This document shows, piece by piece, positions 1 through 64,000 of a stretch of 64,000 bases of DNA. This stretch comes from a virus. The notes under the pieces were generated by a model. The model was not told where the DNA came from. It worked only from the letters and a program-made list of their open reading frames with translations, and searched no databases. Position 1 is the first letter of the stretch, and each line of letters begins with the position of its first letter. The stretch spans positions 1-64,000 of the IMG/VR virus record IMGVR_UViG_3300033143_004671. One strand, given 5' to 3'. Made by a program: the position numbers and the translations under genes.

Positions 1-341
1 GCGGCATAAGCGGCATGGGCGGCGGCGTAGGCGGCATCGGCGGCGTTGACGGTGCAGGCGGCGGTATGGGTGGCGGCACGGGCGGCATCCCGCACGTCAT
101 CCAACGACACGCCCCGCTCGCCCCGAGCCCACGACTCTGTTGTCTCGATTGTCGATAGCGCCACGTCATCGGCTTTCGGCAGGTCTACCAACCTCAGCCG
201 GGCACACGCACACGCCGCCAGTACGAGTTTCCTTCTCGAACGGCTCTCGGGCGGGCCGCAGAGTCTGCCGAGAAGCCACAGCATGTGGTCACCGCGCTTG
301 CAATCGGCCCACGCTTGGTCAACCGTCTTTTGCTCGCTCAC
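1..341 (-). CDS. Imm5-like immunity-family protein, C-terminus cut off by the window edge
   Basis: Reading leftwards from a GTG at 341-339, the protein opens VSEQKTVDQAWADCKRGDHM and continues with MLWLLGRL and RRKLVLAACACARL, then becomes an alanine-rich repeat of the AADAAYAAAHAAYAA kind up to the window edge. The DCKRGDxMLWLLGRL opening plus an Ala-rich helical tail is what I know from Imm5-like putative immunity proteins common in phages and plasmids. The start overlaps the stop of the upstream small gene as GTGA, so translation is probably coupled. No toxin gene is visible beside it. The C-terminus is missing. The family call rests on pattern recognition only. Confidence 0.6.
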   Translation of the reverse strand, partial: MSEQKTVDQAWADCKRGDHMLWLLGRLCGPPESRSRRKLVLAACACARLRLVDLPKADDVALSTIETTESWARGERGVSLDDVRDAARAATHTAACTVNAADAAYAAAHAAYA

Positions 342-478
342 CCACCGATTGAATCGTACCCCGCACACCACGCTTCGTACTCTTCGGGATTGTGTTCCTT
401 ATCATACGGTGGTATGTCATCGACATAATCCATAGCTGCATCGACACCCTCCATGAATGCTGCGTCATTCCGGTTCAT
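338..478 (-). CDS. Small acidic protein, possibly ribosome-modulation-factor-like
   Basis: 46 residues, starting MNRNDAAFMEGVDAAMD and ending NPEEYEAWCAGYDSIGG. A GAAAGG ribosome site lies 5-6 bases before the ATG at 478-476. The PPY...YEAWxxGYD pattern resembles small RMF-type proteins, which bind ribosomes, but the match is loose. The gene is the first of a minus-strand pair with the Imm5-like gene (GTGA overlap) and lies downstream of a TATAAT box at 541-536. Function is otherwise unknown. Confidence 0.55.
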   Translation of the reverse strand: MNRNDAAFMEGVDAAMDYVDDIPPYDKEHNPEEYEAWCAGYDSIGG

Positions 479-535
479 GTTTTACCTTTCGTCTCTCCGC
501 CCATTCTCACACCTTCTTCCTGTCCCTGTCAATCC

Positions 536-541
536 ATTATA
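536..541 (-). promoter_or_regulatory. GTATAATG-type promoter box
   Basis: Minus strand reads AGTAGGTATAATGGATTGAC. The TATAAT box lies about 58 bases before the start of the small gene at 478. No good -35 hexamer is seen 17 bases upstream. The same GGTATAATG context recurs before several other operons in this window. Confidence 0.5.
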
Positions 542-604
542 CCTACTCACTCAAAATCGTTTCTAAGGGATTTTCTCGTGGACCTGTACGTTGATACGTT
601 TATC

Positions 605-638
605 GTGAGATCGTACGGGAGAAACGATCCTCGTACGT
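605..638. repeat. Dispersed hairpin repeat, copy 1 (inverted copy at 45595-45628)
   Basis: These 34 bases are the exact reverse complement of 45595-45628. They can fold as CGTACGGGA (612-620), loop GAAACGA (621-627), TCC-T-CGTACG (628-637), a 9-bp stem with one bulged T. The core AGAAACGATCCTCG (620-633) recurs in several other places in the window. The copy sits between two minus-strand genes, in the same orientation relative to transcription as the copy at 45.6 kb. Confidence 0.8.
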
Positions 639-650
639 TCTACGTACGTT

Positions 651-1283
651 CTACGTGCTCTCGTCCTGTTGGAACTCTTCCAAATCATCCTGCCACTCTT
701 CCTCGTCGGATTCCGAGGCCGCCGTCAACAATGGAGGATCGTCTTCCACCTCCGTTGCATCGACTTCGATAATTGGTTGATCGTCTCGTCTCGCACCGGG
801 CAAGGGAGGGGCGTCGGTAGCCATGATGATATTCACCGCTTGACCTTTACTGCCTTGGGCCGCCTCTTTGGCCATGGCCTCGGCCTGTATGCGTATCGCC
901 TCCAGTTCAGAGTTCGTATACGAGGCACGGGAGGGAGGTATCATCTTATCCAACATAGGCAGGAACTTCTGAATGAACAGATCGGCATTGGCTTTGTCTT
1001 GAGACATCCACTTGGCCAACGCCTTGCCCATGCTATCCTCTTTTTTTGGATCGAGACCGAACTTGACACAAATGGCCATGCGGAAGTCCTTGTACAGTTC
1101 CTTAACCATCGTACGCTCGATGGGTCCTGTTGGTCCTATCTTGCCTGGTGGCCTCCCTCTCTTCTTCTTGGGTGGAGAGAGGCTATTGGGATTTTTGACG
1201 GGCTTTATGTCTATATCCTCGTAGGGACGTTTTTTGGTAGGAACGAATCGTCGTTTCCTCACAGTCTTCTTCTTCTTATTCAT
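651..1283 (-). CDS. Basic/acidic protein of unknown function, possible small terminase or DNA-binding protein
   Basis: 210 residues from the ATG at 1283, which has GGAAGG four bases upstream; a TTG four codons earlier is less likely. The N-terminus is very basic (MNKKKKTVRKRRF, then an AT-hook-like KKKRGRPPGK near residue 45), a helical middle follows (residues 60-130), and the C-terminus is strongly acidic (DSDEEEWQDDLEEF). A basic start with an AT-hook-like core suggests DNA contact. A small terminase is one possibility given its place among minus-strand genes, but no diagnostic motif is present and no large terminase lies beside it. Treat as hypothetical. Confidence 0.65.
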   Translation of the reverse strand: MNKKKKTVRKRRFVPTKKRPYEDIDIKPVKNPNSLSPPKKKRGRPPGKIGPTGPIERTMVKELYKDFRMAICVKFGLDPKKEDSMGKALAKWMSQDKANADLFIQKFLPMLDKMIPPSRASYTNSELEAIRIQAEAMAKEAAQGSKGQAVNIIMATDAPPLPGARRDDQPIIEVDATEVEDDPPLLTAASESDEEEWQDDLEEFQQDEST

Positions 1284-1295
1284 GTCACCTTCCAA

Positions 1296-1566
1296 GGTAG
1301 TTTTCTCGACGCCACGTAGCGAAGCGGAGTGGCGTCGCAGTCGTTGCCGAAGGCGAAGCCGAAGGCAACGCCGTGGAACATGTTTGATTTTGTTTTGGTT
1401 TCATTGTAAAGTTCGAGTGAGTTTTTGTTCATTATTTCAACGATCTACGTCTACGTTTATGTCTACATCTATGTCTATATGGTTGTTTTGTTTTGGTCGT
1501 GTTTTGGTTTTACTCTTTGTTTTGTTTTGGTTTTGCATTTTGTTTTGTTTTGGTCGTGTTTTGGTT
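1296..1566 (-). promoter_or_regulatory. Non-coding leader with two hairpins and a CA-rich repetitive tract
   Basis: No gene is supported here. Next to the downstream gene are two hairpins: CGACGCCAC (1307-1315) with GTGGCGTCG (1329-1337), and CGTTGCC (1342-1348) with GGCAACG (1364-1370), whose loop can pair again as GGC-GAA-GCC. Beyond them, about 1380-1590 on the minus strand is rich in CAAAA repeats, with the unit CCAAAACACGACC appearing at least three times. Such a tract would be unstructured in RNA. It may serve as a translation-enhancing or spacer leader for the 651-1283 gene. Function is inferred, not shown. Confidence 0.5.
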
Positions 1567-2118
1567 TCAATTGTTTTGGTCGTGTTTTGTTCCACTTCCT
1601 CTTCCATCTATTTTCCTACGAAAACTATCCGAACGGTGATCTCCTCCTCGGGTATCCGGTCTGTCCAAAATAGCGAAGAAGTCATCTTGGTTTCGGCACC
1701 CGCAGGATTCTGCATACTTGTCTAACACGTCCTCCTCCAATGCTCTTATATTTTTCAGCACCCAGTTCACAATCCTCTTGGTGACTGTCGCCCTGCTTCC
1801 TTCGTCCTTATGTTTACTCCCCCCTTGCCAATCTCGCCAATCCATCAAGACAATGTTCCTGCCTCTCCGGTATATCCTACCCGCCACTTGCAGGTCGTCG
1901 AGTATGCCTGGTACGTCTGTCCTCTTGATCGATAGAGTATCGGAAATATCGTCCATCGAGATCCGAACCAACCCATCCCTGGAGTTTGGCGTTAGATACA
2001 AGTACAACAGAACGTACTTGCACCATGGATCGTCGAGTTCCCTGAACAGCTTGTCTTCGGTCATCAAATGATCTACCATCGAAAACCGTCTCGCGTACTG
2101 TCCGTCTTTCTTGGCCAT
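1567..2118 (-). CDS. Winged-helix replisome-organiser-like (DnaD-like) protein
   Basis: 183 residues from ATG 2118, with AGGAG nine bases upstream. Residues 20-95 read as a winged helix: LFRELDDPWCKYVLLYLYLT, then DGLVRISMDDISDTL, then a short wing GRIYRRGRNIVLMDW. This is the layout of the N-terminal domain of phage replisome organisers and DnaD-like proteins, in which a LxKISxxEIAxxxx helix follows a short helical core. The C-terminus (SDSFRRKIDGRG) is basic and runs into the CA-rich tract. It sits away from the main replication operon, so it could also be a regulator. Fold assignment is moderate and role inferred. Confidence 0.6.
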   Translation of the reverse strand: MAKKDGQYARRFSMVDHLMTEDKLFRELDDPWCKYVLLYLYLTPNSRDGLVRISMDDISDTLSIKRTDVPGILDDLQVAGRIYRRGRNIVLMDWRDWQGGSKHKDEGSRATVTKRIVNWVLKNIRALEEDVLDKYAESCGCRNQDDFFAILDRPDTRGGDHRSDSFRRKIDGRGSGTKHDQNN

Positions 2119-2258
2119 GTGTCACACTCCTGTTTCGTGTGCAAAGGCAGTAGCGAAAGGCGGTGAAACAGGCACCGCCCTCGCCACCTCTGCTGTTGCA
2201 GAATGTCCTTGGCCGAGGACACGCCATATTTTCTTTTCTCTTGCATCTATCGAAGGTT

Positions 2259-2471
2259 CTACTCTTTAAGTATAACATGCCGTCGCCGACGTGTCGGTAG
2301 TTTTCTCCGTCTGCGGGTCGATTCGACATACGCCCTCACCATAGCCCAATCGACATGTGTCCATCTCTTCCATCCCTGACGTTCGGATTGCCTGAGTAGA
2401 GACCAGGCCCTTTCCTTACCGTAAGACATGATTCGCCGGGCGTTCCGTTCCTGTGTTTTTCTCGTAATCAT
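2259..2471 (-). CDS. Small, very basic hypothetical protein
   Basis: 70 residues with a C-terminus packed with arginine (ESTRRRRKLPTRRRRHVILK). The ATG at 2471 lies only about nine bases downstream of a TATAAT box (2485-2480), so a transcript from that box would be nearly leaderless. An in-frame ATG at 2429 would give 56 residues. The central part (KERAWSLLRQSERQGWKRW) is conserved-looking but not recognised. Nucleic-acid binding is a guess from charge. Confidence 0.5.
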   Translation of the reverse strand: MITRKTQERNARRIMSYGKERAWSLLRQSERQGWKRWTHVDWAMVRAYVESTRRRRKLPTRRRRHVILKE

Positions 2472-2479
2472 TGTAATTC

Positions 2480-2485
2480 ATTATA
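2480..2485 (-). promoter_or_regulatory. GTATAATG-type promoter box for the leftward operon
   Basis: Minus strand reads GCGTTGTATAATGAATTAC. It faces leftwards, back to back with a rightward TATAAT box at 2535-2540, so the 2480-2540 interval looks like a divergent promoter region separating the two gene blocks. Confidence 0.5.
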
Positions 2486-2534
2486 CAACGCGAAAGATTT
2501 TTGCCTCTCCGGGTTTTAGTTTCAGGGAGCAGAG

Positions 2535-2540
2535 TATAAT
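2535..2540 (+). promoter_or_regulatory. GTATAATG-type promoter box for the rightward replication block
   Basis: AGCAGAGTATAATGGACTG, 43 bases before the start of the 2583 gene. There is no convincing TTGACA at the usual distance. It shares the GTATAATGGA core with boxes at 13235 and 18128. Confidence 0.5.
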
Positions 2541-2582
2541 GGACTGACGGGGCAGGAAGAAACAGACGAAAGGAAGAAGCGG

Positions 2583-2960
2583 ATGACCGACGAGAAACAA
2601 GAAAGTGTGACAACGCCGTGGCTGAAAAACTGTACCACTAGTGGGGTATGGTCGTCGAGAGACCGGTACCTATACCTATGCAAAAATGAGATGGAGAAGA
2701 TTTTTCATATTCCTGCCACAGCAACTCATATCATGGTAAGGGCATCGGTAGACAAGCCGGCGTCTAAACAGGCTGTCGAGATACTAGTCAAAAAATATGC
2801 GGGTGGGGGACGCGGGTTTTATAGGACGAGTCCCTTATCCGGTTTTTCTCCCTGTTATGGTGGGTTGACTCACGATCAGCAAGAGATGCTCGAACAGATC
2901 ACAACCATTACCGTCAAACCTAAGACAATCTGGCTCCAGTGCTGGTACAAGGAAGACTAG
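2583..2960 (+). CDS. Hypothetical protein, paralogue of the gene at 3773
   Basis: 125 residues, with AAAGGAAGAAG before the ATG. Not recognised. The stretch IFHIPATATHIMVRAS and the C-terminal IWLQCWYKED are closely matched by FFDIPKHATHIMLKAS and IWVQCWYKEE in the protein at 3773-4159, so the two are diverged duplicates. The form (about 125 residues, beta-rich, ending in a conserved QCWYKE) suggests one compact domain. The gene is first in the rightward operon, behind the promoter box at 2535. Confidence 0.65.
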   Translation: MTDEKQESVTTPWLKNCTTSGVWSSRDRYLYLCKNEMEKIFHIPATATHIMVRASVDKPASKQAVEILVKKYAGGGRGFYRTSPLSGFSPCYGGLTHDQQEMLEQITTITVKPKTIWLQCWYKED

Positions 2961-2978
2961 CCGCCGTGAATCGCCGCC

Positions 2979-3761
2979 ATGCTAGAGATCAATGTACGAC
3001 TGTCAAACTCTCAATGGAAGCAACTGATGAATAAAGAGACACTGTCCATCATCCTGCTCCCGCCTATCACGAGGAAGGAGAAGGAGATTAAGGAGAGGAT
3101 CGAGGGCGGTCCTACTCCCGTGGTAGTGATGCAGGTTGTCGATGCATGGAACGAGCACGAGTACATCAGGTTCGGAGCCCTGCACGAGCGCAGGAACAAT
3201 CCTATCGAGATGGATGACGTGGACGAACAAAGAGCCAGAATCCTGTATGCGGTAAACGTGGTAGGGCGGGATGAACTGCTCGACCAGATGGCGGCCTATC
3301 TGACGGCGTGCAGTGAGGGGCTGCATATCAGGGACCGCAAGAACTTTGGCTTCAAAAACCTGACGGGATTCATCAACAAAATGATCCACTGGCAGAAGGA
3401 CAAGAAGAAAACCCCATTATGGTGGTCGAGGGGATCCGTGGAGAAAGTAGAGGACAACCATCCGAAATTGACCCTGCATATCGCCGATCAGTACGCCAAG
3501 ATATTCTTAGGCAGGAAGAAGTATGGGGTGAAGAATCCATCCATCGCCTACAGGCATTTCAAGCTGGCCGGTGACAGGATCATCAAATACTACGACAGTG
3601 TGGACCTGTGGGAAATCAATGAGATCGTCCACATGCTACTCAAGTGCATCAAGTCACACTGCAACAAAACGAACGGCACGCCGAGTGCGGCCAGGTTGTG
3701 TTCCGACCATACGTGGGCCGAGATATTCCCACGGTACATCAAAAGGATACTGGACAAATAG
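2979..3761 (+). CDS. Hypothetical protein between two paralogues
   Basis: 260 residues, start chosen at ATG 2979 shortly after the previous stop. No family is recognised. The protein is mixed alpha/beta, with a central WWSRGSVEKVEDNHPK segment and a helical C-terminal half rich in Lys, Arg, His and Tyr (QYAKIFLGRKKYGVKNPSIA). It sits between the two paralogous small genes with short gaps, so the three are probably co-expressed. No catalytic motif can be named. Confidence 0.6.
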   Translation: MLEINVRLSNSQWKQLMNKETLSIILLPPITRKEKEIKERIEGGPTPVVVMQVVDAWNEHEYIRFGALHERRNNPIEMDDVDEQRARILYAVNVVGRDELLDQMAAYLTACSEGLHIRDRKNFGFKNLTGFINKMIHWQKDKKKTPLWWSRGSVEKVEDNHPKLTLHIADQYAKIFLGRKKYGVKNPSIAYRHFKLAGDRIIKYYDSVDLWEINEIVHMLLKCIKSHCNKTNGTPSAARLCSDHTWAEIFPRYIKRILDK

Positions 3762-3772
3762 GGAAGAGAACA

Positions 3773-4159
3773 ATGACCAAGAAAAGCCACACGACCGGAT
3801 GGATGAAGAAGAATGACGAGTGCTTTTATGGGAACCTCGGCGGTGAAGACGTATGCACTAGCGGAATACGCAGATTCTTCGATATACCGAAGCACGCCAC
3901 CCATATTATGCTGAAGGCTTCGACGATAAAACCAAAAGCGGTAAACGCCGTTGCCTTCGATGTTCGTCGGACACGTTCTTATCGCCAGTGGGGGGGAGAT
4001 GTCTGGACATCCTCATATCAATATCGGGCACATGGAAGTAGGGGTATGTTCATTCTCCTTGGGGAGATTGGCACGATCCTGCCTAAAATATTAGGTGGGA
4101 TGGTACCCGATATGACATACACGATCTGGGTCCAATGTTGGTACAAGGAGGAAGAGTAA
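3773..4159 (+). CDS. Hypothetical protein, paralogue of the gene at 2583
   Basis: 128 residues from ATG 3773, with GGGAAGAGA upstream. It shares IPKHATHIMLKAS and the C-terminal WVQCWYKEEE with the 2583 protein; the middle (RRTRSYRQWGGDVWTSS) differs. Its stop TAA overlaps the ATG of queE by one base and its last codons carry the AAGGAGGAAGAG ribosome site of queE, so expression of the two is coupled. Confidence 0.65.
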   Translation: MTKKSHTTGWMKKNDECFYGNLGGEDVCTSGIRRFFDIPKHATHIMLKASTIKPKAVNAVAFDVRRTRSYRQWGGDVWTSSYQYRAHGSRGMFILLGEIGTILPKILGGMVPDMTYTIWVQCWYKEEE

Positions 4160-4839
4160 TGCAAGGCACGCTGAAGGTCATCTCGATATTCAAATCCATC
4201 GACGGTGAGATCAACGGCTTTAATGGAGCCGGTCAGGTCACTACGTTCGTCCGACTGGCGGGTTGCAACCTGAGATGTTCCTACTGTGATACGAGATATG
4301 CATGGGATCCTGCTTTCAATGGTTTCAAGGAACCAATGGAGATGACTATCGAAGAGATCGTAGAGCAGATCGAGACACCCCACGTCACGATTACTGGTGG
4401 TGAGCCTTTATTGCAATCCATGGTGACTCCTCTTTTGCTTAGGCTCAGTAATGATGAAAGGAGAGTCACTGTCGAGACAAACGGAACCTTTCATCCGTCG
4501 ATAATGAACTACCTTATTCGGTACGTGGTAGACTATAAGATTGAACGGCTCTCGGGCAACTATGCCGCAACCTTCCGTACTGTCCTGATGGGCCTGCGTG
4601 CTATCGATGTAGTCAAGATAGTTGTCAGGGACGAGGACGAGTTTCATCTCGCCAAAGATAACCTCGACGGGTATACAAAAAGGTTTGCCAAATCGGCCCC
4701 TCGCCGTGCCTACTCACCATTGTATGGTGTGATGGACCCCGCCGAACTGGCAGAACTGGTCATCGAGCACGACCCGGAGGCGTCGATCAGCCTCCAACTG
4801 CACAAAATAATCTGGCCCAATGCGGACCAGGAACGATAG
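4159..4839 (+). CDS. queE: 7-carboxy-7-deazaguanine synthase-like radical SAM enzyme (QueE)
   Basis: 226 residues, with AAGGAGGAAGAG before ATG 4159. The radical SAM cluster is CNLRCSYCDT (C-x3-C-x2-C, residues about 36-43), followed by a GGEP motif in TITGGEPLLQS. QueE converts 6-carboxytetrahydropterin to 7-carboxy-7-deazaguanine, a step shared by queuosine and by the 7-deazaguanine DNA modifications of some phages. The length and the N-terminal IFKSIDGE...VRLAGCNLRC layout fit QueE. No FolE, QueD, QueC or DpdA homologue is seen in the window, so it must rely on host enzymes or on genes outside. It could feed DNA modification together with the neighbouring methyltransferases, but that is inference. 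Confidence 0.85.
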   Translation: MQGTLKVISIFKSIDGEINGFNGAGQVTTFVRLAGCNLRCSYCDTRYAWDPAFNGFKEPMEMTIEEIVEQIETPHVTITGGEPLLQSMVTPLLLRLSNDERRVTVETNGTFHPSIMNYLIRYVVDYKIERLSGNYAATFRTVLMGLRAIDVVKIVVRDEDEFHLAKDNLDGYTKRFAKSAPRRAYSPLYGVMDPAELAELVIEHDPEASISLQLHKIIWPNADQER

Positions 4840-4847
4840 AAGCCAGG

Positions 4848-4853
4848 TATAAT
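4848..4853 (+). promoter_or_regulatory. GTATAATG-type promoter box
   Basis: AGCCAGGTATAATGAACTAA lies between the queE stop and the start of the zinc-finger gene at 4877, followed by an AAAGGA ribosome site. It is one of the clearest copies of the shared GGTATAATG box. Confidence 0.55.
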
Positions 4854-4876
4854 GAACTAACACGAAAGGAAAAACC

Positions 4877-5665
4877 ATGGCTAAGAAGTACACGAAAGAG
4901 GAAGCGTTGGGTATTTGTGAAGGATTTGGTGTGGATGAAGAGGGCAATCCAGGTATCGATATAAGCAGTGCGTCATGCCAATACTGCGAGGAGAATGACC
5001 CCGATTTGTACGCCCAGTGCAGAGAAGAATGCTTCCCCGAAGAGGAGAAACCCAAACCCAGGAAGTCCCGCAAGAAGGCGAGCAGGAAGACCAAGACTGA
5101 ACCAGAACCAGAAGCAGAAGAGCAAAAGGAGCCCGACATGTCCGAACCCAAACCCAAGCGTCAGAAGAAATCCCGTAAGAAGGCTTCGCGTAAGCCGAAG
5201 GCCGACAAGCCTGAGATCCCCATCGGCATGGAACAGTGCACCGCCTGCGAAGGTTCGGGCAAGAACAGCAAGGGAGCGAAGTGCCCTATCTGCAAGGGGA
5301 AGGGATACGTACCGGTGGCGAAAGAGAGCACCGAGAAGGGTGAGAAAGCACGAGGATCGTCCGAGAGCGATTCCAAAGGAAAAAACAGGGCGACACCCGC
5401 TAAGAAGAAGAAAGCCCCGGAGAAGCCCGCCAAGAAGGCCAAAGCAGACAAGCCGAAGAGGAAACCGAAACGGCTGGACGTGCTGATCGAACTCGTCAAC
5501 AGGGGTAAGGCCAGGACGATTGACCAGTATGCCGAGGAAGTGGCGAAGAAGGTCCCTCAAGATGCAAAAGCCGTGACTGGATTGATCAAGCAATGCTTCC
5601 GATTCGCTGTCGGCATCGGCCTCGCGGCAAAGGACGAGAAAGGCAAATACACCTTCAATGAATAA
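4877..5665 (+). CDS. Lysine-rich protein with DnaJ-type zinc motif
   Basis: 262 residues. An N-terminal Cys-rich part (SCQYC...QCREECF, residues about 32-57) leads into a long Lys/Pro/Glu-rich linker. A central CTACEGSG...CPICKGKG (about residues 117-138) matches the CxxCxGxG zinc modules of DnaJ. A second Lys-rich linker and a C-terminal winged-helix-like domain (RLDVLIELVNRGKARTIDQY) follow. The basic tracts suggest binding to nucleic acid. It is preceded by its own promoter box, and its last eight bases overlap the next methyltransferase gene. The exact role is unknown. Confidence 0.65.
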   Translation: MAKKYTKEEALGICEGFGVDEEGNPGIDISSASCQYCEENDPDLYAQCREECFPEEEKPKPRKSRKKASRKTKTEPEPEAEEQKEPDMSEPKPKRQKKSRKKASRKPKADKPEIPIGMEQCTACEGSGKNSKGAKCPICKGKGYVPVAKESTEKGEKARGSSESDSKGKNRATPAKKKKAPEKPAKKAKADKPKRKPKRLDVLIELVNRGKARTIDQYAEEVAKKVPQDAKAVTGLIKQCFRFAVGIGLAAKDEKGKYTFNE

Positions 5666-6320
5666 AATCTTCCTGGAAGATTGTCGCGATACACTGGACA
5701 GGGATTTGGATTATGACTATGTGTTTATGGTGCCCCCTGATTTTGCAGAACTAGGGCTGGACCCAAAGAAACAAGTCGATGAATATGTTAGGTTCCTCGT
5801 ATCGGTATTCAGCAGAATCGAGCCTTCATCGGGATTCGTCACTATCGGTATGACCGATAGGAAGGCAGGTGGCGTGATAGTCCCCAAGCATACGCTCGTG
5901 ATAGATATGCTTGGGGACTTGGGCTATCGGTATGTTTCGCAAAAGATATGGTGCAAATCTTATAAGATCAATCTGTTCAGGTTGAACTATTCATTCGTAA
6001 TGACATTCTGTTCCAAGAGGAAGGGCAGCAATGGGAATGGCTGCAAACCATACAAAGAAGATGTGTGGAATGCCCACGTTTACAGACACCAAGGATTCAA
6101 TTATGCAATCGCATTGAATGTAGTGAAGCGGTGCATAATGAATTTTACAGGTGAAGGACAAGTCGTGTACGACCCATTCATGGGATCAGGTACGACAGCG
6201 ATTGCCTGCTTGGAGACTGGTAGGCGATATATCGGCAGCGAGGTAAGTAGTGAACATCATGCGATTGCGAAAGACAGGATAAGACGATACAAAAAAGAGA
6301 AAAGCGGAAGGATGTTTTGA
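5658..6320 (+). CDS. DNA methyltransferase-like protein, N4/N6 type, altered catalytic motif
   Basis: 220 residues. The SAM-binding motif I is DPFMGSGTTAIACLETG near the C-terminus and the catalytic motif IV comes first, the beta-class order. Motif IV should read S/D-PP-Y/F but appears here as VPPDF (about residues 25-29), so activity is uncertain; the protein may be inactive or use a variant site. It overlaps the upstream gene by eight bases and is followed directly by a second methyltransferase. Target specificity cannot be read from sequence. Confidence 0.75.
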   Translation: MNKIFLEDCRDTLDRDLDYDYVFMVPPDFAELGLDPKKQVDEYVRFLVSVFSRIEPSSGFVTIGMTDRKAGGVIVPKHTLVIDMLGDLGYRYVSQKIWCKSYKINLFRLNYSFVMTFCSKRKGSNGNGCKPYKEDVWNAHVYRHQGFNYAIALNVVKRCIMNFTGEGQVVYDPFMGSGTTAIACLETGRRYIGSEVSSEHHAIAKDRIRRYKKEKSGRMF

Positions 6321-7250
6321 ATGGCAAAAACGGCGAAGGACATTAGAAAGTCCAGACGGGAACGAGAGAGGCTAAAAACAAAATGGGGTGGGCAGATTCC
6401 AGACACCGTGTGGGATGTTAATTACTCATTACACGGTGGGATTTATCGGTTAGGTAAAACTCAACAGAAAGTAGCAACAAAGAAACAACATGAACGCATA
6501 CTCAGTGAGGAAGTGGATCAAAACATAATGTATAAATGTTGCAACATGTGGGGTAGGAGCGTACGCGGCAAAGGTGGAGGATTGTCCGTCTTCCCCTACG
6601 ATGTTCTGCGTAGATCAATTCTGTTTTACACAGAAGAAGGAGACACGGTACTCGATCCTTGTGCAGGACACAACTCTAGGATGCAGGGTGTCTGGCAACT
6701 AGGACGGTCTTACATAGGCTACGATGTCTGTCATGAGTTTATGGAGTTCAATCGCAAGATCGCCAAGAAGATCCAAAAGCGAAGAACGGAAAGGGAGTTT
6801 TTCAAACGTGGTACAGGCACCATCACCCTGATCGAAGAATCATCCGAGTGTATGGAAGAGGTAGAAGACGAGTCGGTGGATTTCATACTGACCTCTCCTC
6901 CTTATTGGGATTTGGAATACTATGATGAGCATCCAGACCAATTAGGATTTGGTCATACATACGAAGAGTTCCTGGATGGTCTGGAACGTGTAGTGAAAGA
7001 ATGCTACCGTACATTGAAGCCGGGTAAGTTTTGTATATTCAACGTCAATGACTTCATCAAAGACGGTACCTTCTATACATACCACTCCGACCTCAAAGAT
7101 AGATTCTTGAAAACAGATTTTGTCTTGTGGGATACAATTATAATAAGGTGGCCGGGAGCATTCAAATCCATGTTTGCTTCTCAGTTGGGCAAAACGAAGA
7201 GACTAGGTAAGGCCCACGAGTACCTAATGGTATTCAAGAAACCGGAATAG
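6321..7250 (+). CDS. DNA methyltransferase (N4-cytosine/N6-adenine type)
   Basis: 309 residues. Motif I is DPCAGHNSRMQGVWQLGRSY, followed by YIGYDV, and catalytic motif IV is TSPPYWDLEYYDE. This alpha/beta-order enzyme transfers a methyl group from SAM to an amino group on adenine or cytosine. The intact SPPY suggests it is active, unlike its upstream neighbour. The two start back to back (stop TGA at 6320, ATG at 6321), so they may act as a pair, perhaps against host restriction. Confidence 0.85.
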   Translation: MAKTAKDIRKSRRERERLKTKWGGQIPDTVWDVNYSLHGGIYRLGKTQQKVATKKQHERILSEEVDQNIMYKCCNMWGRSVRGKGGGLSVFPYDVLRRSILFYTEEGDTVLDPCAGHNSRMQGVWQLGRSYIGYDVCHEFMEFNRKIAKKIQKRRTEREFFKRGTGTITLIEESSECMEEVEDESVDFILTSPPYWDLEYYDEHPDQLGFGHTYEEFLDGLERVVKECYRTLKPGKFCIFNVNDFIKDGTFYTYHSDLKDRFLKTDFVLWDTIIIRWPGAFKSMFASQLGKTKRLGKAHEYLMVFKKPE

Positions 7251-7265
7251 AAAGGAACCTCCAAA

Positions 7266-8399
7266 ATGAAACGCAAGGAATTACTAGACGCAATCAGCAA
7301 GCTCTACCCCACGATCACTACCAACCCAATAGCCGAAGAGATGTCGTTTTTCAAGTTCGATGAAGGCTTCCTCTCCGCTTCCGATGGTATTACATGGATT
7401 AGGGTAAAGGCACCATCCGATATGAAATTGAACTGTCTCGTCCCGGCCCAAAAACTCTACAAATTGATCTCTTCAATGACCGCCGAAGAAGTCGATCTGT
7501 CTCTTAAAGAGACCTCCGACGAGGAAGGTGAACTCAAGATCAAAGCGGGCAAGTCAATAGCAACGTACAAGGTACCACTGGAAGGGGGGGTGCTGGACGA
7601 TTTAGATTTCGATGTGGATGGATGGTATGATGTACCGGAGGACATGATAGTAGGATTGAGAAAGACGAAGTTCGCCGCGTCCACGGACGCCTCCCGTGGC
7701 GTGTTGTGTGGCGTCTTACTGGACGATCAGGACATTATCGCCGCCGATGGCCAACGGATAGCTAGGTTCAGATCATCCGAAGCACTCACGGAGGATGGTG
7801 AGAGGATCGTACTCTCGATGAACCTGGTCAACCTGTTAGGAAACTATAAAGGGCTGAACGAATGGACTGTCGAGGATGACACAGCCTACTTCAGATCGGA
7901 GGATGGCACCATTATAGCGGGCAGGACGATAGATGGTGATTACCCAAATGCAAAAGAATGGCTATTACAGGCGAAAGATGCCGAAGGGTCGGTAGCTTTT
8001 CCCAAAGGAGCGGCCGAATCATTGAAGAGACACTTGGATCAGCAGATAGACGTGTCTCCAATGGACAAGGAAGTCCTTGTCACGTTTGGCGGTAAATCGT
8101 TAAAACTGGCCTCCACGGACGAGGAGCATTCGTATACACTAGACGAGACTTTGATGCTCGGCGAGAAGGTAGGACAGGAGATTGAGTTTGGAATCCATCC
8201 CGAGTTTCTATTAGACATCCTCGGCAGCACCACCACAATGAGATTCTCCACAAAGGAAGAGACGAAGTTCATCGTATTCGATGACAAATCGTTTACTTAT
8301 ATGGCAACGGTAGACACTGGCAACGAAGAAGAGGAAGAAGAGGAAGATAACGAGGACGAAGATAACAGGGAGGATTATGATGAAGAGGTAGAGGAATGA
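7266..8399 (+). CDS. dnaN: DNA polymerase III beta-like sliding clamp
   Basis: 377 residues, close to the usual clamp length, with AAAGGAACC before the ATG. Three clamp-type repeats are visible: an N-terminal KRKELLDAISKLYPTITTN, a middle with SRGVLCGVLLDDQDIIAADG (the 'gv.l....l.l.atDg.rl' pattern), and a C-terminal third ending in FTYMATVD. A very acidic tail (EEEEEEEDNEDEDNRED) is added. It encircles DNA and tethers the phage polymerase. It shares a four-base overlap with the helicase gene and belongs to the replisome operon. The acidic tail is unusual for a clamp. Confidence 0.85.
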   Translation: MKRKELLDAISKLYPTITTNPIAEEMSFFKFDEGFLSASDGITWIRVKAPSDMKLNCLVPAQKLYKLISSMTAEEVDLSLKETSDEEGELKIKAGKSIATYKVPLEGGVLDDLDFDVDGWYDVPEDMIVGLRKTKFAASTDASRGVLCGVLLDDQDIIAADGQRIARFRSSEALTEDGERIVLSMNLVNLLGNYKGLNEWTVEDDTAYFRSEDGTIIAGRTIDGDYPNAKEWLLQAKDAEGSVAFPKGAAESLKRHLDQQIDVSPMDKEVLVTFGGKSLKLASTDEEHSYTLDETLMLGEKVGQEIEFGIHPEFLLDILGSTTTMRFSTKEETKFIVFDDKSFTYMATVDTGNEEEEEEEDNEDEDNREDYDEEVEE

Positions 8400-9775
8400 T
8401 CCGAGATTATACTGCATTCATCAAACAGAAATCCCAGCTCGATGAGATGCACGGATTCGAGCCGGAGTGGATTCCTGATTTCCTATTCCCGTTTCAGAAA
8501 TATCTGACTGAATGGGCTATCCGTAAGGGGCGTGCTGCTATCTTCGCCGATTGCGGATTGGGAAAGACCCTCATGCAGCTTGTCTGGGCGGAAAACGTGG
8601 CACAACATACGAACAAGCCTGTGCTCATTTTATCCCCGTTGGCCGTATCGCCACAGACAGTGCGCGAGGGTGAAAAGTTTGGGATCGAAGTAACTAGGTG
8701 TATCAATGGCAAGCACAATGGTGACATCGTAATCACGAACTATGAACGATTGCACTACTTTGATCCTAATGATTTTGGCGGGGTAGTGTGCGACGAGTCC
8801 TCTGCAATCAAACATGAGAAGGCCAAGCGTCGTCAGGAGATCACGGCGTTTATGCGGAAGCGGCCATACCGATTGCTATGCACCGCGACGGCTGCTCCGA
8901 ACGATCATATAGAACTAGGCACGTCCAGCGAGGCACTAGGCTACTTGGGTTTCCAAGATATGATAACACGGTTCTTCAAGCAGGAGACAGCAAAGGGCTT
9001 CTTGGGCTGGGGGCGACCGAAATATAGATTTAGAGGGCACGCCGCAGTTCCATTCTGGAAGTGGGTTTGCTCGTGGGCCAGGTCGTGTCGCAAGCCTTCG
9101 GACCTTGGTTACAATGATGATGGATTTGATCTACCACCCCTGAACGTAAACGAACACAAGATTGGCGTCGGGGCTGTCCGTAGCGGTCATTTCTTCGCGC
9201 TGCCTGCCATATCATTGCAAGAACAAAGAGAAGAGAGACGGGAGACGCTCGAGGAGCGTTGTGAGGCTGTCTCAGATATGGTAGCCGATATTGACGGACC
9301 ATCTGTATCGTGGTGCCATCTAAATGCTGAGGGTGACCTGTTGGAGAAGCTGATACCAGACGCATTACAAGTCAAAGGGGCAATGTCGATAGAGGCCAAA
9401 GAAGAGACGATGGAGGCGTTTCAATCAGGCCAGATCAAACGATTGGTAATCAAACCTAAAATCGGGGCCTTTGGTCTGAATTGGCAGCACTGCAATCGAG
9501 TGACTACTTTCCCCAGCCATTCGTACGAGCAGTATTATCAAGCGGTGCGTCGGTGCTGGCGGTTCGGTCAAGAATACCCCGTAACCGTGGACATCTTTAC
9601 GACTGAGGGCGAAGTCAGGGTATTGAGAAACCTAAAACGCAAAGCGGATCAAGTGGACGATATGTTTACGTCGTTAGTACAATACATGAACGATACGATC
9701 AGTGTCAATCGTGACTACGTATACGGACAGAAGGGAGAACTGCCTAAATGGCTAAAGTCATCAAACAAAAAATAA
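8396..9775 (+). CDS. SNF2/DEAD-like DNA helicase or translocase
   Basis: 459 residues. Walker A is CGLGKTLMQL, motif II is CDESSAIKH, motif III LLCTATAAPND, and the C-terminal lobe has IGAFGLNWQHC and motif VI YYQAVRRCWRFGQ. It is an ATP-driven superfamily 2 motor on DNA or RNA. The gene overlaps the clamp gene by four bases upstream and the methyltransferase by 28 bases downstream. A helicase with an overlapping SPPF methyltransferase is a pairing known from phages and suggests a joint role in modification, but this is inference. Confidence 0.85.
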   Translation: MIRDYTAFIKQKSQLDEMHGFEPEWIPDFLFPFQKYLTEWAIRKGRAAIFADCGLGKTLMQLVWAENVAQHTNKPVLILSPLAVSPQTVREGEKFGIEVTRCINGKHNGDIVITNYERLHYFDPNDFGGVVCDESSAIKHEKAKRRQEITAFMRKRPYRLLCTATAAPNDHIELGTSSEALGYLGFQDMITRFFKQETAKGFLGWGRPKYRFRGHAAVPFWKWVCSWARSCRKPSDLGYNDDGFDLPPLNVNEHKIGVGAVRSGHFFALPAISLQEQREERRETLEERCEAVSDMVADIDGPSVSWCHLNAEGDLLEKLIPDALQVKGAMSIEAKEETMEAFQSGQIKRLVIKPKIGAFGLNWQHCNRVTTFPSHSYEQYYQAVRRCWRFGQEYPVTVDIFTTEGEVRVLRNLKRKADQVDDMFTSLVQYMNDTISVNRDYVYGQKGELPKWLKSSNKK

Positions 9776-10728
9776 CCGAGCGGTACGCCCTATACAATGG
9801 TGACTCATGCGAGGTATTGCCTACACTGCCTGACGAGTCGGTAGGACTGGTAATATACTCGCCTCCGTTCGCTACCGAGTCTGGCGGAGCATTGTATACC
9901 TACAGTTCATCCCCGCGAGACCTATCCAACGCACAGACATACAAGGAGTTCTTCGAGCACTACGAGATCATCGTAGCCGAGACGGCCAGGCTTCTCACGC
10001 CGGGACGCATCTGTGCGGTACATTGTACTGACATACCGAAGGCGGGAGCAAACATAGCCGGTCATACCGACTTCCCAGGCGACATCATACGACTGCATGC
10101 GAAGCACGGATTTGAGTATCTACCGCGTATCTGCATCTGGAAAGCACCACTTACTGTACGCAATAGAACTATGGCGAAGGCGCTATCTCACCGTACAATA
10201 GTAGACGATGCTACATTGTCGAACGTAGCTGGGGCGGATTACCTAATTCCGTTTCGTAAACTAGGTGAGAATCCAGAGCCCGTCAAACACAAGTATGGCT
10301 TTCTCCGATACGCTGGTGAACGTAAGATACCAGGCAAACTAAAAAAGTTCAAAGGATACAAAGGAGATCAGAAAAAGAACATTTACTCTCATTGGATATG
10401 GCGACAGTATGCATCATGCTTTTGGGATGACATTAGAATTAGCAACGTATGCAAATACAAAGAGGGCAGGGACAAAGACGATGAACGACATGTACATCCA
10501 TTACAGTTAGACGTAATCGACAGAGCTTGTCAATTGTGGACTAATCCTGACGACATTATATTGTCACCATTCATGGGAATTGGATCGGAAGTATATGGGG
10601 CTGTGTCGAATGGACGGCGGGGTATAGGAATCGAACTCAAGCCTAGCTATTATCGCCAGGCCGTCAAGAACTGTGCATTGGCATGTGAACGATGGAAGAA
10701 ACGCCAAGCCGAGGATGGCTTTTTCTAA
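9748..10728 (+). CDS. DNA methyltransferase (beta order, SPPF motif)
   Basis: 326 residues. Catalytic motif IV IYSPPFATESGG comes first (about residues 36-47); the SAM-binding motif I LSPFMGIGSEVYGAV sits near the C-terminus, with NGRRGIGIELKPSYY after it. That is the beta-group layout of N6-adenine or N4-cytosine methyltransferases. The gene starts inside the helicase gene (28-base overlap). The C-terminus ends in EDGFF, one of several -FF tails in this window. Confidence 0.85.
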   Translation: MAKVIKQKITERYALYNGDSCEVLPTLPDESVGLVIYSPPFATESGGALYTYSSSPRDLSNAQTYKEFFEHYEIIVAETARLLTPGRICAVHCTDIPKAGANIAGHTDFPGDIIRLHAKHGFEYLPRICIWKAPLTVRNRTMAKALSHRTIVDDATLSNVAGADYLIPFRKLGENPEPVKHKYGFLRYAGERKIPGKLKKFKGYKGDQKKNIYSHWIWRQYASCFWDDIRISNVCKYKEGRDKDDERHVHPLQLDVIDRACQLWTNPDDIILSPFMGIGSEVYGAVSNGRRGIGIELKPSYYRQAVKNCALACERWKKRQAEDGFF

Positions 10729-10737
10729 GGAACGGTA

Positions 10738-13239
10738 ATGAAAAAAGGATTCTTCTTCGACGATAGTGAGATTCGTAAGCACCCTACTAAGAAACGCCGA
10801 GTCGTCGGTGCGGGCTGCAGGGCATGTGGATTGCACAAGAAGTGTCTATCACCTAAAATGGAACCTCACGGAGATGGTGAACTGAATATCGTCGTTGTCG
10901 CCGAGGCTCCAGGAGCAACAGAGGACGAGCAGGGTATTCCACTCGTAGGTAAGGCGGGGAAGTTTCTAAGACAACGAATGAGGGAAGTCGGGCTGAACCT
11001 CGACCGCGACTGTATCAAACTCAATGTAGTACAGTGCCGACCGACTAAGCGAACTGGAAAGCGAACCGAGAACAGACCACCTACCGCAGAGGAACTGCAA
11101 TGCTGCTGGCCAAGAGTAGAGAAACAGATCAAGGCGATACAACCAGACCTGATATATGCCTTCGGCACACCGGCTATCGCCTCGATACTCAGGGATTGCC
11201 CGACTGGAGCGACGGCCACAAACATGCACGGTCGGGTAGTCCCCTCGGCTTATTGGGGATGCTGGGTCGCTTGTGGATTCCATCCGAGCTATTTCATTCG
11301 GGGTAATGAGAAGCACGCGGGGCGGATGGATGAGATGCTATCGGCCGGATATACCAAACTAGAGCGAGGCTCCTACTACGAGGATGATACACTGGATCCT
11401 CTAGGTTATGTGATAATCGAGGATCTGGATTCCGCCCTGGATTGGCTCAATGTAGCAGGACAACCTTTCGATCCCGTAGACTTCGACTACGAAACAAACG
11501 GACTCGATCCATGGGACCCCTCGTTCAAAATCCTACTCGTATCCTTCGCAAAGTCGCCCGACATGGGATGGGTAATACCACTAGAGCATCCACAGTCACG
11601 ATGGACGAAGGAGGAACTAGCTCAGATATTCGAAGCATTGAAACTATGGCTCCAGTCCGGCGTGGACAAGATCGTACAGAACAGGGAGTTCGAGGAGATC
11701 GTCAGCCGCATCCATCTAGGTGTCGGTATAAACAATGTCATCTGTGATACGATGGTCCGCCAGCATGTGATCGATAACAGGCAGGGCGTGACAAGTCAGG
11801 GCTTCCAGGAGTATGTCAGGTATGGTTCACTTCACAAAGGGCAAGTCAACAAGGCGAAACTAGAACATGAGTTCCTGGATACCGTGGCAAAGTATGGAGC
11901 ACTCGATGCCCGATATGGCTTCCGCATATTCGAGGATCAGAACAAAGAAATGGATCCCGAACTCGAGAGAGCTTACGACTTGTTCCACGAGGCGATCCCA
12001 CTATTCGTGGATATGAAGGAGCGAGGGATACAAGTAGACGAGGACATCCTGTTCAAATTAGACGAACAGACGAAAGCACTACGAGCCAGGGCGAAGAAGA
12101 TTCACTCGTCACCCTGGTTGAAGAAGTACAAGAAGAGATATGGGAAGGATTGGGATAAAGGGTCTCCACAAGCCAAGCAACGGTTGTTCTATGGTATCAT
12201 GGGATTAGAGCCTACCAAGTTGACGGCTGGAGGGGAATCGTTTGACGTACCGGAGGACTGTTCGACCGACGCCGAGTCGATGAAGAACCTATTGGCACAG
12301 GTGGATGCGGATTCCGAAGAGGCCGTCCTTATTCAAATGTGCCTCGACAATTCGTCACTGACAAAACTAGGGGGATACATAAAGAACATCAAACAGCTTT
12401 CCCGTCACGATGGTTTCCTTCATCCTTCCTTCTGTCTGCATAATGTCTCCTCGTATCGTTCGTCGAGCAACAGTCCCAACTTCCAAAACTTCCCTATAAG
12501 AAAGCCCCAGCTTGCCGTACTGAGAACATGTCTCGTACCACGGTACGATCATCTCGTGGAGGTCGACTTCAAAGGTAATGAGGTGTGTGGTATAGGAGCG
12601 GCGTCACTGGACGAGAACCTGATAATAGACATCAGGGATAAGGTTGACTTCCATCGACACTTCGCCGCTAGGCTATATGGAATAGAGGAGGAGGAGGTCA
12701 CGAAGGAGGAGAGGTACTATGGTAAGAATGAGTTTGTCTTCCCCGAGTTCTACGGATCCTATTATGGTTCGATAGCAAAGCACAGACCTGAGTGGGAGGA
12801 AAAAAGGGTTCAGTTGGTCGAGAAGGAATTATGGGACAGATATGGAGACGTGAAAATATGGCAGGAGGACAATCAAGAGTTCTACGAACGGCATGGCTAC
12901 GTTCAGTACCTGACAGGATTCAAATGCAGATTCAGTAGAATAGGGCTGATGTCCTTCAACAACGTATGCAATAGTCCTATCCAAGGGATAGCTTTTCACC
13001 GGCTGCTCAAAGTGCTAATCGAGTTAGACAAGGCGATGAAGAAGGAGAAGTTTGAGAGCCTGCTCATTGGACAAATCCATGACTCGATTGTCGCCGATGT
13101 GATCGAGGATGAACTGGATGACTTCATGGATCTGGCAGAGGAGATCGCGGGCACACCTCAATGGGATTGGGATGCGGTGATACCTTGGACCGTCGAAATT
13201 AAGATCGGTCCGAACTTACTTGAGTTGAGCGAGGTATAA
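10738..13239 (+). CDS. Family-4-like uracil-DNA glycosylase fused to DNA polymerase A with proofreading
   Basis: 833 residues. Residues 20-210 form a family-4-like UDG: EAPGATEDEQGIPLVGKAG (about 56-74), NVVQCRP and a HPS motif near 182. C27, C30, C100 and C122 or C123 could bind an iron-sulfur cluster. Residues about 245-440 are a 3'-5' exonuclease (FDYETNGLDP with D250 and E252; a late YGALDAR). The rest is polymerase A: NSPNFQNFP, motif A around VEVDFKGNEV, an O-helix FYGSYYGS, and motif C QIHDSIVADV, with HDS in place of HDE. UDG excises uracil from DNA and the polymerase copies the genome. Having both in one chain suggests uracil is checked during replication. A UDG-like N-terminus also exists in some other phage polymerases, so the fusion is not unique. 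Confidence 0.9.
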   Translation: MKKGFFFDDSEIRKHPTKKRRVVGAGCRACGLHKKCLSPKMEPHGDGELNIVVVAEAPGATEDEQGIPLVGKAGKFLRQRMREVGLNLDRDCIKLNVVQCRPTKRTGKRTENRPPTAEELQCCWPRVEKQIKAIQPDLIYAFGTPAIASILRDCPTGATATNMHGRVVPSAYWGCWVACGFHPSYFIRGNEKHAGRMDEMLSAGYTKLERGSYYEDDTLDPLGYVIIEDLDSALDWLNVAGQPFDPVDFDYETNGLDPWDPSFKILLVSFAKSPDMGWVIPLEHPQSRWTKEELAQIFEALKLWLQSGVDKIVQNREFEEIVSRIHLGVGINNVICDTMVRQHVIDNRQGVTSQGFQEYVRYGSLHKGQVNKAKLEHEFLDTVAKYGALDARYGFRIFEDQNKEMDPELERAYDLFHEAIPLFVDMKERGIQVDEDILFKLDEQTKALRARAKKIHSSPWLKKYKKRYGKDWDKGSPQAKQRLFYGIMGLEPTKLTAGGESFDVPEDCSTDAESMKNLLAQVDADSEEAVLIQMCLDNSSLTKLGGYIKNIKQLSRHDGFLHPSFCLHNVSSYRSSSNSPNFQNFPIRKPQLAVLRTCLVPRYDHLVEVDFKGNEVCGIGAASLDENLIIDIRDKVDFHRHFAARLYGIEEEEVTKEERYYGKNEFVFPEFYGSYYGSIAKHRPEWEEKRVQLVEKELWDRYGDVKIWQEDNQEFYERHGYVQYLTGFKCRFSRIGLMSFNNVCNSPIQGIAFHRLLKVLIELDKAMKKEKFESLLIGQIHDSIVADVIEDELDDFMDLAEEIAGTPQWDWDAVIPWTVEIKIGPNLLELSEV

Positions 13240-13240
13240 T
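13235..13240 (+). promoter_or_regulatory. GTATAATG-type promoter box
   Basis: GCGAGGTATAATGGAATGAAGG overlaps the polymerase stop codon (13237-13239) and precedes the MazG gene. The core GGTATAATGGA is identical to the one at 18128. Confidence 0.5.
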
Positions 13241-13257
13241 GGAATGAAGGAAGAAAC

Positions 13258-13602
13258 ATGAACGAGCGACAGGAAGAACAGTTCGTCGAAATACTGCATA
13301 GAATCACCTGCGAGATTCACTTCATAGCAAAATGTAAAGGTTTCTGGGAGGACGCAAGGACCGATGGTGACCTCGTCGCTCTCGTGATGACCGAACTAAG
13401 TAAATACTACGAGGGCTTACGACAAGGCAATCCTCCTAGCGAGCACATACCTGAGTTCAGTCTGGCAGAGGAAGAACTGGCAGATGTCGTCATTCGAGTA
13501 TTAAATATTGCCTATAAGCGTGGTCACAGGATAGCCGAAGCGATGCTGGCAAAGATGAAGTTCAACAAGACACGGCCGTATAAACATGGAAAGAAGTTCT
13601 AG
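13258..13602 (+). CDS. MazG-like nucleotide pyrophosphohydrolase
   Basis: 114 residues with GAAGGAAG before the ATG. The core reads FSLAEEELADVVIRVLNIA, carrying the metal-binding acidic residues of the MazG fold, and the protein ends PYKHGKKF, a tail typical of phage MazG proteins. These enzymes hydrolyse (d)NTPs to monophosphates and can lower ppGpp or remove unwanted nucleotides. It lies between polymerase and clamp loader with its own promoter box. Confidence 0.8.
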   Translation: MNERQEEQFVEILHRITCEIHFIAKCKGFWEDARTDGDLVALVMTELSKYYEGLRQGNPPSEHIPEFSLAEEELADVVIRVLNIAYKRGHRIAEAMLAKMKFNKTRPYKHGKKF

Positions 13603-14529
13603 ATGCTATACCAGCAAACACGACCATCGACACTCGATGAGTTCGTAGGATCGAAGGATACGATAAAGGCACTCGCGAACGCTATCGAGTCCGAGAATCA
13701 CGCTCACGTCTACCTGATGCAAGGGCCTTCGGGCTGTGGTAAGACGACGCTCGCTCGCATACTTGCTAAGGATTTTGGAGCGGCCGTCCACAACATTATC
13801 GAGAAGAATGCGGCATCGGATCGTGGTATAGATATGGCGAGGGACCTACAGAAATATGCCACCCTTGGACCTATCGGCGGTGGTAGTAGGGCAATCATCC
13901 TAGACGAATGCCACCGACTCACCAAGGACGCCTCGTCGGCGCTACTCAAGGTGTTAGAGGATGTGCCCGACTTTCAATACTATTTCCTTTGCACGACGGA
14001 ACCGCAGACGTTACTCAAGACAATCCGCACACGCTGCGAGAAGGTTACAGTTAGCCTACTCGACGATGACGATATGTATGATTGCATCGTCAATGCCGCT
14101 GAACGTGCAAACATCCACGAGCCTCCCGAGGAAGTGTTAGACGCCATCGTGGAGTCGGCGAAAGGGTGCCCAAGAGAGGCGTTGGTCCTTTTAGAGAAGC
14201 AGGATGGGCTGGACGAGGACCAGGCACTCAGTGCAGTCAAGAGTCACGAGACCATAACCAGGACGACGAAGGCACTCTGTCAAGCTCTTGTCAAAGGTGA
14301 TACGTGGACGAAAGTCATGGCTACGTATGCCAAATTAGAGGATAAGGACGTAGAAGGCACGAGGCGAGTCGTCCTCGGATACCTGTCGGCCTGTCTAAAA
14401 GGAGCAAAGAAAAAATCTGAGATGGAGAAGTTTGCAAACATGCTAGAGGAATTGACAGAGCACACGTACGATGCGGGTGAACCAAAACTAATGGCCATGC
14501 TTTACAGGGCATGGGAAGCCGGAAGATAA
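13603..14529 (+). CDS. Clamp-loader AAA+ ATPase (DnaX/RFC-like)
   Basis: 308 residues, beginning directly after the MazG stop. Walker A is GPSGCGKTTLA (about residues 41-51), Walker B IILDECHRL, sensor 1 in FLCTTEPQTLLKTI, and the arginine-finger-region motif TRC follows. The length fits a small-subunit clamp loader. It opens the sliding clamp encoded at 7266 and loads it on DNA. No second, larger loader subunit is seen, so it may form a homo-oligomer. Confidence 0.85.
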   Translation: MLYQQTRPSTLDEFVGSKDTIKALANAIESENHAHVYLMQGPSGCGKTTLARILAKDFGAAVHNIIEKNAASDRGIDMARDLQKYATLGPIGGGSRAIILDECHRLTKDASSALLKVLEDVPDFQYYFLCTTEPQTLLKTIRTRCEKVTVSLLDDDDMYDCIVNAAERANIHEPPEEVLDAIVESAKGCPREALVLLEKQDGLDEDQALSAVKSHETITRTTKALCQALVKGDTWTKVMATYAKLEDKDVEGTRRVVLGYLSACLKGAKKKSEMEKFANMLEELTEHTYDAGEPKLMAMLYRAWEAGR

Positions 14530-14551
14530 CCCCCGAAGAAAGGAACGCACA

Positions 14552-15829
14552 ATGAGTAAGGCGAAGGACAGACGTGAGAGACGGCGTGAAGCCGCAAAGC
14601 AGGACCAACGAAGGAAGGAGGAAGGCGAAGGTTTCAAGACTCAGATGAACTTTATCGTAGGTGCCGACGAGTTGGATGAGTTGGGAATCTCCGCGTACCG
14701 TCCAACAACCGACGATGACAGGGCAGTGATAAACAAGGTACATATCCTACCGTCGAATGAGGAGGACGCCGAGGAGAACCTGGATGTAATTGCCTTGGCG
14801 CTCTACATACATCGGGACGTCGGGGCCGATGGACTTTCCTTCCTGTGCCCAAAGTGGATGAGAAAAGTCTTCCACGATGCTCGGGCTCCCATCCCCGATA
14901 TAATCGCCGATGGGAAGTGCCCTGTGTGTGAAGAGCATGAAAGGGTGCTCAAGAGGTTCTTCGACGAGAAGAATGAGGACCGTAAGAACGAACTGTACGA
15001 TGAGCAGAAGGACCTGAGGGCATTTTCTGGCAGATGGAACAAGCCTCGTCCCAAAAAACTGCTCGCATGGGTCCGGGATGCTATCAATGAAGAAGCCGAA
15101 GAGGAAGCAAAGTTTTGGATCATGCCCCCATCTATCTACGATGAAGGGATACTAGAGCAAATCCAAGATGAGGATAACTTAGAGCTAGCAGGCGAAGATG
15201 AGAACGGTGTTGTGGACATCGTCGATCCCGACGATGGTTTTATCTTCCAATTCAAGGTCGAAGGCAAGGGCTATGATATGTACAAGGCCTACAAACTAAA
15301 GAAGCGAAAGTTCAGCATCACGCAGGACGAACCCGACTGGTTGAATGTTCCCCGGTACAAAGACCTCCTAGTCTTCCACGACTACGACACCATCGCCGAG
15401 GCTCTTCACAGTTCGGTAGAGGAAGAGGAAGAGAAGCCAAGACGCGGAAGACGCAAGAAGGCGATTGACCAAGCGGCCGAGGATTGGGATGAAGATGAGG
15501 CGGCTGCAAGGGATGCCGAAGACGACGAGGACGAGAGGCCTTCTCGCAGGCGAAAGCGTCGATACTCTGAGGACGACGAGGACGAGAAACCCAGACGTTC
15601 TCGGCGAAGTCACAAAGCCGAAGACGACGAGGACGAGAAGCCTACACGAACCAGACGAAAGAGAAGGACCAAAGACGAAGATGACGAGGAAGAGAAGCCC
15701 CGTCAAAAACGTAGGCGTCGTTCCGAGCCCGAGCCGGAAGATGACGAGGACGAGGATGATGCACAATCCACGGTCCGCAGCCGCGCCAAGAAAAGACGCC
15801 GCCGACGCAAAACCGAGGAGGACGATTAA
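14552..15829 (+). CDS. Single-stranded DNA-binding protein, gp32-like, with long charged tail
   Basis: 425 residues. Residues 1-290 hold the body with a zinc-like cluster: CPKWMRKVFH, then CPVCEEHERVLKRF. Such a Cys/His knuckle beside an SSB fold is typical of T4 gp32-type proteins. From about residue 290 the chain turns into repeats of EDDEDE(K/R)P alternating with RRRK/R blocks (at least five repeats), an unusually long charged tail. Tails of SSBs recruit partner proteins, here probably polymerase, RecA and mediator. It is followed by the mediator-like gene and recA. The SSB identity comes from pattern and context and is not certain. Confidence 0.7.
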   Translation: MSKAKDRRERRREAAKQDQRRKEEGEGFKTQMNFIVGADELDELGISAYRPTTDDDRAVINKVHILPSNEEDAEENLDVIALALYIHRDVGADGLSFLCPKWMRKVFHDARAPIPDIIADGKCPVCEEHERVLKRFFDEKNEDRKNELYDEQKDLRAFSGRWNKPRPKKLLAWVRDAINEEAEEEAKFWIMPPSIYDEGILEQIQDEDNLELAGEDENGVVDIVDPDDGFIFQFKVEGKGYDMYKAYKLKKRKFSITQDEPDWLNVPRYKDLLVFHDYDTIAEALHSSVEEEEEKPRRGRRKKAIDQAAEDWDEDEAAARDAEDDEDERPSRRRKRRYSEDDEDEKPRRSRRSHKAEDDEDEKPTRTRRKRRTKDEDDEEEKPRQKRRRRSEPEPEDDEDEDDAQSTVRSRAKKRRRRRKTEEDD

Positions 15830-16363
15830 ATGACCCACGAAAAGATGGAAGCCGAGTTTGAGGATCTTCGGTCGCGGCTCTCGATCAATGTCAACAGCCT
15901 ACACAAGGACGCTAGGATACAACCCGATCTGATGGCAAGGGCAGGCGAACTTCTAGCCGAGTGCAAGATGGAAATGAGACGTGCCCGGCTTGAGGCCGAT
16001 GAATCGAAAGCCCATGCCTCCAGGCAGATCAGAGAGGATCCAGAACACTATGGCATCGAGAAGGCAACTCAAGCGGCAGTAGATGCTGCCGTACTACTGA
16101 CTACGAGCGTTAAGCAGGCGAGCAGGGAACTTACCGACGCCTCCTACGATGTCGATAGAGCGGCAGCACTGGCCGACGCCTTTCAGCACAGGAAGTCGAT
16201 GATACAGGATGAAGTCCGTCTATATCTCGGTAACTATTGGGGCGAGTGTGATGTCAAGGATATGAAGGACGCCGAAGCCGATGTCAGGGAAGATGTAGAG
16301 AAGAAAGCGACTGAGAAGCGAAGGCGACGGCGAAGGAGACCTACTAATGAGCGGGACGAATAA
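15830..16363 (+). CDS. Recombination-mediator-like helical protein (UvsY-like position)
   Basis: 177 residues, starting directly on the SSB stop (TAA-ATG). It is helical throughout, with EHYGIEKATQAAVDAAV and AFQHRKSMIQDEVRLYLGNY, and ends in an RRRRRRRRP tail. The run of helices ending in HRKxMIxxxVRLYL is one I know from phage proteins encoded between SSB and RecA genes. By position it could load recombinase onto SSB-covered DNA, as UvsY does in T4. No direct homology to UvsY can be claimed by eye. Confidence 0.55.
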   Translation: MTHEKMEAEFEDLRSRLSINVNSLHKDARIQPDLMARAGELLAECKMEMRRARLEADESKAHASRQIREDPEHYGIEKATQAAVDAAVLLTTSVKQASRELTDASYDVDRAAALADAFQHRKSMIQDEVRLYLGNYWGECDVKDMKDAEADVREDVEKKATEKRRRRRRRPTNERDE

Positions 16364-16396
16364 CCCGATGAAGGGTCGATGGGTCAAGGAGACGCG

Positions 16397-17560
16397 ATGA
16401 TCAAGGAACGCAAACGCCGATCTATATCCAAGGACCTCAAACGCGAGTCGCTTCCCCCGTCGAGGTATTTTCTAAGTACAGGTAGCACGTTACTCGATCT
16501 CGCTATCTCGGACCGATACCCCGGTGGTGTGGGCAGTGGACGAACTACCCAATTGATCGGGGATAACTCCACGGCCAAGACTGTACTGATGAAAGAGATT
16601 CTAGGCTCGGCACAAAGACAAGGCGGGTTTGCAGTGGAGGAGGAAGCCGAATACACTCCCGACTTTGAACGTGCTGAACTGTTCGGACTAGACGTGGGCG
16701 ATTGGCGTGACGGGGTTTTCGACTCTGATCTTCCTCTAATCGACGCTCTCGACCACGCCGACGCCTACGTCTACCGAAACCCGTCCTCACTCGAGAATGT
16801 GTTTGACGACGAGATAGCACAGATCGTCAATCTCTCCCGTGGGCAGTGGGCGGATGTGACTCTCAAAAAGAATAACAAGGGCGATACTGTCCGCAAGGTC
16901 AAGATGGAGGAGGTCGATGCAATACCCAAACCTATCGCCATAGGCATAGACACGCTGACGGCCTTACCCTCCATCGCTGAACTAAACAGGACACTAAATG
17001 AGAAGTCCTACAATATGGAGCGAGCGAAAGTGATGTCCGCTGGGTTCAGGAAGTACATCAAGCCCATCGGCTCTGAAGACATCACTATCGTCGCTGTAGA
17101 CCATATCCGATCCAATGTGGGTATCTCATTTGGTAAGGACTGGACGGTGAGTGGGGGGAAGGCAATGCAGCAATATGCTAGTACGCGAGTATTCCTCAAG
17201 CACACGGAGACACTCAAGAACAAGCATGGGGTAGACTATGGGGTGAAGATACACTTCAAGGTGGTTAAGAACAAGCTCGCCCCACCATTCCGCGAAGGTG
17301 ATTTCTACGTAATCTTCGACTACGGCATCGACGATATACGATCTAACATCGAGTGGTTGAGGAATCAAAAAGTAGATTCCAAGCTCAAAGTTAAAGGAGC
17401 ATGGTTCAACTGGGGAGAAGAGCGGCTAGGGCAAGGAATCGAGAAGGCCATAACCAACGCCGAAGAGATGGGTGAGACGATGGTGAGGGCGATTGAGAAG
17501 GAAGTCGTCAGGGTATGGCGAATCATACACGAGCCGACTAAGAGAAGGAGAAAGAGATGA
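16397..17560 (+). CDS. RecA/UvsX-like recombinase
   Basis: 387 residues from ATG 16397, chosen over ATG 16379 because AAGGAG sits seven bases upstream. The Walker A is IGDNSTAKTVL, with Ala where RecA has the second Gly; UvsX proteins also vary here. The chain continues AVEEEAEYTPDFERAELFGL and the Walker-B-like IGIDTLTALPS, and ends in a very basic tail KRRRKR. It should form filaments on ssDNA and drive strand exchange. It is followed, with a four-base overlap, by a RuvC-like resolvase gene, and preceded by SSB and mediator, so this is a recombination operon. Confidence 0.85.
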   Translation: MIKERKRRSISKDLKRESLPPSRYFLSTGSTLLDLAISDRYPGGVGSGRTTQLIGDNSTAKTVLMKEILGSAQRQGGFAVEEEAEYTPDFERAELFGLDVGDWRDGVFDSDLPLIDALDHADAYVYRNPSSLENVFDDEIAQIVNLSRGQWADVTLKKNNKGDTVRKVKMEEVDAIPKPIAIGIDTLTALPSIAELNRTLNEKSYNMERAKVMSAGFRKYIKPIGSEDITIVAVDHIRSNVGISFGKDWTVSGGKAMQQYASTRVFLKHTETLKNKHGVDYGVKIHFKVVKNKLAPPFREGDFYVIFDYGIDDIRSNIEWLRNQKVDSKLKVKGAWFNWGEERLGQGIEKAITNAEEMGETMVRAIEKEVVRVWRIIHEPTKRRRKR

Positions 17561-18126
17561 GTGATCTAGTAGTGGCCTTCGATCCGGGCAAGGATGGCTT
17601 TATCTCTTACCTTCACGACGGGGAGACGGGTAGTTGGCCTATGCCTACCGTCAAGATCGGCAAGGGAGGGAAGAGGGACTATGACATCACTGCCCTACGT
17701 ACGATCCTCGATGAAATAGCCGATACAAACCACGACATAGATCTTGCTGTAATCGAAAAGCAGCAAGCTATGCCTGGTCAGGGAGTCACATCTATGTTCT
17801 CGATAGGTATGGGCTATGGTCTGCTGCTTGGCTTGGTTACCGGTTTGCGTCTACCCTATGCTGTAGTTCACCCGAGAACGTGGAAAAAGATCATGCTTAG
17901 GGATGTGCCCGGTGACGACCAAAAAGGCAGGTCGATCATAGCAGCGGGCAGGCTTTTTCCTAACGTCGATCTTAGGAAGAGCGAACGAGCTAGGAAGCCT
18001 CACGACGGTAAGGCCGAGTCATTGCTGCTCGCATGGTATGGATTGCATCACCTATTACTCGTACCCGAAAAGAAGCCGAAGAGGCAGAGAAGGACGATTC
18101 CAGGAGGTGGGTTTGGTTATTGGTAG
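17557..18126 (+). CDS. RuvC-like Holliday junction resolvase
   Basis: 189 residues overlapping recA by four bases (ATGA). The RNase-H-fold acidic sites are visible: VVAFDPGKDG (first Asp), LAVIEKQQAMPGQG (Glu), and HDGKAESLLLAW near the C-terminus (Asp and Glu). Length and motif order fit RuvC-like phage enzymes. It would cut branched DNA left by recombination and replication. Confidence 0.85.
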   Translation: MSDLVVAFDPGKDGFISYLHDGETGSWPMPTVKIGKGGKRDYDITALRTILDEIADTNHDIDLAVIEKQQAMPGQGVTSMFSIGMGYGLLLGLVTGLRLPYAVVHPRTWKKIMLRDVPGDDQKGRSIIAAGRLFPNVDLRKSERARKPHDGKAESLLLAWYGLHHLLLVPEKKPKRQRRTIPGGGFGYW

Positions 18127-18127
18127 G

Positions 18128-18133
18128 TATAAT
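18128..18133 (+). promoter_or_regulatory. GTATAATG-type promoter box upstream of the guide-array operon
   Basis: TTGGTAGGTATAATGGTATG lies just after the resolvase stop. It drives the gene at 18158 and, if there is no terminator, the hairpin array and Tas-like gene that follow; no terminator is visible between them. Confidence 0.5.
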
Positions 18134-18157
18134 GGTATGACAGGAAAGGATAGGAAG

Positions 18158-18685
18158 ATGACAAAGAAAACATGGAAAGATTATGTGAGACAAGCTGTCG
18201 AGAAACGCCCCAATGCTGAAAGGGCCGTCAAGATCAAGTATGCTATCAAGTTGCTCCACAAAAACGCCGAGGTAAGAGAGCCTTGGATGAACCAAATGGA
18301 GTACCGTGCGGTCCAAGCCGAGGTAGACGCACTGGAAGCAGCAATCAGACGGGACGCAAAAGACAAGATTGAAGCGGCCGTCGTCAGCAATCCAAGCTGG
18401 AGAGGGGCCGAAGTCATAGACGCTTCCTCGCCTCTCATAGCGGCAACGATCTTCGATACCTGGATAGTGCGGGGCAAGCCGATTATGGCTTGTACGGGTA
18501 CCGAGTTGAAAGCCGAGGCTGTGATTTCCCGTAAGCAGGCCTCGGGTAAACTCAAAAACGCGGAGTTCTACGAATGGCTGTCAGAGGAGGCGGGGGAAGA
18601 TATTGTTGGTGAGGCAGTATCGACCGAGGATGCTGCTATGCGTTGGTGCGAGATTGCGGGAGTCGCTGAGGGCTCCCTTGTTTGA
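18158..18685 (+). CDS. Hypothetical protein directly upstream of the hairpin array
   Basis: 175 residues from ATG 18158 (AGGAAAGGATAGGAAG upstream; the ATG at 18137 is less well placed). No family is recognised. The N-terminal half is helical and charged; the C-terminal half contains IRRDAKDKIEAAVVSNPSW and KNAEFYEWLSEEAGED. It ends seven bases before the first hairpin unit and is in the same orientation as the Tas-like gene, so it could be an accessory factor of that system. Nothing more can be said. Confidence 0.6.
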   Translation: MTKKTWKDYVRQAVEKRPNAERAVKIKYAIKLLHKNAEVREPWMNQMEYRAVQAEVDALEAAIRRDAKDKIEAAVVSNPSWRGAEVIDASSPLIAATIFDTWIVRGKPIMACTGTELKAEAVISRKQASGKLKNAEFYEWLSEEAGEDIVGEAVSTEDAAMRWCEIAGVAEGSLV

Positions 18686-18691
18686 TATATT

Positions 18692-18741
18692 GGAAGGCGG
18701 ACGATCATCCCTTGTCACCCTGACGCCGCATGCCGCCTTCC
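18692..18741 (+). repeat. Array unit 1
   Basis: Arms GGAAGGCGG (18692-18700) and CCGCCTTCC (18733-18741) pair over 9 bp; the closing position is A/G instead of the C-G found in the other units. Spacer-like segments: A = ATCATCCCT, B = TGACGCCGCA. Octamer at 18713-18720. Confidence 0.85.
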
Positions 18742-18754
18742 TTTAAGTTGAACG

Positions 18755-18802
18755 TGGATGGACCAATCGCATAGTGTCACCCTTATAATGACTGTCCATC
18801 CA
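18755..18802 (+). repeat. Array unit 2
   Basis: Arms TGGATGGAC (18755-18763) and GTCCATCCA (18794-18802), 9 bp perfect. A = ATCGCATAG, B = TTATAATGAC. Octamer at 18775-18782. Confidence 0.9.
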
Positions 18803-18817
18803 TTTGATAATTGAATA

Positions 18818-18869
18818 GTAGTGTGGACCAGGTCATGTTTGTCACCCATACAGTCAGTGTCCACACTAC
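18818..18869 (+). repeat. Array unit 3
   Basis: Arms GTAGTGTGGAC (18818-18828) and GTCCACACTAC (18859-18869), 11 bp perfect. A = GGTCATGTT, B = ATACAGTCAG. Octamer at 18840-18847. Confidence 0.9.
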
Positions 18870-18878
18870 AAACTAAAA

Positions 18879-18930
18879 TGGATGTGGGCCATAGTAAGGT
18901 TGTCACCCTATGTACTCATGCCCACATCCA
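18879..18930 (+). repeat. Array unit 4
   Basis: Arms TGGATGTGGGC (18879-18889) and GCCCACATCCA (18920-18930), 11 bp perfect. A = TAGTAAGGT, B = TATGTACTCA. Octamer at 18901-18908. Confidence 0.9.
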
Positions 18931-18940
18931 CGAAACTCAA

Positions 18941-18988
18941 AGTGTGGACCATATATCGTCTGTCACCCTTTAGAAGATTGTCCCCACT
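18941..18988 (+). repeat. Array unit 5
   Basis: Arms AGTGTGGAC (18941-18949) and GTCCCCACT (18980-18988), 8 of 9 paired with one T/C mismatch. A = TATATCGTC, B = TTTAGAAGAT. Octamer at 18961-18968. Confidence 0.88.
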
Positions 18989-18996
18989 ACAAACTA

Positions 18997-19042
18997 GGAT
19001 GGACCAAACACCTTTTGTCACCCTTACGCGGCGTGTCCATCC
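18997..19042 (+). repeat. Array unit 6
   Basis: Arms GGATGGAC (18997-19004) and GTCCATCC (19035-19042), 8 bp perfect, the same stem as unit 2. A = AACACCTTT, B = TTACGCGGCG. Octamer at 19016-19023. Confidence 0.9.
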
Positions 19043-19054
19043 CATAAACCAAAA

Positions 19055-19102
19055 GAGGAAGGCCGAACCTGTTGTGTCACCCAGAGAAACGTTGCCTTCC
19101 TC
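19055..19102 (+). repeat. Array unit 7
   Basis: Arms GAGGAAGGC (19055-19063) and GCCTTCCTC (19094-19102), 9 bp perfect. A = AACCTGTTG, B = AGAGAAACGT. Octamer at 19075-19082. The edge reads GGCCG where most units have GGACCA. Confidence 0.9.
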
Positions 19103-19113
19103 ACAAAACCAAT

Positions 19114-19165
19114 GCGAAGCGGGCCACGACCCGACTGTCACCCATTGCTGGCTTGCCCGCTTCGC
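19114..19165 (+). repeat. Array unit 8
   Basis: Arms GCGAAGCGGGC (19114-19124) and GCCCGCTTCGC (19155-19165), 11 bp perfect. A = CGACCCGAC, B = ATTGCTGGCT. Octamer at 19136-19143. It ends 21 bases before the start of the Tas-like gene. Confidence 0.9.
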
Positions 19166-19186
19166 CTGACATTGAAAGGAAGAGCG

Positions 19187-20083
19187 ATGAAACAGGAAAG
19201 AGACCAATCCACCCCCGACACCCAAGACCCCGACATCTCAATCCACCTCATTCAGGACCGCTACCGCCACCGAGTAGCGGCACAGGATGCGAGAAAGAGA
19301 ATCGACAGCCAAACAGGGGCCATGGTTCGCAGATACCTTGGCTACCAAAACGATCTTCCTGAAAAAGAGACCAAAAGGATCGCCGAGGTAGCCTCGGAAA
19401 CGATTAAGGCCATCCAAAAGGGAACCGAAGTACCCGAGGCAGGACAAGTCATTCTCGATTCGCCTGCTTGCGTCATGTTCATCCTCGCGGCAAAGGAATC
19501 GAGGCTGCCCTATATCAATCACGAAAGGCAATGTGAGAAGGAGATGGTCTCCATGGCTAAGAAGCTCCCCGTATATAAATGGGTTGAGTCGGTCAAGGGA
19601 CTGGGTGCGGTTGGGCTGGCCGTTCTCGTTGGTGAGTGTGGTGATCTGTCGAAGTATGCCAATCCTGCAAAGCTGTGGAAGCGCCTCGGATTGGCCGTCA
19701 TGGATGGACGCAGGCAGGGCGACCCTGGGAGCAACGCGACGGCCGAGGATTGGATCGAGCATGGGTACTGTAAACGTAGGCGGTCAGCGTGCTGGACGAT
19801 TCGAGAGCCTCTACTCAAGAATGATAATGAGTACAGGACATTATTGCTCACCAGGAAGCAATTCGAGTATGATAAGGCGACCAAGATTGGATTAGTGGTC
19901 GCAACGACAAGTAAAAAGACGGCCGACAATTGGGAAAAGGTTGGCTTGCCCAGACCGGAAGTCGTGAAAAAGGTCGATACGGAAATCCACCGTTCAGTAG
20001 GGCACATCCACAATCTCGCTGCTCGGTATGTTGAAAAGAGAATGATTCGGGATCTGTGGCGTGCCTGGAGAGATGTAGCGTAA
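19187..20083 (+). CDS. tasA: Tas-like protein with Nop/IS110 C-terminal-type domain (probable TIGR-associated effector, TasA type)
   Basis: 298 residues from ATG 19187, with GAAAGGAAGAG upstream. Residues 1-130 are helical and charged. Residues 133-175 hold WVESVKGLGAVGLAVLVGE, then DLSKYANPAKLWKRLGL, the helix-hairpin-helix core of the IS110/IS116/IS902 transposase C-terminal domain and of Nop-type domains that hold box C/D guide RNAs. A C-terminal helix around 276-295 (HNLAARYVEKRMIRDLWRAW) also fits IS110-type C-termini. The N-terminal DEDD/RuvC-like catalytic domain of IS110 is absent and no HNH or RuvC motif is seen, so this looks like a nuclease-free Tas (TasA type) that binds guides from the adjacent array. 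With no IS ends present, a transposase is unlikely. Family assignment is by motif and context. Confidence 0.75.
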   Translation: MKQERDQSTPDTQDPDISIHLIQDRYRHRVAAQDARKRIDSQTGAMVRRYLGYQNDLPEKETKRIAEVASETIKAIQKGTEVPEAGQVILDSPACVMFILAAKESRLPYINHERQCEKEMVSMAKKLPVYKWVESVKGLGAVGLAVLVGECGDLSKYANPAKLWKRLGLAVMDGRRQGDPGSNATAEDWIEHGYCKRRRSACWTIREPLLKNDNEYRTLLLTRKQFEYDKATKIGLVVATTSKKTADNWEKVGLPRPEVVKKVDTEIHRSVGHIHNLAARYVEKRMIRDLWRAWRDVA

Positions 20084-20096
20084 GGACGATTGAATA

Positions 20097-20303
20097 ATGC
20101 AAGAAAAACACATGAAAGAAAACCTCTATCAAGCCTCGCTGTGCATAGGTAGAATAGAAGTAGCTCTGAACGATGACAATCATGGGATAGACCCAAGTCG
20201 GGCGGCGGAGATCAGGGACCTGCTTGTCGAGGTAAGAGAGCCTTTGACAAAGGCGATACGTCTACTAGATGACGTTGTGAAGATTGGATGGGATGGAGAT
20301 TGA
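20097..20303 (+). CDS. Small helical protein
   Basis: 68 residues (MQEKHMKENLYQASLCIGRI...). It is helical, with EVREPLTKAIRLLDDVVKIG at the end. An AAGGA site lies ten bases before the ATG. The gene sits between the Tas-like gene and the Rad50 N-half gene. No function is recognised. Confidence 0.55.
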   Translation: MQEKHMKENLYQASLCIGRIEVALNDDNHGIDPSRAAEIRDLLVEVREPLTKAIRLLDDVVKIGWDGD

Positions 20304-20304
20304 G

Positions 20305-21378
20305 ATGATCCAGTCAATCCAGATAAAGAACTTCCAGTCTCACAAGGACACGAGGATCGACCTAGCCGACGGCATGACGATCCTTGTCGGCACGTCCGAC
20401 TCCGGCAAGACCTCCATACTGAGGGCTATCAACTGGGTAGTCAATAACAGGCCACGAGGTAGGGCATTCGTCAGGCATGGCTCGGATGGTGAATGCAATG
20501 TGGTCATCAGGACTGACGACCGCGATGTCCACCGATTCCAAAAGAGCAGCAAGGGAGAGTACCGCGTGGACGGTGAAGTGTTCACCGCTCTCGCGGGTAA
20601 CGTGCCACCACAAGTACAAGAAGCCCTACCCTTGCTCGATCTCAACGTGTCGTCCCAACTTCAATCACACTATCTCGTCCTCGACAGTCCAGGCAAGATT
20701 GCCAAGGCGATCAACGACGTGGTTCACTTGGAGGAAGCCGAGGAGATGATCGACACTTTGGCCTCCCGTATCAGGAAAGCCAAAGCAAAGATCGAAACAA
20801 ACGAGGATCGACAGGATGCTCTAGAATCGTCCCTAAGGGCATTCGAGGGGTTAGGTGTATATCGACACGTCTTGAAGGACGTTTGTACGTTAGAAACGAT
20901 CCTCGTACGTTCCAGGGACGATCTGACACGTCTCGATAGGATACTCGACGATCTCCACGGGATCGCCGAGCAAGACGTAGTCATTCCGGAGGGTATAGAG
21001 GCATTGCTAGACGAGATCGGACAACAGCAAGAAGAGGTCGTAGCAATGAAGGATAATCTTGATTGGCTGTCCAACCTCGTCGAGGACATTAGAAAAGCCG
21101 AAAAAGAGGTTCCCGACACAATAGAGGCCGAGAGGTTAGCCAGTGAGATTGAAGCGTTGAGAGAAGGGACAAACGGGTCACAAAAGACATGGCGAATGCT
21201 GCGAGGTATCACGAACCAGATAGAGGATCTGAACGAGAGCATTGCCTCCCTCACCAACGAAACTAGACGTGAGAGACGAGTGTATAATGATTTGTTGAAC
21301 GAGTTGGAAACCTGCCCGACCTGCGGACAGGAAATAGACGATGAACAGAAAGAACTCGTGCTGGAGAACATGAGATGA
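20305..21378 (+). CDS. sbcC: Rad50/SbcC N-terminal half ending at a zinc hook
   Basis: 357 residues from ATG 20305, chosen because GGAG is seven bases upstream and the previous stop ends at 20303. MIQSIQIKNFQSHKDTRIDL and the Walker A LVGTSDSGKTSILRAINWV are the SbcC/Rad50 N-lobe. A long coiled coil follows, and the chain stops soon after the zinc hook LETCPTCGQEIDDEQ. The return coiled coil and the C-lobe are missing and are supplied by the separate gene at 23138. A copy of the AGAAACGATCCTCG repeat core lies inside the coiled-coil coding region. It works with the Mre11-like nuclease at 21610. Confidence 0.85.
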   Translation: MIQSIQIKNFQSHKDTRIDLADGMTILVGTSDSGKTSILRAINWVVNNRPRGRAFVRHGSDGECNVVIRTDDRDVHRFQKSSKGEYRVDGEVFTALAGNVPPQVQEALPLLDLNVSSQLQSHYLVLDSPGKIAKAINDVVHLEEAEEMIDTLASRIRKAKAKIETNEDRQDALESSLRAFEGLGVYRHVLKDVCTLETILVRSRDDLTRLDRILDDLHGIAEQDVVIPEGIEALLDEIGQQQEEVVAMKDNLDWLSNLVEDIRKAEKEVPDTIEAERLASEIEALREGTNGSQKTWRMLRGITNQIEDLNESIASLTNETRRERRVYNDLLNELETCPTCGQEIDDEQKELVLENMR

Positions 21379-21632
21379 GTGAAACGAACTCTCTTGGAAT
21401 GAGACCACAGCCCAATCCATCCTCTAGTGACCACCCAGCTATCTGGGATATGGTGATAGCGGATATGAAGGCGAGGGATCTGAAGGGATTGGAATCTTAC
21501 GGCACGAGACTGAAGGCATTTAATGGACGGGATGCTCTCGTGGACGCCTATCAGGAAATGTTGGATGCCGCTGTGTATCTTCGGCAGGCCATATATGAAA
21601 GGGATAATAATGAAAATCCTGATAGTAGGTGA
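21375..21632 (+). CDS. Conserved phage protein (MazG-like all-alpha family suspected)
   Basis: 85 residues overlapping the preceding gene by four bases. The middle reads DMKARDLKGLESYGTRLKAF then NGRDALVDAYQEMLDAAVYL, a widespread phage pattern (NGRDALVDAYQExLDxAVYLRQA). Its acidic helices recall MazG-type nucleotide hydrolases, though function is not established. Its 3' end overlaps the Mre11-like gene by 23 bases. Confidence 0.6.
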   Translation: MSETNSLGMRPQPNPSSSDHPAIWDMVIADMKARDLKGLESYGTRLKAFNGRDALVDAYQEMLDAAVYLRQAIYERDNNENPDSR

Positions 21633-22509
21633 CCTGCATTTGAGAGTTCGCTGTCCCCGCAAAAGGACGGACGAGAACTTCATGCACACCTGCCTCGACA
21701 AGCTTCATCAGATCCTCGACATCGCCGTGGAGTTCGGATGCGACTTTATCGTCCAAGCGGGAGACTTCTTCGATTCTCCCGATCCATCCAAAGAACTGAT
21801 AGCCGAAGTCATCGAGCACCTCAGGACATCCTCGTGTCCCGTTTTCGTAATCCACGGTCAACACGACCTCGCCTTCCATAATAAAAATGCATCCCGTAGA
21901 TCGGCTCTCCGTATACTAGAGGCTGCCAGATGCCTTACATCACTCAACACCATCCCTGAAGGATATGGGAATACTAACCTATATGGAGCCTCATTCGGAC
22001 AGACTCCCACTCCACCAAAAAACACAGATGTCTACAATATCCTAGTCGCTCATACGATGGTGGGTAACAGGCCTCTATGGCCGGGCCACGACCTGACAGG
22101 TCCGAAGGCGTACATGAGGAAGTACCCGTGGTTCGATCTATATGTCGTAGGTGATTATCACTACCCATTCGAGGAAACATGCAAGGATAAGGTAATGATA
22201 AACGCTGGGGCCGTCCTGCGTCTGACCTCAGATAAGCGGGACAGGACGAGGCACCCTAAGGTAGTTGTCTATGATACTAAGACAAACGAGGCAGAGGACA
22301 TCCATCTGAAAGTATTGCCGTGGGAGACGGTGTTCGACCTAACAGAAGAGGAAACAGACAAACCACAGTTCGATGAACTGATAGACAGGCTGAGGAAGCA
22401 AGGTGAGATCGGTGTCTCCTTCGCCGAGAATCTGGCATCGTACCTCGAAGGGCGGGACGTGGAAGAAGCAGTACGAGATTTGCTGTGGGAATGCCTAGAG
22501 ACGAAATGA
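21610..22509 (+). CDS. sbcD: Mre11/SbcD-like nuclease
   Basis: 299 residues from ATG 21610, with GAAAGGGA upstream. Calcineurin-type phosphoesterase motifs: VGDLHL (motif I), QAGDFFDSPDP (motif II), HGQHD (motif III, where GNHD is usual), VAHTMVG (motif IV) and GDYHYP (motif V, where GHxH is usual). With Rad50 it trims DNA ends in repair and recombination. The gene lies between the two Rad50 halves. The GDYH variant may shift activity. Confidence 0.85.
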   Translation: MKILIVGDLHLRVRCPRKRTDENFMHTCLDKLHQILDIAVEFGCDFIVQAGDFFDSPDPSKELIAEVIEHLRTSSCPVFVIHGQHDLAFHNKNASRRSALRILEAARCLTSLNTIPEGYGNTNLYGASFGQTPTPPKNTDVYNILVAHTMVGNRPLWPGHDLTGPKAYMRKYPWFDLYVVGDYHYPFEETCKDKVMINAGAVLRLTSDKRDRTRHPKVVVYDTKTNEAEDIHLKVLPWETVFDLTEEETDKPQFDELIDRLRKQGEIGVSFAENLASYLEGRDVEEAVRDLLWECLETK

Positions 22510-22682
22510 AAAGTACTCCAGTAGAAATCGAAGGGACCACGTCGAGAACGACCCAGGAGATTCGATTGAATCTTCGTGGGGGAGGCCCTCAAGGTATGGA
22601 GGTCATTTTTACCTGTACGAAAGGCAAAACTGAGATTATGATATGGAACCCATACTTGAAGAAATGGCGCAGTATAGAATAG
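22506..22682 (+). CDS. Small hypothetical protein
   Basis: 58 residues from ATG 22506, overlapping the SbcD stop as ATGA. It starts MKSTPVEIEGTTSRTTQEIR and ends IWNPYLKKWRSIE; it looks beta-rich. No strong ribosome site is seen, so coupling to SbcD translation is likely. No function is recognised. Confidence 0.45.
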   Translation: MKSTPVEIEGTTSRTTQEIRLNLRGGGPQGMEVIFTCTKGKTEIMIWNPYLKKWRSIE

Positions 22683-22691
22683 GACATTCAG

Positions 22692-22955
22692 ATGGAATCT
22701 ATCGCGGACAAAATCAAAAAGGCCCGACGGACGCTCGACGAGAAGAAGGCGAAGAAGGCCGAACTAAAAGGCCGCAGGAAGGCCCTGATGGAGGAACTTT
22801 TCAAGCACCACAAACTCAGGTCCATCTCGGCTGCCGAAGCGAGAATAGATGAGCTTGAGAGGCAGATAGAGGAGGGCCAGGAGGAGCTAGACGAGAAGAT
22901 GAAAAGCCTGGACGAGATGATGGAAGAAATGGAGAAGAATAAAAATGGCAGATGA
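22692..22955 (+). CDS. Short coiled-coil protein
   Basis: 87 residues, almost all heptad-like Lys/Glu-rich helix (KKAKKAELKGRRKALMEELF; RIDELERQIEEGQEELDEKM). It lies between the Mre11-like gene and the Rad50 C-half gene and could be a separate piece of coiled coil related to Rad50. The link to Rad50 is inference from position only. Confidence 0.5.
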   Translation: MESIADKIKKARRTLDEKKAKKAELKGRRKALMEELFKHHKLRSISAAEARIDELERQIEEGQEELDEKMKSLDEMMEEMEKNKNGR

Positions 22956-23160
22956 AGCAGCGATCAGATTCCACAGTACCGATGGATCGGATACGCTGGA
23001 GTGCCAACGATGCCACAAAAAGGAGCATGTTGACCTGGTTTGGTATTGTGTAAACCACGGGGTGTTCTGTTGGAATTGTGCATTGATTCTCCTATCGCGG
23101 CTCAAGGCAAAGACGACAGGGGACCAGGGAACATCGGATGAAAACGATACAGGAATATGA
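22945..23160 (+). CDS. Small zinc-ribbon protein
   Basis: 71 residues overlapping the coiled-coil gene. LECQRCHKKEHVDLVWYC and HGVFCWNCALILL supply two CxxC pairs, enough for one zinc site. It sits between coiled-coil and Rad50 C-half genes. Whether it takes part in the Mre11-Rad50 complex is unknown. Confidence 0.55.
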   Translation: MADEAAIRFHSTDGSDTLECQRCHKKEHVDLVWYCVNHGVFCWNCALILLSRLKAKTTGDQGTSDENDTGI

Positions 23161-23749
23161 AGACTATCTAACAAGGCAGGAAGCCCGAGAGGAACTTCTG
23201 CAGGACGAACTCGACCGGTTGGCATCCAACTTGGTGGGTATCAGAAAAGACAAGGCAGATCTCGAGAAGGCAAGGGACATCGCCAATACCGTTCTGCTTC
23301 TCACGCAGGAACAGGTCAAGGCGTACGTGGACGAGATAGTGACACTGGCCCTGTCCTCCGTCTATCCTGGCTACTCGTTTGAGTTAGAATATACGATCAA
23401 GCGAAACCAATCCGAAGCTACCCCATGGATCATAAAAGACGGTGACAGGTTCTCACCTCGGGAGGAAGTCGGGGGAGGCGTGCTAGACATAGCCTCACTA
23501 GGGATGAGGCTGGCGATGTGGAGTCTGATGGAGCCCAAACCTGCCCCCATCTTCATACTCGACGAGCCTGCCAAGTTTGTCAGTCGAGATCGACAGGCCG
23601 ATTTTGGCTCGATGCTCCACGAGATCAGCAAGATGCTAGGTGTGCAGATCATTATGGTTTCACACTCGACAGATATAATAGAACAAGCGGACATGGCGTA
23701 TGAAGTCATACAGAATAAAGGTGTATCGAAAGTGACAAAGGTAGAGTAG
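23138..23749 (+). CDS. Rad50/SbcC C-terminal half
   Basis: 203 residues. The N-terminal 60 residues are coiled coil; then SPREEVGGGVLDIASLGMRL carries the ABC signature region, FILDEPAKFVSRDRQADFG the Walker B and D-loop, and IIMVSHSTDIIEQADMAYEV the switch histidine. This is the C-lobe of SbcC/Rad50, but there is no zinc-hook CxxC. Together with the protein at 20305 it completes one Rad50 ATPase. The gene starts inside the zinc-ribbon gene (23-base overlap). Confidence 0.8.
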   Translation: MKTIQEYEDYLTRQEAREELLQDELDRLASNLVGIRKDKADLEKARDIANTVLLLTQEQVKAYVDEIVTLALSSVYPGYSFELEYTIKRNQSEATPWIIKDGDRFSPREEVGGGVLDIASLGMRLAMWSLMEPKPAPIFILDEPAKFVSRDRQADFGSMLHEISKMLGVQIIMVSHSTDIIEQADMAYEVIQNKGVSKVTKVE

Positions 23750-23759
23750 AAAGGAAACA

Positions 23760-24107
23760 ATGATGACCGACGAGATGAGTCCTAAACCAAAAAGAACGAG
23801 ACGAAAGATCAAACCAGAGATTCGACTGTACCGTAAGATACAAAAGGCTATGGACGGTGACACTGCCGTTGCATTGAAGGGCGTGCTGAAGGCCCTTATA
23901 GGTCTGAGTAAGGCCAAAGGAACAGTTGTTGCAATCCATACCTTAGTTGGATGCACAACGGGCAACCACGCACCTCACGTGGACCTACTTACCAAGTACG
24001 ATAGCCGATTGATCTTGACAACTAGAACCCGAAAGGCAATCGCTAACCTCCAGAGGAGTAAACAATGGCCGACAGTAATGGAAGTTCTCAAGAAGTCGTT
24101 GGGGTAG
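23760..24107 (+). CDS. Basic hypothetical protein
   Basis: 115 residues starting MMTDEMSPKPKRTRRKIKPE, with GAAAGGAAACA upstream. The body is helical (YRKIQKAMDGDTAVALKGVL) and later contains TKYDSRLILTTRTRKAIANL. It overlaps the next glycosyltransferase gene by 43 bases. No family is recognised. Confidence 0.5.
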   Translation: MMTDEMSPKPKRTRRKIKPEIRLYRKIQKAMDGDTAVALKGVLKALIGLSKAKGTVVAIHTLVGCTTGNHAPHVDLLTKYDSRLILTTRTRKAIANLQRSKQWPTVMEVLKKSLG

Positions 24108-25021
24108 AGGAAGAGACCGTCTCGCCGACGTACGACAGGAAAAACAGGAAGGTACTACTAGCCGGACCCTATATTGGTGAGTTCGGTTGGGAGGTATTCT
24201 CCTGGCAGCCTCTCGTCCGTTCTGTCCTCCTCACCTCCCAAATGAAGGGCGAAGTGGATCACTGTATCGTCTACACGGGCCCAGGACGAGATAGGCTATA
24301 TCCATGGGCGGAGGTCAGGACGTTCCCAGCCCCCGACTATGAGTCCGAATGCCTCGCCTGGCACGAGATGAACGAGGAAAAGAACAGTGAACTCAAAAGC
24401 CTGATCGATACTATGATCGGAGAGGTAAAAGAGGAAGGATGGGGCGACATCAAAACACTCACTCAAGCTCAGTTACCTTCTCTCGGCCACGAGTTCTTCG
24501 AGCGTGGTATGCCCGATCTTCTTCTCCCCGAAGGTCCGACTGATTGGAATAAGTTCGATTTAAAGGACCCAATTGACCCTGGACGGAAGACCGTAGCTCT
24601 CTGCGTCCGCGACCGTGCTATGAGCGATTGGCGTAACCTGGAATACGAGGACTGGTATGACCTGGCAGAACTACTCGACAAAGAGTTCAATGTCATAATG
24701 CTAGGCATTATCAATCGCCCCGATGATTGGCAGATGCCAGAAGGTGTAATCGACCTGACTAACAAGACGACGGTCAATGACCTGATCGACATCTTCCCGA
24801 TCTGCGATCTCGTGGCGGGTGGCAGCACGGGGACGCTCCACCTTGCCTCCCGTTGTGCCAGACCTCATCTAGTATGGGCCGGTGAGAAGGAGGTTAGAAG
24901 GTACGCCGAGGCAAACTGGTTCGGGGCACCTCATAAGGTCTACGTCGAAGGGTGGCAGCCTGATATATATACCGTCCACATAGCAATCCAACACTACCTG
25001 AAACAGGGAGAATGGATATGA
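24065..25021 (+). CDS. Glycosyltransferase-like protein (GT-B, heptosyltransferase family 9-like)
   Basis: 318 residues with GAGGAGT before the ATG. KVLLAGPYIGEFGWEVFSW is an N-terminal Rossmann-like entry (GxGE), and the C-half has TTVNDLIDIFPICDLVAGG then STGTLHLASRCARPHLVWAG, the donor-site pattern of ADP-heptose-type transferases (S.xxHLAxxxxxP.v.l.g). It likely adds a sugar from a nucleotide-sugar donor. It heads the sugar island. The exact acceptor is unknown. Confidence 0.65.
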   Translation: MADSNGSSQEVVGVEEETVSPTYDRKNRKVLLAGPYIGEFGWEVFSWQPLVRSVLLTSQMKGEVDHCIVYTGPGRDRLYPWAEVRTFPAPDYESECLAWHEMNEEKNSELKSLIDTMIGEVKEEGWGDIKTLTQAQLPSLGHEFFERGMPDLLLPEGPTDWNKFDLKDPIDPGRKTVALCVRDRAMSDWRNLEYEDWYDLAELLDKEFNVIMLGIINRPDDWQMPEGVIDLTNKTTVNDLIDIFPICDLVAGGSTGTLHLASRCARPHLVWAGEKEVRRYAEANWFGAPHKVYVEGWQPDIYTVHIAIQHYLKQGEWI

Positions 25022-25173
25022 GTGATGGAGAAAAAACCTATACCATTAAGGTCACCTGTACTAATTGTGGCGAGGGCGGAGAAGGCCTCGTAAGGCCCTA
25101 CGAGGTGAGTGTTCCTATAGGAACACGTGCCAAGCATTTCTTACCTCACCACACCTGCCGAACTTGCGGGTGA
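25018..25173 (+). CDS. Small zinc-ribbon protein
   Basis: 51 residues overlapping the preceding stop as ATGA. It has two CxxC pairs, CTNCGEGGEG and CRTCG, the last Cys almost at the C-terminus. It is probably a small zinc-binding protein; partner unknown. The length and start are supported by the overlap. Confidence 0.55.
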   Translation: MSDGEKTYTIKVTCTNCGEGGEGLVRPYEVSVPIGTRAKHFLPHHTCRTCG

Positions 25174-25214
25174 CATACACTCGTAGCAATCATAGCAAAA
25201 GGAACTCAGCAAAG

Positions 25215-25946
25215 ATGAATAAAGGACAAGTACTAATCACATTCGACGACTGCACAAGCGACCAACAGGAAGCCGCCTATGCCATGACGGAGAGAGGGCT
25301 AACAGGCACGTTTGGTGCGGTAACGGATAGGATCGACACACCAGGATTTATCACTCTAGTCCGGCTCAAAGAATTATCCGACAGTCATTTCATCTGCAAC
25401 CATTCCCGAAACCACATTTGGTCGGGAGGAGGTCAAGAGAAGGAAGGACTGAAAGAGCACGGCAAGGACGAGTTGACCAGTGACTACCATGATGGCAGGG
25501 AGTGTCTGAATGCCTGGGGAATGCATGGCGACTACCTCATGGCTCCCTTTGGCACGGCAAACGTCCTGGGTGAGGAACACCTTGCCGAATTGATCGAGGA
25601 GTTCAAATGGATCCAGTTGACCTTTGGTGCCCCACTACCGGAGGAACTGGAACTGTGGACACCTACGGGAGGAAAGCGCCTCTATCCCCACGGTTATCCC
25701 GGTAGGGTCATTGGCATCTCTGCGGCGGCGGACATGAGGCACCCTGGCGATGTTAAGGAGAAGGTGGAGAACACAGTCAAGCTAGGTTGCCTATGCGTCC
25801 TGCTTTATCACAGGGTCGGGCACGTCGTAGGCAATGCAATGAACCTGACGTGGGAGCGATTCATCGAAGACATGGACATGATCTCTGGGTATGTAACTGA
25901 AGGCGGACTGGAATGTGTGACACCCGACATGCTAATAGGTGAATGA
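25215..25946 (+). CDS. Polysaccharide-deacetylase (NodB-like) domain protein
   Basis: 243 residues from ATG 25215. LITFDDCTSDQQ gives the catalytic Asp and metal-binding Asp (motif TFDD), and CNHSRNHIWSG the H-x3-H metal motif; YLMAPFGTANV matches the MT3 site. NodB-type enzymes remove N-acetyl groups from GlcNAc-type polymers. It ends with ATGATG overlapping the next glycosyltransferase. It could act on an exported glycan or on peptidoglycan, but no signal peptide is seen, so a cytoplasmic substrate is more likely. Confidence 0.7.
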   Translation: MNKGQVLITFDDCTSDQQEAAYAMTERGLTGTFGAVTDRIDTPGFITLVRLKELSDSHFICNHSRNHIWSGGGQEKEGLKEHGKDELTSDYHDGRECLNAWGMHGDYLMAPFGTANVLGEEHLAELIEEFKWIQLTFGAPLPEELELWTPTGGKRLYPHGYPGRVIGISAAADMRHPGDVKEKVENTVKLGCLCVLLYHRVGHVVGNAMNLTWERFIEDMDMISGYVTEGGLECVTPDMLIGE

Positions 25947-26812
25947 TGAAGTACAAGGAAGGATATGGCGTTGGCATTCCCACGTTGGGCAGGGATAAAA
26001 TCCTACTACGAACAGTCGAGGCGTTCCTCAGACAGACGAGGCCACCCGGGCATATCATAATCATAGATAATAATCCAGGCGATCATGCCATGGTGATTGA
26101 TGCGAAAAGCAGCACAAGCCAGACGGAGGTCCTCTGTACGAAAGGCAAGGGCAAGAAAAGCGATGCCTCGGGCAGTCAACAGGCATTGGGTCTCCTTTCC
26201 ATGCTCGGTTACAGAACGGCCGTTAAGTGGGATGACGATCTTATTCCCGAACTCGACTGTATGGAGCACCTCGTCTGTTGTGTCGGTAAGTACGGCTGTG
26301 TTGCCAGAGGCGGACTGTATCCGAGGACAGGTGAGACTAGAGCCACGACGATAAGACCGGTAGACGGCGTGTTCGTGGATGCTGGGGGGAGGCAAATCAC
26401 CTATCCAGGTTACTACATGGAGGCCGTTGTGCCCGATGGTACTCCCTCTCATATCCAATTCTTTCATTGGGATTCTGTTCATGGTCATTGGACACTGAAT
26501 ACACCGGCCCTCTATTCGTCCTTCGCCTACTCGATTCCCGACGCACTACTTCTAGGTGGATTCTGTACCTCGTATAGTAGTCATTCATACAGGCATGAAA
26601 CAGACTTCACTTTGCGTCTGGCCAAAGTCGGACAACTTAGGATAGACACGAAAGCCAAAGCCGAGCATCTACTCGCTCCAGGGGGCCTACGGACAATCGA
26701 TGAAAAAGAAGCACGGCGGATGAGAGAACACGACCAGGAACTCTTCGAGAGACGTATGGAGTCCTTTGGTATTAGTCCGACCGACTGGCGAGAGGGAGTG
26801 AGGCTACAATGA
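25943..26812 (+). CDS. Glycosyltransferase family 2-like protein
   Basis: 289 residues. An N-terminal GVGIPTLGRDKILLRTVEAF and PGHIIIIDNNPGDH resemble GT-A (family 2) openings, and AVKWDDDLIPEL supplies a DxD-like site. It overlaps the previous gene by four bases and the next by four. It should move a sugar from a nucleotide donor. The acceptor is unknown. Confidence 0.7.
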   Translation: MMKYKEGYGVGIPTLGRDKILLRTVEAFLRQTRPPGHIIIIDNNPGDHAMVIDAKSSTSQTEVLCTKGKGKKSDASGSQQALGLLSMLGYRTAVKWDDDLIPELDCMEHLVCCVGKYGCVARGGLYPRTGETRATTIRPVDGVFVDAGGRQITYPGYYMEAVVPDGTPSHIQFFHWDSVHGHWTLNTPALYSSFAYSIPDALLLGGFCTSYSSHSYRHETDFTLRLAKVGQLRIDTKAKAEHLLAPGGLRTIDEKEARRMREHDQELFERRMESFGISPTDWREGVRLQ

Positions 26813-27810
26813 AAATCGCCGTATGCACGACACCTCAGAATCCCGTACCTCCTGTTAAGTATGGTGGGGCGGAAAAACGTGCCGACATCATCGTCCGTAA
26901 GATGATGGGGCGGGGACATATAGTCCATTTGTACTGTGGTCCTGGATCGACTTGTCCTGCGGACTGGAAGTTTGAAGCGACCTCTACCAAGATGTCGGCA
27001 CAGCGAGAATATATCCCTCCCATCTTAGATATTGGGTACGATGCAATACTCGACATGACTTCCTACCACATTATGTCATGGCCGAAGGGAGCGGAGAAAG
27101 ACATAAGACCAGTCGCCCTAATGGCTGGTGATCCGCACAAGAAGTATCCCCATGATACTATCAGGAATCGAGTGTATGTCTCAAAAGAGTTTGCAGCGTT
27201 CAACGGTTGTCCAAACCATCCAATCGTACACAACATTATCCACGAATGCCCTGAGAGCGTTGCTTATGAGTATGGGGAACCACCAGAGCGGTATGCATTC
27301 TATCTCGGAATCATCCGACCAGAAAAGGGACTGCATATTGCAGCGAAGGCGTGCAGAAAGCTAGGACTGAAGTTCAAGGTGGGGGGGCCCATACTAGATG
27401 AAACCTACTGGGCCGGAATCGAGCCGTTGGATGGTGTCGAATATCTCGGGCTTATCGACAACGATTCCGAGGAGAAGTGGAAATTGTTCGGGCAGGCCTC
27501 CGTGTTTCTGTACCCCGCGCTATGGTGTGATGCCGGCCCTCTCGCACCGATGGAGTCATTACTGGCCGGTACACCTGTAGTAGGTTTTGCTAATGGTGGG
27601 ATATGTTCCGACGTTCAAGATGACATCAACGGGTGGCTTCGGCCAAAAAACATGGCACTGGATTATATCTCTATGATCCGTCACACACTGGAGCTAGACC
27701 TGCATCCAGGACGAGTACAAAAGTCCATACTTAAGGCCATCGACCCCGACAAATGTGTGACCAAATTGCTCAAGCTACTCAAACGAGCGGCATCAGGGGA
27801 GGAGTGGTAA
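26809..27810 (+). CDS. Glycosyltransferase family 4-like protein
   Basis: 333 residues. The N-lobe has PVKYGGAEKRADIIVRKMM, the C-lobe YLGIIRPEKGLHIAAKACRK and FLYPALWCDAGPLAPMESLL followed by AGTPVVGFANGG, the E-x7-E donor region of GT4 enzymes. Translation of the next gene overlaps its stop (TAATG). It is another sugar-adding enzyme of the island. Confidence 0.8.
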   Translation: MKIAVCTTPQNPVPPVKYGGAEKRADIIVRKMMGRGHIVHLYCGPGSTCPADWKFEATSTKMSAQREYIPPILDIGYDAILDMTSYHIMSWPKGAEKDIRPVALMAGDPHKKYPHDTIRNRVYVSKEFAAFNGCPNHPIVHNIIHECPESVAYEYGEPPERYAFYLGIIRPEKGLHIAAKACRKLGLKFKVGGPILDETYWAGIEPLDGVEYLGLIDNDSEEKWKLFGQASVFLYPALWCDAGPLAPMESLLAGTPVVGFANGGICSDVQDDINGWLRPKNMALDYISMIRHTLELDLHPGRVQKSILKAIDPDKCVTKLLKLLKRAASGEEW

Positions 27811-28727
27811 TGTTTGGCCCTAGTGATGTCTATGTACAACAAGAGTTCATCCATCATAGAATGGAAGGCTTCCATCAACTCCTAAGGGACACGGAGACGA
27901 AGTTCAAGCAAACCTTTGGTCTAGATCAAGATGAATGGATCGTCCTTTTCGTCACGGGGTCAGGCACATTGGCAAATGAGATCGTGCTCGATAGTTTAAT
28001 TCCCGAGTTGCGGATACGGAGCAAAGGGCAGTTTTCCCGTAGGCTTAGATTACTGGCGTCCGAGCGCACGAAGGTTGGGATCGGCTCTCGTATGGCTGTT
28101 GCAGACGCCTATGTCGCCTATGAAACAGGGGAGAGTCGTTTCATTCACGCACCAGGGAAGGAAGGTGAAAGATCGCTGCTGTTCTGCGATATGATCTCCG
28201 CCTTCCCTTACTATATGCCAGACGAGTCGGTAGACGTATGGACAACGGTCACAAGCAAGCAACTACGATGCGAACCTGGATTGTCCTTGATCGTCCTGAG
28301 GAAGCATTGTCTGCGTTATTTCAGGCCGGCAAGACCGAGTAATAGTACCTTGAGTCTAGCCTCCTATGCTCATTATCGAAACTGGGAGGAGACACCCCAC
28401 ACACCAGTCATTCAATTGATCGACAATCTGAGATACGAGCTAGACAGCCGGACAAGAGATAAACCTCGATACTATGAAGACATGATCGACAATAGAAGGA
28501 TGAAACTCGTCGAGGCTATCGGGGAGGAAAATGTCATTGGCGAAGGGCCTGTCGCCACCTTAAAACCCATAGAGGATCAGTTTGCTAAACAAAAAAGCCT
28601 GTACTGTAGTCCACATGGGTGGCAGATTTTTCTATATGCAAGACTATCGGTGGTGGGTACGATAGAGTTCGAGTGGCTAGTCAAGGAGTTAAAGTCACTC
28701 TATAAAGATAAAGGAGTGGGTGTGTGA
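27810..28727 (+). CDS. Class V aminotransferase-like PLP enzyme
   Basis: 305 residues from ATG 27810, with GGGGAGGAG upstream. VTGSGTLANEIVLDSLI is the PLP phosphate loop, LLFCDMISAFPYYM the Asp that contacts PLP nitrogen, and TVTSKQLRCEPGLSLIVL the Schiff-base Lys region. This layout fits class V enzymes such as 2-aminoethylphosphonate or serine transaminases. The product may be an amino group on a sugar or a phosphonate headgroup for the glycan. It is unusual in a phage. Confidence 0.7.
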   Translation: MFGPSDVYVQQEFIHHRMEGFHQLLRDTETKFKQTFGLDQDEWIVLFVTGSGTLANEIVLDSLIPELRIRSKGQFSRRLRLLASERTKVGIGSRMAVADAYVAYETGESRFIHAPGKEGERSLLFCDMISAFPYYMPDESVDVWTTVTSKQLRCEPGLSLIVLRKHCLRYFRPARPSNSTLSLASYAHYRNWEETPHTPVIQLIDNLRYELDSRTRDKPRYYEDMIDNRRMKLVEAIGEENVIGEGPVATLKPIEDQFAKQKSLYCSPHGWQIFLYARLSVVGTIEFEWLVKELKSLYKDKGVGV

Positions 28728-28873
28728 GTGTACTGGCCGTCTTTCTCAATAAGAACAACCCGAACAACTGGCGTCCATGCGAGCGGGAGAGTATGGAACG
28801 ACACTTTGGTAGTATCGAAGAGACTGACATTACCGAGGCAGATAAGTGGAAAGTATGTCTCGGCTCTGCCTAA
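28724..28873 (+). CDS. Very small protein with GTG start
   Basis: 49 residues (VSVLAVFLNKNNPNNWRPCE...KWKVCLGSA), GTG overlapping the aminotransferase stop, with ATAAAGGAG eight bases upstream. The good ribosome site and the overlap support translation. No family is recognised. Confidence 0.45.
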   Translation: MSVLAVFLNKNNPNNWRPCERESMERHFGSIEETDITEADKWKVCLGSA

Positions 28874-28886
28874 GGAAAACAAAAGT

Positions 28887-29738
28887 ATGAGGCCCATCGT
28901 ATTTGTTAAGGCGAACCCAAACGCAGGATCAGCCAAAACCAGAGGCGACCAAGTAGCAAATCTACTTTTGAGTAGAGGACTCGACGCTAAAAGTGTATCG
29001 CTATCGCAAGCAAAACAAATGGATTTAAGTGAGTCCCTGGTAGTAGTTATAAAGGAACTTATCAAAGAAGCCTTTGACCTACGAGCCTGGAAGATAATCT
29101 ATGATGTAGTAGACAATAGCTCGATAATCAAACAAAGTAACATATCCATAATTCCACAAGAAGTAGACGCAATCATATTCCCAAACAAACGAGCATATAT
29201 GGATTTGGGGAAAGCCATTGACCGCCCTAGTTACTATATCTATCATCTCTCATTCAATGTCATCCCCATTAAATCCAAAATCTTCTCCGTGGCATATTGT
29301 GGAGCCAAAGAGGCGTTTCGCTCCATAGATAAATTACCGGGCATCGTCAAAAACTTCTACGACCCCACGATGCTTGAGAACCCAAAAAGATTAACAGCCT
29401 ATCTAAAGACAGCGAGACAAGTTGCCTGTCATCTAACCTTTAGGGACATCCCCTATAAACCTCCGATCAAGATTTCATTTGCTGCAAAGTGTGGTAGCGT
29501 GATTGTGGGGAACAGGGACAGTGGGGGAGCCGAGGAGTTTCTCGGTAAGGGTTATCCATATCTTGTCCAGAAGTATTCGATAGACGATCTTGCGGACATG
29601 ATTGATAAAGCCGCTATGACTTTTCAATCTTCTATATGGAGAAGGGCTGAGGCGGCAATGGAAGATGTACGACAACGCTCTACAGACGATCGCATCATAC
29701 AAGACTATATAGACTTTTTTGAGAAAGTTCAGGGATAA
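28887..29738 (+). CDS. Hypothetical protein of the sugar island, possible glycosyltransferase
   Basis: 283 residues from ATG 28887, with TAAGGAAAAC upstream. It starts MRPIVFVKANPNAGSAKTRG and later has AAKCGSVIVGNRDSGGAEEF then LGKGYPYLVQKY, which looks like the C-lobe of a GT-B glycosyltransferase (glycan protein that also sits beside GTs). No diagnostic motif settles it. From here to about 32.06 kb the DNA becomes distinctly AT-rich. Confidence 0.5.
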   Translation: MRPIVFVKANPNAGSAKTRGDQVANLLLSRGLDAKSVSLSQAKQMDLSESLVVVIKELIKEAFDLRAWKIIYDVVDNSSIIKQSNISIIPQEVDAIIFPNKRAYMDLGKAIDRPSYYIYHLSFNVIPIKSKIFSVAYCGAKEAFRSIDKLPGIVKNFYDPTMLENPKRLTAYLKTARQVACHLTFRDIPYKPPIKISFAAKCGSVIVGNRDSGGAEEFLGKGYPYLVQKYSIDDLADMIDKAAMTFQSSIWRRAEAAMEDVRQRSTDDRIIQDYIDFFEKVQG

Positions 29739-29739
29739 A

Positions 29740-30714
29740 ATGAATGATAAGAATGCGATGAGTATAACCTCAAACGATGTTAAACTATTCAAACATCTAG
29801 ATAGCCTACAAGCATTGCAAAATGGTCAATCATCACCTGTGATGCTCCATATAAGCCCTACGAACCTATGCAATATGAAGTGCAGTCACTGCTGCTTCTT
29901 TGGTAGAAATAGGACGCAGAACTTGAGCTTGGATATTATTCAAGCCGCGGTCGATAGTTTCTCTAAGTATGGCCTCAAGTCGCTGGAACTTACTGGTGGT
30001 GGTGAACCTACTCTATATCCTGAGATGGGTGCATTGATGGAATGGTTGAAGGAAACTGGTTGGCCTGTTGGCATGAACACCAACGCTCTGTCTATCCACA
30101 ATGTGCCTACTTGGGATGCCTTTCGTTGGGTACGAGTCTCACTCAACATACTAAATGTCGAGAGTGATGCCGATGACTTCCTGAGAAATGTCCGATTTAT
30201 CCAAGATACAGGAACCAGAGTCACGGCATGCTACATCGTATCAAAAGACTATACTGACGAGTCCATAGAAAGGGTGCTGAGGTTTGCGGATACAGAAAGA
30301 ATACCAACTCGGCTAGCGCCTGACTGCATACAAAAAAAACCAGACATTGCAAAGCTGATACAGAGGCTCGAAGATAGTTTTGGCAATGATCTATGCGAAA
30401 GCGAGTTTGTTTTCTTATCCTCATTCAATGTTTATCTTGAAGATAGACAAGACGACAGATGCTATCTCCATCTACTCAAACCCTTCCTGTATACTGATGG
30501 TTGGATATACGACTGTCCAAGTTCTGAGCTATCGTATGAAAACAACCGAACTATGAAACCAAAGTTCCGCGTCTGCAAGTGGGATCAAATCCATGACCAT
30601 TATAAATGGCCACCAAAGCCCAGGCACCAAACTTGTCATTATTGCAAATACGCTGAACAGAATAGGATTTTGAGGGCGGTCCTAGAGAGGACACAAGATA
30701 ATGAGTTCTGCTAA
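29740..30714 (+). CDS. Radical SAM enzyme with SPASM-like C-terminus
   Basis: 324 residues from ATG 29740. The cluster is CNMKCSHCCFFGRN (C-x3-C-x2-C), followed by LELTGGGEPTLYPE and a C-terminal Cys-rich part (YDCPSSE; CKWD; QTCHYCKYAEQ) that could hold a second cluster. Such enzymes modify peptides or small molecules by radical chemistry. In this cassette it may alter a sugar or lipid precursor. AT-rich codon use matches its neighbours. Confidence 0.75.
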   Translation: MNDKNAMSITSNDVKLFKHLDSLQALQNGQSSPVMLHISPTNLCNMKCSHCCFFGRNRTQNLSLDIIQAAVDSFSKYGLKSLELTGGGEPTLYPEMGALMEWLKETGWPVGMNTNALSIHNVPTWDAFRWVRVSLNILNVESDADDFLRNVRFIQDTGTRVTACYIVSKDYTDESIERVLRFADTERIPTRLAPDCIQKKPDIAKLIQRLEDSFGNDLCESEFVFLSSFNVYLEDRQDDRCYLHLLKPFLYTDGWIYDCPSSELSYENNRTMKPKFRVCKWDQIHDHYKWPPKPRHQTCHYCKYAEQNRILRAVLERTQDNEFC

Positions 30715-31354
30715 TAAGTTCGACAAAGACTACTATGAAAGAGGAGTAGAGTTAGGTGTATCATTATATACTAATTATCACTACATGCCTGAACGATCTA
30801 GACAAGAAGCAAAAGCAGTCATCAGTAATCTCGGATTGGACAAAGAGCACACGATACTGGATTTTGGTTGTGCAAAGGGTTTCCTAGTTAAGGCACTAGT
30901 TGAATTAGGATACGATGCATACGGCACTGATATTAGTAAGTATGCTATATCCCACTGCGAACCAGAAATAGATCATCGCATATTTATTTTGTGTGATTCG
31001 ATCATAAAGAATAGACGATTCGATTATGGTTTCTGTAAGGATGTGTTGGAGCATAGCGAGGACCTAGATACTGATCTATCCACGATTGCTAAACTATCCT
31101 CTCGATGGTTGGTTTGTATCCCACTAGCCGACAATGGTAATTACAGGATTGAAGACTATGAAAAAGACACCACACATTTGATAAGGGAAAACGAGGCATG
31201 GTGGATTAGGATGTTTGAGAAACACTTTCAGGTGATATCTAGACAATATAGATTGGCAGGATTGAAAGATAAATGGTATGATCTTTCTCCAAAGGGTAAC
31301 ATGTTTGTGCGTATGAGGAAAAAACATGAGACAAAAATATTGGAACAACGATAG
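30701..31354 (+). CDS. SAM-dependent methyltransferase (class I)
   Basis: 217 residues overlapping the radical SAM gene by 14 bases. HTILDFGCAKGFLVKALVEL is motif I, followed by YDAYGTDISKYAISHC (motif II Asp). It is a generic small-molecule methyltransferase type rather than a DNA enzyme, since no PP-Y/F motif is present. It probably methylates a sugar. Confidence 0.75.
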   Translation: MSSANKFDKDYYERGVELGVSLYTNYHYMPERSRQEAKAVISNLGLDKEHTILDFGCAKGFLVKALVELGYDAYGTDISKYAISHCEPEIDHRIFILCDSIIKNRRFDYGFCKDVLEHSEDLDTDLSTIAKLSSRWLVCIPLADNGNYRIEDYEKDTTHLIRENEAWWIRMFEKHFQVISRQYRLAGLKDKWYDLSPKGNMFVRMRKKHETKILEQR

Positions 31355-32057
31355 TGATGGTCAAGAGCCGCGTTTAGAATTGTTCGGGCTTCAACGGTCC
31401 GGCACTAGTTATCTCGGGCTGTTGCTAAAACTGAACTTCAATATGTTCTATTCAGGCAAAGCTCATAAGCATGCTAAGTTCAATCCAGAGAATACGAAAG
31501 TGGATTGTATATTCATAACAAGACATCCTTATGCTTGGTTACCTTCCTTCTACGATCTAAGTAGGCGAAGGGGTGATGTTGGTTCGTCTTGCTCATTTTC
31601 TAGCTTTTTGAAAAGAGAATTAACCTGTTCCCTAGCGTGGGCCAACACACCATCTGTAACTCAGACATCCTCTAATCCAATAACATATTATTGTGAAGTG
31701 AATAAGAATTGGTTGGATATCAATCAAACTCGATATGGAGAAAAAGTCTACAAAGGTCTGCATGTAAAATATGAGGATCTGTTGGACGCGAATGGACTTG
31801 TATCTCAACTACATCGAATATGGACTTTCTTCGATCTTGAGCGGCAATTTATTACATGGGTTGATGTACTAGAAGAAGTGGGTCCTGACAAGTATCTAAC
31901 TGTTCGCCAACCTTTTGGCAGTAGACCGTACAGTAGAAAAGAGTACTACAAAAAGCAAAAGTATATAGATAGGTTTTCGGACGAAGATTTAGCTTTCGTA
32001 CAAGGACAGATTGACACCAGCGTAATGAACAGACTAGGATATGAAGCATTAAGGTAG
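31326..32057 (+). CDS. Sulfotransferase family protein
   Basis: 243 residues overlapping the methyltransferase gene by 29 bases. GLQRSGTSYLGLLLKLN matches the 5'-phosphosulfate loop of PAPS-dependent sulfotransferases, and IFITRHPYAWLPSFYD the 3'-phosphate site with its Arg and Ser. It would sulfate a sugar or a small molecule using PAPS. A second, unrelated-in-position sulfotransferase is encoded at 48118. Confidence 0.75.
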   Translation: MRQKYWNNDSDGQEPRLELFGLQRSGTSYLGLLLKLNFNMFYSGKAHKHAKFNPENTKVDCIFITRHPYAWLPSFYDLSRRRGDVGSSCSFSSFLKRELTCSLAWANTPSVTQTSSNPITYYCEVNKNWLDINQTRYGEKVYKGLHVKYEDLLDANGLVSQLHRIWTFFDLERQFITWVDVLEEVGPDKYLTVRQPFGSRPYSRKEYYKKQKYIDRFSDEDLAFVQGQIDTSVMNRLGYEALR

Positions 32058-32322
32058 CTCGAAAATACGAGTTGATACGACAAAGGATCGATACGATAAA
32101 GCTCTACACTAGTTCGACCGGAACATGAGTCAGTTAGACACAAAAACGAAGTTTAAGGAAAGGTCCATACCTCATAAAATAGAGAGGTACTTGGATTCCC
32201 AGATAAAGGTAGACGTTCTAACTACCGAGGAATGCCTGTGATGATCTTCCGTAACAATTGGGACGAGATTGTCCATAGAATACTAGAGATGAACTTATGC
32301 ATCATCTAGGATATAAAATCCG
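32058..32322 (+). other. Gap with two tiny coupled ORFs
   Basis: After the sulfotransferase, 265 bases hold no clear gene. Two small frames are present: 32125-32241 (38 residues, MSQLDTKTKFKERSIPHKIE...) and 32241-32309 (22 residues, MIFRNNWDEIVHRILEMNL...), which overlap by one base (TGATG) and so could be coupled. They may be remnants. GATACGA repeats lie at 32073-32095. Confidence 0.35.
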
Positions 32323-32508
32323 ATGACTAGGCGATACAAGTATGGACAGGGTAAATGCTCACAGTGCCACAGGATGATAGCATCGACTAAAAAAGGGTTG
32401 GCATACAGACACGGCTGGACGAAGACTCAACCGCCCTGTACGGGTTCGGGTATAATGTTACGACAGATACGATACAATACACGATGGTCGGCCATAAGGT
32501 TTTTCTAA
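32323..32508 (+). CDS. Small zinc-ribbon-like protein
   Basis: 61 residues starting MTRRYKYGQGKCSQCHRMIA and containing RHGWTKTQPPCTGSG. C-x2-C, H and a final C-x-GSG is a known small-phage zinc pattern. The protein ends AIRFF. The next promoter box (32451) lies inside its coding region. Confidence 0.5.
   Translation: MTRRYKYGQGKCSQCHRMIASTKKGLAYRHGWTKTQPPCTGSGIMLRQIRYNTRWSAIRFF
32451..32456 (+). promoter_or_regulatory. GTATAATG-type promoter box before primase
   Basis: GTTCGGGTATAATGTTACG, about 54 bases before the primase ATG. It lies within the upstream small zinc gene. Confidence 0.45.
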
Positions 32509-32509
32509 C

Positions 32510-33451
32510 ATGAACCAGCAGCGATTAAGAGACATTCTAAATGGGTTGTCCATCGCCAACCAAACTGTCTCCAACCATGCCGTCAATATCAATTGTCCAT
32601 ATTGCATAGGTCGAAGATCGGGTAGAGAGGATACGAAGTACCGCTGCGGCATCTTCCTGTCGAGTCTCCGATACCATTGCTTCCGATGCAAGAGGACTGG
32701 CTCGCTGTACAAACTGCTCGATACACTAGTCAAGACGACGAGCGAGCAATACGAATCGCTGATAGGTAAGGAAGTCCTGCCTGAAGATGAAACCCTATCC
32801 GACCACGTTCGGAACAGGATTCAAGGAACATCGGCGCGGGAACAAGTCATTATCAAACCCCCGCAGGACCCACGAGGATCGTCTCTAACGTACGATCTTG
32901 TCGATCAATACCCTTTATTACGTTCCTGGCTGAAAGCCCGTCAGATCGAAGCACAGACGCTCATAGACTACGGTGTGAGATATGGGGGTAATGTGGGGCC
33001 GAATGCCCATCGATTGATATTGCCTGTCTACGACGAGGCCGGGAAGATGGTCGCGTGGCAGGGCAGGGATATTAGTGGCAGGAGGAGGATGAAATACTTC
33101 ACCCAAGGCAACGTGACGGACTACTTGTTTTGGACGGAGTATATCAAAACGCCTTATGTAATCTATCTCGTCGAGGGAATATTTGACTGCTTGCGGATGG
33201 AGTATAATGCAGTAGCATCGTTCAGTCATTCTCTGTCCAGGAGACAGCGGACATTGTTATTCGACAACCAAAATCTGATCGATAAGCTAATCGTATGCTG
33301 GGACGCCGATAGTTATGGGAAGGCAATAGGCTGCGCCCAAAATCTAGCTCCGATACTAAGAAAGGTTGGTGTCGTGAGATTACCAGAAGGACAGGACCCA
33401 GATAGTTTGGGTGGTGACGAGATCAGGAAACTGAAAGTAAGATGGGTATAA
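32510..33451 (+). CDS. DnaG-like primase
   Basis: 313 residues. A zinc finger CPYCIGRRSG...YHCFRCKRTG occupies residues about 29-64 and a TOPRIM domain follows: VIYLVEGIFDCLRM then LIDKLIVCWDADSYGKAI. It makes RNA primers for the lagging strand. It is a short primase (bacterial DnaG is about 580 residues) with the helicase-contact domain missing, and the DnaB-like helicase follows directly. Confidence 0.85.
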   Translation: MNQQRLRDILNGLSIANQTVSNHAVNINCPYCIGRRSGREDTKYRCGIFLSSLRYHCFRCKRTGSLYKLLDTLVKTTSEQYESLIGKEVLPEDETLSDHVRNRIQGTSAREQVIIKPPQDPRGSSLTYDLVDQYPLLRSWLKARQIEAQTLIDYGVRYGGNVGPNAHRLILPVYDEAGKMVAWQGRDISGRRRMKYFTQGNVTDYLFWTEYIKTPYVIYLVEGIFDCLRMEYNAVASFSHSLSRRQRTLLFDNQNLIDKLIVCWDADSYGKAIGCAQNLAPILRKVGVVRLPEGQDPDSLGGDEIRKLKVRWV

Positions 33452-34840
33452 ATGTCGGTCCACTTGAACAGTCACATGGAGAAGGCTTTCCTGAGACTCG
33501 CTATCACGGATACCGAGTTTCTAAAACTCGTCTATGGAGCAGTCAATCCTAAACTCTTCACCTCCTACTTGACCGAGGACATCGCTCGAATCTGTTTCGA
33601 CTATTACGAGCAGTTCAAGGAGGCCCCGCAAGATCATTTCCACGACGAACTGGTCAAGGCGACGCACAACAAAGCCGAGGACGAGCAAGACGAGTATATC
33701 CAGTATGTCGAAACGCTGAGGGACCTGGATCCACCGAATAAGCAGTATGTACTCCACCGCGTCGGTGACTTTGTGAAGATGAGGGAACGCGAGATTGCCA
33801 TTATCAAAGCCGCCGACCTTCTCGCAGATGGTAAGTTGGACGAGCACGATAATCTACTCTACGATGCTCTCAAATCCGGGATACATGAGGAAGATGCTGG
33901 TCTCGATTATCTGAAAGACTTGTCTAATGTCCAACACCGCGAGTCCGATCCCATCCTAATGAGGACGGGTATCAAGGCATTGGATAGGTTCATCGGAGGC
34001 TATCGAAGAGGCCAGTTGGTTTGCACACTAGGAGGATTGAAGGCGGGTAAGACGTGGTGGCTCATGCACACGGCAAGGGCCGCCTTATTACAGGGGCTCA
34101 AAGTCGTCCATATCAGCCATGAGGTACAACTTGACGAAATGGAGACTCGGTACGATATGATGTTCTCGGGACGAGGATCGAAGAACGTAGGTCAATATGT
34201 CAAGTACATCAGGTACGACCATTCTCGGGACGAAATGGTAACAAGCAGGATCAAAATCAAAACCGTGTACGATCCAAAGAAGGTAATGAAAGCTAGACAT
34301 GCGGTTCTCCGATTCGGTGGGAGTCTACGGATCAAAAAGTATCCTATGGGGCAGTGCTCCCCAGCCGAGATAGAGCGATATTTGAACTACCTGGAATCGT
34401 TTGAATCGCTCATACCAGACGTCTTAATCATCGACTATCTGGACATCATGGATTTGTCTTCCTTCGGCAGCGAACTCAGGCATCAGTTAAACTCAGCATA
34501 TATCTGGGCGAAGGGAATAGCGGACGAAAGGAATATCCTGGTACTGACGGTCAGCCAGGTAACGCGGGCCGCTTTGAAGAGGCGAAAAGTCACGGCGAAA
34601 GATGTAGCCGAGGATGTGAGGAAAGGCGCCAACGTCGATCTTATGCTCGCGATAGGCAGGGGCGAGGAGGAGGTGGATGCGAACCTGGCCGGGATCAATA
34701 TCATAGCAAACCGATCAGGTGTGCAGGATAGATCGTGTACTATTTCATTATGTTTCGACATTGGTCAATTCTGTCTATCGAGTTGGATAGGAAAGGACGT
34801 GGACGAGTTTGCTCTCGAGGTGTTTGGAGAAGATGAATGA
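33452..34840 (+). CDS. dnaB: DnaB-like replicative helicase
   Basis: 462 residues starting directly on the primase stop. Walker A is GGLKAGKTWWLMH (about residue 190) and Walker B region IPDVLIIDYLDIMD, then ILVLTVSQVTRAALKRRKVT, the RecA-type DnaB C-domain. The N-terminal part is helical as in DnaB. It unwinds the fork and partners the primase. The ATG of the radical SAM gene overlaps its stop as ATGA. Confidence 0.85.
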   Translation: MSVHLNSHMEKAFLRLAITDTEFLKLVYGAVNPKLFTSYLTEDIARICFDYYEQFKEAPQDHFHDELVKATHNKAEDEQDEYIQYVETLRDLDPPNKQYVLHRVGDFVKMREREIAIIKAADLLADGKLDEHDNLLYDALKSGIHEEDAGLDYLKDLSNVQHRESDPILMRTGIKALDRFIGGYRRGQLVCTLGGLKAGKTWWLMHTARAALLQGLKVVHISHEVQLDEMETRYDMMFSGRGSKNVGQYVKYIRYDHSRDEMVTSRIKIKTVYDPKKVMKARHAVLRFGGSLRIKKYPMGQCSPAEIERYLNYLESFESLIPDVLIIDYLDIMDLSSFGSELRHQLNSAYIWAKGIADERNILVLTVSQVTRAALKRRKVTAKDVAEDVRKGANVDLMLAIGRGEEEVDANLAGINIIANRSGVQDRSCTISLCFDIGQFCLSSWIGKDVDEFALEVFGEDE

Positions 34841-35787
34841 ACGTTGGATTACTCAATCTAGATGAGCTGACTAAAACTCCTAGAGGCAGTTCAATCGTGG
34901 GCGGCGTTTTCCCTAACTTAGCCATGATGAAGGTCTCCCAGTATCACAAACGGAAAGGAGATAATGTAACGCGCTATGCGAAGATCGCCCATAGTACAGG
35001 CTACTATGATAGGATATACGCCTTCTCCGTATTCACCTGGTCGAGTAAGAAACAGGTTACGAGTGATATGATATGTGGAGGTTCTGGTTTCGATCTGTGC
35101 ACCGTCTTACCAGAGGAGATCGAAAACTCGCAACCCGACTATTCCCTATATCCAAAGTGCAAACCGGCCCTAGGATTCTTAACAAGAGGATGTATACGTA
35201 AGTGTGAGTTTTGTATAGTACCAGAAAAAGAAGGAAAGATTCATCCTTACAGGGACATCGAGGAGGTAGCCTCGCGGGGAGAAGATGTTGTCTTAATGGA
35301 CAATAATATCCTAGCTTGTAAGTACGGTTTGGATCAGATACAAAAAATCATCGACCTCCATCTAAGAGTAGACTTCAACCAAGGACTAGACGCCAGGCTA
35401 ATATCGAGGCGAGTGGCCAAACTACTAGTCCAAGTACGATGGCTACAACCTATCCGCATGGCATGTGATTCTTCCAACGAGTTAGAACCAGTATTACGAG
35501 CTACAGAACTGCTCGGAGAAGAAGGTTGTGGCCATAAGTCACATACTATACTCATGCTAGTAAAGGACGACATAGGGGATGCTAATAAACGTGCCGAAAA
35601 GTTGAAAGAGCATGGCCTTCGTCCTTTCGCCATGGCATACATGGATAGGGAAGGTAGAGTCTATCCTCCAGCCAAACGCTACGCCAATTATGTCAACAAC
35701 CGCTTCGCCTTCAATACCGTTTCTTGGGAAGACTACAAACAGAACTACACAAAACCTAGTAGTGATAAAGGTGCGAGATTTTTCTAG
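34837..35787 (+). CDS. Radical SAM protein with B12-binding-like form
   Basis: 316 residues. TRGCIRKCEFCIVPEKEG holds the C-x3-C-x2-C cluster (about residues 113-121), and DNNILACKYGLDQIQKII follows as in a known phage/bacterial radical SAM family. Its role is not established; the neighbouring PAPS-reductase-like gene is a frequent companion of such proteins. It ends DKGARFF. Confidence 0.7.
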   Translation: MNVGLLNLDELTKTPRGSSIVGGVFPNLAMMKVSQYHKRKGDNVTRYAKIAHSTGYYDRIYAFSVFTWSSKKQVTSDMICGGSGFDLCTVLPEEIENSQPDYSLYPKCKPALGFLTRGCIRKCEFCIVPEKEGKIHPYRDIEEVASRGEDVVLMDNNILACKYGLDQIQKIIDLHLRVDFNQGLDARLISRRVAKLLVQVRWLQPIRMACDSSNELEPVLRATELLGEEGCGHKSHTILMLVKDDIGDANKRAEKLKEHGLRPFAMAYMDREGRVYPPAKRYANYVNNRFAFNTVSWEDYKQNYTKPSSDKGARFF

Positions 35788-35849
35788 TGTCCTCCTATCC
35801 CAAAAACCTGACGGAGGAGGATACGGATGATTGGGATAATAGTAAATGA
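35787..35849 (+). pseudogene. Duplicated start of the SNF2 helicase gene
   Basis: A GTG-start frame of 20 codons reads VSSYPKNLTEEDTDDWDNSK; the first 15 residues match MSLSYPKNLTEEDTDDILRG of the SNF2 protein at 36784. It overlaps both neighbours. It is a leftover 5' fragment made when the gene at 35846 entered here. Confidence 0.7.
35792..35827 (+). repeat. 36-bp direct repeat, left copy (right copy 36792-36827)
   Basis: Identical to 36792-36827 (CTCCTATCCCAAAAACCTGA then CGGAGGAGGATACGGA), exactly 1000 bases apart. The copies flank the AT-rich PAPS-reductase-like gene. Confidence 0.85.
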
Positions 35850-36784
35850 AACCAACCAAAACACAATTAGCCTTTCAGACATTATGTCAACGTCAATCTT
35901 TACCTCTCAAGGCTAAAGTACGAATGACACTACGGCGTATTCAAGAATGGTATGACCATTGGGAAGGTATGGTATACATAGCATTTAGTGGTGGCAAAGA
36001 TTCAACTGTCCTACTACACCTCGTTCGTACCCTATATCCTGGAATACCTGCCGTATTCTGCGATACGGGCCTTGAATACCCAGAAATACGTAAGTTCGTT
36101 AAGACGGTTGAAAATACAACATGGTTAAAACCAAAGATGGGATTCAAGAAGGTATTGGAAAAGTATGGCTATCCCATTATCTCCAAGGAGCAAGCAAAGT
36201 ATATTAGTGAGGTTCAGCAAGGAACAACTAAATATACGGAAAATAAAAGACTCGGTAAGGTATTAGGACGAAATGGTAAGCCGGTTGGTATGGTCTCTAA
36301 AAAATGGCAATTTCTAATGTACCAAACTAAGGTGAGAGTTTCCGAACGATGTTGTGACATAATGAAAAAACGACCATTCCTCCAATATGAAAAACTTACA
36401 GGACGTTATCCTATCCTTGGGGTAAAGGTGGAAGACAGCCAATTACGTCAGCTATCATCACAGCTATATGGATGCAACGCCTTTACAATGACAAGACCAC
36501 AATCCCGACCTATGATGTTCTGGCAAGAAGTTGATGTTTGGGCATACATCCAACAAGAAAAACTCGCCTACAGCTCTATCTACGATATGGGCTATTCCCG
36601 TACTGGTTGCATGTTTTGTATGTTTGGTGTTCATCTAGAAACTCAACCAAATAGGTTTCAGAATATGGCCATCACCCATCCAAAGCAATACAAGTTTTGC
36701 ATGGAAAAACTCGGACTAGCCCGTATACTAAAATATATACATGTTCCATACAAACCAATAAAACCGAAGGCACGATTCTTCTAA
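35846..36784 (+). CDS. PAPS-reductase/DndC-like adenine-nucleotide hydrolase-fold protein
   Basis: 312 residues. The P-loop is AFSGGKDSTVLLHLVRTLYP, followed by VFCDTGLEYPEIRKF. This is the PP-loop fold of PAPS reductases and DndC-like proteins. A C-terminal Cys pair, SRTGCMFCMFGVH, could bind metal or a cluster. Role unknown; relatives take part in sulfur transfer, including DNA phosphorothioation. The gene is AT-rich and flanked by a 36-bp direct repeat, signs of acquisition. It ends KPKARFF. Confidence 0.75.
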   Translation: MKPTKTQLAFQTLCQRQSLPLKAKVRMTLRRIQEWYDHWEGMVYIAFSGGKDSTVLLHLVRTLYPGIPAVFCDTGLEYPEIRKFVKTVENTTWLKPKMGFKKVLEKYGYPIISKEQAKYISEVQQGTTKYTENKRLGKVLGRNGKPVGMVSKKWQFLMYQTKVRVSERCCDIMKKRPFLQYEKLTGRYPILGVKVEDSQLRQLSSQLYGCNAFTMTRPQSRPMMFWQEVDVWAYIQQEKLAYSSIYDMGYSRTGCMFCMFGVHLETQPNRFQNMAITHPKQYKFCMEKLGLARILKYIHVPYKPIKPKARFF

Positions 36785-38223
36785 TGTCACTCTCCTATCC
36801 CAAAAACCTGACGGAGGAGGATACGGACGACATCCTGCGAGGATTCAACTTCCCTACTACCCCTATGCACCATCAAGCTATCTCGATCATCTGGGCGATG
36901 GAATCGGAAGGGCGTGTTGCCTTCTTCCACGATGTAGGAACAGGCAAGTCCCTCACTTCCCTGTATACTCACTGGCTGTGGGACTTCGAGCGGCTCCTTA
37001 TCGTCTGTCCGAACAGTGTAGTCGAATCGTGGGAGGAACAGATCAGTAAACATACTACATTCGATTGCTGCCTACTAAAAGGACCGGCGGAGTATCGTAA
37101 GAAACTGCTTCGACAATCGAAGGCCGCAATCTTCATTCTCAACTATGAAGGTCTGCAGGTCCTGTTCGGTGATCGAGTCAAGAGAGGCAAGAGAACTAAG
37201 AACGTACTGAACAGACAGAAGGTGAAGGATGCAAATATAGATGCCCTGATCTTCGATGAATGCCATGCTCTCAAATCAGAGACTTCGCTAATCAGCAGGA
37301 TTAGTGCGGAGTTAAGTCGGCAGGCGAGTAATGCCATCATAATGACCGGGACACCGTATGGGACAGGTGACGAGGATTTCTGGTCTCAATTCTACGTCCT
37401 CGATGGTGGTTATACGTTGGGTGGATCGAAGAAGAAGTTTCTACAGAGGCACTTCACCTTCGACTGGTGGGGTTCGCCGCATATCAAACCAGGACATCGA
37501 GAACAGATCCTGGAACGAATCGCCCCAGTCACGCTGCGTTATGATAGGTTGGAATGCTTCGACTTGCCTGATCGTACGTACGAAGTTCGGCAGGTCGATA
37601 TGACGAAAGAGCAACGAGGGTTGACGGACGACTTGATTGCAGGCAAGACTGTCTGGCACGAAAACGAATGTCTGGAGATGCTCGATCCGATGATCGTAGG
37701 CAACAAACTCGCACAAGTCACGGGGGGGTTCCTAAAGTTCAACCCTTCAGTAATGAGGCTCAAGAAGAATCCGAAGCTGGATCTATTAGTCGATCTCCTC
37801 GTATACGAAGTACGAGGAAAGGTTATTGTGTTTCATGCTTATGTAGAGGAAGGCAGGATGATCGAGGAGCGACTGAGTGAGATAGGCATCGGCCACGTAT
37901 CGATGAGGGGGGAGACGAGTAAGGACGGCTGGAAACAATTCAAGGCGGAGAAGGCTTGTCGCGTCCTCGTCGCCCACCCGGCCAGCGGAGGCGTCGGGCT
38001 GAACCTGCAAGAGGCGAGCACGGCTATATTTTTCTCTAACGGATGTTCCGGAGCGACGGTCAGGGAGCAGGCGGAGGGACGTATCTGGCGGTTGGGGCAG
38101 GAACGTCCCTGCCTGTACATTGACATCCTCGCGCGGGGCAGCATCGACGAGCAACGCCTGGATAGGGTCGAGGAGCGAGCGGACATCGCTACCAAGATCC
38201 TTAACTATCTATCGGGCGCATAA
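36784..38223 (+). CDS. SNF2-like helicase/ATPase
   Basis: 479 residues from ATG 36784, overlapping the previous stop. Walker A is FFHDVGTGKSLTSLY, motif II LIFDECHALKSE, motif III IIMTGTPYGTG, and motif VI AEGRIWRLGQERP. It is a superfamily 2 ATPase that moves along duplex DNA. It is distinct from the helicase at 8396. A copy of its first 36 bases sits 1 kb upstream. Confidence 0.85.
   Translation: MSLSYPKNLTEEDTDDILRGFNFPTTPMHHQAISIIWAMESEGRVAFFHDVGTGKSLTSLYTHWLWDFERLLIVCPNSVVESWEEQISKHTTFDCCLLKGPAEYRKKLLRQSKAAIFILNYEGLQVLFGDRVKRGKRTKNVLNRQKVKDANIDALIFDECHALKSETSLISRISAELSRQASNAIIMTGTPYGTGDEDFWSQFYVLDGGYTLGGSKKKFLQRHFTFDWWGSPHIKPGHREQILERIAPVTLRYDRLECFDLPDRTYEVRQVDMTKEQRGLTDDLIAGKTVWHENECLEMLDPMIVGNKLAQVTGGFLKFNPSVMRLKKNPKLDLLVDLLVYEVRGKVIVFHAYVEEGRMIEERLSEIGIGHVSMRGETSKDGWKQFKAEKACRVLVAHPASGGVGLNLQEASTAIFFSNGCSGATVREQAEGRIWRLGQERPCLYIDILARGSIDEQRLDRVEERADIATKILNYLSGA
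36792..36827 (+). repeat. 36-bp direct repeat, right copy
   Basis: Forms the first codons of the SNF2 gene; see the left copy at 35792-35827. Confidence 0.85.
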
Positions 38224-38364
38224 ACAGTTACGTGTAAAATACACCTTTTCCCCACCCTGATTTTGTATTATTTGCTAGGTGTCCCTTCTTCGCCTTCGCT
38301 GAAAAATAAAAAGATTTTCACCTCACGTTATGTCTTGTACTACAAAGAGTTAAGGGCAGTTCGG

Positions 38365-38433
38365 CGTACAATTTTTACGCGGGAATCAGGAATACATTAT
38401 ACATGATGTATTCCACCGCGTACAATTTTAACG
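38365..38433. repeat. Direct repeats flanking a palindrome
   Basis: Two 15-bp copies of CGTACAATTTT(T/A)ACG surround the 9-bp inverted repeat GGAATACAT/ATGTATTCC with an 8-base spacer (TATACATG). Binding of a dimeric protein is plausible. The palindrome also contains a leftward TATAAT. Confidence 0.7.
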
Positions 38434-38708
38434 TTGAACGAACGATATTTGACAACCGAATAAGAGACGACAACGAGCGGGACGAAAGTCACCGACGCTC
38501 CGGCAGGAGATAAGGCCCACGCGAAGTCAGACGTACCAAACGATCCCAGCCAGTTCCAGATCCGACCCTGTTATTGATAGCGACCGTCACGGTGAACATC
38601 AATTGGAGGTGTCAGATCGGCATCGGCGACATACGACGCGGCGACAAACGGCGAACGCAGGGACCGAGGATCGACGGTATGGAGTGATAGTGGCCTGAGG
38701 GCGTTCAT

Positions 38709-38725
38709 CAGGGTTCGACTCCCTG
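38709..38725 (+). other. tRNA T-arm-like hairpin
   Basis: CAGGG-TTCGACT-CCCTG is a perfect 5-bp stem with a T-loop-type heptamer, followed by ACGGGCCCA. No D-arm, anticodon arm or matching 5' acceptor could be found upstream, so it is not a canonical tRNA. It may be a tRNA remnant or attachment-type site. Confidence 0.35.
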
Positions 38726-38781
38726 ACGGGCCCATGAGATGTCGAATACATTTAATACACCAACCTTGAAAGGACAGAACA

Positions 38782-39003
38782 ATGCCTATTGCACGATTCA
38801 AGAGGAACCTCGAAGGCAAGAGCACGTACATTTGCAACTCTTGCGGAAAGCGAACGAGAGAGACCGGTCATGGCGAATCGTCGGTTGGACTATGCCGAGA
38901 TTGCTACGAGGAAACAGGATGGGAAAATACCCACAGTGACTACGACCACAAGAACAACCCCGATCCGAACTGTCCGATCTGTAAGAAGCTCGGACTTGCG
39001 TAG
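38782..39003 (+). CDS. Small zinc-finger protein
   Basis: 73 residues with GAAAGGACAGAAC before the ATG. TYICNSCGKRTRETGHGE and later LCRDCYEETGW and NCPICKKLG give three CxxC pairs. A zinc-binding protein of unknown partner. It opens the small-gene block. Confidence 0.6.
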   Translation: MPIARFKRNLEGKSTYICNSCGKRTRETGHGESSVGLCRDCYEETGWENTHSDYDHKNNPDPNCPICKKLGLA

Positions 39004-39009
39004 TCCGTA

Positions 39010-39056
39010 CGACACTCACCCGAAGGCCTCACGGGGCCCGAGGGCCTGTGCCGTAC
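39010..39056. other. Structured post-gene element ending GGCCTGTGCCGTA
   Basis: After the zinc-finger gene, GGCCTC and GAGGGCC arms can pair around ACGGGGCCC, and the terminal GTACG/CGTAC can close the outside. The string GGCCTGTGCCGTA recurs at 44210-44222 after another small gene. There is no U-tract, so it is not a standard terminator. Confidence 0.4.
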
Positions 39057-39088
39057 TAACCAGAAACCCCAGATGAAAGGACAGGACA

Positions 39089-39292
39089 ATGGCTTTCGGA
39101 AACAATATAGCTGAACGCTCGGCCAAACGCAACATCATCCAAGCCATCCAAATCAACAGAGTCTGTAGAATGTCGATGCAAGAGGCCGTCGACAGTACGA
39201 AAGGTTACCTACAAAAAACGTTAGGTGACCCCCGCAAGTTGCACAGAGCCGAGTTCGACAGATACCCCATTAACGGCCTACCAGCGATGTGA
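39089..39292 (+). CDS. Small basic protein
   Basis: 67 residues with GAAAGGACAGGACA before the ATG. It starts MAFGNNIAERSAKRNIIQAI and is basic and helical. No function is recognised. It shares its leader type with the genes at 38782 and 41430. Confidence 0.55.
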   Translation: MAFGNNIAERSAKRNIIQAIQINRVCRMSMQEAVDSTKGYLQKTLGDPRKLHRAEFDRYPINGLPAM

Positions 39293-39298
39293 GGCCAT

Positions 39299-39324
39299 CC
39301 GCAATGACGCGGGAGAATCGAGAG
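39299..39324 (+). repeat. Leader hairpin cassette, copy 1
   Basis: CCGCAATGACGCGGGAGAAT then CGAGAG. Copies at 39515, 39724 and 40014. It carries a 4-bp CCGC/GCGG stem and is followed by the ATG of the zinc protein at 39329. Confidence 0.75.
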
Positions 39325-39328
39325 AGTT

Positions 39329-39514
39329 ATGAAAATACCCGAAGCAACATGCCATATCTGCAACGGACCAATCGTAGACAAGGTCGGCGTGCAGAGCAAG
39401 GGCGAGCATGGGCCGGACGAACCGTGGCATTACCGCGCGTGCTCGCAATGCGGCGAAATCCAAGGCGGCCCGAATGCCTATGTCGCTCACAAGCACAAGC
39501 ACCATACCCAGTAA
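39329..39514 (+). CDS. Small zinc-ribbon protein
   Basis: 61 residues. TCHICNGPIVDK and ACSQCGEIQGG give two CxxC pairs; the C-terminus (YVAHKHKHHTQ) is His-rich. Preceded by the hairpin leader cassette. Confidence 0.55.
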   Translation: MKIPEATCHICNGPIVDKVGVQSKGEHGPDEPWHYRACSQCGEIQGGPNAYVAHKHKHHTQ

Positions 39515-39542
39515 CCCCCGCAATGACGCGGGAGAATCGAGG
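39515..39542 (+). repeat. Leader hairpin cassette, copy 2
   Basis: Stem CCCGC (39517-39521) with GCGGG (39528-39532) and loop AATGAC, followed by AGAATCGAGG. Directly precedes the gene at 39549. Confidence 0.75.
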
Positions 39543-39548
39543 ATTTCA

Positions 39549-39758
39549 ATGCCGAACGATGACAAAACGAATGCCGAGATTGCCATGATCCGTGAGCGCC
39601 TCGGCGATCTGTCCGAGCGGGTTGACCACCTGTTGCAATGGCATTCGCTCACCGAACAGGAGCGCAATGACCTATCAGTCGTAGCCAATCACATCGACAA
39701 GGCGAGGCACATTCGCCACAACCTCCGCAACGGCGCGGGAGAATCGAGAGAATCGTGA
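39549..39758 (+). CDS. Small helical protein ending within the leader repeat
   Basis: 69 residues from ATG 39549 (MPNDDKTNAEIAMIRERLGD...). Its last codons (NGAGESRES) are read from the next hairpin cassette (39724-39751), and the stop overlaps the GTG start of the next gene. Function unknown. Confidence 0.5.
   Translation: MPNDDKTNAEIAMIRERLGDLSERVDHLLQWHSLTEQERNDLSVVANHIDKARHIRHNLRNGAGESRES
39724..39751 (+). repeat. Leader hairpin cassette, copy 3
   Basis: CTCCGCAACGGCGCGGGAGA then ATCGAGAG, the most diverged copy; it lies within the 3' end of the gene at 39549 and before the GTG of 39755. Confidence 0.65.
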
Positions 39759-40006
39759 AACCGATTATTAAGATTATTAAAATCGACGGCACCGAGCACC
39801 GCGTCGATATGACCGAGTACGAAGCGGCGATAAAAGCGCTATGCTCGGCCGCCAGCATCGCGCGCGACGCAGGGCACAAGTCGCGCTCACTGGCCGACAA
39901 GATGCAGTATGACGCCCTGTCGCGCCTATACGATGCGAGCGCCAAGGCGCTCAAGGCCAACTACCACAACTATCAGGATGCACTTGTCGCCACGCTACCC
40001 AAGTAA
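39755..40006 (+). CDS. Small hypothetical protein
   Basis: 83 residues with a GTG start overlapping the previous stop. MKPIIKIIKIDGTEHRVDMT starts a beta strand pair, and helices (AAIKALCSAASIARDAGHKS) follow. Not recognised. Confidence 0.45.
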   Translation: MKPIIKIIKIDGTEHRVDMTEYEAAIKALCSAASIARDAGHKSRSLADKMQYDALSRLYDASAKALKANYHNYQDALVATLPK

Positions 40007-40013
40007 CCAACAT

Positions 40014-40040
40014 CCCCGCAATGACGCGGGAGAAAAGAGA
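40014..40040 (+). repeat. Leader hairpin cassette, copy 4
   Basis: CCCCGCAATGACGCGGGAGA then AAAGAG, preceding the gene at 40046. Stem CCCGC/GCGGG with loop AATGAC, identical to copy 2. Confidence 0.75.
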
Positions 40041-40045
40041 GAATC

Positions 40046-40231
40046 ATGCTAGTTGCAACCGTAGAAATCAGGATCGAGGAAAATGAAGGAGTGGACCTGA
40101 CCGACAAGCAGCAAGAGGCCATCGCCGACGCGCTTGAAGCGCGAGATTGGGAAGAAGTGGTCGAGCAAGACCTGCGCGACAAGCTCGGCGATGATCTGAT
40201 GGATCAAGTGTGCATAACCCGCAAGTGGTAG
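40046..40231 (+). CDS. Small acidic protein
   Basis: 61 residues (MLVATVEIRIEENEGVDLTD...). It is helical and acidic in the middle and ends DQVCITRKW. Preceded by the hairpin cassette. No family is recognised. Confidence 0.5.
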   Translation: MLVATVEIRIEENEGVDLTDKQQEAIADALEARDWEEVVEQDLRDKLGDDLMDQVCITRKW

Positions 40232-40299
40232 CCGAGCTTCTGCGGGCCGTCCTGTTGTGCTGTGAGCAGGGCGTCCCGTTGAATCCCGATAACCTCTAA
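40210..40299 (+). CDS. Very small GTG-start ORF
   Basis: 29 residues (VHNPQVVAELLRAVLLCCEQ then GVPLNPDNL) from GTG 40210, overlapping the previous gene by 22 bases. The amphipathic helix and compact end look protein-like, but no strong ribosome site precedes it. Confidence 0.35.
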   Translation: MHNPQVVAELLRAVLLCCEQGVPLNPDNL

Positions 40300-40316
40300 C
40301 CGATTGGAGAACCATC

Positions 40317-40631
40317 ATGGACAGCGCGAGACTCACAGACGAACACATCGAGGCAATTGCAGAAAACATGTTGCGAGACGCTGCGGATCAGGTCGGCTAT
40401 ACGTTCCGCTCGGATTGGCGGCGACGCGTGCAGCGACTGGCGGCAGTGCTCGCCGACCACCCGGACGCAATTGTCGTCGCCTGTTGCAATGAAAAAACGG
40501 GTGTGCGATTCGGCAAACGCCTCTGCCGAGTTGGCCGGTGCCGAGCGCTGGGCCACACATGCACAGATGGACAGGGCTCGGGTTATCGACTGTGGGCCAC
40601 GTGGGCCACACACGACCTCGCAACGGGATAA
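40317..40631 (+). CDS. Hypothetical protein of the small-gene block
   Basis: 104 residues with CGATTGGAGAACCATC before the ATG; the same leader precedes 40854. MDSARLTDEHIEAIAENMLR and later DAIVVACCNEKTGVRFGKRL. Helical, Cys-containing, otherwise unrecognised. Confidence 0.5.
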   Translation: MDSARLTDEHIEAIAENMLRDAADQVGYTFRSDWRRRVQRLAAVLADHPDAIVVACCNEKTGVRFGKRLCRVGRCRALGHTCTDGQGSGYRLWATWATHDLATG

Positions 40632-40655
40632 ACCTCTAACGTGGAGGACAGAACA

Positions 40656-40829
40656 ATGAAACTACTCAAACGCACAATCCACGGTGCCCGATACGTCCTG
40701 GCAGACGATGGGATTGTTCGCCGAGCGGACACACATGATGTCGTTGGCGTCTGGATTCCCGGCGACGCTCTACACGTCTGTGTGACCTGGACAAGCCAAT
40801 GTGATACGATTGAAGAAATCGACGAATAA
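40656..40829 (+). CDS. Small hypothetical protein
   Basis: 57 residues from ATG 40656 (a GTG five codons upstream is less likely; GTGGAGGACAGAACA is the ribosome site). It starts MKLLKRTIHGARYVLADDGI. Not recognised. Confidence 0.5.
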   Translation: MKLLKRTIHGARYVLADDGIVRRADTHDVVGVWIPGDALHVCVTWTSQCDTIEEIDE

Positions 40830-40853
40830 CCCCTAACCGATTGGAGAACCATC

Positions 40854-41168
40854 ATGACAGAGACCACACAATACACGATTGAACCAAGCCGGTCGCTGCT
40901 CGCGCACAGCGTCAAGATCGACGGCCGCATTGTTGCATATATCAACTGGCATGGCGGGCTTAATGACGCGACACGCGAACGGATACTGTCAATGTTCAGT
41001 GTGGCACCTGAACTGCTGGCGGCGTGTGAGGCGTTAGTCAGGGAATGCAACATGTATCTCGGGGGCCAGGATCGCAATCCTGACGGGACGTATGAGCAAC
41101 CGGGCGACGAATCGATGGCATCCCAAGTGATGATCGCTCAGGCCGCGCTCGCCAAGGCCAGACCATGA
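40854..41168 (+). CDS. Hypothetical protein with the same leader as 40317
   Basis: 104 residues. It starts MTETTQYTIEPSRSLLAHSV and carries RERILSMFSVAPELLAACEA, helical with two Cys. Leader CCTAACCGATTGGAGAACCA is almost identical to the one before 40317. Function unknown. Confidence 0.5.
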   Translation: MTETTQYTIEPSRSLLAHSVKIDGRIVAYINWHGGLNDATRERILSMFSVAPELLAACEALVRECNMYLGGQDRNPDGTYEQPGDESMASQVMIAQAALAKARP

Positions 41169-41180
41169 AAGGAAGGCACA

Positions 41181-41390
41181 ATGACCAAACACTACATCAA
41201 TAATGAGACGCTCCGCAACTGGATTACACGATACCAGCACCTCGATTATTACGCTGACCTGACAGCCAAGTGCCGTAGGGCAATCCTGACCTCCTACACG
41301 GCATACAGTAGGAACATGACCACCAAGACGGCAAAGGAACTCACCGAGGAATTGATCGAGCAATTCCCCAATGAACTCATGTATGGATAA
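41181..41390 (+). CDS. Small hypothetical protein
   Basis: 69 residues with GAAAGGAAGGCACA before the ATG. MTKHYINNETLRNWITRYQH and a helical C-terminus (AKELTEELIEQFPNELMYG). Not recognised. Confidence 0.5.
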   Translation: MTKHYINNETLRNWITRYQHLDYYADLTAKCRRAILTSYTAYSRNMTTKTAKELTEELIEQFPNELMYG

Positions 41391-41468
41391 TGGACAGGAG
41401 ACAGCGGCCTGCATTGAAAGGACAGGACAATGAGAAACGACCACGACAATTTGATAGGAGACAGGAAG

Positions 41469-42110
41469 ATGGACCAGCATACATACACAATTGGGCAGAC
41501 GGTAGTAATCGAGAAGCATGGTCGCTATGGCACCAGATTAACAACCGATACGGTCAAGAGCATCTGGAAGAATGGTGTTATAGCTCTCCGTGGGACGAAG
41601 GATACGTATATGCCGAACGGTAGGAGACGAGGTGAAAGCTATACCAGTTACTATTCGACCTACTACAAGATCAGACCACTCAAGGATGGAGAGACCGCGA
41701 AGCAAATCTTGGCCGACCGAGAAGCCTTGGACAAGGCGGCGTCCGACGAAGCCGAAGCCAAGGAGCGGAAGCGAAATGAGGACATCGACAAATGGTGGGA
41801 AGAGACGGGACAGGCAATCTGGGAAGCACGGCATACACTGCCTGGTACATTCATGGACGAGAAAGTCGAGATCATCCGGTATATGGATTCGCGCCACGAG
41901 GAGAGCTTCCTGACTTCCTGTATTGTGCTACACTACATCAACAAGTGGAACGGGAGGTCACAAGTTAGCATTCAGTGTGGAGGTATGGTCGGGCGAACGT
42001 GGGAGGAGGAAGACGGACAGACCGGGTCGACCATCAGCACGTTCAGCAGTTCGACGATCAGAGCGGACTCACTAAAGGCCGCCCTGTATGAACTCGTCAC
42101 CCACAAGTAA
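41469..42110 (+). CDS. Hypothetical protein, possibly with an upstream alternative start
   Basis: 213 residues from ATG 41469, with ATAGGAGACAGGAAG upstream. An in-frame ATG at 41430 with GAAAGGACAGGACA would add 13 residues, so two leader cassettes lie in tandem. The body has IGQTVVIEKHGRYGTRLTTD, a beta domain at the start, and a helical centre with WWEETGQAIWEARHTLPGTF. Not recognised. Confidence 0.55.
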   Translation: MDQHTYTIGQTVVIEKHGRYGTRLTTDTVKSIWKNGVIALRGTKDTYMPNGRRRGESYTSYYSTYYKIRPLKDGETAKQILADREALDKAASDEAEAKERKRNEDIDKWWEETGQAIWEARHTLPGTFMDEKVEIIRYMDSRHEESFLTSCIVLHYINKWNGRSQVSIQCGGMVGRTWEEEDGQTGSTISTFSSSTIRADSLKAALYELVTHK

Positions 42111-42122
42111 AAGGATAGAACA

Positions 42123-42320
42123 ATGTACGTAGATAAGACACAAATCAGGATGCTCCTGTCCCTCGCACAGAAGGCCATGCTCGACGAGGAGCATTACATC
42201 AAGGAACAAGGCTTTTTGACATCCTCCCATAAGAGCATCAAGAAGCGAGCCAAAACATACTACACCGAGGCATGGGAGCTTCGGAAAGCAATCAACAAGT
42301 TCTTCTCTATGACAGCATAG
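42123..42320 (+). CDS. Small hypothetical protein
   Basis: 65 residues with AAAAGGATAGAACA before the ATG. MYVDKTQIRMLLSLAQKAML and helical throughout. Not recognised. Confidence 0.45.
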   Translation: MYVDKTQIRMLLSLAQKAMLDEEHYIKEQGFLTSSHKSIKKRAKTYYTEAWELRKAINKFFSMTA

Positions 42321-42331
42321 GAGACAGACCA

Positions 42332-42580
42332 ATGACCTCGCATGTACCACTCACATGGATCGAACCGGGACACGACATCGACATCCTTCGGGTCGTCCTG
42401 AACGACGATACTCAAATCGGACACATCCGCATCGATAGGAAAGGAGGTAAGAATACGTACGTGGCGAACGCCTACACGAACAGGCACGTAGGCTGGGCGA
42501 TCCTGGAGCACAGCGACTTAGGCATGGCCCAGTGGTGGATCGCCACTCAATGGCAGGAATATCAAGACGGACTAGCATAG
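42332..42580 (+). CDS. Small hypothetical protein
   Basis: 82 residues from ATG 42332, leader ATAGGAGACAGACCA. It starts MTSHVPLTWIEPGHDIDILR and holds GHIRIDRKGGKNTYVANAYT. Beta-rich. Not recognised. Confidence 0.5.
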   Translation: MTSHVPLTWIEPGHDIDILRVVLNDDTQIGHIRIDRKGGKNTYVANAYTNRHVGWAILEHSDLGMAQWWIATQWQEYQDGLA

Positions 42581-42591
42581 GAGACAGGAAG

Positions 42592-42837
42592 ATGATCGAG
42601 AACAAGTTCAGATTCGTCGTGGCGGACAAGGATGTCCGTAGCATAGCCCTTACCTACGTGGACGAGCGTGGTAACTACGATGCCTGCTTAGGCTACTATA
42701 GGGCGAAGAAATGGAAGACCTTCGACGGAGCCGACAAGGCGGCACAGCGAGTATCTAAGCTAAACCCCATCGGTGGACCGAACCTCGTCGTCCAACGGAT
42801 CGCGAAGAATAGTGAGGGTAAATGGGTAAGGGCATAG
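42592..42837 (+). CDS. Small hypothetical protein
   Basis: 81 residues from ATG 42592, leader ATAGGAGACAGGAAG, the same as at 41469. It starts MIENKFRFVVADKDVRSIAL and ends GKWVRA; a beta-rich domain. Not recognised. Confidence 0.5.
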   Translation: MIENKFRFVVADKDVRSIALTYVDERGNYDACLGYYRAKKWKTFDGADKAAQRVSKLNPIGGPNLVVQRIAKNSEGKWVRA

Positions 42838-42879
42838 AACGCCCTGTAAGGCCCTAACCGCAACCAATGTACCAAAGGA

Positions 42880-42936
42880 CGTTTCGACAGTCGAAACGCC
42901 TTAGAACCAAACCTCGTACGTCCTAGACGGGCGTAC
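42880..42936 (+). promoter_or_regulatory. Leader with two strong hairpins before the DUF932 gene
   Basis: CGTTTCGA (42880-42887) pairs with TCGAAACG (42891-42898) around a 3-base loop, and GTACGTCC (42916-42923) pairs with GGGCGTAC (42929-42936) around TAGAC, with one G-U pair. These could attenuate or protect the message. No U-tract follows. Confidence 0.55.
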
Positions 42937-42956
42937 AAACGATAGGAGACAGGCAG

Positions 42957-43973
42957 ATGTCACACGAAGTTACAGTAAGGGAAGATGGAACCGCCGAGGC
43001 CGCCTACGCCCTCAAGCCTGCATGGCATGGATTGGGCACGGTCCTCGATCACACAATGGATTCAGCGGAGGCAATGAAGGTTGCTCAGTTGAACTGGGAT
43101 GTGGAGCAAGAGCCACTGTACTGGCATGAGGTCAAGGATGAGATGATCGAAGGAAAGCACGTAGTAAAGAGGCATCACGTACCCGGCAGTATGGTCAACC
43201 TTCGGTCGGACAATCACGAGGTCCTGGGCGTTGTGAGTGATACATACAAGGTGGTCCAAAACAGTGAGGCGTTCGGGTTCGTAGACGACCTGCTCCCGGA
43301 TGGTATCATCAAGTATGATTCGGTCGGATCACTCAAGGGTGGGAAGGTCGTCTGGCTCCTGGCTAAGATGCCTGAGGAGTTTGAGGTCGCAGCGGGCGAT
43401 ACCTTAGAACAGTACATTCTGTTCTTGACAGCCCACGATGGCTCACACGCTGTGCAGATCATGCCAACCTCGGTCAGGGTGGTGTGCTGGAATACGTACA
43501 AGCTTGCCACGCAGGACGCCACGAAGCGGATGCTGTCGATGAGGCACACCACAAACATCAAGGACCGCCTCGAAGAGGCGAGGCAGATGCTAATGTCCGT
43601 CAACAAGAAGTTCAATAAATACCACGAGACAGCCAGGGCACTCGCCAAGACCTCAATCGACGGCAAGAAGTTCCAGGCATTCCTCAACGTCCTAATTCCG
43701 GACGAGGAGCACATGAACAACACCCGACGTGAGAACAAGCGGCGGGCCATCGAGGAGTGCCTGCTCAGTCACGAGAACCAATTGCCTTCCATGCGAGGAA
43801 CGGCATGGGCGGCCTTCAACGCAGTGACCCAGTGGGCCGATCATGACTACAACTTCCGCGAGACAAGGCAAACGTCCCGCGAGGAGAATCGCATGGCAAG
43901 TGCCCTATGGGGTTCACAGGCAAACTTCAAGAGTTCGGCACTGGCGTTAGCAACCAAGGCGTTCTTGGATTGA
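42957..43973 (+). CDS. DUF932 (phage/plasmid-like) protein
   Basis: 338 residues. The N-terminus MSHEVTVREDGTAEAAYALK and the segments KPAWHGLGTVLDHTMDSAEA and YKVVQNSEAFGFVDDLLPDG are the DUF932 pattern found in phages and plasmids. Biochemical function of the family is unknown. Preceded by the ATAGGAGACAGGCAG leader and two hairpins. Confidence 0.75.
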   Translation: MSHEVTVREDGTAEAAYALKPAWHGLGTVLDHTMDSAEAMKVAQLNWDVEQEPLYWHEVKDEMIEGKHVVKRHHVPGSMVNLRSDNHEVLGVVSDTYKVVQNSEAFGFVDDLLPDGIIKYDSVGSLKGGKVVWLLAKMPEEFEVAAGDTLEQYILFLTAHDGSHAVQIMPTSVRVVCWNTYKLATQDATKRMLSMRHTTNIKDRLEEARQMLMSVNKKFNKYHETARALAKTSIDGKKFQAFLNVLIPDEEHMNNTRRENKRRAIEECLLSHENQLPSMRGTAWAAFNAVTQWADHDYNFRETRQTSREENRMASALWGSQANFKSSALALATKAFLD

Positions 43974-43985
43974 AGGAGATCAAAG

Positions 43986-44168
43986 ATGGAAATGACCGTG
44001 ACAATCGATCTAACCGACGGCGACGGTCGCGGAGCAGTCCTAGTCAACGATGTTCCCGTAGCAAAAGCGATGGGCGATCAGACTTGGGTGTCTTCGATGA
44101 TAGCCGATGGTATCGTAAAAACACTGCAACAACTAGGGTACGATGTAAAACTAGTCCACAAGGACTAA
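43986..44168 (+). CDS. Small hypothetical protein
   Basis: 60 residues. MEMTVTIDLTDGDGRGAVLV and a helix (SSMIADGIVKTLQQLGYDVK). GGAGATCAAAG is the ribosome site. Not recognised. Confidence 0.5.
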   Translation: MEMTVTIDLTDGDGRGAVLVNDVPVAKAMGDQTWVSSMIADGIVKTLQQLGYDVKLVHKD

Positions 44169-44172
44169 CTAC

Positions 44173-44222
44173 GGCATGATCCCGAGGGCTCCCTTTCGGG
44201 GGAGCCCGACGGCCTGTGCCGT
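44173..44222. other. Strong hairpin element ending GGCCTGTGCCGTA
   Basis: GGGCTCCC pairs with GGGAGCCC around TTTCGG, inside an outer pairing TACGGCA/TGCCGTA. The tail GGCCTGTGCCGTA repeats the one near 39045. There is no U-tract, so it is not a standard terminator. Confidence 0.5.
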
Positions 44223-44266
44223 ATAGGACGACACAGCACGAGACCTTAGATGCAGGAGACAGACAG

Positions 44267-44860
44267 ATGAAAGCAATAGCAACAGACCACATGAGGAAAC
44301 TGGCCGAAGTATTTACCGAACTATCAGAAGGGACAAGGGAGGGCTTTCACGAACCCGACGAGCAAGGTATCAAACTAGTCGCTGTGATAGGGACGACGTT
44401 GGATAACGCCTTCGGTTCTCACATCGCAGTAGACCAACTAACAGCGGGGCATCAAGAAGCCGTCGTAGTATTCGAGCGACGGGTGGGCAATGCCCGGAAG
44501 ACATATCAAATGAACCTCGCCGACCTATGTGCCCTCGCCAAGATCGGAGCGAGTCAGCTTCTGAGGTATACGATAGAGGAAACATCTATCGGCGACGCCC
44601 AGCACGAACGCCGACGAGAGATCGTCGTGTCGTATATGCATGTGGATGGAGAAAATGGACATGTGCTAAGTCCAACAGAGCACATGAATGTCTACTCCCT
44701 AGCTAACGGATTTGGTGACCTCGCACCAGGACAACTCAGACAAATCGACGGCGGCTACGACTGGTCTCACGTCAGGGACAGTGACGAGTTCGGCGTGCAG
44801 CGGATGTACGATGAGTTATGCAGGATCCTCGAGGCCAAGGGTATTGAAATACCCGAATGA
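44267..44860 (+). CDS. Hypothetical protein
   Basis: 197 residues from ATG 44267, with CAGGAGACAGACAG upstream. It starts MKAIATDHMRKLAEVFTELS and has a beta-rich middle (QEAVVVFERRVGNARKTYQM). Not recognised. Confidence 0.5.
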   Translation: MKAIATDHMRKLAEVFTELSEGTREGFHEPDEQGIKLVAVIGTTLDNAFGSHIAVDQLTAGHQEAVVVFERRVGNARKTYQMNLADLCALAKIGASQLLRYTIEETSIGDAQHERRREIVVSYMHVDGENGHVLSPTEHMNVYSLANGFGDLAPGQLRQIDGGYDWSHVRDSDEFGVQRMYDELCRILEAKGIEIPE

Positions 44861-44873
44861 AAGGAACAAGAGG

Positions 44874-45101
44874 ATGACAATCGAAAGTTTAATGAACGCT
44901 CTACAGCGTGCGATTGATGCTCGGCACGAGTGCAATAAAGCCCACGACGCCTACGAAGGGTACTCATGGGGATGGGCAGGTTCGCGAGTCATCAAAGCCG
45001 TAAATAAAGCCCAAGCTGATTTTGAGGAAGCACTGGTCGGGTTCATCGACGACAGAATACGAAAGGCACTTGAAAGAAAGGAACAGGAAAAAGATGACTA
45101 A
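44874..45101 (+). CDS. Small helical protein
   Basis: 75 residues. MTIESLMNALQRAIDARHEC and a charged helical C-terminus (ALERKEQEKDD). GAAAGGAACAAGAG precedes the ATG. It overlaps the next gene by eight bases. Not recognised. Confidence 0.5.
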   Translation: MTIESLMNALQRAIDARHECNKAHDAYEGYSWGWAGSRVIKAVNKAQADFEEALVGFIDDRIRKALERKEQEKDD

Positions 45102-45378
45102 GACACAGAATCAGATAATGAGGGACCCGGACCCGTTCGATGAACTGAAGGCAGAAATCCAGGGTCTTCTAAACGCGACCAAACGAATTATCAGGACACA
45201 TAGGATTGGCGCTTATAAAGCTATGGAACTTTGTAGCGCGATGCTACGGTCGTGGGACGGCCTAAAAGACCTCGAGCCAGGCAACATCGACAAGGTGGAT
45301 AGCCTGATCGGCCATCTGTTAGACAGGCGGGACGCACTCGCGAAGGAACTCAGACGATTGGAAGGTAAAAACCAATGA
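45094..45378 (+). CDS. Hypothetical helical protein
   Basis: 94 residues from ATG 45094, starting MTKTQNQIMRDPDPFDELKA. Helical. Overlaps both neighbours by four to eight bases, indicating one operon. Not recognised. Confidence 0.5.
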   Translation: MTKTQNQIMRDPDPFDELKAEIQGLLNATKRIIRTHRIGAYKAMELCSAMLRSWDGLKDLEPGNIDKVDSLIGHLLDRRDALAKELRRLEGKNQ

Positions 45379-45575
45379 GCGAAAAACGACTCGACGAAAT
45401 AGTAGGGCAGTTGTTGACCGAGCACGGTCTTCCTACTGTCCTACTCGCAATGGCCAATTGGCATACAATGCAAGCGCAGCGAGCCAAGACTAAAGGGGCC
45501 TCGATACGATTACATAAGCAGCGGACGGAGCTGCTCAACGTCAAGACTGATTTCCAGGAACAGGAGATATGGTAA
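45375..45575 (+). CDS. Small hypothetical protein
   Basis: 66 residues. MSEKRLDEIVGQLLTEHGLP, with a helical end. Overlaps the previous gene by four bases. Not recognised. Confidence 0.45.
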   Translation: MSEKRLDEIVGQLLTEHGLPTVLLAMANWHTMQAQRAKTKGASIRLHKQRTELLNVKTDFQEQEIW

Positions 45576-45594
45576 TGAAGCAGAAGCGACAGAT

Positions 45595-45628
45595 ACGTAC
45601 GAGGATCGTTTCTCCCGTACGATCTCAC
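45595..45628 (+). repeat. Dispersed hairpin repeat, copy at 45.6 kb
   Basis: Exact reverse complement of 605-638. The hairpin CGTACG-A-GGA with TCCCGTACG and loop TCGTTTC lies at 45596-45621. The second half of this leader (45669-45695) carries AGAAACGATCCTCGCAACGA again. Confidence 0.85.
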
Positions 45629-45666
45629 CCGAACGATGTATTGTACGTTGGGGACGAGAAAACACG

Positions 45667-45695
45667 TCAGAAACGATCCTCGCAACGATTTCACG
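45667..45695 (+). repeat. AGAAACGATCCTCG-type leader element
   Basis: CAGAAACGATCCTCGCAACG then ATTTCACG. A near copy on the minus strand lies at 53469-53499 (AGAAACAATCCTCGCAAGGA). It precedes the gene at 45720. Confidence 0.7.
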
Positions 45696-45719
45696 CGGAC
45701 AGAAAGGATGGTACATCGT

Positions 45720-45953
45720 ATGACTGACAAGGACAAACAGAAACCCGAGGTAACGGACGAGGGAGGCATCACCAGCAGCACCGCCCCGTCGGCGAGACGG
45801 GAGGGGGAGACGTGGGCCGAGACGGTAAAGCGGGTGACCGGGCCCGCGATGGAACGGGCACAAGAGAGTGACACCGTGGCATCCGAACCTCTGACCGATC
45901 CGTGGGGCGAGGTGTATGACGACGGCAATGGGCAGAAAGGAGGGGAAGAATGA
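45720..45953 (+). CDS. Small acidic hypothetical protein
   Basis: 77 residues from ATG 45720, with GAAAGGATGG upstream. MTDKDKQKPEVTDEGGITSS and a Glu/Asp-rich C-terminus (EVYDDGNGQKGGEE). Probably disordered. Its last four bases overlap the start of the next gene. Confidence 0.45.
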   Translation: MTDKDKQKPEVTDEGGITSSTAPSARREGETWAETVKRVTGPAMERAQESDTVASEPLTDPWGEVYDDGNGQKGGEE

Positions 45954-46561
45954 CGGTCACACCGAGAGACGCGGCAAATATGTTCACACACACACTAGTC
46001 GATTTCATCAACAACAAGCAGGTATTTCATCTAACCAAAAGATCAATCGAGAACATCAGAACGGAGTTAAGGCTCCGTCACGACCAAGAGGAAGACCAGG
46101 AAAACGAAAGGAAGAAGGACATGGCACAGTACATCGACATCAGTAGTCTCGTCGGACGAGGAGGAAAAAGTAGTCTAAGGTGCCCGGACGATAGGATGAC
46201 TTATAGAGCATCCATCTCTAAGGCAAAGCAAGGGGCGAATCGCAAGGTGGCCTTACGCATTGGTAAGGCCCTTATGGAGCAGTCCAGGCTCGAGGCGGGA
46301 GACAAAGTAGAACTGCTCTTCGATCCCGATACCAACAGTGGTATCATCCGACTGTCCCAAACGGGTAAAGGCCTCAGGCTCAGTCCCATTGGCAACGATG
46401 CCGAGGACAGAAAGGCAAAGCAGGGCACTTATGCTAACTGCACTATCGGATTCCAGTGGCGCAAGGAACTCGGGATACCGAAATCCGATACAACGGTTCT
46501 CTGTGTCTCCGAAGTACAAGGCTATGAAATACACTTCATCATCCCAGACGAGAAGGATTAA
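45950..46561 (+). CDS. Hypothetical two-part protein, possible internal start
   Basis: 203 residues, with GAAAGGAGGGGAAGA before ATG 45950. An internal ATG at 46121 has its own strong site GGAAGAAGGAC, so a shorter form MAQYIDISSLVGRGGKSSLR may also be made. Residues 58 onward are beta-rich (KVELLFDPDTNSGIIRLSQ). Not recognised. Confidence 0.5.
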   Translation: MTVTPRDAANMFTHTLVDFINNKQVFHLTKRSIENIRTELRLRHDQEEDQENERKKDMAQYIDISSLVGRGGKSSLRCPDDRMTYRASISKAKQGANRKVALRIGKALMEQSRLEAGDKVELLFDPDTNSGIIRLSQTGKGLRLSPIGNDAEDRKAKQGTYANCTIGFQWRKELGIPKSDTTVLCVSEVQGYEIHFIIPDEKD

Positions 46562-46577
46562 GGGAGGAGGATCCAAT

Positions 46578-46739
46578 ATGGCGACGAAACAGGCACAAAA
46601 ATCCCTCACAACAATCATCAGCCATATCGAGACATGGCGAAGGAGGTATGCGAAAAACCTCGACCCGACGGCACGATCCAGGGAAGCCCTGAGGACCCTA
46701 AAGAGATTGCTCGTCAAGGTCGAGTCGAAAAAAGATTGA
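46578..46739 (+). CDS. Small basic helical protein
   Basis: 53 residues, with GGGAGGAGG before the ATG. MATKQAQKSLTTIISHIETW and REALRTLKRLLVKVESKKD. Not recognised; lies just upstream of the sigma-factor promoter. Confidence 0.5.
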   Translation: MATKQAQKSLTTIISHIETWRRRYAKNLDPTARSREALRTLKRLLVKVESKKD

Positions 46740-46768
46740 GTTCCATGACAGGAAACCAACGAGGCATG

Positions 46769-46774
46769 TATAAT
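46769..46774 (+). promoter_or_regulatory. GTATAATG-type promoter box for the sigma factor
   Basis: GAGGCATGTATAATGATTATG, with TG just before the TATAAT in an extended -10 position less one base. It lies 109 bases before the chosen sigma start. Confidence 0.5.
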
Positions 46775-46783
46775 GATTATGAC

Positions 46784-46878
46784 TGTCTCCTGGTCGATGT
46801 GCTGGTCGGTGTCGGGCGATGCACCGGCCGGCCATCGGCCGTTATATCGAGTAAGGAAAATATCGCCCACAGGAGACA
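46784..46878 (+). promoter_or_regulatory. Structured leader able to hide the sigma-factor ribosome site
   Basis: TGTCTCCTG (46784-46792) is the exact complement of CAGGAGACA (46870-46878), which is the ribosome site. Inside, GGGCGAT (46814-46820) pairs with ATCGCCC (46862-46868), and GGCCG with CGGCC forms a small hairpin. The nested helices could shut translation until unfolded. Confidence 0.6.
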
Positions 46879-46882
46879 TCAC

Positions 46883-47515
46883 ATGGATGAATCAGTCGCC
46901 CAAGAGGTTCCCGAATTAAGTTCAGTACTCGACCTCATATACCAACAGGCCAATTTTTGCTATAGACGGCTGCCCTATCCGAAACCTCACGACGTAGAAG
47001 ACCTGGAACAGGAGGGTAAACTACTCTATGTGAGGCTTGCATCGAAGTATGATCCAAACCGTGGGGCGAAGTTCACGACTCTGTTGCACATATCCCTCGT
47101 GAATATGTACACCGGGATTTTACAGAAAGCATGGAGGCCTCACAACCACTTCGGGCAGGTGATGGATGTGGATAATCTCGACGAGTTCAGTGAGCCGGTG
47201 GCACGGAGTGAACCGGAGACAAGACTATCGGAGATATTCCTGCTGAGGCTCAGTCGGGATGCTTATCTATTCGCAAGGGAGTTCCTACATCCAGGCGACG
47301 AGTTTATTGCCTGGCAGCTTGTCGAGTATGGCAACCTTTCCCCATCCCCCATGCGGACGAAGAAACGCCTTCGCCGATTCTTCGGGCTCACGGACAAACA
47401 GACACGAACGATCCTCGCGGAGTTAGCCTATAAGCTATCGCGGGCATCCGTAGAGCCTGGAGTAGTCGAGGAAGAGAAAACCAAAGAAGAAAAGAACCAG
47501 GAGGAAGCCACCTAA
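46883..47515 (+). CDS. Sigma-70-like region-2 protein (phage sigma factor)
   Basis: 210 residues from ATG 46883 behind CAGGAGACATC. DVEDLEQEGKLLYVRLASKY then DPNRGAKFTTLLHISLVNMY is the sigma-70 region 2.1-2.2 pattern (the RNA-polymerase-binding helix), followed by WRPHNHFGQVMDVDNLDEFS. The C-terminal SPMRTKKRLRRFFGLTDKQT is a region-4-like helix-turn-helix candidate, and the tail is acidic/Lys-rich. It would redirect host RNA polymerase to phage promoters. Its gene carries its own promoter box and a folding leader. Confidence 0.7.
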   Translation: MDESVAQEVPELSSVLDLIYQQANFCYRRLPYPKPHDVEDLEQEGKLLYVRLASKYDPNRGAKFTTLLHISLVNMYTGILQKAWRPHNHFGQVMDVDNLDEFSEPVARSEPETRLSEIFLLRLSRDAYLFAREFLHPGDEFIAWQLVEYGNLSPSPMRTKKRLRRFFGLTDKQTRTILAELAYKLSRASVEPGVVEEEKTKEEKNQEEAT

Positions 47516-47565
47516 AAGCAAAATGATGCACGAGAAAGATTGACCCCTAAGAAAGGAAGAGGGAA

Positions 47566-48060
47566 ATGAAACATATAGAAAAGAATGGCGTCCATACAAT
47601 CGAGTATGATTGTGAGTGCCCAACGTGTGAAGGCTCCGGATTGTTTGTAGGACTCGCTGAACGTGATGGTGCCGCGGTTGTCTGTAATTTATGCAGAGGT
47701 ACAGGAAAGCGCCACACCAAAATCATTTGGAAGGACTTTACTGGGAAAAAGCCCAAGCTAGGAGTAAAACGAGTCTTCGCTACCAATCCAGGAATCTGTA
47801 TCGGAGAGAACAAGAAGAAAAGATTGCTCCTCACCCACTTTGGCGGTCTGTCCTATGAAGAATGGCTACGAGGTGACGAGTTTACACCAGGTACGGAGGA
47901 CCGCCAGCACACTTGTCCAGCGTGGTGGTATCAATTGGCTGACTACGACAAGAAACCGAATTGGAAAGAATGCAATTCTTTAGGTCGTACGTTTCCGCAC
48001 TGTTCATCCTTCCGAAATAAAGAGAAGTGCTGGGCACGATGGGATAGAGAGAACGCCTAA
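47566..48060 (+). CDS. Phage protein with DnaJ-type zinc motifs
   Basis: 164 residues with AAAGGAAGAGGGAA before the ATG. CECPTCEGSGLFVGLAERDG and VVCNLCRGTGKRHTK form CxxCxGxG pairs at residues about 19-50, and three more Cys follow (HTCPAWW; WKECNSLG; PHCSS; EKCW). It is a family seen in phages; it binds zinc, partner unknown. It is the last plus-strand gene before the terminator. Confidence 0.65.
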   Translation: MKHIEKNGVHTIEYDCECPTCEGSGLFVGLAERDGAAVVCNLCRGTGKRHTKIIWKDFTGKKPKLGVKRVFATNPGICIGENKKKRLLLTHFGGLSYEEWLRGDEFTPGTEDRQHTCPAWWYQLADYDKKPNWKECNSLGRTFPHCSSFRNKEKCWARWDRENA

Positions 48061-48086
48061 TACTGATACTTCGATATGTAAACCGA

Positions 48087-48115
48087 CCCTCCCTTAATCG
48101 GGAGGGCCTTTTTTT
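48087..48115 (+). terminator. Intrinsic terminator
   Basis: CCCTCCC (48087-48093), loop TTAATC, GGGAGGG (48100-48106), followed by CCTTTTTTT. It ends the plus-strand block at the point where the two gene blocks converge. Confidence 0.9.
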
Positions 48116-48117
48116 AT

Positions 48118-48684
48118 TTACTCAGACATAACGTGATAACCATACCGCTCAGTCTTTTGAGCTATCGAGGTAGCTAGCCTCCTGTCCACCTGATACAACT
48201 CAGACCATGTATACTGGTAGTGCAATTTACTGTTCGTATCGGTTCGGAATGAAGGGAAGATCACGTCACCCAATTCCAACCGATCACAAATCTCCAGCCA
48301 TGTATCACTACCCTCTGATATGTCCTCCACCTTATACCGCCACCTCGCTTGCTCCTCGCACAACTCGGACCACCATAACCAATACAACATCGACTTGAGC
48401 AACGGGTGCTGACCCTCCGTCATCCTCGGCACCCTGCCTAGCATATTACGCCAAAACACATCTGCCGACGCCGAGATGCTCGATATGGTATGGAGAGGAC
48501 ATCTCGTTTGATGCCACGCGTGGTCGAACTGGATTGGATTCACATATCGAGTCAGGTCCCACAGTATGGAACCCTCGTAACCTAACTCGAATTGACGTAT
48601 TGCCAGACCGCAGTTCCTAAGCACCTTGAGCATATAGGTCGTGCCTGATCTTACGGGGGCAAAGATTCCGAGTTTGTATACCAT
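48118..48684 (-). CDS. Sulfotransferase-like protein
   Basis: 188 residues. MVYKLGIFAPVRSGTTYMLK carries the 5'-phosphosulfate loop (RSGTTYML), the PSB motif of PAPS-dependent sulfotransferases; the 3'-phosphate site is less clear. It is the last gene of the virion operon, three bases from the terminal virion gene. It may sulfate a virion or host glycan. It is shorter than usual members. Confidence 0.6.
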   Translation of the reverse strand: MVYKLGIFAPVRSGTTYMLKVLRNCGLAIRQFELGYEGSILWDLTRYVNPIQFDHAWHQTRCPLHTISSISASADVFWRNMLGRVPRMTEGQHPLLKSMLYWLWWSELCEEQARWRYKVEDISEGSDTWLEICDRLELGDVIFPSFRTDTNSKLHYQYTWSELYQVDRRLATSIAQKTERYGYHVMSE

Positions 48685-48687
48685 CCG

Positions 48688-49434
48688 TCACCCAATAGGA
48701 TCGTTCGACGTAGGCTCCGCTATCAGGTTCCCGTCGAAGTCACTCGCTCCATACCAAGACGTACCCGCCTTATCCCACCACCCCATGAGATGTAGGCAAT
48801 CATCGAATGCCATATAGCCGTCCTTGCCTCCTTCGGAGGACATTGTAACGGCAACTGTCCAGGCGTGTCCTCCACTGCGGGCTCCCCTATGTGACAAGTA
48901 CTGCTTACCCGCCGCATCGGAATCCAATCTTAGCCAGTCACTGTGAGCATCTGATATGGCTATCAATGCAGTACCTTGGGCTTGCTCACTCATTACATAC
49001 CGCGATACATTAGGTACTGAAGTATCCTTTACCTCGAAGACGATCACCAACCTATCCGATTCCAAGTAATGAGTAGCATCACTCGCGACGGGCAACACCT
49101 CGGGCAGATTGACAACAATCTCCTGAGCGTCCGATGGGAAAGTATCCTGTACGAAATCAATATCGGATATGTATGCCGTATCCGACATTGAGATTTTCTC
49201 ACGTTCCACCGCATAGTAGAATCCGGTAGCGTCCGACTCGACACCTGGCGTAGCCACCCGACCCAGCCACCATCCCTTGAAGAAATTAGCAGTGAACATG
49301 GTCAAAGAGGATGTGTGCCGTATCTTGATCGACCCGTCCGAGACGAGGCGCCGTCTGACGGCATTCACAATCTTATTCAGGTGACCCGCTGAAACAAAGT
49401 CGCCTCGATTAAACTTATCCACAAACTCTGCCAT
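48688..49434 (-). CDS. Virion-module hypothetical protein
   Basis: 248 residues. It starts MAEFVDKFNRGDFVSAGHLN, opening like a tail-associated protein, and has a beta-rich middle (DATHYLESDRLVIVFEVKDT). It abuts the gene at 49434 with one base of overlap. A tail role is inferred from position. Confidence 0.5.
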   Translation of the reverse strand: MAEFVDKFNRGDFVSAGHLNKIVNAVRRRLVSDGSIKIRHTSSLTMFTANFFKGWWLGRVATPGVESDATGFYYAVEREKISMSDTAYISDIDFVQDTFPSDAQEIVVNLPEVLPVASDATHYLESDRLVIVFEVKDTSVPNVSRYVMSEQAQGTALIAISDAHSDWLRLDSDAAGKQYLSHRGARSGGHAWTVAVTMSSEGGKDGYMAFDDCLHLMGWWDKAGTSWYGASDFDGNLIAEPTSNDPIG

Positions 49435-50201
49435 TACCAGTTACTCGGATCGAGGTTTGCACTAAAGTCTCCCTTATCGTAAGGCTGACTACCACCCGAA
49501 TCACTCATCGTATCGAAAGCAGGACCTCCCGCTTTGTCCTTACGCCAAAACTCATTCCAACTATTGAGGTGCTTGTAGGCAAACTTATATGTCAGTTGAT
49601 ATACGGTATTCCCTGCTCCATCCGTGCCTTCATTAGCATCCAGTCCCTCGAAGAGCAAGTGACTGTCTGAATATACAAAGCCCTTGATCGTCACCGATCC
49701 GTCGTTGACCAGGCCCTGCATACTGACCACTTGTGTCTTTGCATTTGCGTTAAACGTGTTCACCGTCCCCGTAATCGTGATCGTAGCCGCTGGGAATATC
49801 TTGACACCGCTCGCATCCTCGTCCGTGACCGCCTTGTCGTCTGATACCCACTGAAATCCCTCACCTATCGTAATAGCCTCGCCGGACGTCTGCCAATGTT
49901 CCTGCCACGTCGTCCAGTCGCTATTGACTTCCTGGCTGCTCAGCTTGCGGGTTTCCCACCCAACGGACAATTTGGCCTGATTAGGTCCACCCGAAGTGTC
50001 GTCGACGTCACCCAACGGGGTGACACCAATACTTGTGCACCGAAGGTGACTCAGATCACTATGAGCGGATCCCATCAACTCAGAGATCGAGGTCAGCCTA
50101 TCCGCCCATGGACATTTATACTCTTCGGTCAATCCATCCTGATCGACTTGTGCGGCCCTATTATGAGCATTCCAGAGTTTAGTCAGGTCTGAGATCGCCA
50201 T
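49434..50201 (-). CDS. Tail-associated hypothetical protein
   Basis: 255 residues, between the tape measure and 48688. ATITITGTVNTFNANAKTQV and YQLTYKFAYKHLNSWNEFWR suggest beta structure. By position downstream of the tape measure it is a candidate distal-tail or tail-hub component; not recognised by sequence. Confidence 0.5.
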   Translation of the reverse strand: MAISDLTKLWNAHNRAAQVDQDGLTEEYKCPWADRLTSISELMGSAHSDLSHLRCTSIGVTPLGDVDDTSGGPNQAKLSVGWETRKLSSQEVNSDWTTWQEHWQTSGEAITIGEGFQWVSDDKAVTDEDASGVKIFPAATITITGTVNTFNANAKTQVVSMQGLVNDGSVTIKGFVYSDSHLLFEGLDANEGTDGAGNTVYQLTYKFAYKHLNSWNEFWRKDKAGGPAFDTMSDSGGSQPYDKGDFSANLDPSNW

Positions 50202-52769
50202 CTAGGCTACCATCCTTCCTGCATTGACAATGTTCTTATTCAACTTCTCGGCTTCCTTTTTAATGGCCTCCAGGTTCTTATTCGCCTTCTTCGCCTCCTT
50301 CAACTCGGGTGACATAGCGACAGACTGCAAACGCCTGAACAGATCCTGGAATCCTTCAAACCGTCCCGCACCCATTCCAGGACCGGCCATACGCTTTTGA
50401 GCTTCCGCGTTTATTTGATCCTTGAACTGATCGAATAGTTTGGGGCCCAGACGATTCTTCATTGCTTGCACCCAGGCATCGGTCTCTGCCTTGCGTCTGG
50501 CGGCGTCGGGCATTCCTGCAATCGTACCTCGCCTCAACTCCTCTAGGGCGGAGACTTGGTCTTTCATATCCGAGATCATACTACGTCCGAGTCGTCGCGA
50601 GTTTTCCTTAGCCTCCCGCTCGGCCTTAGCTACCGCAGCTTTATCGATACGTTCCTTCTCCTTAACCACTTTCTCTGAATAACGTCTAGCCGTCTCTTCC
50701 GCCTCCCTTGCCTGTTTCTCAGTCGCTTCCTGCTCTTTTAGCCTTCTTTCCTCGTCCGACTTAAATAGTGCTGCATCTAGTTCATGCTGGGCTTTTAGTT
50801 TCGCTTGGTCAGATTTCAGTTTCAGATCAGATGCTAGCCTCTCAGCCTCCGCTACCTCCTCTGGTGTCTTCCCTGCCAGCTTTCTAGAGGTAAGTAGCTT
50901 CATCTGCTTCCTATTCGCCTCCAATATTCTTTTTTGATTCTCCAACTCTTCTCTAAGACTTTTCAGTCTATCCTTCTTCTCTTTCATCCTCACTTCGCGC
51001 TGCTCTCGGGCTGCTATTCGTATCTCCTGGGCTCTTAACTGCATAGCAGGATCTGAATAAGTCTCCATCCCCATTGTAAACTTATGGATCTCTGCCAGTG
51101 CTTTTTTCTTTTCCTCCCTAACTGCTTCCTCTGCATCTCCTATAGCCTTCGCAGTCTTTTTTATGCTTATCTGTATCGTCTTTTTCTCATTAAGGAGCAG
51201 TTGCTTATTTACCTCTTCCATTGCAGCAGCCCATGACAAAGCAGCATTCACAACCCCATCAATAGCAGAAGCTAGATTTGGCAAGCTATTCGTCAAGCTC
51301 GTCTGTAACCTAACTAGTTCCATCTCCTCCTCTACTGACCGTTCCTGTTTCTCGGTAAGTTCCCGCAGGCGTTCCATTTTTTCCCTAATGGCTGCATTCT
51401 CAATCCTCGTCGAATCCGCCGCTTGCCGATTAGCATGTGACATCTCGATAGCCTTCTCCGTCATCTCGGCTATCTTACTACCTAACTCCTCAATCGCTCC
51501 CTCCCAGTCCCTAGTTGCAATTATGGCTATACCTATAATCGCAACAAACGCACCTATCGGGTTCATCGTCAGCAAAGTCAAGGCAACAGACAGTACCTTA
51601 ACAGCAGCAGCTACAGCCATAATCCGCAGGGCCCAAGCCGCTGCTGTCTCTAGAAAAGCCAGAACCGCACCAGAATTGTTCCGTATCGCGGATGCTAGAT
51701 TCCCGAGAAACTTAACCAACCCCTTTACCTGAGGCATAAGAGCCTGACCTATCGAAATAGCAGCCTCATTGAATCCCGCCTTGACTTGCTTCAATTGAAA
51801 TCCGACAGTGCGCTGTATCTTTGCAAAAGCCTGTTGAGTCAAACCAGTAGAGTTAGTCTGCAATGCTAGATCTTTCGACAGGCCGGTAAGGTCCTGCATC
51901 GCCGCCGCAACACCTTTAAGTCCTCTAACGTTTGGGAATATCTGTCCAAGCTGTTCCGCCGTCAATCCGTTCAGTCTCTCGAAGACTCCCGACAATCCCT
52001 CGGCCCTAAGGGTTGCCGTATTCAATGCGATACCATACTGATCCGCAGCTTCCACAGCCTCCTCAGTGGGAGATAGAAATGTTCGTAATGTGCCCACAAC
52101 GGCCGTCATCGCTTGGTCCGACTTGATGCCTACACGGGTGATAGTGGAGATGGAAGCGAGCAGTTCCTCCAAACTCAATCCAGAAACAGCCGCCACAGCC
52201 GCGACTTTACCTATCGACGATCCTAATTCCTCGAATGTGATCTTGCCCCTCTTCACTGTAGCCCACAGTTTATCGGACACCTCGGCCGCTCTTTCGGCGT
52301 CCATCTGATAAGCATTCAAGATCGTAGTAATGGCATCTGTCGATACCGCCGTACTTGTCATTCCTGCCGCCGCCGCTTTCGCGGCAACGGCCAGTACGTT
52401 CATCGCTTTCTCGGGAGCTATACTGGCAGACAGGACGTCATACAATCCCTTGGATAGTGTCCTGGTCGATTCCCCAAACTCCACTGCGAGAGCCCTGACT
52501 TGTCTCTCGAATCTCGCCATGGTTGGTCCTACGTTATCCGACAGCATGGTCGAGACGTTCGCCATCTCGGATTCAAATCTGACTGCCTGCCTCACGGCTA
52601 CGGCCATGAATCCACCAATTGCAATGAACACTCGCTTTGCAGTTCTAGACACGGCTTGCAAGTTCTCATTAGCCCCTGATAAACTTGCATGGAATCCCTT
52701 GAGTTTCATTTGAACGGCCCGCAGGCCCTTCACGGTGAACTCGGCATACAGTTCTGCAATCTTAGCCAT
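50202..52769 (-). CDS. Tail tape measure protein (TP901-type)
   Basis: 855 residues. The N-terminal part carries the TP901-core pattern: LAVEFGESTRTLSKGLYDVL, TDAITTILNAYQMDAERAAE, GKAAVAAVSGLSLEELLA-like segment and STITRVGIKSDQAMTAVVGT. Hydrophobic helices follow at about residues 370-425 (WALRIMAVAAAVKVLSVALT), then long coiled coil to the end. Tape measures set tail length; at about 0.15 nm per residue this one suggests a tail of roughly 130 nm. Its start overlaps the stop of the frameshifted chaperone extension by one base. Confidence 0.9.
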   Translation of the reverse strand: MAKIAELYAEFTVKGLRAVQMKLKGFHASLSGANENLQAVSRTAKRVFIAIGGFMAVAVRQAVRFESEMANVSTMLSDNVGPTMARFERQVRALAVEFGESTRTLSKGLYDVLSASIAPEKAMNVLAVAAKAAAAGMTSTAVSTDAITTILNAYQMDAERAAEVSDKLWATVKRGKITFEELGSSIGKVAAVAAVSGLSLEELLASISTITRVGIKSDQAMTAVVGTLRTFLSPTEEAVEAADQYGIALNTATLRAEGLSGVFERLNGLTAEQLGQIFPNVRGLKGVAAAMQDLTGLSKDLALQTNSTGLTQQAFAKIQRTVGFQLKQVKAGFNEAAISIGQALMPQVKGLVKFLGNLASAIRNNSGAVLAFLETAAAWALRIMAVAAAVKVLSVALTLLTMNPIGAFVAIIGIAIIATRDWEGAIEELGSKIAEMTEKAIEMSHANRQAADSTRIENAAIREKMERLRELTEKQERSVEEEMELVRLQTSLTNSLPNLASAIDGVVNAALSWAAAMEEVNKQLLLNEKKTIQISIKKTAKAIGDAEEAVREEKKKALAEIHKFTMGMETYSDPAMQLRAQEIRIAAREQREVRMKEKKDRLKSLREELENQKRILEANRKQMKLLTSRKLAGKTPEEVAEAERLASDLKLKSDQAKLKAQHELDAALFKSDEERRLKEQEATEKQAREAEETARRYSEKVVKEKERIDKAAVAKAEREAKENSRRLGRSMISDMKDQVSALEELRRGTIAGMPDAARRKAETDAWVQAMKNRLGPKLFDQFKDQINAEAQKRMAGPGMGAGRFEGFQDLFRRLQSVAMSPELKEAKKANKNLEAIKKEAEKLNKNIVNAGRMVA

Positions 52770-53037
52770 TACTCATCACCCATGTTCGTCGGTGGCCTCA
52801 CACCTTTACTCTCAATCCTCTCTCGCTCTTTCCTTCTATCCTCTCTCACGATCCTCCCCTTGTGTTCCTTATCGCCTTCAAAGTGCAGGAAGGTCTGGAA
52901 GACATCCTCGATCCGGGCACCCAACTCGGTGTATGTAAGATCGAGTATCTGTTCCTTCGTGAAACCATATCCGTATCGGGTGGATTGCAGGAGAGAGACT
53001 ATATAGTCCCATCTGAGCCTGTCTCCACCCGGTCCAA
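52769..53037 (-). CDS. Frameshift extension of the tail assembly chaperone (GT-like part)
   Basis: An open frame with no start of its own. Read in the -1 frame after the slippery site, it continues KKLGPGGDRLRWDYIVSLLQ and ends PPTNMGDE before the tape-measure ATG (stop TAA 52771-52769). The sequence RWDYIVSLLQ...YGYGFTKEQILDLTY fits chaperone extensions. It is made only by frameshifting in the gene at 52999. Confidence 0.75.
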
Positions 53038-53445
53038 GTTTTTTGAGTCGTCCTCGTCGGGCGTGTTTATTGTCTTCATCACAGTAGTCAGGTCTTCGAT
53101 TGTCTCGTCATCGAGCAGATCGTTCATCTCCTCAAACTTGAGTTCGGGATTAGAATGCCTCAGCGATCTCCACAGCATGAAGATCAGACCCTCGGCCGTT
53201 ACCGCCTCGTACAGCAACTCGGCCTCGCTGATCGTCTGCGAAGCCAGGTCGGTCAGCACGCCCTTCCGTTCGTCGGCCGATAGTCCCTGAGCCGACGCCA
53301 GGAAGGCCTTGATCCGCTTACTGCGAATGAAATCCTGCAGGGCGAGATAGTCGCCTATCGTCGCCTGTTTCAGCGAGTACGTTACTCCCTTCAGTACGAC
53401 GGTCATCGGCGTCGGTAATGCCTTTTCCAGTGAATCCGTTGTCAT
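52999..53445 (-). CDS. Tail assembly chaperone (G-like)
   Basis: 148 residues from ATG 53445, with AGGAAGAGCAGGAAG upstream. It starts MTTDSLEKALPTPMTVVLKG and carries YSLKQATIGDYLALQDFIRS; placed between the tail tube genes and the tape measure, it matches lambda G-type chaperones. The slippery heptamer lies about 13 codons before the stop. The longer product adds the GT-like extension. It helps build the tail around the tape measure. Confidence 0.75.
   Translation of the reverse strand: MTTDSLEKALPTPMTVVLKGVTYSLKQATIGDYLALQDFIRSKRIKAFLASAQGLSADERKGVLTDLASQTISEAELLYEAVTAEGLIFMLWRSLRHSNPELKFEEMNDLLDDETIEDLTTVMKTINTPDEDDSKNLDRVETGSDGTI
53038..53044 (-). promoter_or_regulatory. Programmed -1 frameshift site AAAAAAC
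   Basis: Minus strand reads GACTCAAAAAACTTGGACC: frame 0 is TCA-AAA-AAC, so the heptamer is A-AAA-AAC, a classical X-XXY-YYZ slip. A -1 shift opens the frame ending at 52769. Confidence 0.8.
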
Positions 53446-53468
53446 CTTCCTGCTCTTCCTTTCATAAC

Positions 53469-53499
53469 ACGTCAAATCCTTGCGAGGATTGTTTCTAAC
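53469..53499 (-). repeat. AGAAAC(G/A)ATCCTCG-type leader element
   Basis: Minus strand reads GTTAGAAACAATCCTCGCAA then GGATTTGACG, a near copy of the element at 45667-45695. It precedes the tail chaperone start, in the leader between the tube and chaperone genes. Confidence 0.65.
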
Positions 53500-53561
53500 C
53501 AACGATCTCGCGATAAACGACCCGATACACGTTATATCGAGCAATGCCCTTACAGGGCGTC

Positions 53562-54812
53562 CTACGTTGTCTCCGTCCCAGGCCACATGGAACCCTGGAA
53601 GGTCAGATTGTCGGTTATCAGCGTATCCACCGCTGCCGAGGGACTGATACCGGAGACTATACCCCATCCGCTGAGGTAGTTGCCTGTATCCTCGTCAGTG
53701 TAAAATCGTAGAATACAACGCTTCGATATTACACCATAACCGAGGGGATTGATCCAATACCTGTCGGCCGAGCCAGTCCAACCCTTCAAGCCAGCTTTGA
53801 ACGTACGCCAACCCGTCGAGCGGAAGTCAGTATCATCCATCATATCCGCAGCAATATCCAACGACCAACTCGTGAAACCACCACACTCGACAGTCATCGG
53901 ATAGTGGCGATAGGTCGCCGTGACGGCCTCACCGGCTTGCGATGTCTTAAACGTGATCGACCCTTTTGGTGTTATCGAGAAGTCCTGACCCAACACTTGA
54001 GTCACTCCTCCTGAGACCACCGTCAGGTTTTCATATTCCACATTCTCATACGCGGTGCGATAGACAGTAGTTGATCCGGAGTCCGACGTAAGCGCCTCGG
54101 TCGTCTCGGTATTGTAGGTCGTAGTAACCCAACCGTCACCACCAACTACGGCATCATTACTGTTCTTAGATGAATCGTCGCCGAAGGTGCCTGCCCCCTC
54201 GTGGAACATCCACTCACCTTCGAGATCACCGAGAACGGCTCCGGGGAAGTTGCCCTTCCACAAATCACTAATCTGAGCATCTGTCAACGCCGCACTGTAG
54301 ATGCGGACCAAGCCGACCCGAATAGCGTTGGTATTCGTGGGATCACCAAATACCAAATCACTCGTATTGGATAAGTCCCCAGCCGTCAGAGTCGCCGTAT
54401 TTGCAGCGACGGCATCCGTGTAGATACGAATCCTATCGTTGGCAACATCTCTCACACCAACCAGGTGAACCCAATTGTTATTAGCAACATCGGTGGCTCC
54501 GGCTACCACATCGCTTGTCGAGGCATCATTGGTTTGGAAGATGGGCTTACCACCTGTAAATCCAAGGAACCAACCAACTCCCGTATCGCTAAGCACAACT
54601 TCGCTAAGGATTGATCCTTTAGAGACCAGATCGCCTATATTACTCACGTCACTGTTCGGCGTCATCCATGCCTCGACACTGAACGAGGCATCCGATGCAA
54701 AGTCCAGTTCACCGCCAGTAGGATCCGCGACGGTAATATCGCCGCCCGACGTACTGACGGCGTTCTGCTTTGAAAGATAGAACGCTCCGAGATACCCTTT
54801 TGTCGCTGCCAT
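53562..54812 (-). CDS. Tail tube protein paralogue with LamG-type domain
   Basis: 416 residues. The C-terminal 150 residues (WSLDIAADMMDDTDFRSTGW then RTFKAGLKGWTGSADRYW) match the tail tube protein at 54840. The N-terminal half holds a LamG/concanavalin-type fold: SFSVEAWMTPNSDVSN, NWVHLVGVRDVANDRIRIYT and ALTDAQISDLWKGNFPG. Such domains bind sugars. A tube protein carrying such a domain may decorate the tail and help it hold to the host surface. Confidence 0.75.
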   Translation of the reverse strand: MAATKGYLGAFYLSKQNAVSTSGGDITVADPTGGELDFASDASFSVEAWMTPNSDVSNIGDLVSKGSILSEVVLSDTGVGWFLGFTGGKPIFQTNDASTSDVVAGATDVANNNWVHLVGVRDVANDRIRIYTDAVAANTATLTAGDLSNTSDLVFGDPTNTNAIRVGLVRIYSAALTDAQISDLWKGNFPGAVLGDLEGEWMFHEGAGTFGDDSSKNSNDAVVGGDGWVTTTYNTETTEALTSDSGSTTVYRTAYENVEYENLTVVSGGVTQVLGQDFSITPKGSITFKTSQAGEAVTATYRHYPMTVECGGFTSWSLDIAADMMDDTDFRSTGWRTFKAGLKGWTGSADRYWINPLGYGVISKRCILRFYTDEDTGNYLSGWGIVSGISPSAAVDTLITDNLTFQGSMWPGTETT

Positions 54813-54839
54813 AGTTTTCTCCTATCGCACAGCTTCTAA

Positions 54840-55226
54840 TTAGCCACCAGTGAACCACATATCACTCGTACCCTGGAAGTCCAGCGATTGGGTGGCCACA
54901 CCATCAACGGTCGTGGCAGGATGCCAACCACTACAGATCGCCTGCCCATGCATGTAGTCAGTACTGTTGACATACAGCTTGATTGTAGCCGTCGATCCCA
55001 CGTCACTCGGGACGATCTGGTTCGTACTGTCCACGTACAACTCGATACTACCAGACCAGCTATTGAGCCCACGTGTGAACTCACGCCATCCATTACTGTC
55101 AAAGTCGGTGGTGTCGTGAGTATCACCCGCGACATCCAACGACCACGAATGAGCGCGATAGACGACGTCCGAATCGACAATCGCACCCCAATCCAACTCT
55201 CCATCATATCCAGGAATCGTACCCAT
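54840..55226 (-). CDS. Major tail tube protein
   Basis: 128 residues. HSWSLDVAGDTHDTTDFDSN then GWREFTRGLNSWSGSIELYV is the tube pattern shared with the LamG-bearing paralogue downstream. Placed between tail completion and tail chaperone genes, as expected for the tube. It polymerises around the tape measure. Confidence 0.75.
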   Translation of the reverse strand: MGTIPGYDGELDWGAIVDSDVVYRAHSWSLDVAGDTHDTTDFDSNGWREFTRGLNSWSGSIELYVDSTNQIVPSDVGSTATIKLYVNSTDYMHGQAICSGWHPATTVDGVATQSLDFQGTSDMWFTGG

Positions 55227-55255
55227 TATATTTCTCCTATCTAGCTAACCTTATT

Positions 55256-55660
55256 CTACTGCCAACGAATCCTAAAATCCGCCGTCATCTGCCACACTCT
55301 ATCTTCTCCGAACCACGTTGGTCCGGTGCTGCCTTCTCTCGCACAACTTATGTGCGTCTTGCTATCGTACGTCAATGTAGCCCTATCGAAGACCACATTC
55401 AAGTCCGAATACATCTGGTTGATAGTCGAGCTATCGTCGCTATCATCGTACAAACTAAACTGCACGATGGCTTCCTGCCAATCGCCATTCTCATTAAACG
55501 TCCTAACAGGCGTCTCGGAGATCAGATCGAAGGTGATCCAGGGCAATGTCTTATCGCCAGGCACGTGAGAAAAGTATACATCGCTCGTCACGGCGAGCAG
55601 TGTGGCATCGCTGGCCTTCGTGTTTATGGCAATAATCAATTCGTCGATATCACCTGGCAT
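55256..55660 (-). CDS. Tail completion protein (DUF3168-like)
   Basis: 134 residues. It starts MPGDIDELIIAINTKASDAT and has ITFDLISETPVRTFNENGDW followed by EAIVQFSLYDD, the pattern of DUF3168 tail-terminator proteins. It caps the tail for joining to the head. Position directly after the gp10-like gene supports this. Confidence 0.75.
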   Translation of the reverse strand: MPGDIDELIIAINTKASDATLLAVTSDVYFSHVPGDKTLPWITFDLISETPVRTFNENGDWQEAIVQFSLYDDSDDSSTINQMYSDLNVVFDRATLTYDSKTHISCAREGSTGPTWFGEDRVWQMTADFRIRWQ

Positions 55661-56086
55661 CTATATCTTCCTTATCGGTTTGCTAAAGATCCTTTTGATC
55701 TCCGGCTTTGCTTTCTCCAGAGCGGGCCGCATGAAAGGTCTGGGTTCCATCTTAGGAGTCCCAAACTCAAGCCACTTACCATACTTGACATTAGTACCCG
55801 CCCTGGAAACAGGCAATGCAGGATGCACCCAATGCGTAATGCTTCTCTTCAACGTGCCTGTCTGCACTCTAGGCACTTCACCTGGCTTCGACCTGAACGA
55901 ACCCACCTTACCCGGCTTCTGTCCTTCCTGCAGGAACCCGCTCTCCGTCCGTCCACCCGCCTTCATCGACTCCTTTACTAACTGCTCGACGTAGACGGCT
56001 GCAACGAGGACATCCCTACGGGATTTGTCCATCAAGGCCTTCTCAAACTCCTTGCCTCTCCAAATTAGTTTGCCTTTCGCTGCCAT
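55661..56086 (-). CDS. HK97 gp10-like head-tail protein
   Basis: 141 residues. TGTLKRSITHWVHPALPVSR, YGKWLEFGTPKMEPRPFMRP then ALEKAKPEIKRIF is the HK97 gp10 family signature (YxxxxExGT...ARPF). It joins connector and tail. It sits between head-closure and tail-completion genes, the standard order. Confidence 0.85.
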   Translation of the reverse strand: MAAKGKLIWRGKEFEKALMDKSRRDVLVAAVYVEQLVKESMKAGGRTESGFLQEGQKPGKVGSFRSKPGEVPRVQTGTLKRSITHWVHPALPVSRAGTNVKYGKWLEFGTPKMEPRPFMRPALEKAKPEIKRIFSKPIRKI

Positions 56087-56088
56087 AT

Positions 56089-56424
56089 CTATATCGCCTG
56101 TTTCAGTTCCCTCAAAACCAATTCCGTATGATGATCCATCTCATCGATGTTCCTGACCAGTTCTATCTCAAATGTCCTTGTCCCATATACTATCCTGTCC
56201 TGCTCCGTTATCCCAGTGTAATTACCCGAGACGAACATATGATGGGTCACTGGTGTCCTCGTCGATCCATACAACTGAGCCTCCACACCTGTCATAGGTT
56301 GGATACGGGCGGGCATACTCGCATAGCGATTCGTCCACGTACGGGTGACGCCACCGCGTCGGGTGTTGGACACCGAGCACTGCTGCACATCTACCGTCAC
56401 GTTCATTAGCGTATCAAACGACAT
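56089..56424 (-). CDS. Head closure-type connector protein
   Basis: 111 residues from ATG 56424. It starts MSFDTLMNVTVDVQQCSVSN and contains MPARIQPMTGVEAQLYGSTR then TPVTHHMFVSG, the pattern of phage head-closure/head-tail adaptor proteins (SPP1 gp16-like). It is a paralogue of the first 110 residues of the next gene. Confidence 0.75.
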   Translation of the reverse strand: MSFDTLMNVTVDVQQCSVSNTRRGGVTRTWTNRYASMPARIQPMTGVEAQLYGSTRTPVTHHMFVSGNYTGITEQDRIVYGTRTFEIELVRNIDEMDHHTELVLRELKQAI

Positions 56425-56425
56425 A

Positions 56426-57658
56426 CTATCGCCACACCTCGGCACCAGCCTTAATTCTTTCCATCATACGAAAGTGGTAATCAGATGCAATAGTAGCGAC
56501 ATTAGGCTGCCACGGCGAAGGAAAGACACAAAATCCTTTCGCTCCCAGATCCCTAAACTTCCGACACATCGCAACTACTTTCGCTTTAGATACCAGTGCC
56601 CCGCTATAGTCAGCAAAATTGGAATCTGCCAACAAGGTAATCCACAAATACCCTTCCATATCATGCCTATCCCCAGGATAGTCATTATTAGGTCTCGCTG
56701 TTATCAGAGGAGCAAGATCATTTCCGGCATGGTCTGCATCGTGAGCAAGCCATTCGTCTACCTGACTAGGCGGATCGCTGGCTAACCAAATACCCGGTCC
56801 CGATTCACGTTGTTCGTTTGGATGCTCTACATAGAAGGGACTCATTGGAATGTCCCCCACACCACTAAAGAAGTGCAGGTTCCCATCGTAGTAGTATATT
56901 TTAGGATCGGCACCCGCGGCGCTACGGATGTCGGCCGGCATGGCTGCCTTAGCCCCTATATATTCCTGATCGACTAGTACAAAATCGGGAGACCACCTGC
57001 TTATTACCGTCTGCATGTAATCGAGCCATGCGGCGTATCGCTCGGCATCGGTGTCGAAATCGTAGTAACTGTTATTCTCGTCGCTATCGTCGAAGATACC
57101 ATTCCACGAGATTGTTACCGTTAGTGGATCTGCATACTGTGCCAGAACAGCTTTAAGCCAGACACTATGAGCACCCCCAACAAAGATGCCTACCGCATAG
57201 GCATCGAGGTAGGCGTCAATGATCTCGACCGCCTTGGCATCGGCCTGGGATCCCCCATTATCCAAATCGTAGACCCCATCCCAATCAATCTCGAATGGAA
57301 AAACAATCCTCGTGCTGGCTTCGGAGATCGTCACCTTTAACTCGCGAAGGATAACCTCGGTATGATGATCCATCAGATCCAAATCCCTGACGAATACTAT
57401 CTCGAAAGTCCTGGAGCCAAAAACTACCCTATCGGCTTCCTCGATTCCAGTATACGTCGATGGCACAAACATCTTATGAGTTACAGGGGTCCTCTCTGAA
57501 CCATACAACTCCTGCTCCGTACCCGAAACGGGTTGGATTCGTGCAGGCATGCTAGTATACCTATCCGACCAGGTCAGGATAGACCCCGCCCTGCGTGTAC
57601 CGGACTTCGTACACTCCTGCACATCAACCGTTATGTTCATCAAGGAGTCAAACGACAT
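56426..57658 (-). CDS. Connector-like domain fused to a glycoside-hydrolase-like domain
   Basis: 410 residues. Residues 1-112 (MSFDSLMNITVDVQECTKSG; MPARIQPVSGTEQELYGSER) are a second copy of the head-closure protein. The remaining 300 residues look like a TIM-barrel glycoside hydrolase: FPFEIDWDGVYDLDNGGSQ, VTISWNGIFDDSDENN, SPDFVLVDQEYIG and HDMEGYLWITLLADSN, with several acidic residues at strand ends. Such a fusion could carry an enzyme on the virion neck. The catalytic pair cannot be assigned by eye. Confidence 0.6.
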   Translation of the reverse strand: MSFDSLMNITVDVQECTKSGTRRAGSILTWSDRYTSMPARIQPVSGTEQELYGSERTPVTHKMFVPSTYTGIEEADRVVFGSRTFEIVFVRDLDLMDHHTEVILRELKVTISEASTRIVFPFEIDWDGVYDLDNGGSQADAKAVEIIDAYLDAYAVGIFVGGAHSVWLKAVLAQYADPLTVTISWNGIFDDSDENNSYYDFDTDAERYAAWLDYMQTVISRWSPDFVLVDQEYIGAKAAMPADIRSAAGADPKIYYYDGNLHFFSGVGDIPMSPFYVEHPNEQRESGPGIWLASDPPSQVDEWLAHDADHAGNDLAPLITARPNNDYPGDRHDMEGYLWITLLADSNFADYSGALVSKAKVVAMCRKFRDLGAKGFCVFPSPWQPNVATIASDYHFRMMERIKAGAEVWR

Positions 57659-57659
57659 T

Positions 57660-57839
57660 TCAGTCCTTTTTCACCAACCTCTCAAACTTGGCGACGATGG
57701 CACCAAATCCAAACACACCCAATACCTCAAACACCTGAGGAGGGATAGGCACACCACAGGCATTCAGTACGATGCCCGCGATAAGCAAACCAGCAGCCGT
57801 ATACGTCTTTTTACCTTGCATGAACTTCAAAATGCTCAT
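57660..57839 (-). CDS. Small membrane protein, holin-like
   Basis: 59 residues. It starts MSILKFMQGKKTYTAAGLLI and has two hydrophobic stretches (YTAAGLLIAGIVLNACGV; VFEVLGVFGFGAIVA) with a basic end (KFERLVKKD). AAAGGA precedes the ATG. Two short membrane segments suit a holin or inner-membrane protein; there is no endolysin beside it. Confidence 0.55.
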   Translation of the reverse strand: MSILKFMQGKKTYTAAGLLIAGIVLNACGVPIPPQVFEVLGVFGFGAIVAKFERLVKKD

Positions 57840-57861
57840 AACTGTTCCTTTCCAACTAGCA

Positions 57862-58728
57862 TCAAACTCCCCTCACGACTACTTTGGCGTGAGGCTGAAG
57901 TTTCTCTCGTATCACACTCATCTGCGTTCTAACGGCAGACGACATTCCTGCTCCCTTCCTATAACTATAATCACCGATCTTCTCCGACTCGAGTGAACCA
58001 TCCTGTTTCGACCAGTCGTAGAACAACTTCACGAGTTCCAGGGTCGCGTTTCGGATGGCCTCTGGTACGTCCTCCCTCGCATATCCAGCGGTATACTCAA
58101 TCAAGATATTCTTGTGTCCGTAGTCCCATCCCTTCGGATTGTACAGTCTACCACTATCGGCATCCTCGATCTCATATTCTGTTTCACTCTCTTCTGGTAT
58201 CACGAGATTGACTATTCGATCCTTTGCCGACTGTGCAGGCACTATCACGAGTTCTGCCGGTGTGTAATCCCCAAACGTATCGACCACTACCGATGTCCAA
58301 CCCGTCAGGGTGTTCACATCGGAGACTAAGGCAGTAATCGTAGCATGATCCGATAGGACAAGATCATTAGTCGTCGTAGTACCCGCTACACGCTTACTCA
58401 GCTTCAAATGAACATCGGTAACCTGGACGGTTGCCCTACTCGCATCCCCATTATCGTATGTCACCGTAGCCACGTCATCTCGATCCGTACTGGCAAGATC
58501 GACCTGTGTCACTGGCACATTTTCGAGCCATAAGTAAGCCCGACCCGTCCCACTATGGTATTCTCGATATGACTGCGAGATTACATTGTAGCCCAACCAG
58601 TCATTGATAACACTACAAGCCTGACTCACCATCTCGTCGATTTTTCTATCGTAGGTCGAGACGGTGACAGGCAAGTATCGCTTCGCATCTTCAAGACTGA
58701 TGATTCCAATTTTGCCGGGAACGGCCAT
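57862..58728 (-). CDS. gp6-like head-tail connector
   Basis: 288 residues from ATG 58728, with GAGGA upstream. MAVPGKIGIISLEDAKRYL and YDRKIDEMVSQACSVINDWL are the gp6-like connector opening, and AIRNATLELVKLFYDWSKQ its late helix. The middle (residues 70-190) is longer than in typical members of about 100 residues. It sits first among the connectors and would join the portal. Confidence 0.7.
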   Translation of the reverse strand: MAVPGKIGIISLEDAKRYLPVTVSTYDRKIDEMVSQACSVINDWLGYNVISQSYREYHSGTGRAYLWLENVPVTQVDLASTDRDDVATVTYDNGDASRATVQVTDVHLKLSKRVAGTTTTNDLVLSDHATITALVSDVNTLTGWTSVVVDTFGDYTPAELVIVPAQSAKDRIVNLVIPEESETEYEIEDADSGRLYNPKGWDYGHKNILIEYTAGYAREDVPEAIRNATLELVKLFYDWSKQDGSLESEKIGDYSYRKGAGMSSAVRTQMSVIREKLQPHAKVVVRGV

Positions 58729-59081
58729 CAGATTTCCTCTTGTATGTTTATCTCGATGTCTTTGGTATACTGCACGACCGAGTTTGCATCGGTCACTTTG
58801 AAGGAGCCAACATAGATTCCATACGAATCGCTGATGTCCGCCCAATCACTCGCAGTCGGTGTGATAGTCACCTCGGCATCACTCGCGGGTGATCCGATAC
58901 TAATGTAGTCACTACCCGTCCCTCCCGTATTGCGGATGAAATAGGCCTGAGTGTATCGCTCGTGCCACTTCAACTGAAACTCGACTGTAGCTCCTGTCAA
59001 ATCCAATGCATCACCACTAGCATCGGATAGAGTAATGACCCAATCACGACAGTCCCCCTTATGCACTGTAAAATCGCTCAT
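58728..59081 (-). CDS. BppU-like baseplate or receptor-binding domain protein
   Basis: 117 residues. FTVHKGDCRDWVITLSDASG then LDLTGATVEFQLKWHERYTQ matches the N-terminal region of BppU/DUF2479-type tail proteins. It abuts the connector (one-base overlap). The role in attachment is inferred. Confidence 0.55.
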   Translation of the reverse strand: MSDFTVHKGDCRDWVITLSDASGDALDLTGATVEFQLKWHERYTQAYFIRNTGGTGSDYISIGSPASDAEVTITPTASDWADISDSYGIYVGSFKVTDANSVVQYTKDIEINIQEEI

Positions 59082-59284
59082 TATTCCTGTAGTCCTACTG
59101 TCACGGTCAAGCTCGTCTGTCCTTTAGTTAATCCCGTTACCGATTCCATCCCTTTTGTCAGACCAGTCGTGCCGGTCATTCCAACTGAACTAGAAATAGT
59201 CTGCGAGTCTGCAACGGGGGAGACAGCAGCCGTATGCTTCCATCCCAACGCCCATCTCAATATATCAAATCGTCCTACTGACAT
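59081..59284 (-). CDS. Small structural-type protein
   Basis: 67 residues, overlapping both neighbours by a base. MSVGRFDILRWALGWKHTAA is followed by a Thr/Gly/Ser-rich repeat GMTGTTGLTKGMESVTGLTK. Unrecognised. Confidence 0.45.
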   Translation of the reverse strand: MSVGRFDILRWALGWKHTAAVSPVADSQTISSSVGMTGTTGLTKGMESVTGLTKGQTSLTVTVGLQE

Positions 59285-60894
59285 TATTGCACTCTCGTAA
59301 TCGGATTAGCATCCACGTCACTCGTCACCTTTTTCGTCAGGTGTGTTGTCGTCCCATCCGTCTTGTATATCGTCCAGTCGGATCCAACTATCTTGCTCTC
59401 CAGGATCGCCTGGACAACGGTATACATTGACCCTCCCTGAGCCGTAGCATCGACATCAGACATACTCGTACTAAGGAAGTCTCTCGTAATGTCACTAATG
59501 TTAGTCAGACCTCTATCTGCCGCGTTCCATATATCAGAAGGGACAGCATGAAAATCAGAATCAGGTGTTGTCAGTGTCCTAGCAGCGGCTCCCCAAGTAT
59601 CACTCGGAACAGCATGAAAATCGCTCAAAGGTGTTGTGAGTGTACGGGTGCCCGCAGCCCACACGTCACTATCGGGAATGTTGAGGTTGGTATCGGCAGT
59701 AAGAACTCTAGTGCTCTGCACCCAAACATCAGATGCTATCTCGTCCTTAGTAGATATGACAGGCACAGAACCATCATTCCACGATGCTACGTTAACATCC
59801 TTTGTGCCTTGCACCCAAACATCCGAAGCAACAGCATCCTTACTAGTAGTAGACAGGGCGAAGTCACTCAATGCGGTTAGTGCCCTATTCGTTTCAGTCC
59901 ATACAGCAGCAGCTACAGCATCCGAAGTAGGAGCACTACCTCCTCCCCCAGTAGTCCACGCCGAGTCACCTCGGTCTCGGATAGCTTCCAAGCTGTCAGT
60001 CGCGTTACTATAATCACTAACATCTCCACCAACAGCTACGATATGAGCAAGGATGGTATTATTGGCCAGGACGCCGCTCAAGTCAGCATCACCAACCTTA
60101 GCCAAGTGGTCGAGATTGTAATCCGTGATGAGGGTATTCAGATTAGTATCCGATGTTAGTGTCCTGGTTCCTGCACCCCATATATCACTCGGAACGGCAT
60201 GGAAGTCGCTAAGAGGTGTAGTAAGAGTTCTAGAGGCCTGTGCCCAAGTATCTGATGCAACGGCATCCTTACTAGCCGTGCTGAGAGCAAACCCGGCCTT
60301 GTCCGTGAGTGCTCTCGCAGCCGCGTTCCATATATCAGAAGGGACAGCATGAAAATCAGAATCAGGTGTTGTCAGTGTCCTTGTTCCAGCAGCCCAGACA
60401 TCCGAGTCTGGCAGATTAGTCGCCGCAGTGAGCACTCTAGTGCTCTGCACCCAAGTATCCGACGCTACCGCGTCTTTACTCGCTGCAGACAAGGCAAATC
60501 CAGTTTTATCGATCTCGGCTGACCTTACACTACCCGTAACGTCACTATTCAGAGCGTAGTAAGCGTCGCTGAACTTAACCGCATAGACAGGCGACTCAAA
60601 GGGCAGGACACCATCAGCGACACCAACGACCCGTAACTCACCTATAGTATTGTTTTGGGCGTCCGAGATACTAATGCTGTACACACCACTACCCTTATGT
60701 GCCCAAGCCCACTGGCCTGCATCCGATAAGGTAATATCGAACTTTGTTGATCCTGCCCCGTTTGTCTTTATCAGATCGACGGACATACCAGCCGCGTTAT
60801 AGGCAACACTGGTCTCCAATGTCTTGAAATCCGTATCATCGACCAACGGACCTACCGTTACGATCCATTCTTTATTGAGGGGTATATCGGGCAT
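59284..60894 (-). CDS. Repetitive tail-fibre-like protein
   Basis: 536 residues. The middle has repeats of DSDVWAAGTRTLTTPDSDFH and AVPSDIWNAAARALTD, with ASKDAVASDTWVQSTRVLT in between, at least five times. Repeats of the form (D/S)xWxxxTRTLT are known from phage tail and capsid fibre proteins. The N-terminal 120 residues are beta-rich and non-repetitive. The repeats may trimerise as a shaft. Confidence 0.65.
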   Translation of the reverse strand: MPDIPLNKEWIVTVGPLVDDTDFKTLETSVAYNAAGMSVDLIKTNGAGSTKFDITLSDAGQWAWAHKGSGVYSISISDAQNNTIGELRVVGVADGVLPFESPVYAVKFSDAYYALNSDVTGSVRSAEIDKTGFALSAASKDAVASDTWVQSTRVLTAATNLPDSDVWAAGTRTLTTPDSDFHAVPSDIWNAAARALTDKAGFALSTASKDAVASDTWAQASRTLTTPLSDFHAVPSDIWGAGTRTLTSDTNLNTLITDYNLDHLAKVGDADLSGVLANNTILAHIVAVGGDVSDYSNATDSLEAIRDRGDSAWTTGGGGSAPTSDAVAAAVWTETNRALTALSDFALSTTSKDAVASDVWVQGTKDVNVASWNDGSVPVISTKDEIASDVWVQSTRVLTADTNLNIPDSDVWAAGTRTLTTPLSDFHAVPSDTWGAAARTLTTPDSDFHAVPSDIWNAADRGLTNISDITRDFLSTSMSDVDATAQGGSMYTVVQAILESKIVGSDWTIYKTDGTTTHLTKKVTSDVDANPITRVQ

Positions 60895-61710
60895 CTAACA
60901 CGCCCTCCTCATTTTATTTCTTTGGTAGTAGTACCAAGACTTAGCGGCTGGCGCGGCCCCCGCCGTAGCCACCGCCCACAGTGCGATGTTGTCGGGCATG
61001 GTTATCAGGGCGTAGGGGTTGGCGTAGATGGCCCGCATCTGCGATGCTGTAAAACCATAGTCCCACACACCAAGAAACTTTGTCGTACCGTCCTGCGTGC
61101 GATCCGCCGCCGCCAGATTGCCGACGTACGCATCGCCAGCAAGCGTAATAGTCCCCGCCACGGTCGCCGAGTCGCTCTGTACCCCGTCAATCCAAAGCTG
61201 CGCCCCATCCGTCTCGCCAGCAACCCAACGCAGCGCGACCATTGTGTCAACGTCGAACTTGCCTGCGGGGAAATTGGTCGATCCGCCGAACGCGGTTCCG
61301 TTGACACGGCCGTAATATCTTCCAAGCGTATTGCCAAAAAAGAGTTCTGCTTCTGTGTTTGTCGCTGTGGCAAACGTCCGGCCATACTCGGTCCCAACCC
61401 CCTGAGATGCGATATTGATAATCGCCACGGCAGTCAGTTGCGACCACCCGTTCATTCTCGTCGAAAGCCCCGCAAGAGCGACCTTCTCTCCCTCCTGATC
61501 TGTTGTTACCCCTCCGTTGGACCACGTGACGCCAGCATCAAGCGTGCCGCGATGACCATTCCCCGACACGTCCATCCAAACCCCGCCGCCGCCCTGGATG
61601 CCGGTGTACAATGCCTGCAAACCGTTCCATAGCGAGGGAGCCTTTGATGACTTGCCCTTGGCCCGGCTGACCGCCAATACCTCGGCGAATGTTGGTCTCC
61701 GTATCGCCAT
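60895..61710 (-). CDS. LamG-domain virion protein
   Basis: 271 residues from ATG 61710, overlapping the next stop. LWNGLQALYTGIQGGGGVWM, DVSGNGHRGTLDAGVTW, VALRWVAGETDGAQLWIDGV and GVWDYGFTASQMRAIYANPY form a LamG/concanavalin-type fold. It probably binds a surface glycan. The GC-rich codon use differs from the fibre gene. Confidence 0.65.
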   Translation of the reverse strand: MAIRRPTFAEVLAVSRAKGKSSKAPSLWNGLQALYTGIQGGGGVWMDVSGNGHRGTLDAGVTWSNGGVTTDQEGEKVALAGLSTRMNGWSQLTAVAIINIASQGVGTEYGRTFATATNTEAELFFGNTLGRYYGRVNGTAFGGSTNFPAGKFDVDTMVALRWVAGETDGAQLWIDGVQSDSATVAGTITLAGDAYVGNLAAADRTQDGTTKFLGVWDYGFTASQMRAIYANPYALITMPDNIALWAVATAGAAPAAKSWYYYQRNKMRRAC

Positions 61711-62171
61711 TACTGCCCTTCTGGGTTGTACGGATACATCTTCAGGAAGTGCGATGACGAATCGGCAAGGTCTTGCCCGCAATCGTTCTTCACGGCAACG
61801 CGAAAATCGTATGGCGACAGCGGCACGCCCAGCACCTGCTGATATTGAAGGCCGTCCGTTTCATCAATGATGAAAATACCATGCAAGGAATTGCCGCTCG
61901 GTTTGATGTTCCCCAGATCGCCATGCTCGCCATCCGCGTACAGCGTTCCGTCATGCTGATAGAACAGATGAAGCTCGAAAATCAGGTTGCCATCGGGGGC
62001 CGCGTCGAAGTCGGCGAGTTTGAGCACAAAATCCGCCCACATGTAATGATACGTTCCGTTGGCGTAATCGCTTGCACCGAGAGCGTACGCGCCTTGAGCA
62101 AGGTTGTCCAATTGTGCAGTTGCAATTACTTCGCTGACCGTTTCCGGGTGCCAGAGTACCTTAGTGGCCAT
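61710..62171 (-). CDS. Hypothetical virion-module protein
   Basis: 153 residues. It starts MATKVLWHPETVSEVIATAQ and has ANGTYHYMWADFVLKLADFD. Beta-rich. Pairs with the LamG protein by overlap. A structural role is inferred from position. Confidence 0.5.
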   Translation of the reverse strand: MATKVLWHPETVSEVIATAQLDNLAQGAYALGASDYANGTYHYMWADFVLKLADFDAAPDGNLIFELHLFYQHDGTLYADGEHGDLGNIKPSGNSLHGIFIIDETDGLQYQQVLGVPLSPYDFRVAVKNDCGQDLADSSSHFLKMYPYNPEGQ

Positions 62172-62174
62172 GGT

Positions 62175-62480
62175 TTAACTCCCGTCCGCGAACACGTCCA
62201 CGGCCGCGTCCACTTTCGTCTGAATGGCCGCGTCGGAGGCCCCTGTGATATTCGCAACCGATGCGTCCTTGTTCCCGGCAATCAACGCAGTAAGCATCTC
62301 CCGCGAGGCGGCGGCGGGATTGGTGAATGTCCGCTTCGCCCAGATCAGCCGGTTTGCGTGGTTCGCTGTTCCCGCGTCCTCGCCACGGACCGTATCGGCG
62401 GCGATAACACACGCCACCTTGACCCTGTTGCGAAGCTCGCTGTTCGAGAGCAGCGGAAGCAATTCGTCGTATGTTGCCAT
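62175..62480 (-). CDS. Conserved phage virion-region protein
   Basis: 101 residues. YDELLPLLSNSELRNRVKVA and NHANRLIWAKRTFTNPAAAS, ending GASDAAIQTKVDAAVDVFAD, a pattern common in tailed phages. It follows MATY directly after the neighbouring stop. Function is unknown. Confidence 0.6.
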   Translation of the reverse strand: MATYDELLPLLSNSELRNRVKVACVIAADTVRGEDAGTANHANRLIWAKRTFTNPAAASREMLTALIAGNKDASVANITGASDAAIQTKVDAAVDVFADGS

Positions 62481-62569
62481 TACATCTTCTCCATCATTTC
62501 AGTCTCCACTCTCCGGCCCGCCTTCAACCAGGCCTTACTCGTCGCCCTTCTCCAAAGCATATCATTCAT
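62480..62569 (-). CDS. Very small ORF
   Basis: 29 residues (MNDMLWRRATSKAWLKAGRR then VETEMMEKM) between the holin-like gene and 62175; its stop overlaps the next ATG. A basic helix; uncertain. Confidence 0.35.
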   Translation of the reverse strand: MNDMLWRRATSKAWLKAGRRVETEMMEKM

Positions 62570-62789
62570 TTAGCAGACGCCTAACAAGTACCGTTGCTAC
62601 ACTAGCAATGATTCCGACAAAAGCACCAGCACCTATAACAATACCAACCAACCGTGCCTTGAACAGGTTGATATTCTTGCCATGTGGGCAACCCGCTACA
62701 TGGTCACTGATCTCTTCTTTGAACGCCTCTCTCGCACCTTCCCGTATTGCAGCTTGCAGCAATTCTTTGTCTTGTTCACTTAACGGCAT
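62562..62789 (-). CDS. Small membrane protein
   Basis: 75 residues. It starts MPLSEQDKELLQAAIREGAR and has ARLVGIVIGAGAFVGIIASV then ATVLVRRLLNE, a single hydrophobic segment. A CPHG pair may bind metal. A holin-type or membrane-anchored role is possible. Confidence 0.5.
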   Translation of the reverse strand: MPLSEQDKELLQAAIREGAREAFKEEISDHVAGCPHGKNINLFKARLVGIVIGAGAFVGIIASVATVLVRRLLNE

Positions 62790-62801
62790 GCCTGTTGTCC
62801 T

Positions 62802-63983
62802 TTACATAGTAACCAATTCTTCCTTCGATACTCTTTCATTTTTGACGTTCAATATGTCTTTGAATAGTTCTATGAACTGTCCCGCTGTTCTAGCCGGATC
62901 AAACTCCCTCTCGGCCCTGCCTCTATTCGTCTCGATGCACTGTTCCTTATGCGTCCTCCAATCCTCCCAAGCATCATCCATCGCTTCCGAGAACCCCGTC
63001 AAATCCTCCTCGTCCGCACTATACAACACATAGGGATTTCCATAGCCAGCAACCACATTTAGACCACATGCCAACGCCTCGCGAATCGTCCTCGTGGCGA
63101 TCTTGTGAGGTGTAATGAGCATATCGCCTGCCGAGTAAACCGTTCTGAGATTACTGACGATAGGCTTCACCTCACCCAATATACCCCTATCCTTCAAACA
63201 GTCGAATAGAGTGTCCCTCGCCAATCCGTTACCATCTATTCCATAAATATGAAGTTTGGCGCCTTCGTGTTTTTCCGCGAACAGGACAAAGGCGTTGAGA
63301 ATATGGAACGGGTCCTTATCCTTCCGCCAAATGTCGGCCATCACAACGTTGATTTCTCCCTTATTCCCACCGAAGTCATAATCAGTCTCCTCCCTGGTCC
63401 AGTAGTCGAGATCGACAAAAGGCTGAAATTGCCGAACGGGCTGGAAGACAAGTTTCCAGTACCGCTCGAATCCCGGCCACAAGGTCACCATGCATTTCCA
63501 TCTTTCGTCCTGCATCATATCCTTGTACATCGAGTAGATCGGTGACCCACCATCCCGCTCGATCCGATATGAGCTATTAGGCCGTCCATGTGCCACATGA
63601 ACTCTCGGTATATCCAGAGTATCGAAGGCGGGTGTCAGGCCACCATGGCTTACTATCACATCCGATGTTTTGGCAAAAGCAAAGTCGGCTATTACAACAC
63701 CCCGATCTGCGGAGTAGGCCGGAGGGCGGATACCTACCTCGTCCTTCTTATCGACTACACTGAACACATAGTCGCACTTCGGGCACTTCACCCCACGGCT
63801 GCTTCTGGCAAACACCTTGCCCCGCTTCTCCCTCGAAGACGGTCTTGGATCGACAATCATTGCATTGACACCTAAGGCCCGCTCCGCCTTCACGAGTTCG
63901 CGGACAGTCTCGTACATACCCGATAGATGGGATGTAACGGGAACTACGTGACTCACTCTCAACTTTTTCTTTCGTCTCTTCAT
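62802..63983 (-). CDS. Glycosyltransferase family 4-like protein
   Basis: 393 residues, with AGGAAGAAAG before the ATG. It starts MKRRKKKLRVSHVVPVTSHL and has SGMYETVRELVKAERALGVN, a zinc-like CPKCDYVFSV, INVVMADIWRKDKDPFHILN and GDMLITPHKIATRTIREALA then CGLNVVAGYGNPYV, the donor site of GT4 enzymes. It could add sugars to virion proteins or to host glycans. It heads the minus-strand block in this window; earlier genes lie beyond the edge. Confidence 0.75.
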   Translation of the reverse strand: MKRRKKKLRVSHVVPVTSHLSGMYETVRELVKAERALGVNAMIVDPRPSSREKRGKVFARSSRGVKCPKCDYVFSVVDKKDEVGIRPPAYSADRGVVIADFAFAKTSDVIVSHGGLTPAFDTLDIPRVHVAHGRPNSSYRIERDGGSPIYSMYKDMMQDERWKCMVTLWPGFERYWKLVFQPVRQFQPFVDLDYWTREETDYDFGGNKGEINVVMADIWRKDKDPFHILNAFVLFAEKHEGAKLHIYGIDGNGLARDTLFDCLKDRGILGEVKPIVSNLRTVYSAGDMLITPHKIATRTIREALACGLNVVAGYGNPYVLYSADEEDLTGFSEAMDDAWEDWRTHKEQCIETNRGRAEREFDPARTAGQFIELFKDILNVKNERVSKEELVTM

Positions 63984-64000
63984 TCTTTCTTCCTGTTAGT

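What the first reader, a model, noticed from the sequence alone, without database searches (positions are those of the whole stretch)
18701..19154. Sixteen unit-specific spacer-like segments of 9-10 bases with no repeats among them
Segments A (nine bases between the edge and the octamer) and B (about ten after it) differ in every unit. If these are dual guides, A and B should match neighbouring sites on opposite strands of a target. Targets would reveal whether the system acts on host, rival phages or its own genome. Nine bases are too short to judge by eye; one 9-base match of unit 8 A (CGACCCGAC) occurs near 46661, which chance alone explains.
Basis: inference. Interest (0 to 1): 0.75.

Follow-up and report, generated by a model that had tools for sequence, protein, structure and literature searches.

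The report
Phage guide-RNA array with paired spacers
The 16 short variable segments are the paired 9-letter guides of a TIGR-Tas (RNA-guided DNA-binding) system carried by a phage; related phages keep the same scaffold but swap the guides, and one relative carries a guide that fits the tas gene of other phages.

Summary
Eight hairpin units (18692-19165) read arm-CCA-A(9)-TGTCACCCW-B(9)-TG-arm. All 16 spacers differ, each stem is private to its unit yet paired, and the array fold has z = -6.5. The next gene (19187-20083) is a solo Nop-domain protein whose family profile hits solved TasR (E 3e-20) and TasH; Foldseek agrees. This is a stem-loop TIGR-TasA locus (Faure 2025), a known kind. The dual-guide reading is supported by membership, not by a target found here: the window's pairs match nothing above chance in its own genome, related phages, IMG/VR (two pairs, 2 hits each; swapped control 2) or INPHARED.

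Relatives gave more. (1) Homologous phages keep stem, loop and position but replace the 9-nt spacers (stems 97%, other DNA 89%, replaced spacers ~34% identical). No reverse transcriptase was found. (2) One unit of another phage spells, across A and revcomp(B) without gap, the WKRMGL codons of tasA itself: 14 tas genes within 2 mismatches, at most 7 in 60,000 shuffled pairs; its own tas is five mismatches away. (3) An undescribed gene (window 18137-18685) sits beside most of these arrays.

The parts
18692..18741 (+). TIGR stem-loop unit 1; A 18704-18712 ATCATCCCT, loop 18713-18721, B 18722-18730 GACGCCGCA; box C written ACG, with a likely bulged A in the stem
18755..18802 (+). unit 2; A 18766-18774 ATCGCATAG, B 18784-18792 TATAATGAC
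18818..18869 (+). unit 3; A 18831-18839 GGTCATGTT, B 18849-18857 TACAGTCAG
18879..18930 (+). unit 4; A 18892-18900 TAGTAAGGT, B 18910-18918 ATGTACTCA
18941..18988 (+). unit 5; A 18952-18960 TATATCGTC, B 18970-18978 TTAGAAGAT
18997..19042 (+). unit 6; A 19007-19015 AACACCTTT, B 19025-19033 TACGCGGCG
19055..19102 (+). unit 7; A 19066-19074 AACCTGTTG, B 19084-19092 GAGAAACGT
19114..19165 (+). unit 8; A 19127-19135 CGACCCGAC, B 19145-19153 TTGCTGGCT
19187..20083 (+). tasA: solo Nop-domain (Transposase_20-like) protein, 298 aa, no RuvC/HNH nuclease domain detected
   Evidence: Pfam PF02371 weak, phrog_4285 1.7e-15, family profile hits TasR 9mty 3.4e-20 and TasH 2.2e-6, AlphaFold model pLDDT 93, Foldseek top hits TasR/TasH
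18137..18685 (+). companion gene directly upstream of the array (P0003; exact start uncertain), all-helical, function unknown; homologs beside tas in most related loci
   Evidence: iterative HMM, 43 of 60 loci, all on the tas strand; AlphaFold pLDDT 87, no PDB fold match
17557..18126 (+). phage RuvC-like Holliday junction resolvase; a neighbour, not part of the system
   Evidence: phrog_1770 2.9e-25; found in only 2 of 41 searched records including this one

Best explanation
The sixteen segments are the paired spacers of a stem-loop TIGR array. The array is probably transcribed with its companion gene and tasA. Each hairpin becomes one guide RNA in which box C (CCA) and box D (UG) motifs anchor two 9-nt spacers to a TasA dimer. 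Spacer A pairs with one strand of an 18-bp target and spacer B with the other, so the target reads 5'-A-revcomp(B)-3' on one strand. TasA has no nuclease domain, so it most likely binds and bends the target and blocks transcription or replication. The spacers are exchanged over evolution while stems and loop stay; the probable targets are competing phages rather than the phage's own genome. Shown here: anatomy, protein family, spacer exchange in relatives, absence of close self-matches. Inferred: expression, processing, binding, effect on the target, identity of this array's targets.
For: Array anatomy. Protein family by profile and fold. Same array build beside relatives' tas genes: 256 units on the tas strand vs 2; 337 vs 2 over 35 records (one array counted twice). 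Geometry and boxes as in the published TIGR systems (PMC12045711). Spacers hypervariable in otherwise conserved arrays. No self-targeting: 0 exact and 0 one-mismatch sites over 223 units. One unit of another phage fits the tasA gene of other phages in the published geometry.
Against: No target was found for any of the window's eight pairs. No RNA or binding data. The target geometry comes from TasR/TasH biochemistry with dual-repeat arrays; for stem-loop TasA only RNA processing has been shown in the paper. The inter-phage role rests on a single matching unit found after the fact.
Confidence: 0.85

Rival explanations
1. The hairpins are DNA elements (protein-binding or recombination sites, like integron attC or iterons) and the variable segments are unconstrained filler.
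For: Each unit is a palindrome with a variable middle; attC sites also keep structure rather than sequence (own knowledge).
Against: Spacers keep a fixed 9-nt length between fixed boxes in hundreds of units, on the tas strand only; the neighbour is a Tas protein, not an integron integrase; spacers change faster than the surrounding sequence rather than at its rate.
Confidence: 0.05
2. IS110-type bridge RNA and recombinase: the protein is a transposase and the array holds multiple target loops.
For: Pfam Transposase_20 and phrog_4285 'transposase'; an IS110 structure is a weaker fold match (9t56).
Against: No N-terminal DEDD/RuvC domain found; best relatives are TasR/TasH; a neighbouring RuvC gene is not conserved; units are single loops in arrays, not one two-loop RNA.
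Confidence: 0.03
3. TIGR array whose guides regulate the phage's own genes or replication.
For: TasA lacks a nuclease, so self-binding would not be lethal; unit 3 matches 16 of 18 positions at 41304-41321 on the minus strand with zero gap.
Against: Pooled over 223 units no exact or one-mismatch self-site exists and two-mismatch sites are near chance, 6 vs 3.9.
Confidence: 0.1
4. TIGR array aimed at host genes or host-borne defence islands.
For: The published work leaves this open; the window's host is unknown, so it could not be tested.
Against: None direct.
Confidence: 0.25

Closest known systems
Stem-loop TIGR-TasA (Peromyscus leucopus gut contig; Faure et al. 2025, PMC12045711)
   Same: Solo Nop-domain TasA, no nuclease; several hairpin units each with two spacers between box C and box D; variable palindromic stems in place of edge repeats
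   Different: Here the loop repeat is constant (TGTCACCCW), the form that paper calls a possible intermediate with dual-repeat arrays; a conserved companion gene precedes the array, which the paper does not mention in the text read
TIGR-TasR and TasH (PDB 9mty, 21kl, 9vzx)
   Same: Homologous protein by profile and fold; UG/CCA boxes and 8-9 nt spacers
   Different: They carry RuvC or HNH nuclease domains and compact dual-repeat arrays; P0001 has neither
IS110/IS1111 bridge-RNA transposases
   Same: Related Nop-type RNA-binding domain (Transposase_20); dual-strand guide logic
   Different: No DEDD/RuvC domain in the protein; array of single-loop guides
CRISPR arrays
   Same: Multi-unit arrays of variable guides
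   Different: No identical long repeats, split 9+9 guide, spacers replaced in place inside fixed stems; CRISPR adds spacers at the leader end

Membership tests
TIGR-Tas (stem-loop, TasA) | Neighbouring solo Nop-domain protein related to TasR/TasH | tested here: met
   Profile hit to 9mty E 3.4e-20 and TasH E 2.2e-6; Foldseek prob 1.0 to both
[quoted passage not shown]
   9+9 nt in all eight; UG boxes in all eight, edge box CCA in six, CCG in unit 7, ACG in unit 1
TIGR-Tas (stem-loop, TasA) | Variable palindromic stems instead of edge repeats | tested here: met
   62 of 64 Watson-Crick cells at stem positions 1-8, stems differ between units
TIGR-Tas (stem-loop, TasA) | Array transcribed and processed into unit RNAs bound by Tas | not testable with these tools
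   no RNA data
TIGR-Tas (stem-loop, TasA) | Spacers A and B pair with opposite strands of one target | tested here: inconclusive
   Window pairs at chance; one relative's unit fits tasA in this geometry
IS110 bridge-RNA transposon | DEDD/RuvC domain fused to Transposase_20 | tested here: not met
   No such Pfam domain in P0001; 298-aa, almost all-helical model matching TasR/TasH first
CRISPR array | Near-identical direct repeats of 25-36 nt | tested here: not met
   Only a 9-nt loop is shared; stems differ
Diversity-generating retroelement | Reverse transcriptase in the element | tested here: not met
   PF00078 absent from 20 related records (the window's own record was not in that search)
TasR split into two genes | Conserved stand-alone RuvC beside TasA | tested here: not met
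   2 of 41 records have it

The most novel reading that the evidence does not exclude
Phages use TIGR arrays against one another, including against each other's tas genes, and the two 9-nt spacers of each unit are exchanged singly and in place by an unknown process that spares stems and loop, perhaps helped by an undescribed companion protein.
Probability: 0.35. Interest if true: 0.88.

Novelty: new member of a known kind. Interest (0 to 1): 0.66.

Why it matters
The TIGR-Tas authors state that genuine targets, spacer origin and array change are unknown. The comparison made here supplies sibling phages in which the guides, and almost only the guides, have been replaced inside near-identical scaffolds; one guide with a statistically unusual fit to a real gene, the tas gene of other phages; and a conserved companion gene. 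Each makes an open question testable in laboratory phages and strains.

Tried and rejected
Self-targeting of the window array and of 223 pooled units: chance. Cross-phage targets in about 2 Mb of related phages: no excess beyond the tas-directed unit (the four exact hits printed come from my own pattern searches and do not count). IMG/VR exact pair scans for units 3 and 8, plus a swapped control: 2, 2, 2 hits. Exact 18-mer of the tas-directed unit in IMG/VR: none, because nearly all tas genes differ at the base facing spacer A position 1. INPHARED search of all eight targets at gap 0: one 18/18 hit at E = 6, chance. RuvC gene 17557-18126 as a trans-acting nuclease: not conserved. Reverse transcriptase: none. 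Rfam: only a sub-threshold hit. DNA polymerase relatives of the window phage: none found. Two other units with hits in four records each at two mismatches: sites mostly in unrelated genes, not pursued.

Full report
OBSERVATION. The region holds eight units spaced 55-65 bases. Each has a private stem of about 7-10 bp, CCA (CCG in unit 7, ACG in unit 1), nine variable bases A, the octamer TGTCACCC, one A or T, nine variable bases B, TG, and the returning stem. The 16 spacers are all different and look random in relation to one another. Stem positions 1-8 pair in 62 of 64 cells and use several pair types at most positions; swapping arms between units breaks them at all positions but one. The folded array lies 6.5 sd below shuffles. 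The record is a virus contig of 87,209 bases of a tailed phage (tape measure protein, UvsX, DnaB, primase).

IDENTITY. The gene after the array, 19187-20083, has only a weak Transposase_20 match but belongs to phrog_4285. Sixty relatives were found in viral contigs and five in alphaproteobacterial genomes. The profile of 51 members finds, among all PDB chains, TasR (9mty, E 3.4e-20) and TasH (E 2.2e-6). The AlphaFold model (pLDDT 93) has the same two as top Foldseek matches, with IS110 (9t56) behind them. Faure et al. 2025 (PMC12045711) describe TIGR arrays of two forms; the stem-loop form, with TasA lacking a nuclease, has palindromic stems in place of edge repeats and 8-12 nt spacers between box C and box D. 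The window fits every sequence-level feature of that form. It is a new member of a known kind.

RELATIVES. Units of the same build occur beside most relatives' tas genes: 256 on the tas strand against 2 on the other, and with a stricter filter 337 against 2 over 35 records (G038 and G039 carry the same array, and the main strand of each record was taken as the one with more units). A generic pattern CCA N9 TG N4 CCA N9 TG is abundant in virus records carrying arrays and nearly absent when reversed. Box D is CG instead of UG in a set of loci including Rhizobium and Shinella prophages. The isolated Rhizobium phage RHph_X2_25 carries such an array. The gene directly upstream of the window's array, P0003, has relatives by iterative profile search in 43 of 60 loci, always on the tas strand and usually just upstream of array or tas (the matches in L061, L067 and L069 are weak, and a few loci are duplicates). 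It has no informative PHROG match and no convincing PDB match by sequence or fold; its model is nearly all helical. The RuvC gene at 17557-18126 is not part of the system.

SPACER EXCHANGE. Two pairs of related phages allow unit-by-unit comparison. In L049/L056 the DNA outside units is 89% identical, stems 97%, loops 94%, but spacers match at only 61 of 126 positions; without the three spacers kept unchanged, about a third, near the random expectation (Fisher p 7e-27). In L045/L047 stems are 114/124 and spacers 35/108 identical (p 2e-24; one of the six aligned unit pairs is not a true ortholog by its stem, so this count is approximate). One unit kept B and replaced A (L049:6782, L056:3157). 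Among all units sharing a stem, spacer distances are 0 or at least 2 with a peak at 6-7, and none at 1. Most comparisons are between non-orthologous units that share a stem type, so the ortholog-level evidence is the dozen or so units. The pattern points to replacement rather than gradual drift, although strong diversifying selection is not excluded. No reverse transcriptase was found in 20 of these records.

TARGETS. The published rule gives a target 5'-A-revcomp(B)-3' with a gap of 0-2 (order derived here from the 8-nt 3' overhangs and the C-5 rule). For the window, best own-genome sites average 3.6 mismatches against 3.9 for shuffled pairs; the best is unit 3 with 16/18 at 41304-41321, minus strand. 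Pooled over 223 units, own genomes hold 0, 0, 6, 48 sites at 0-3 mismatches against 0, 0.2, 3.9, 51. IMG/VR gave 2 hits for unit 3, 2 for unit 8 and 2 for a swapped pair; INPHARED gave one chance-level hit. Hence no target is known for this array.

THE TAS-DIRECTED UNIT. In record G017 (IMGVR_UViG_3300037833_000033), a hairpin just after tas (L035:6675; folds at -31 kcal/mol) has A TAGGCCCAT and B TGGAAGCGG. Read as A-revcomp(B) with no gap, its target is the complement of TGGAAGCGGATGGGCCTA, the in-frame codons for WKRMGL, part of the most conserved motif of TasA. Fourteen non-redundant tas genes match within two mismatches and three within one; 12 of 14 mismatch at spacer A position 1 and 7 at B position 9, the edges where published cleavage tolerates mismatches. 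Its own phage's tas has five mismatches. No other unit hits more than one tas gene at this level. The largest value among shuffled pairs was 5 in 49,506, 7 in 60,000 and 2 in 9,680; the highest shuffled values contain one half of this same unit. Reversed order gives none for this unit. The database was enriched in tas genes by construction, which the shuffles account for, but the result is one unit found after the fact, and by the plain best-mismatch count it is not unusual (1 observed, 0.25 expected at one mismatch); what stands out is the number of tas genes matched.

MECHANISM. Shown by others for the family: processing into unit RNAs, a Tas dimer, dual-strand pairing, about 180-degree DNA bend (PMC12045711). 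Inferred here: the window's TasA uses eight such guides to bind DNA without cutting it. A role against other phages is favoured by the lack of close self-sites, the fast guide exchange and the tas-directed unit, but host targets remain open because the host is unknown.

Noticed in passing
window 18137-18685; homologs e.g. L022:4940-5437, L035:5022-5630, L047:4494-5207: Conserved helical companion gene of unknown function beside stem-loop TIGR-TasA loci
   Followed up: partly
L035:6675-6715 (record G017): Guide unit whose split target spells the WKRMGL codons of other phages' tasA; own tas differs at five positions
   Followed up: yes
L049:5756-6030 and L056:2131-2400; L049:5204 / L056:1579: Guide units lie inside open reading frames (N-terminal part of the tas ORF, start of the upstream gene); the last one keeps both spacers between the two phages
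   Followed up: partly
L044-L050, L055, L074, L076, L077: Array variant with box D written CG instead of UG in loop and edge, including Rhizobium and Shinella prophages
   Followed up: partly
L067 (record G042), also L061-L064, L069: Very long arrays (up to about 37 units per record) in which two stem types recur along the array
   Followed up: no
L011 (MW960032.1, Rhizobium phage RHph_X2_25): Isolated phage with a TasA-type gene annotated hypothetical and an array of about seven units: a laboratory handle on the system
   Followed up: partly
window 1483-1591: Low-complexity TTGTT/TTGTTTTGGTC tandem repeat
   Followed up: no
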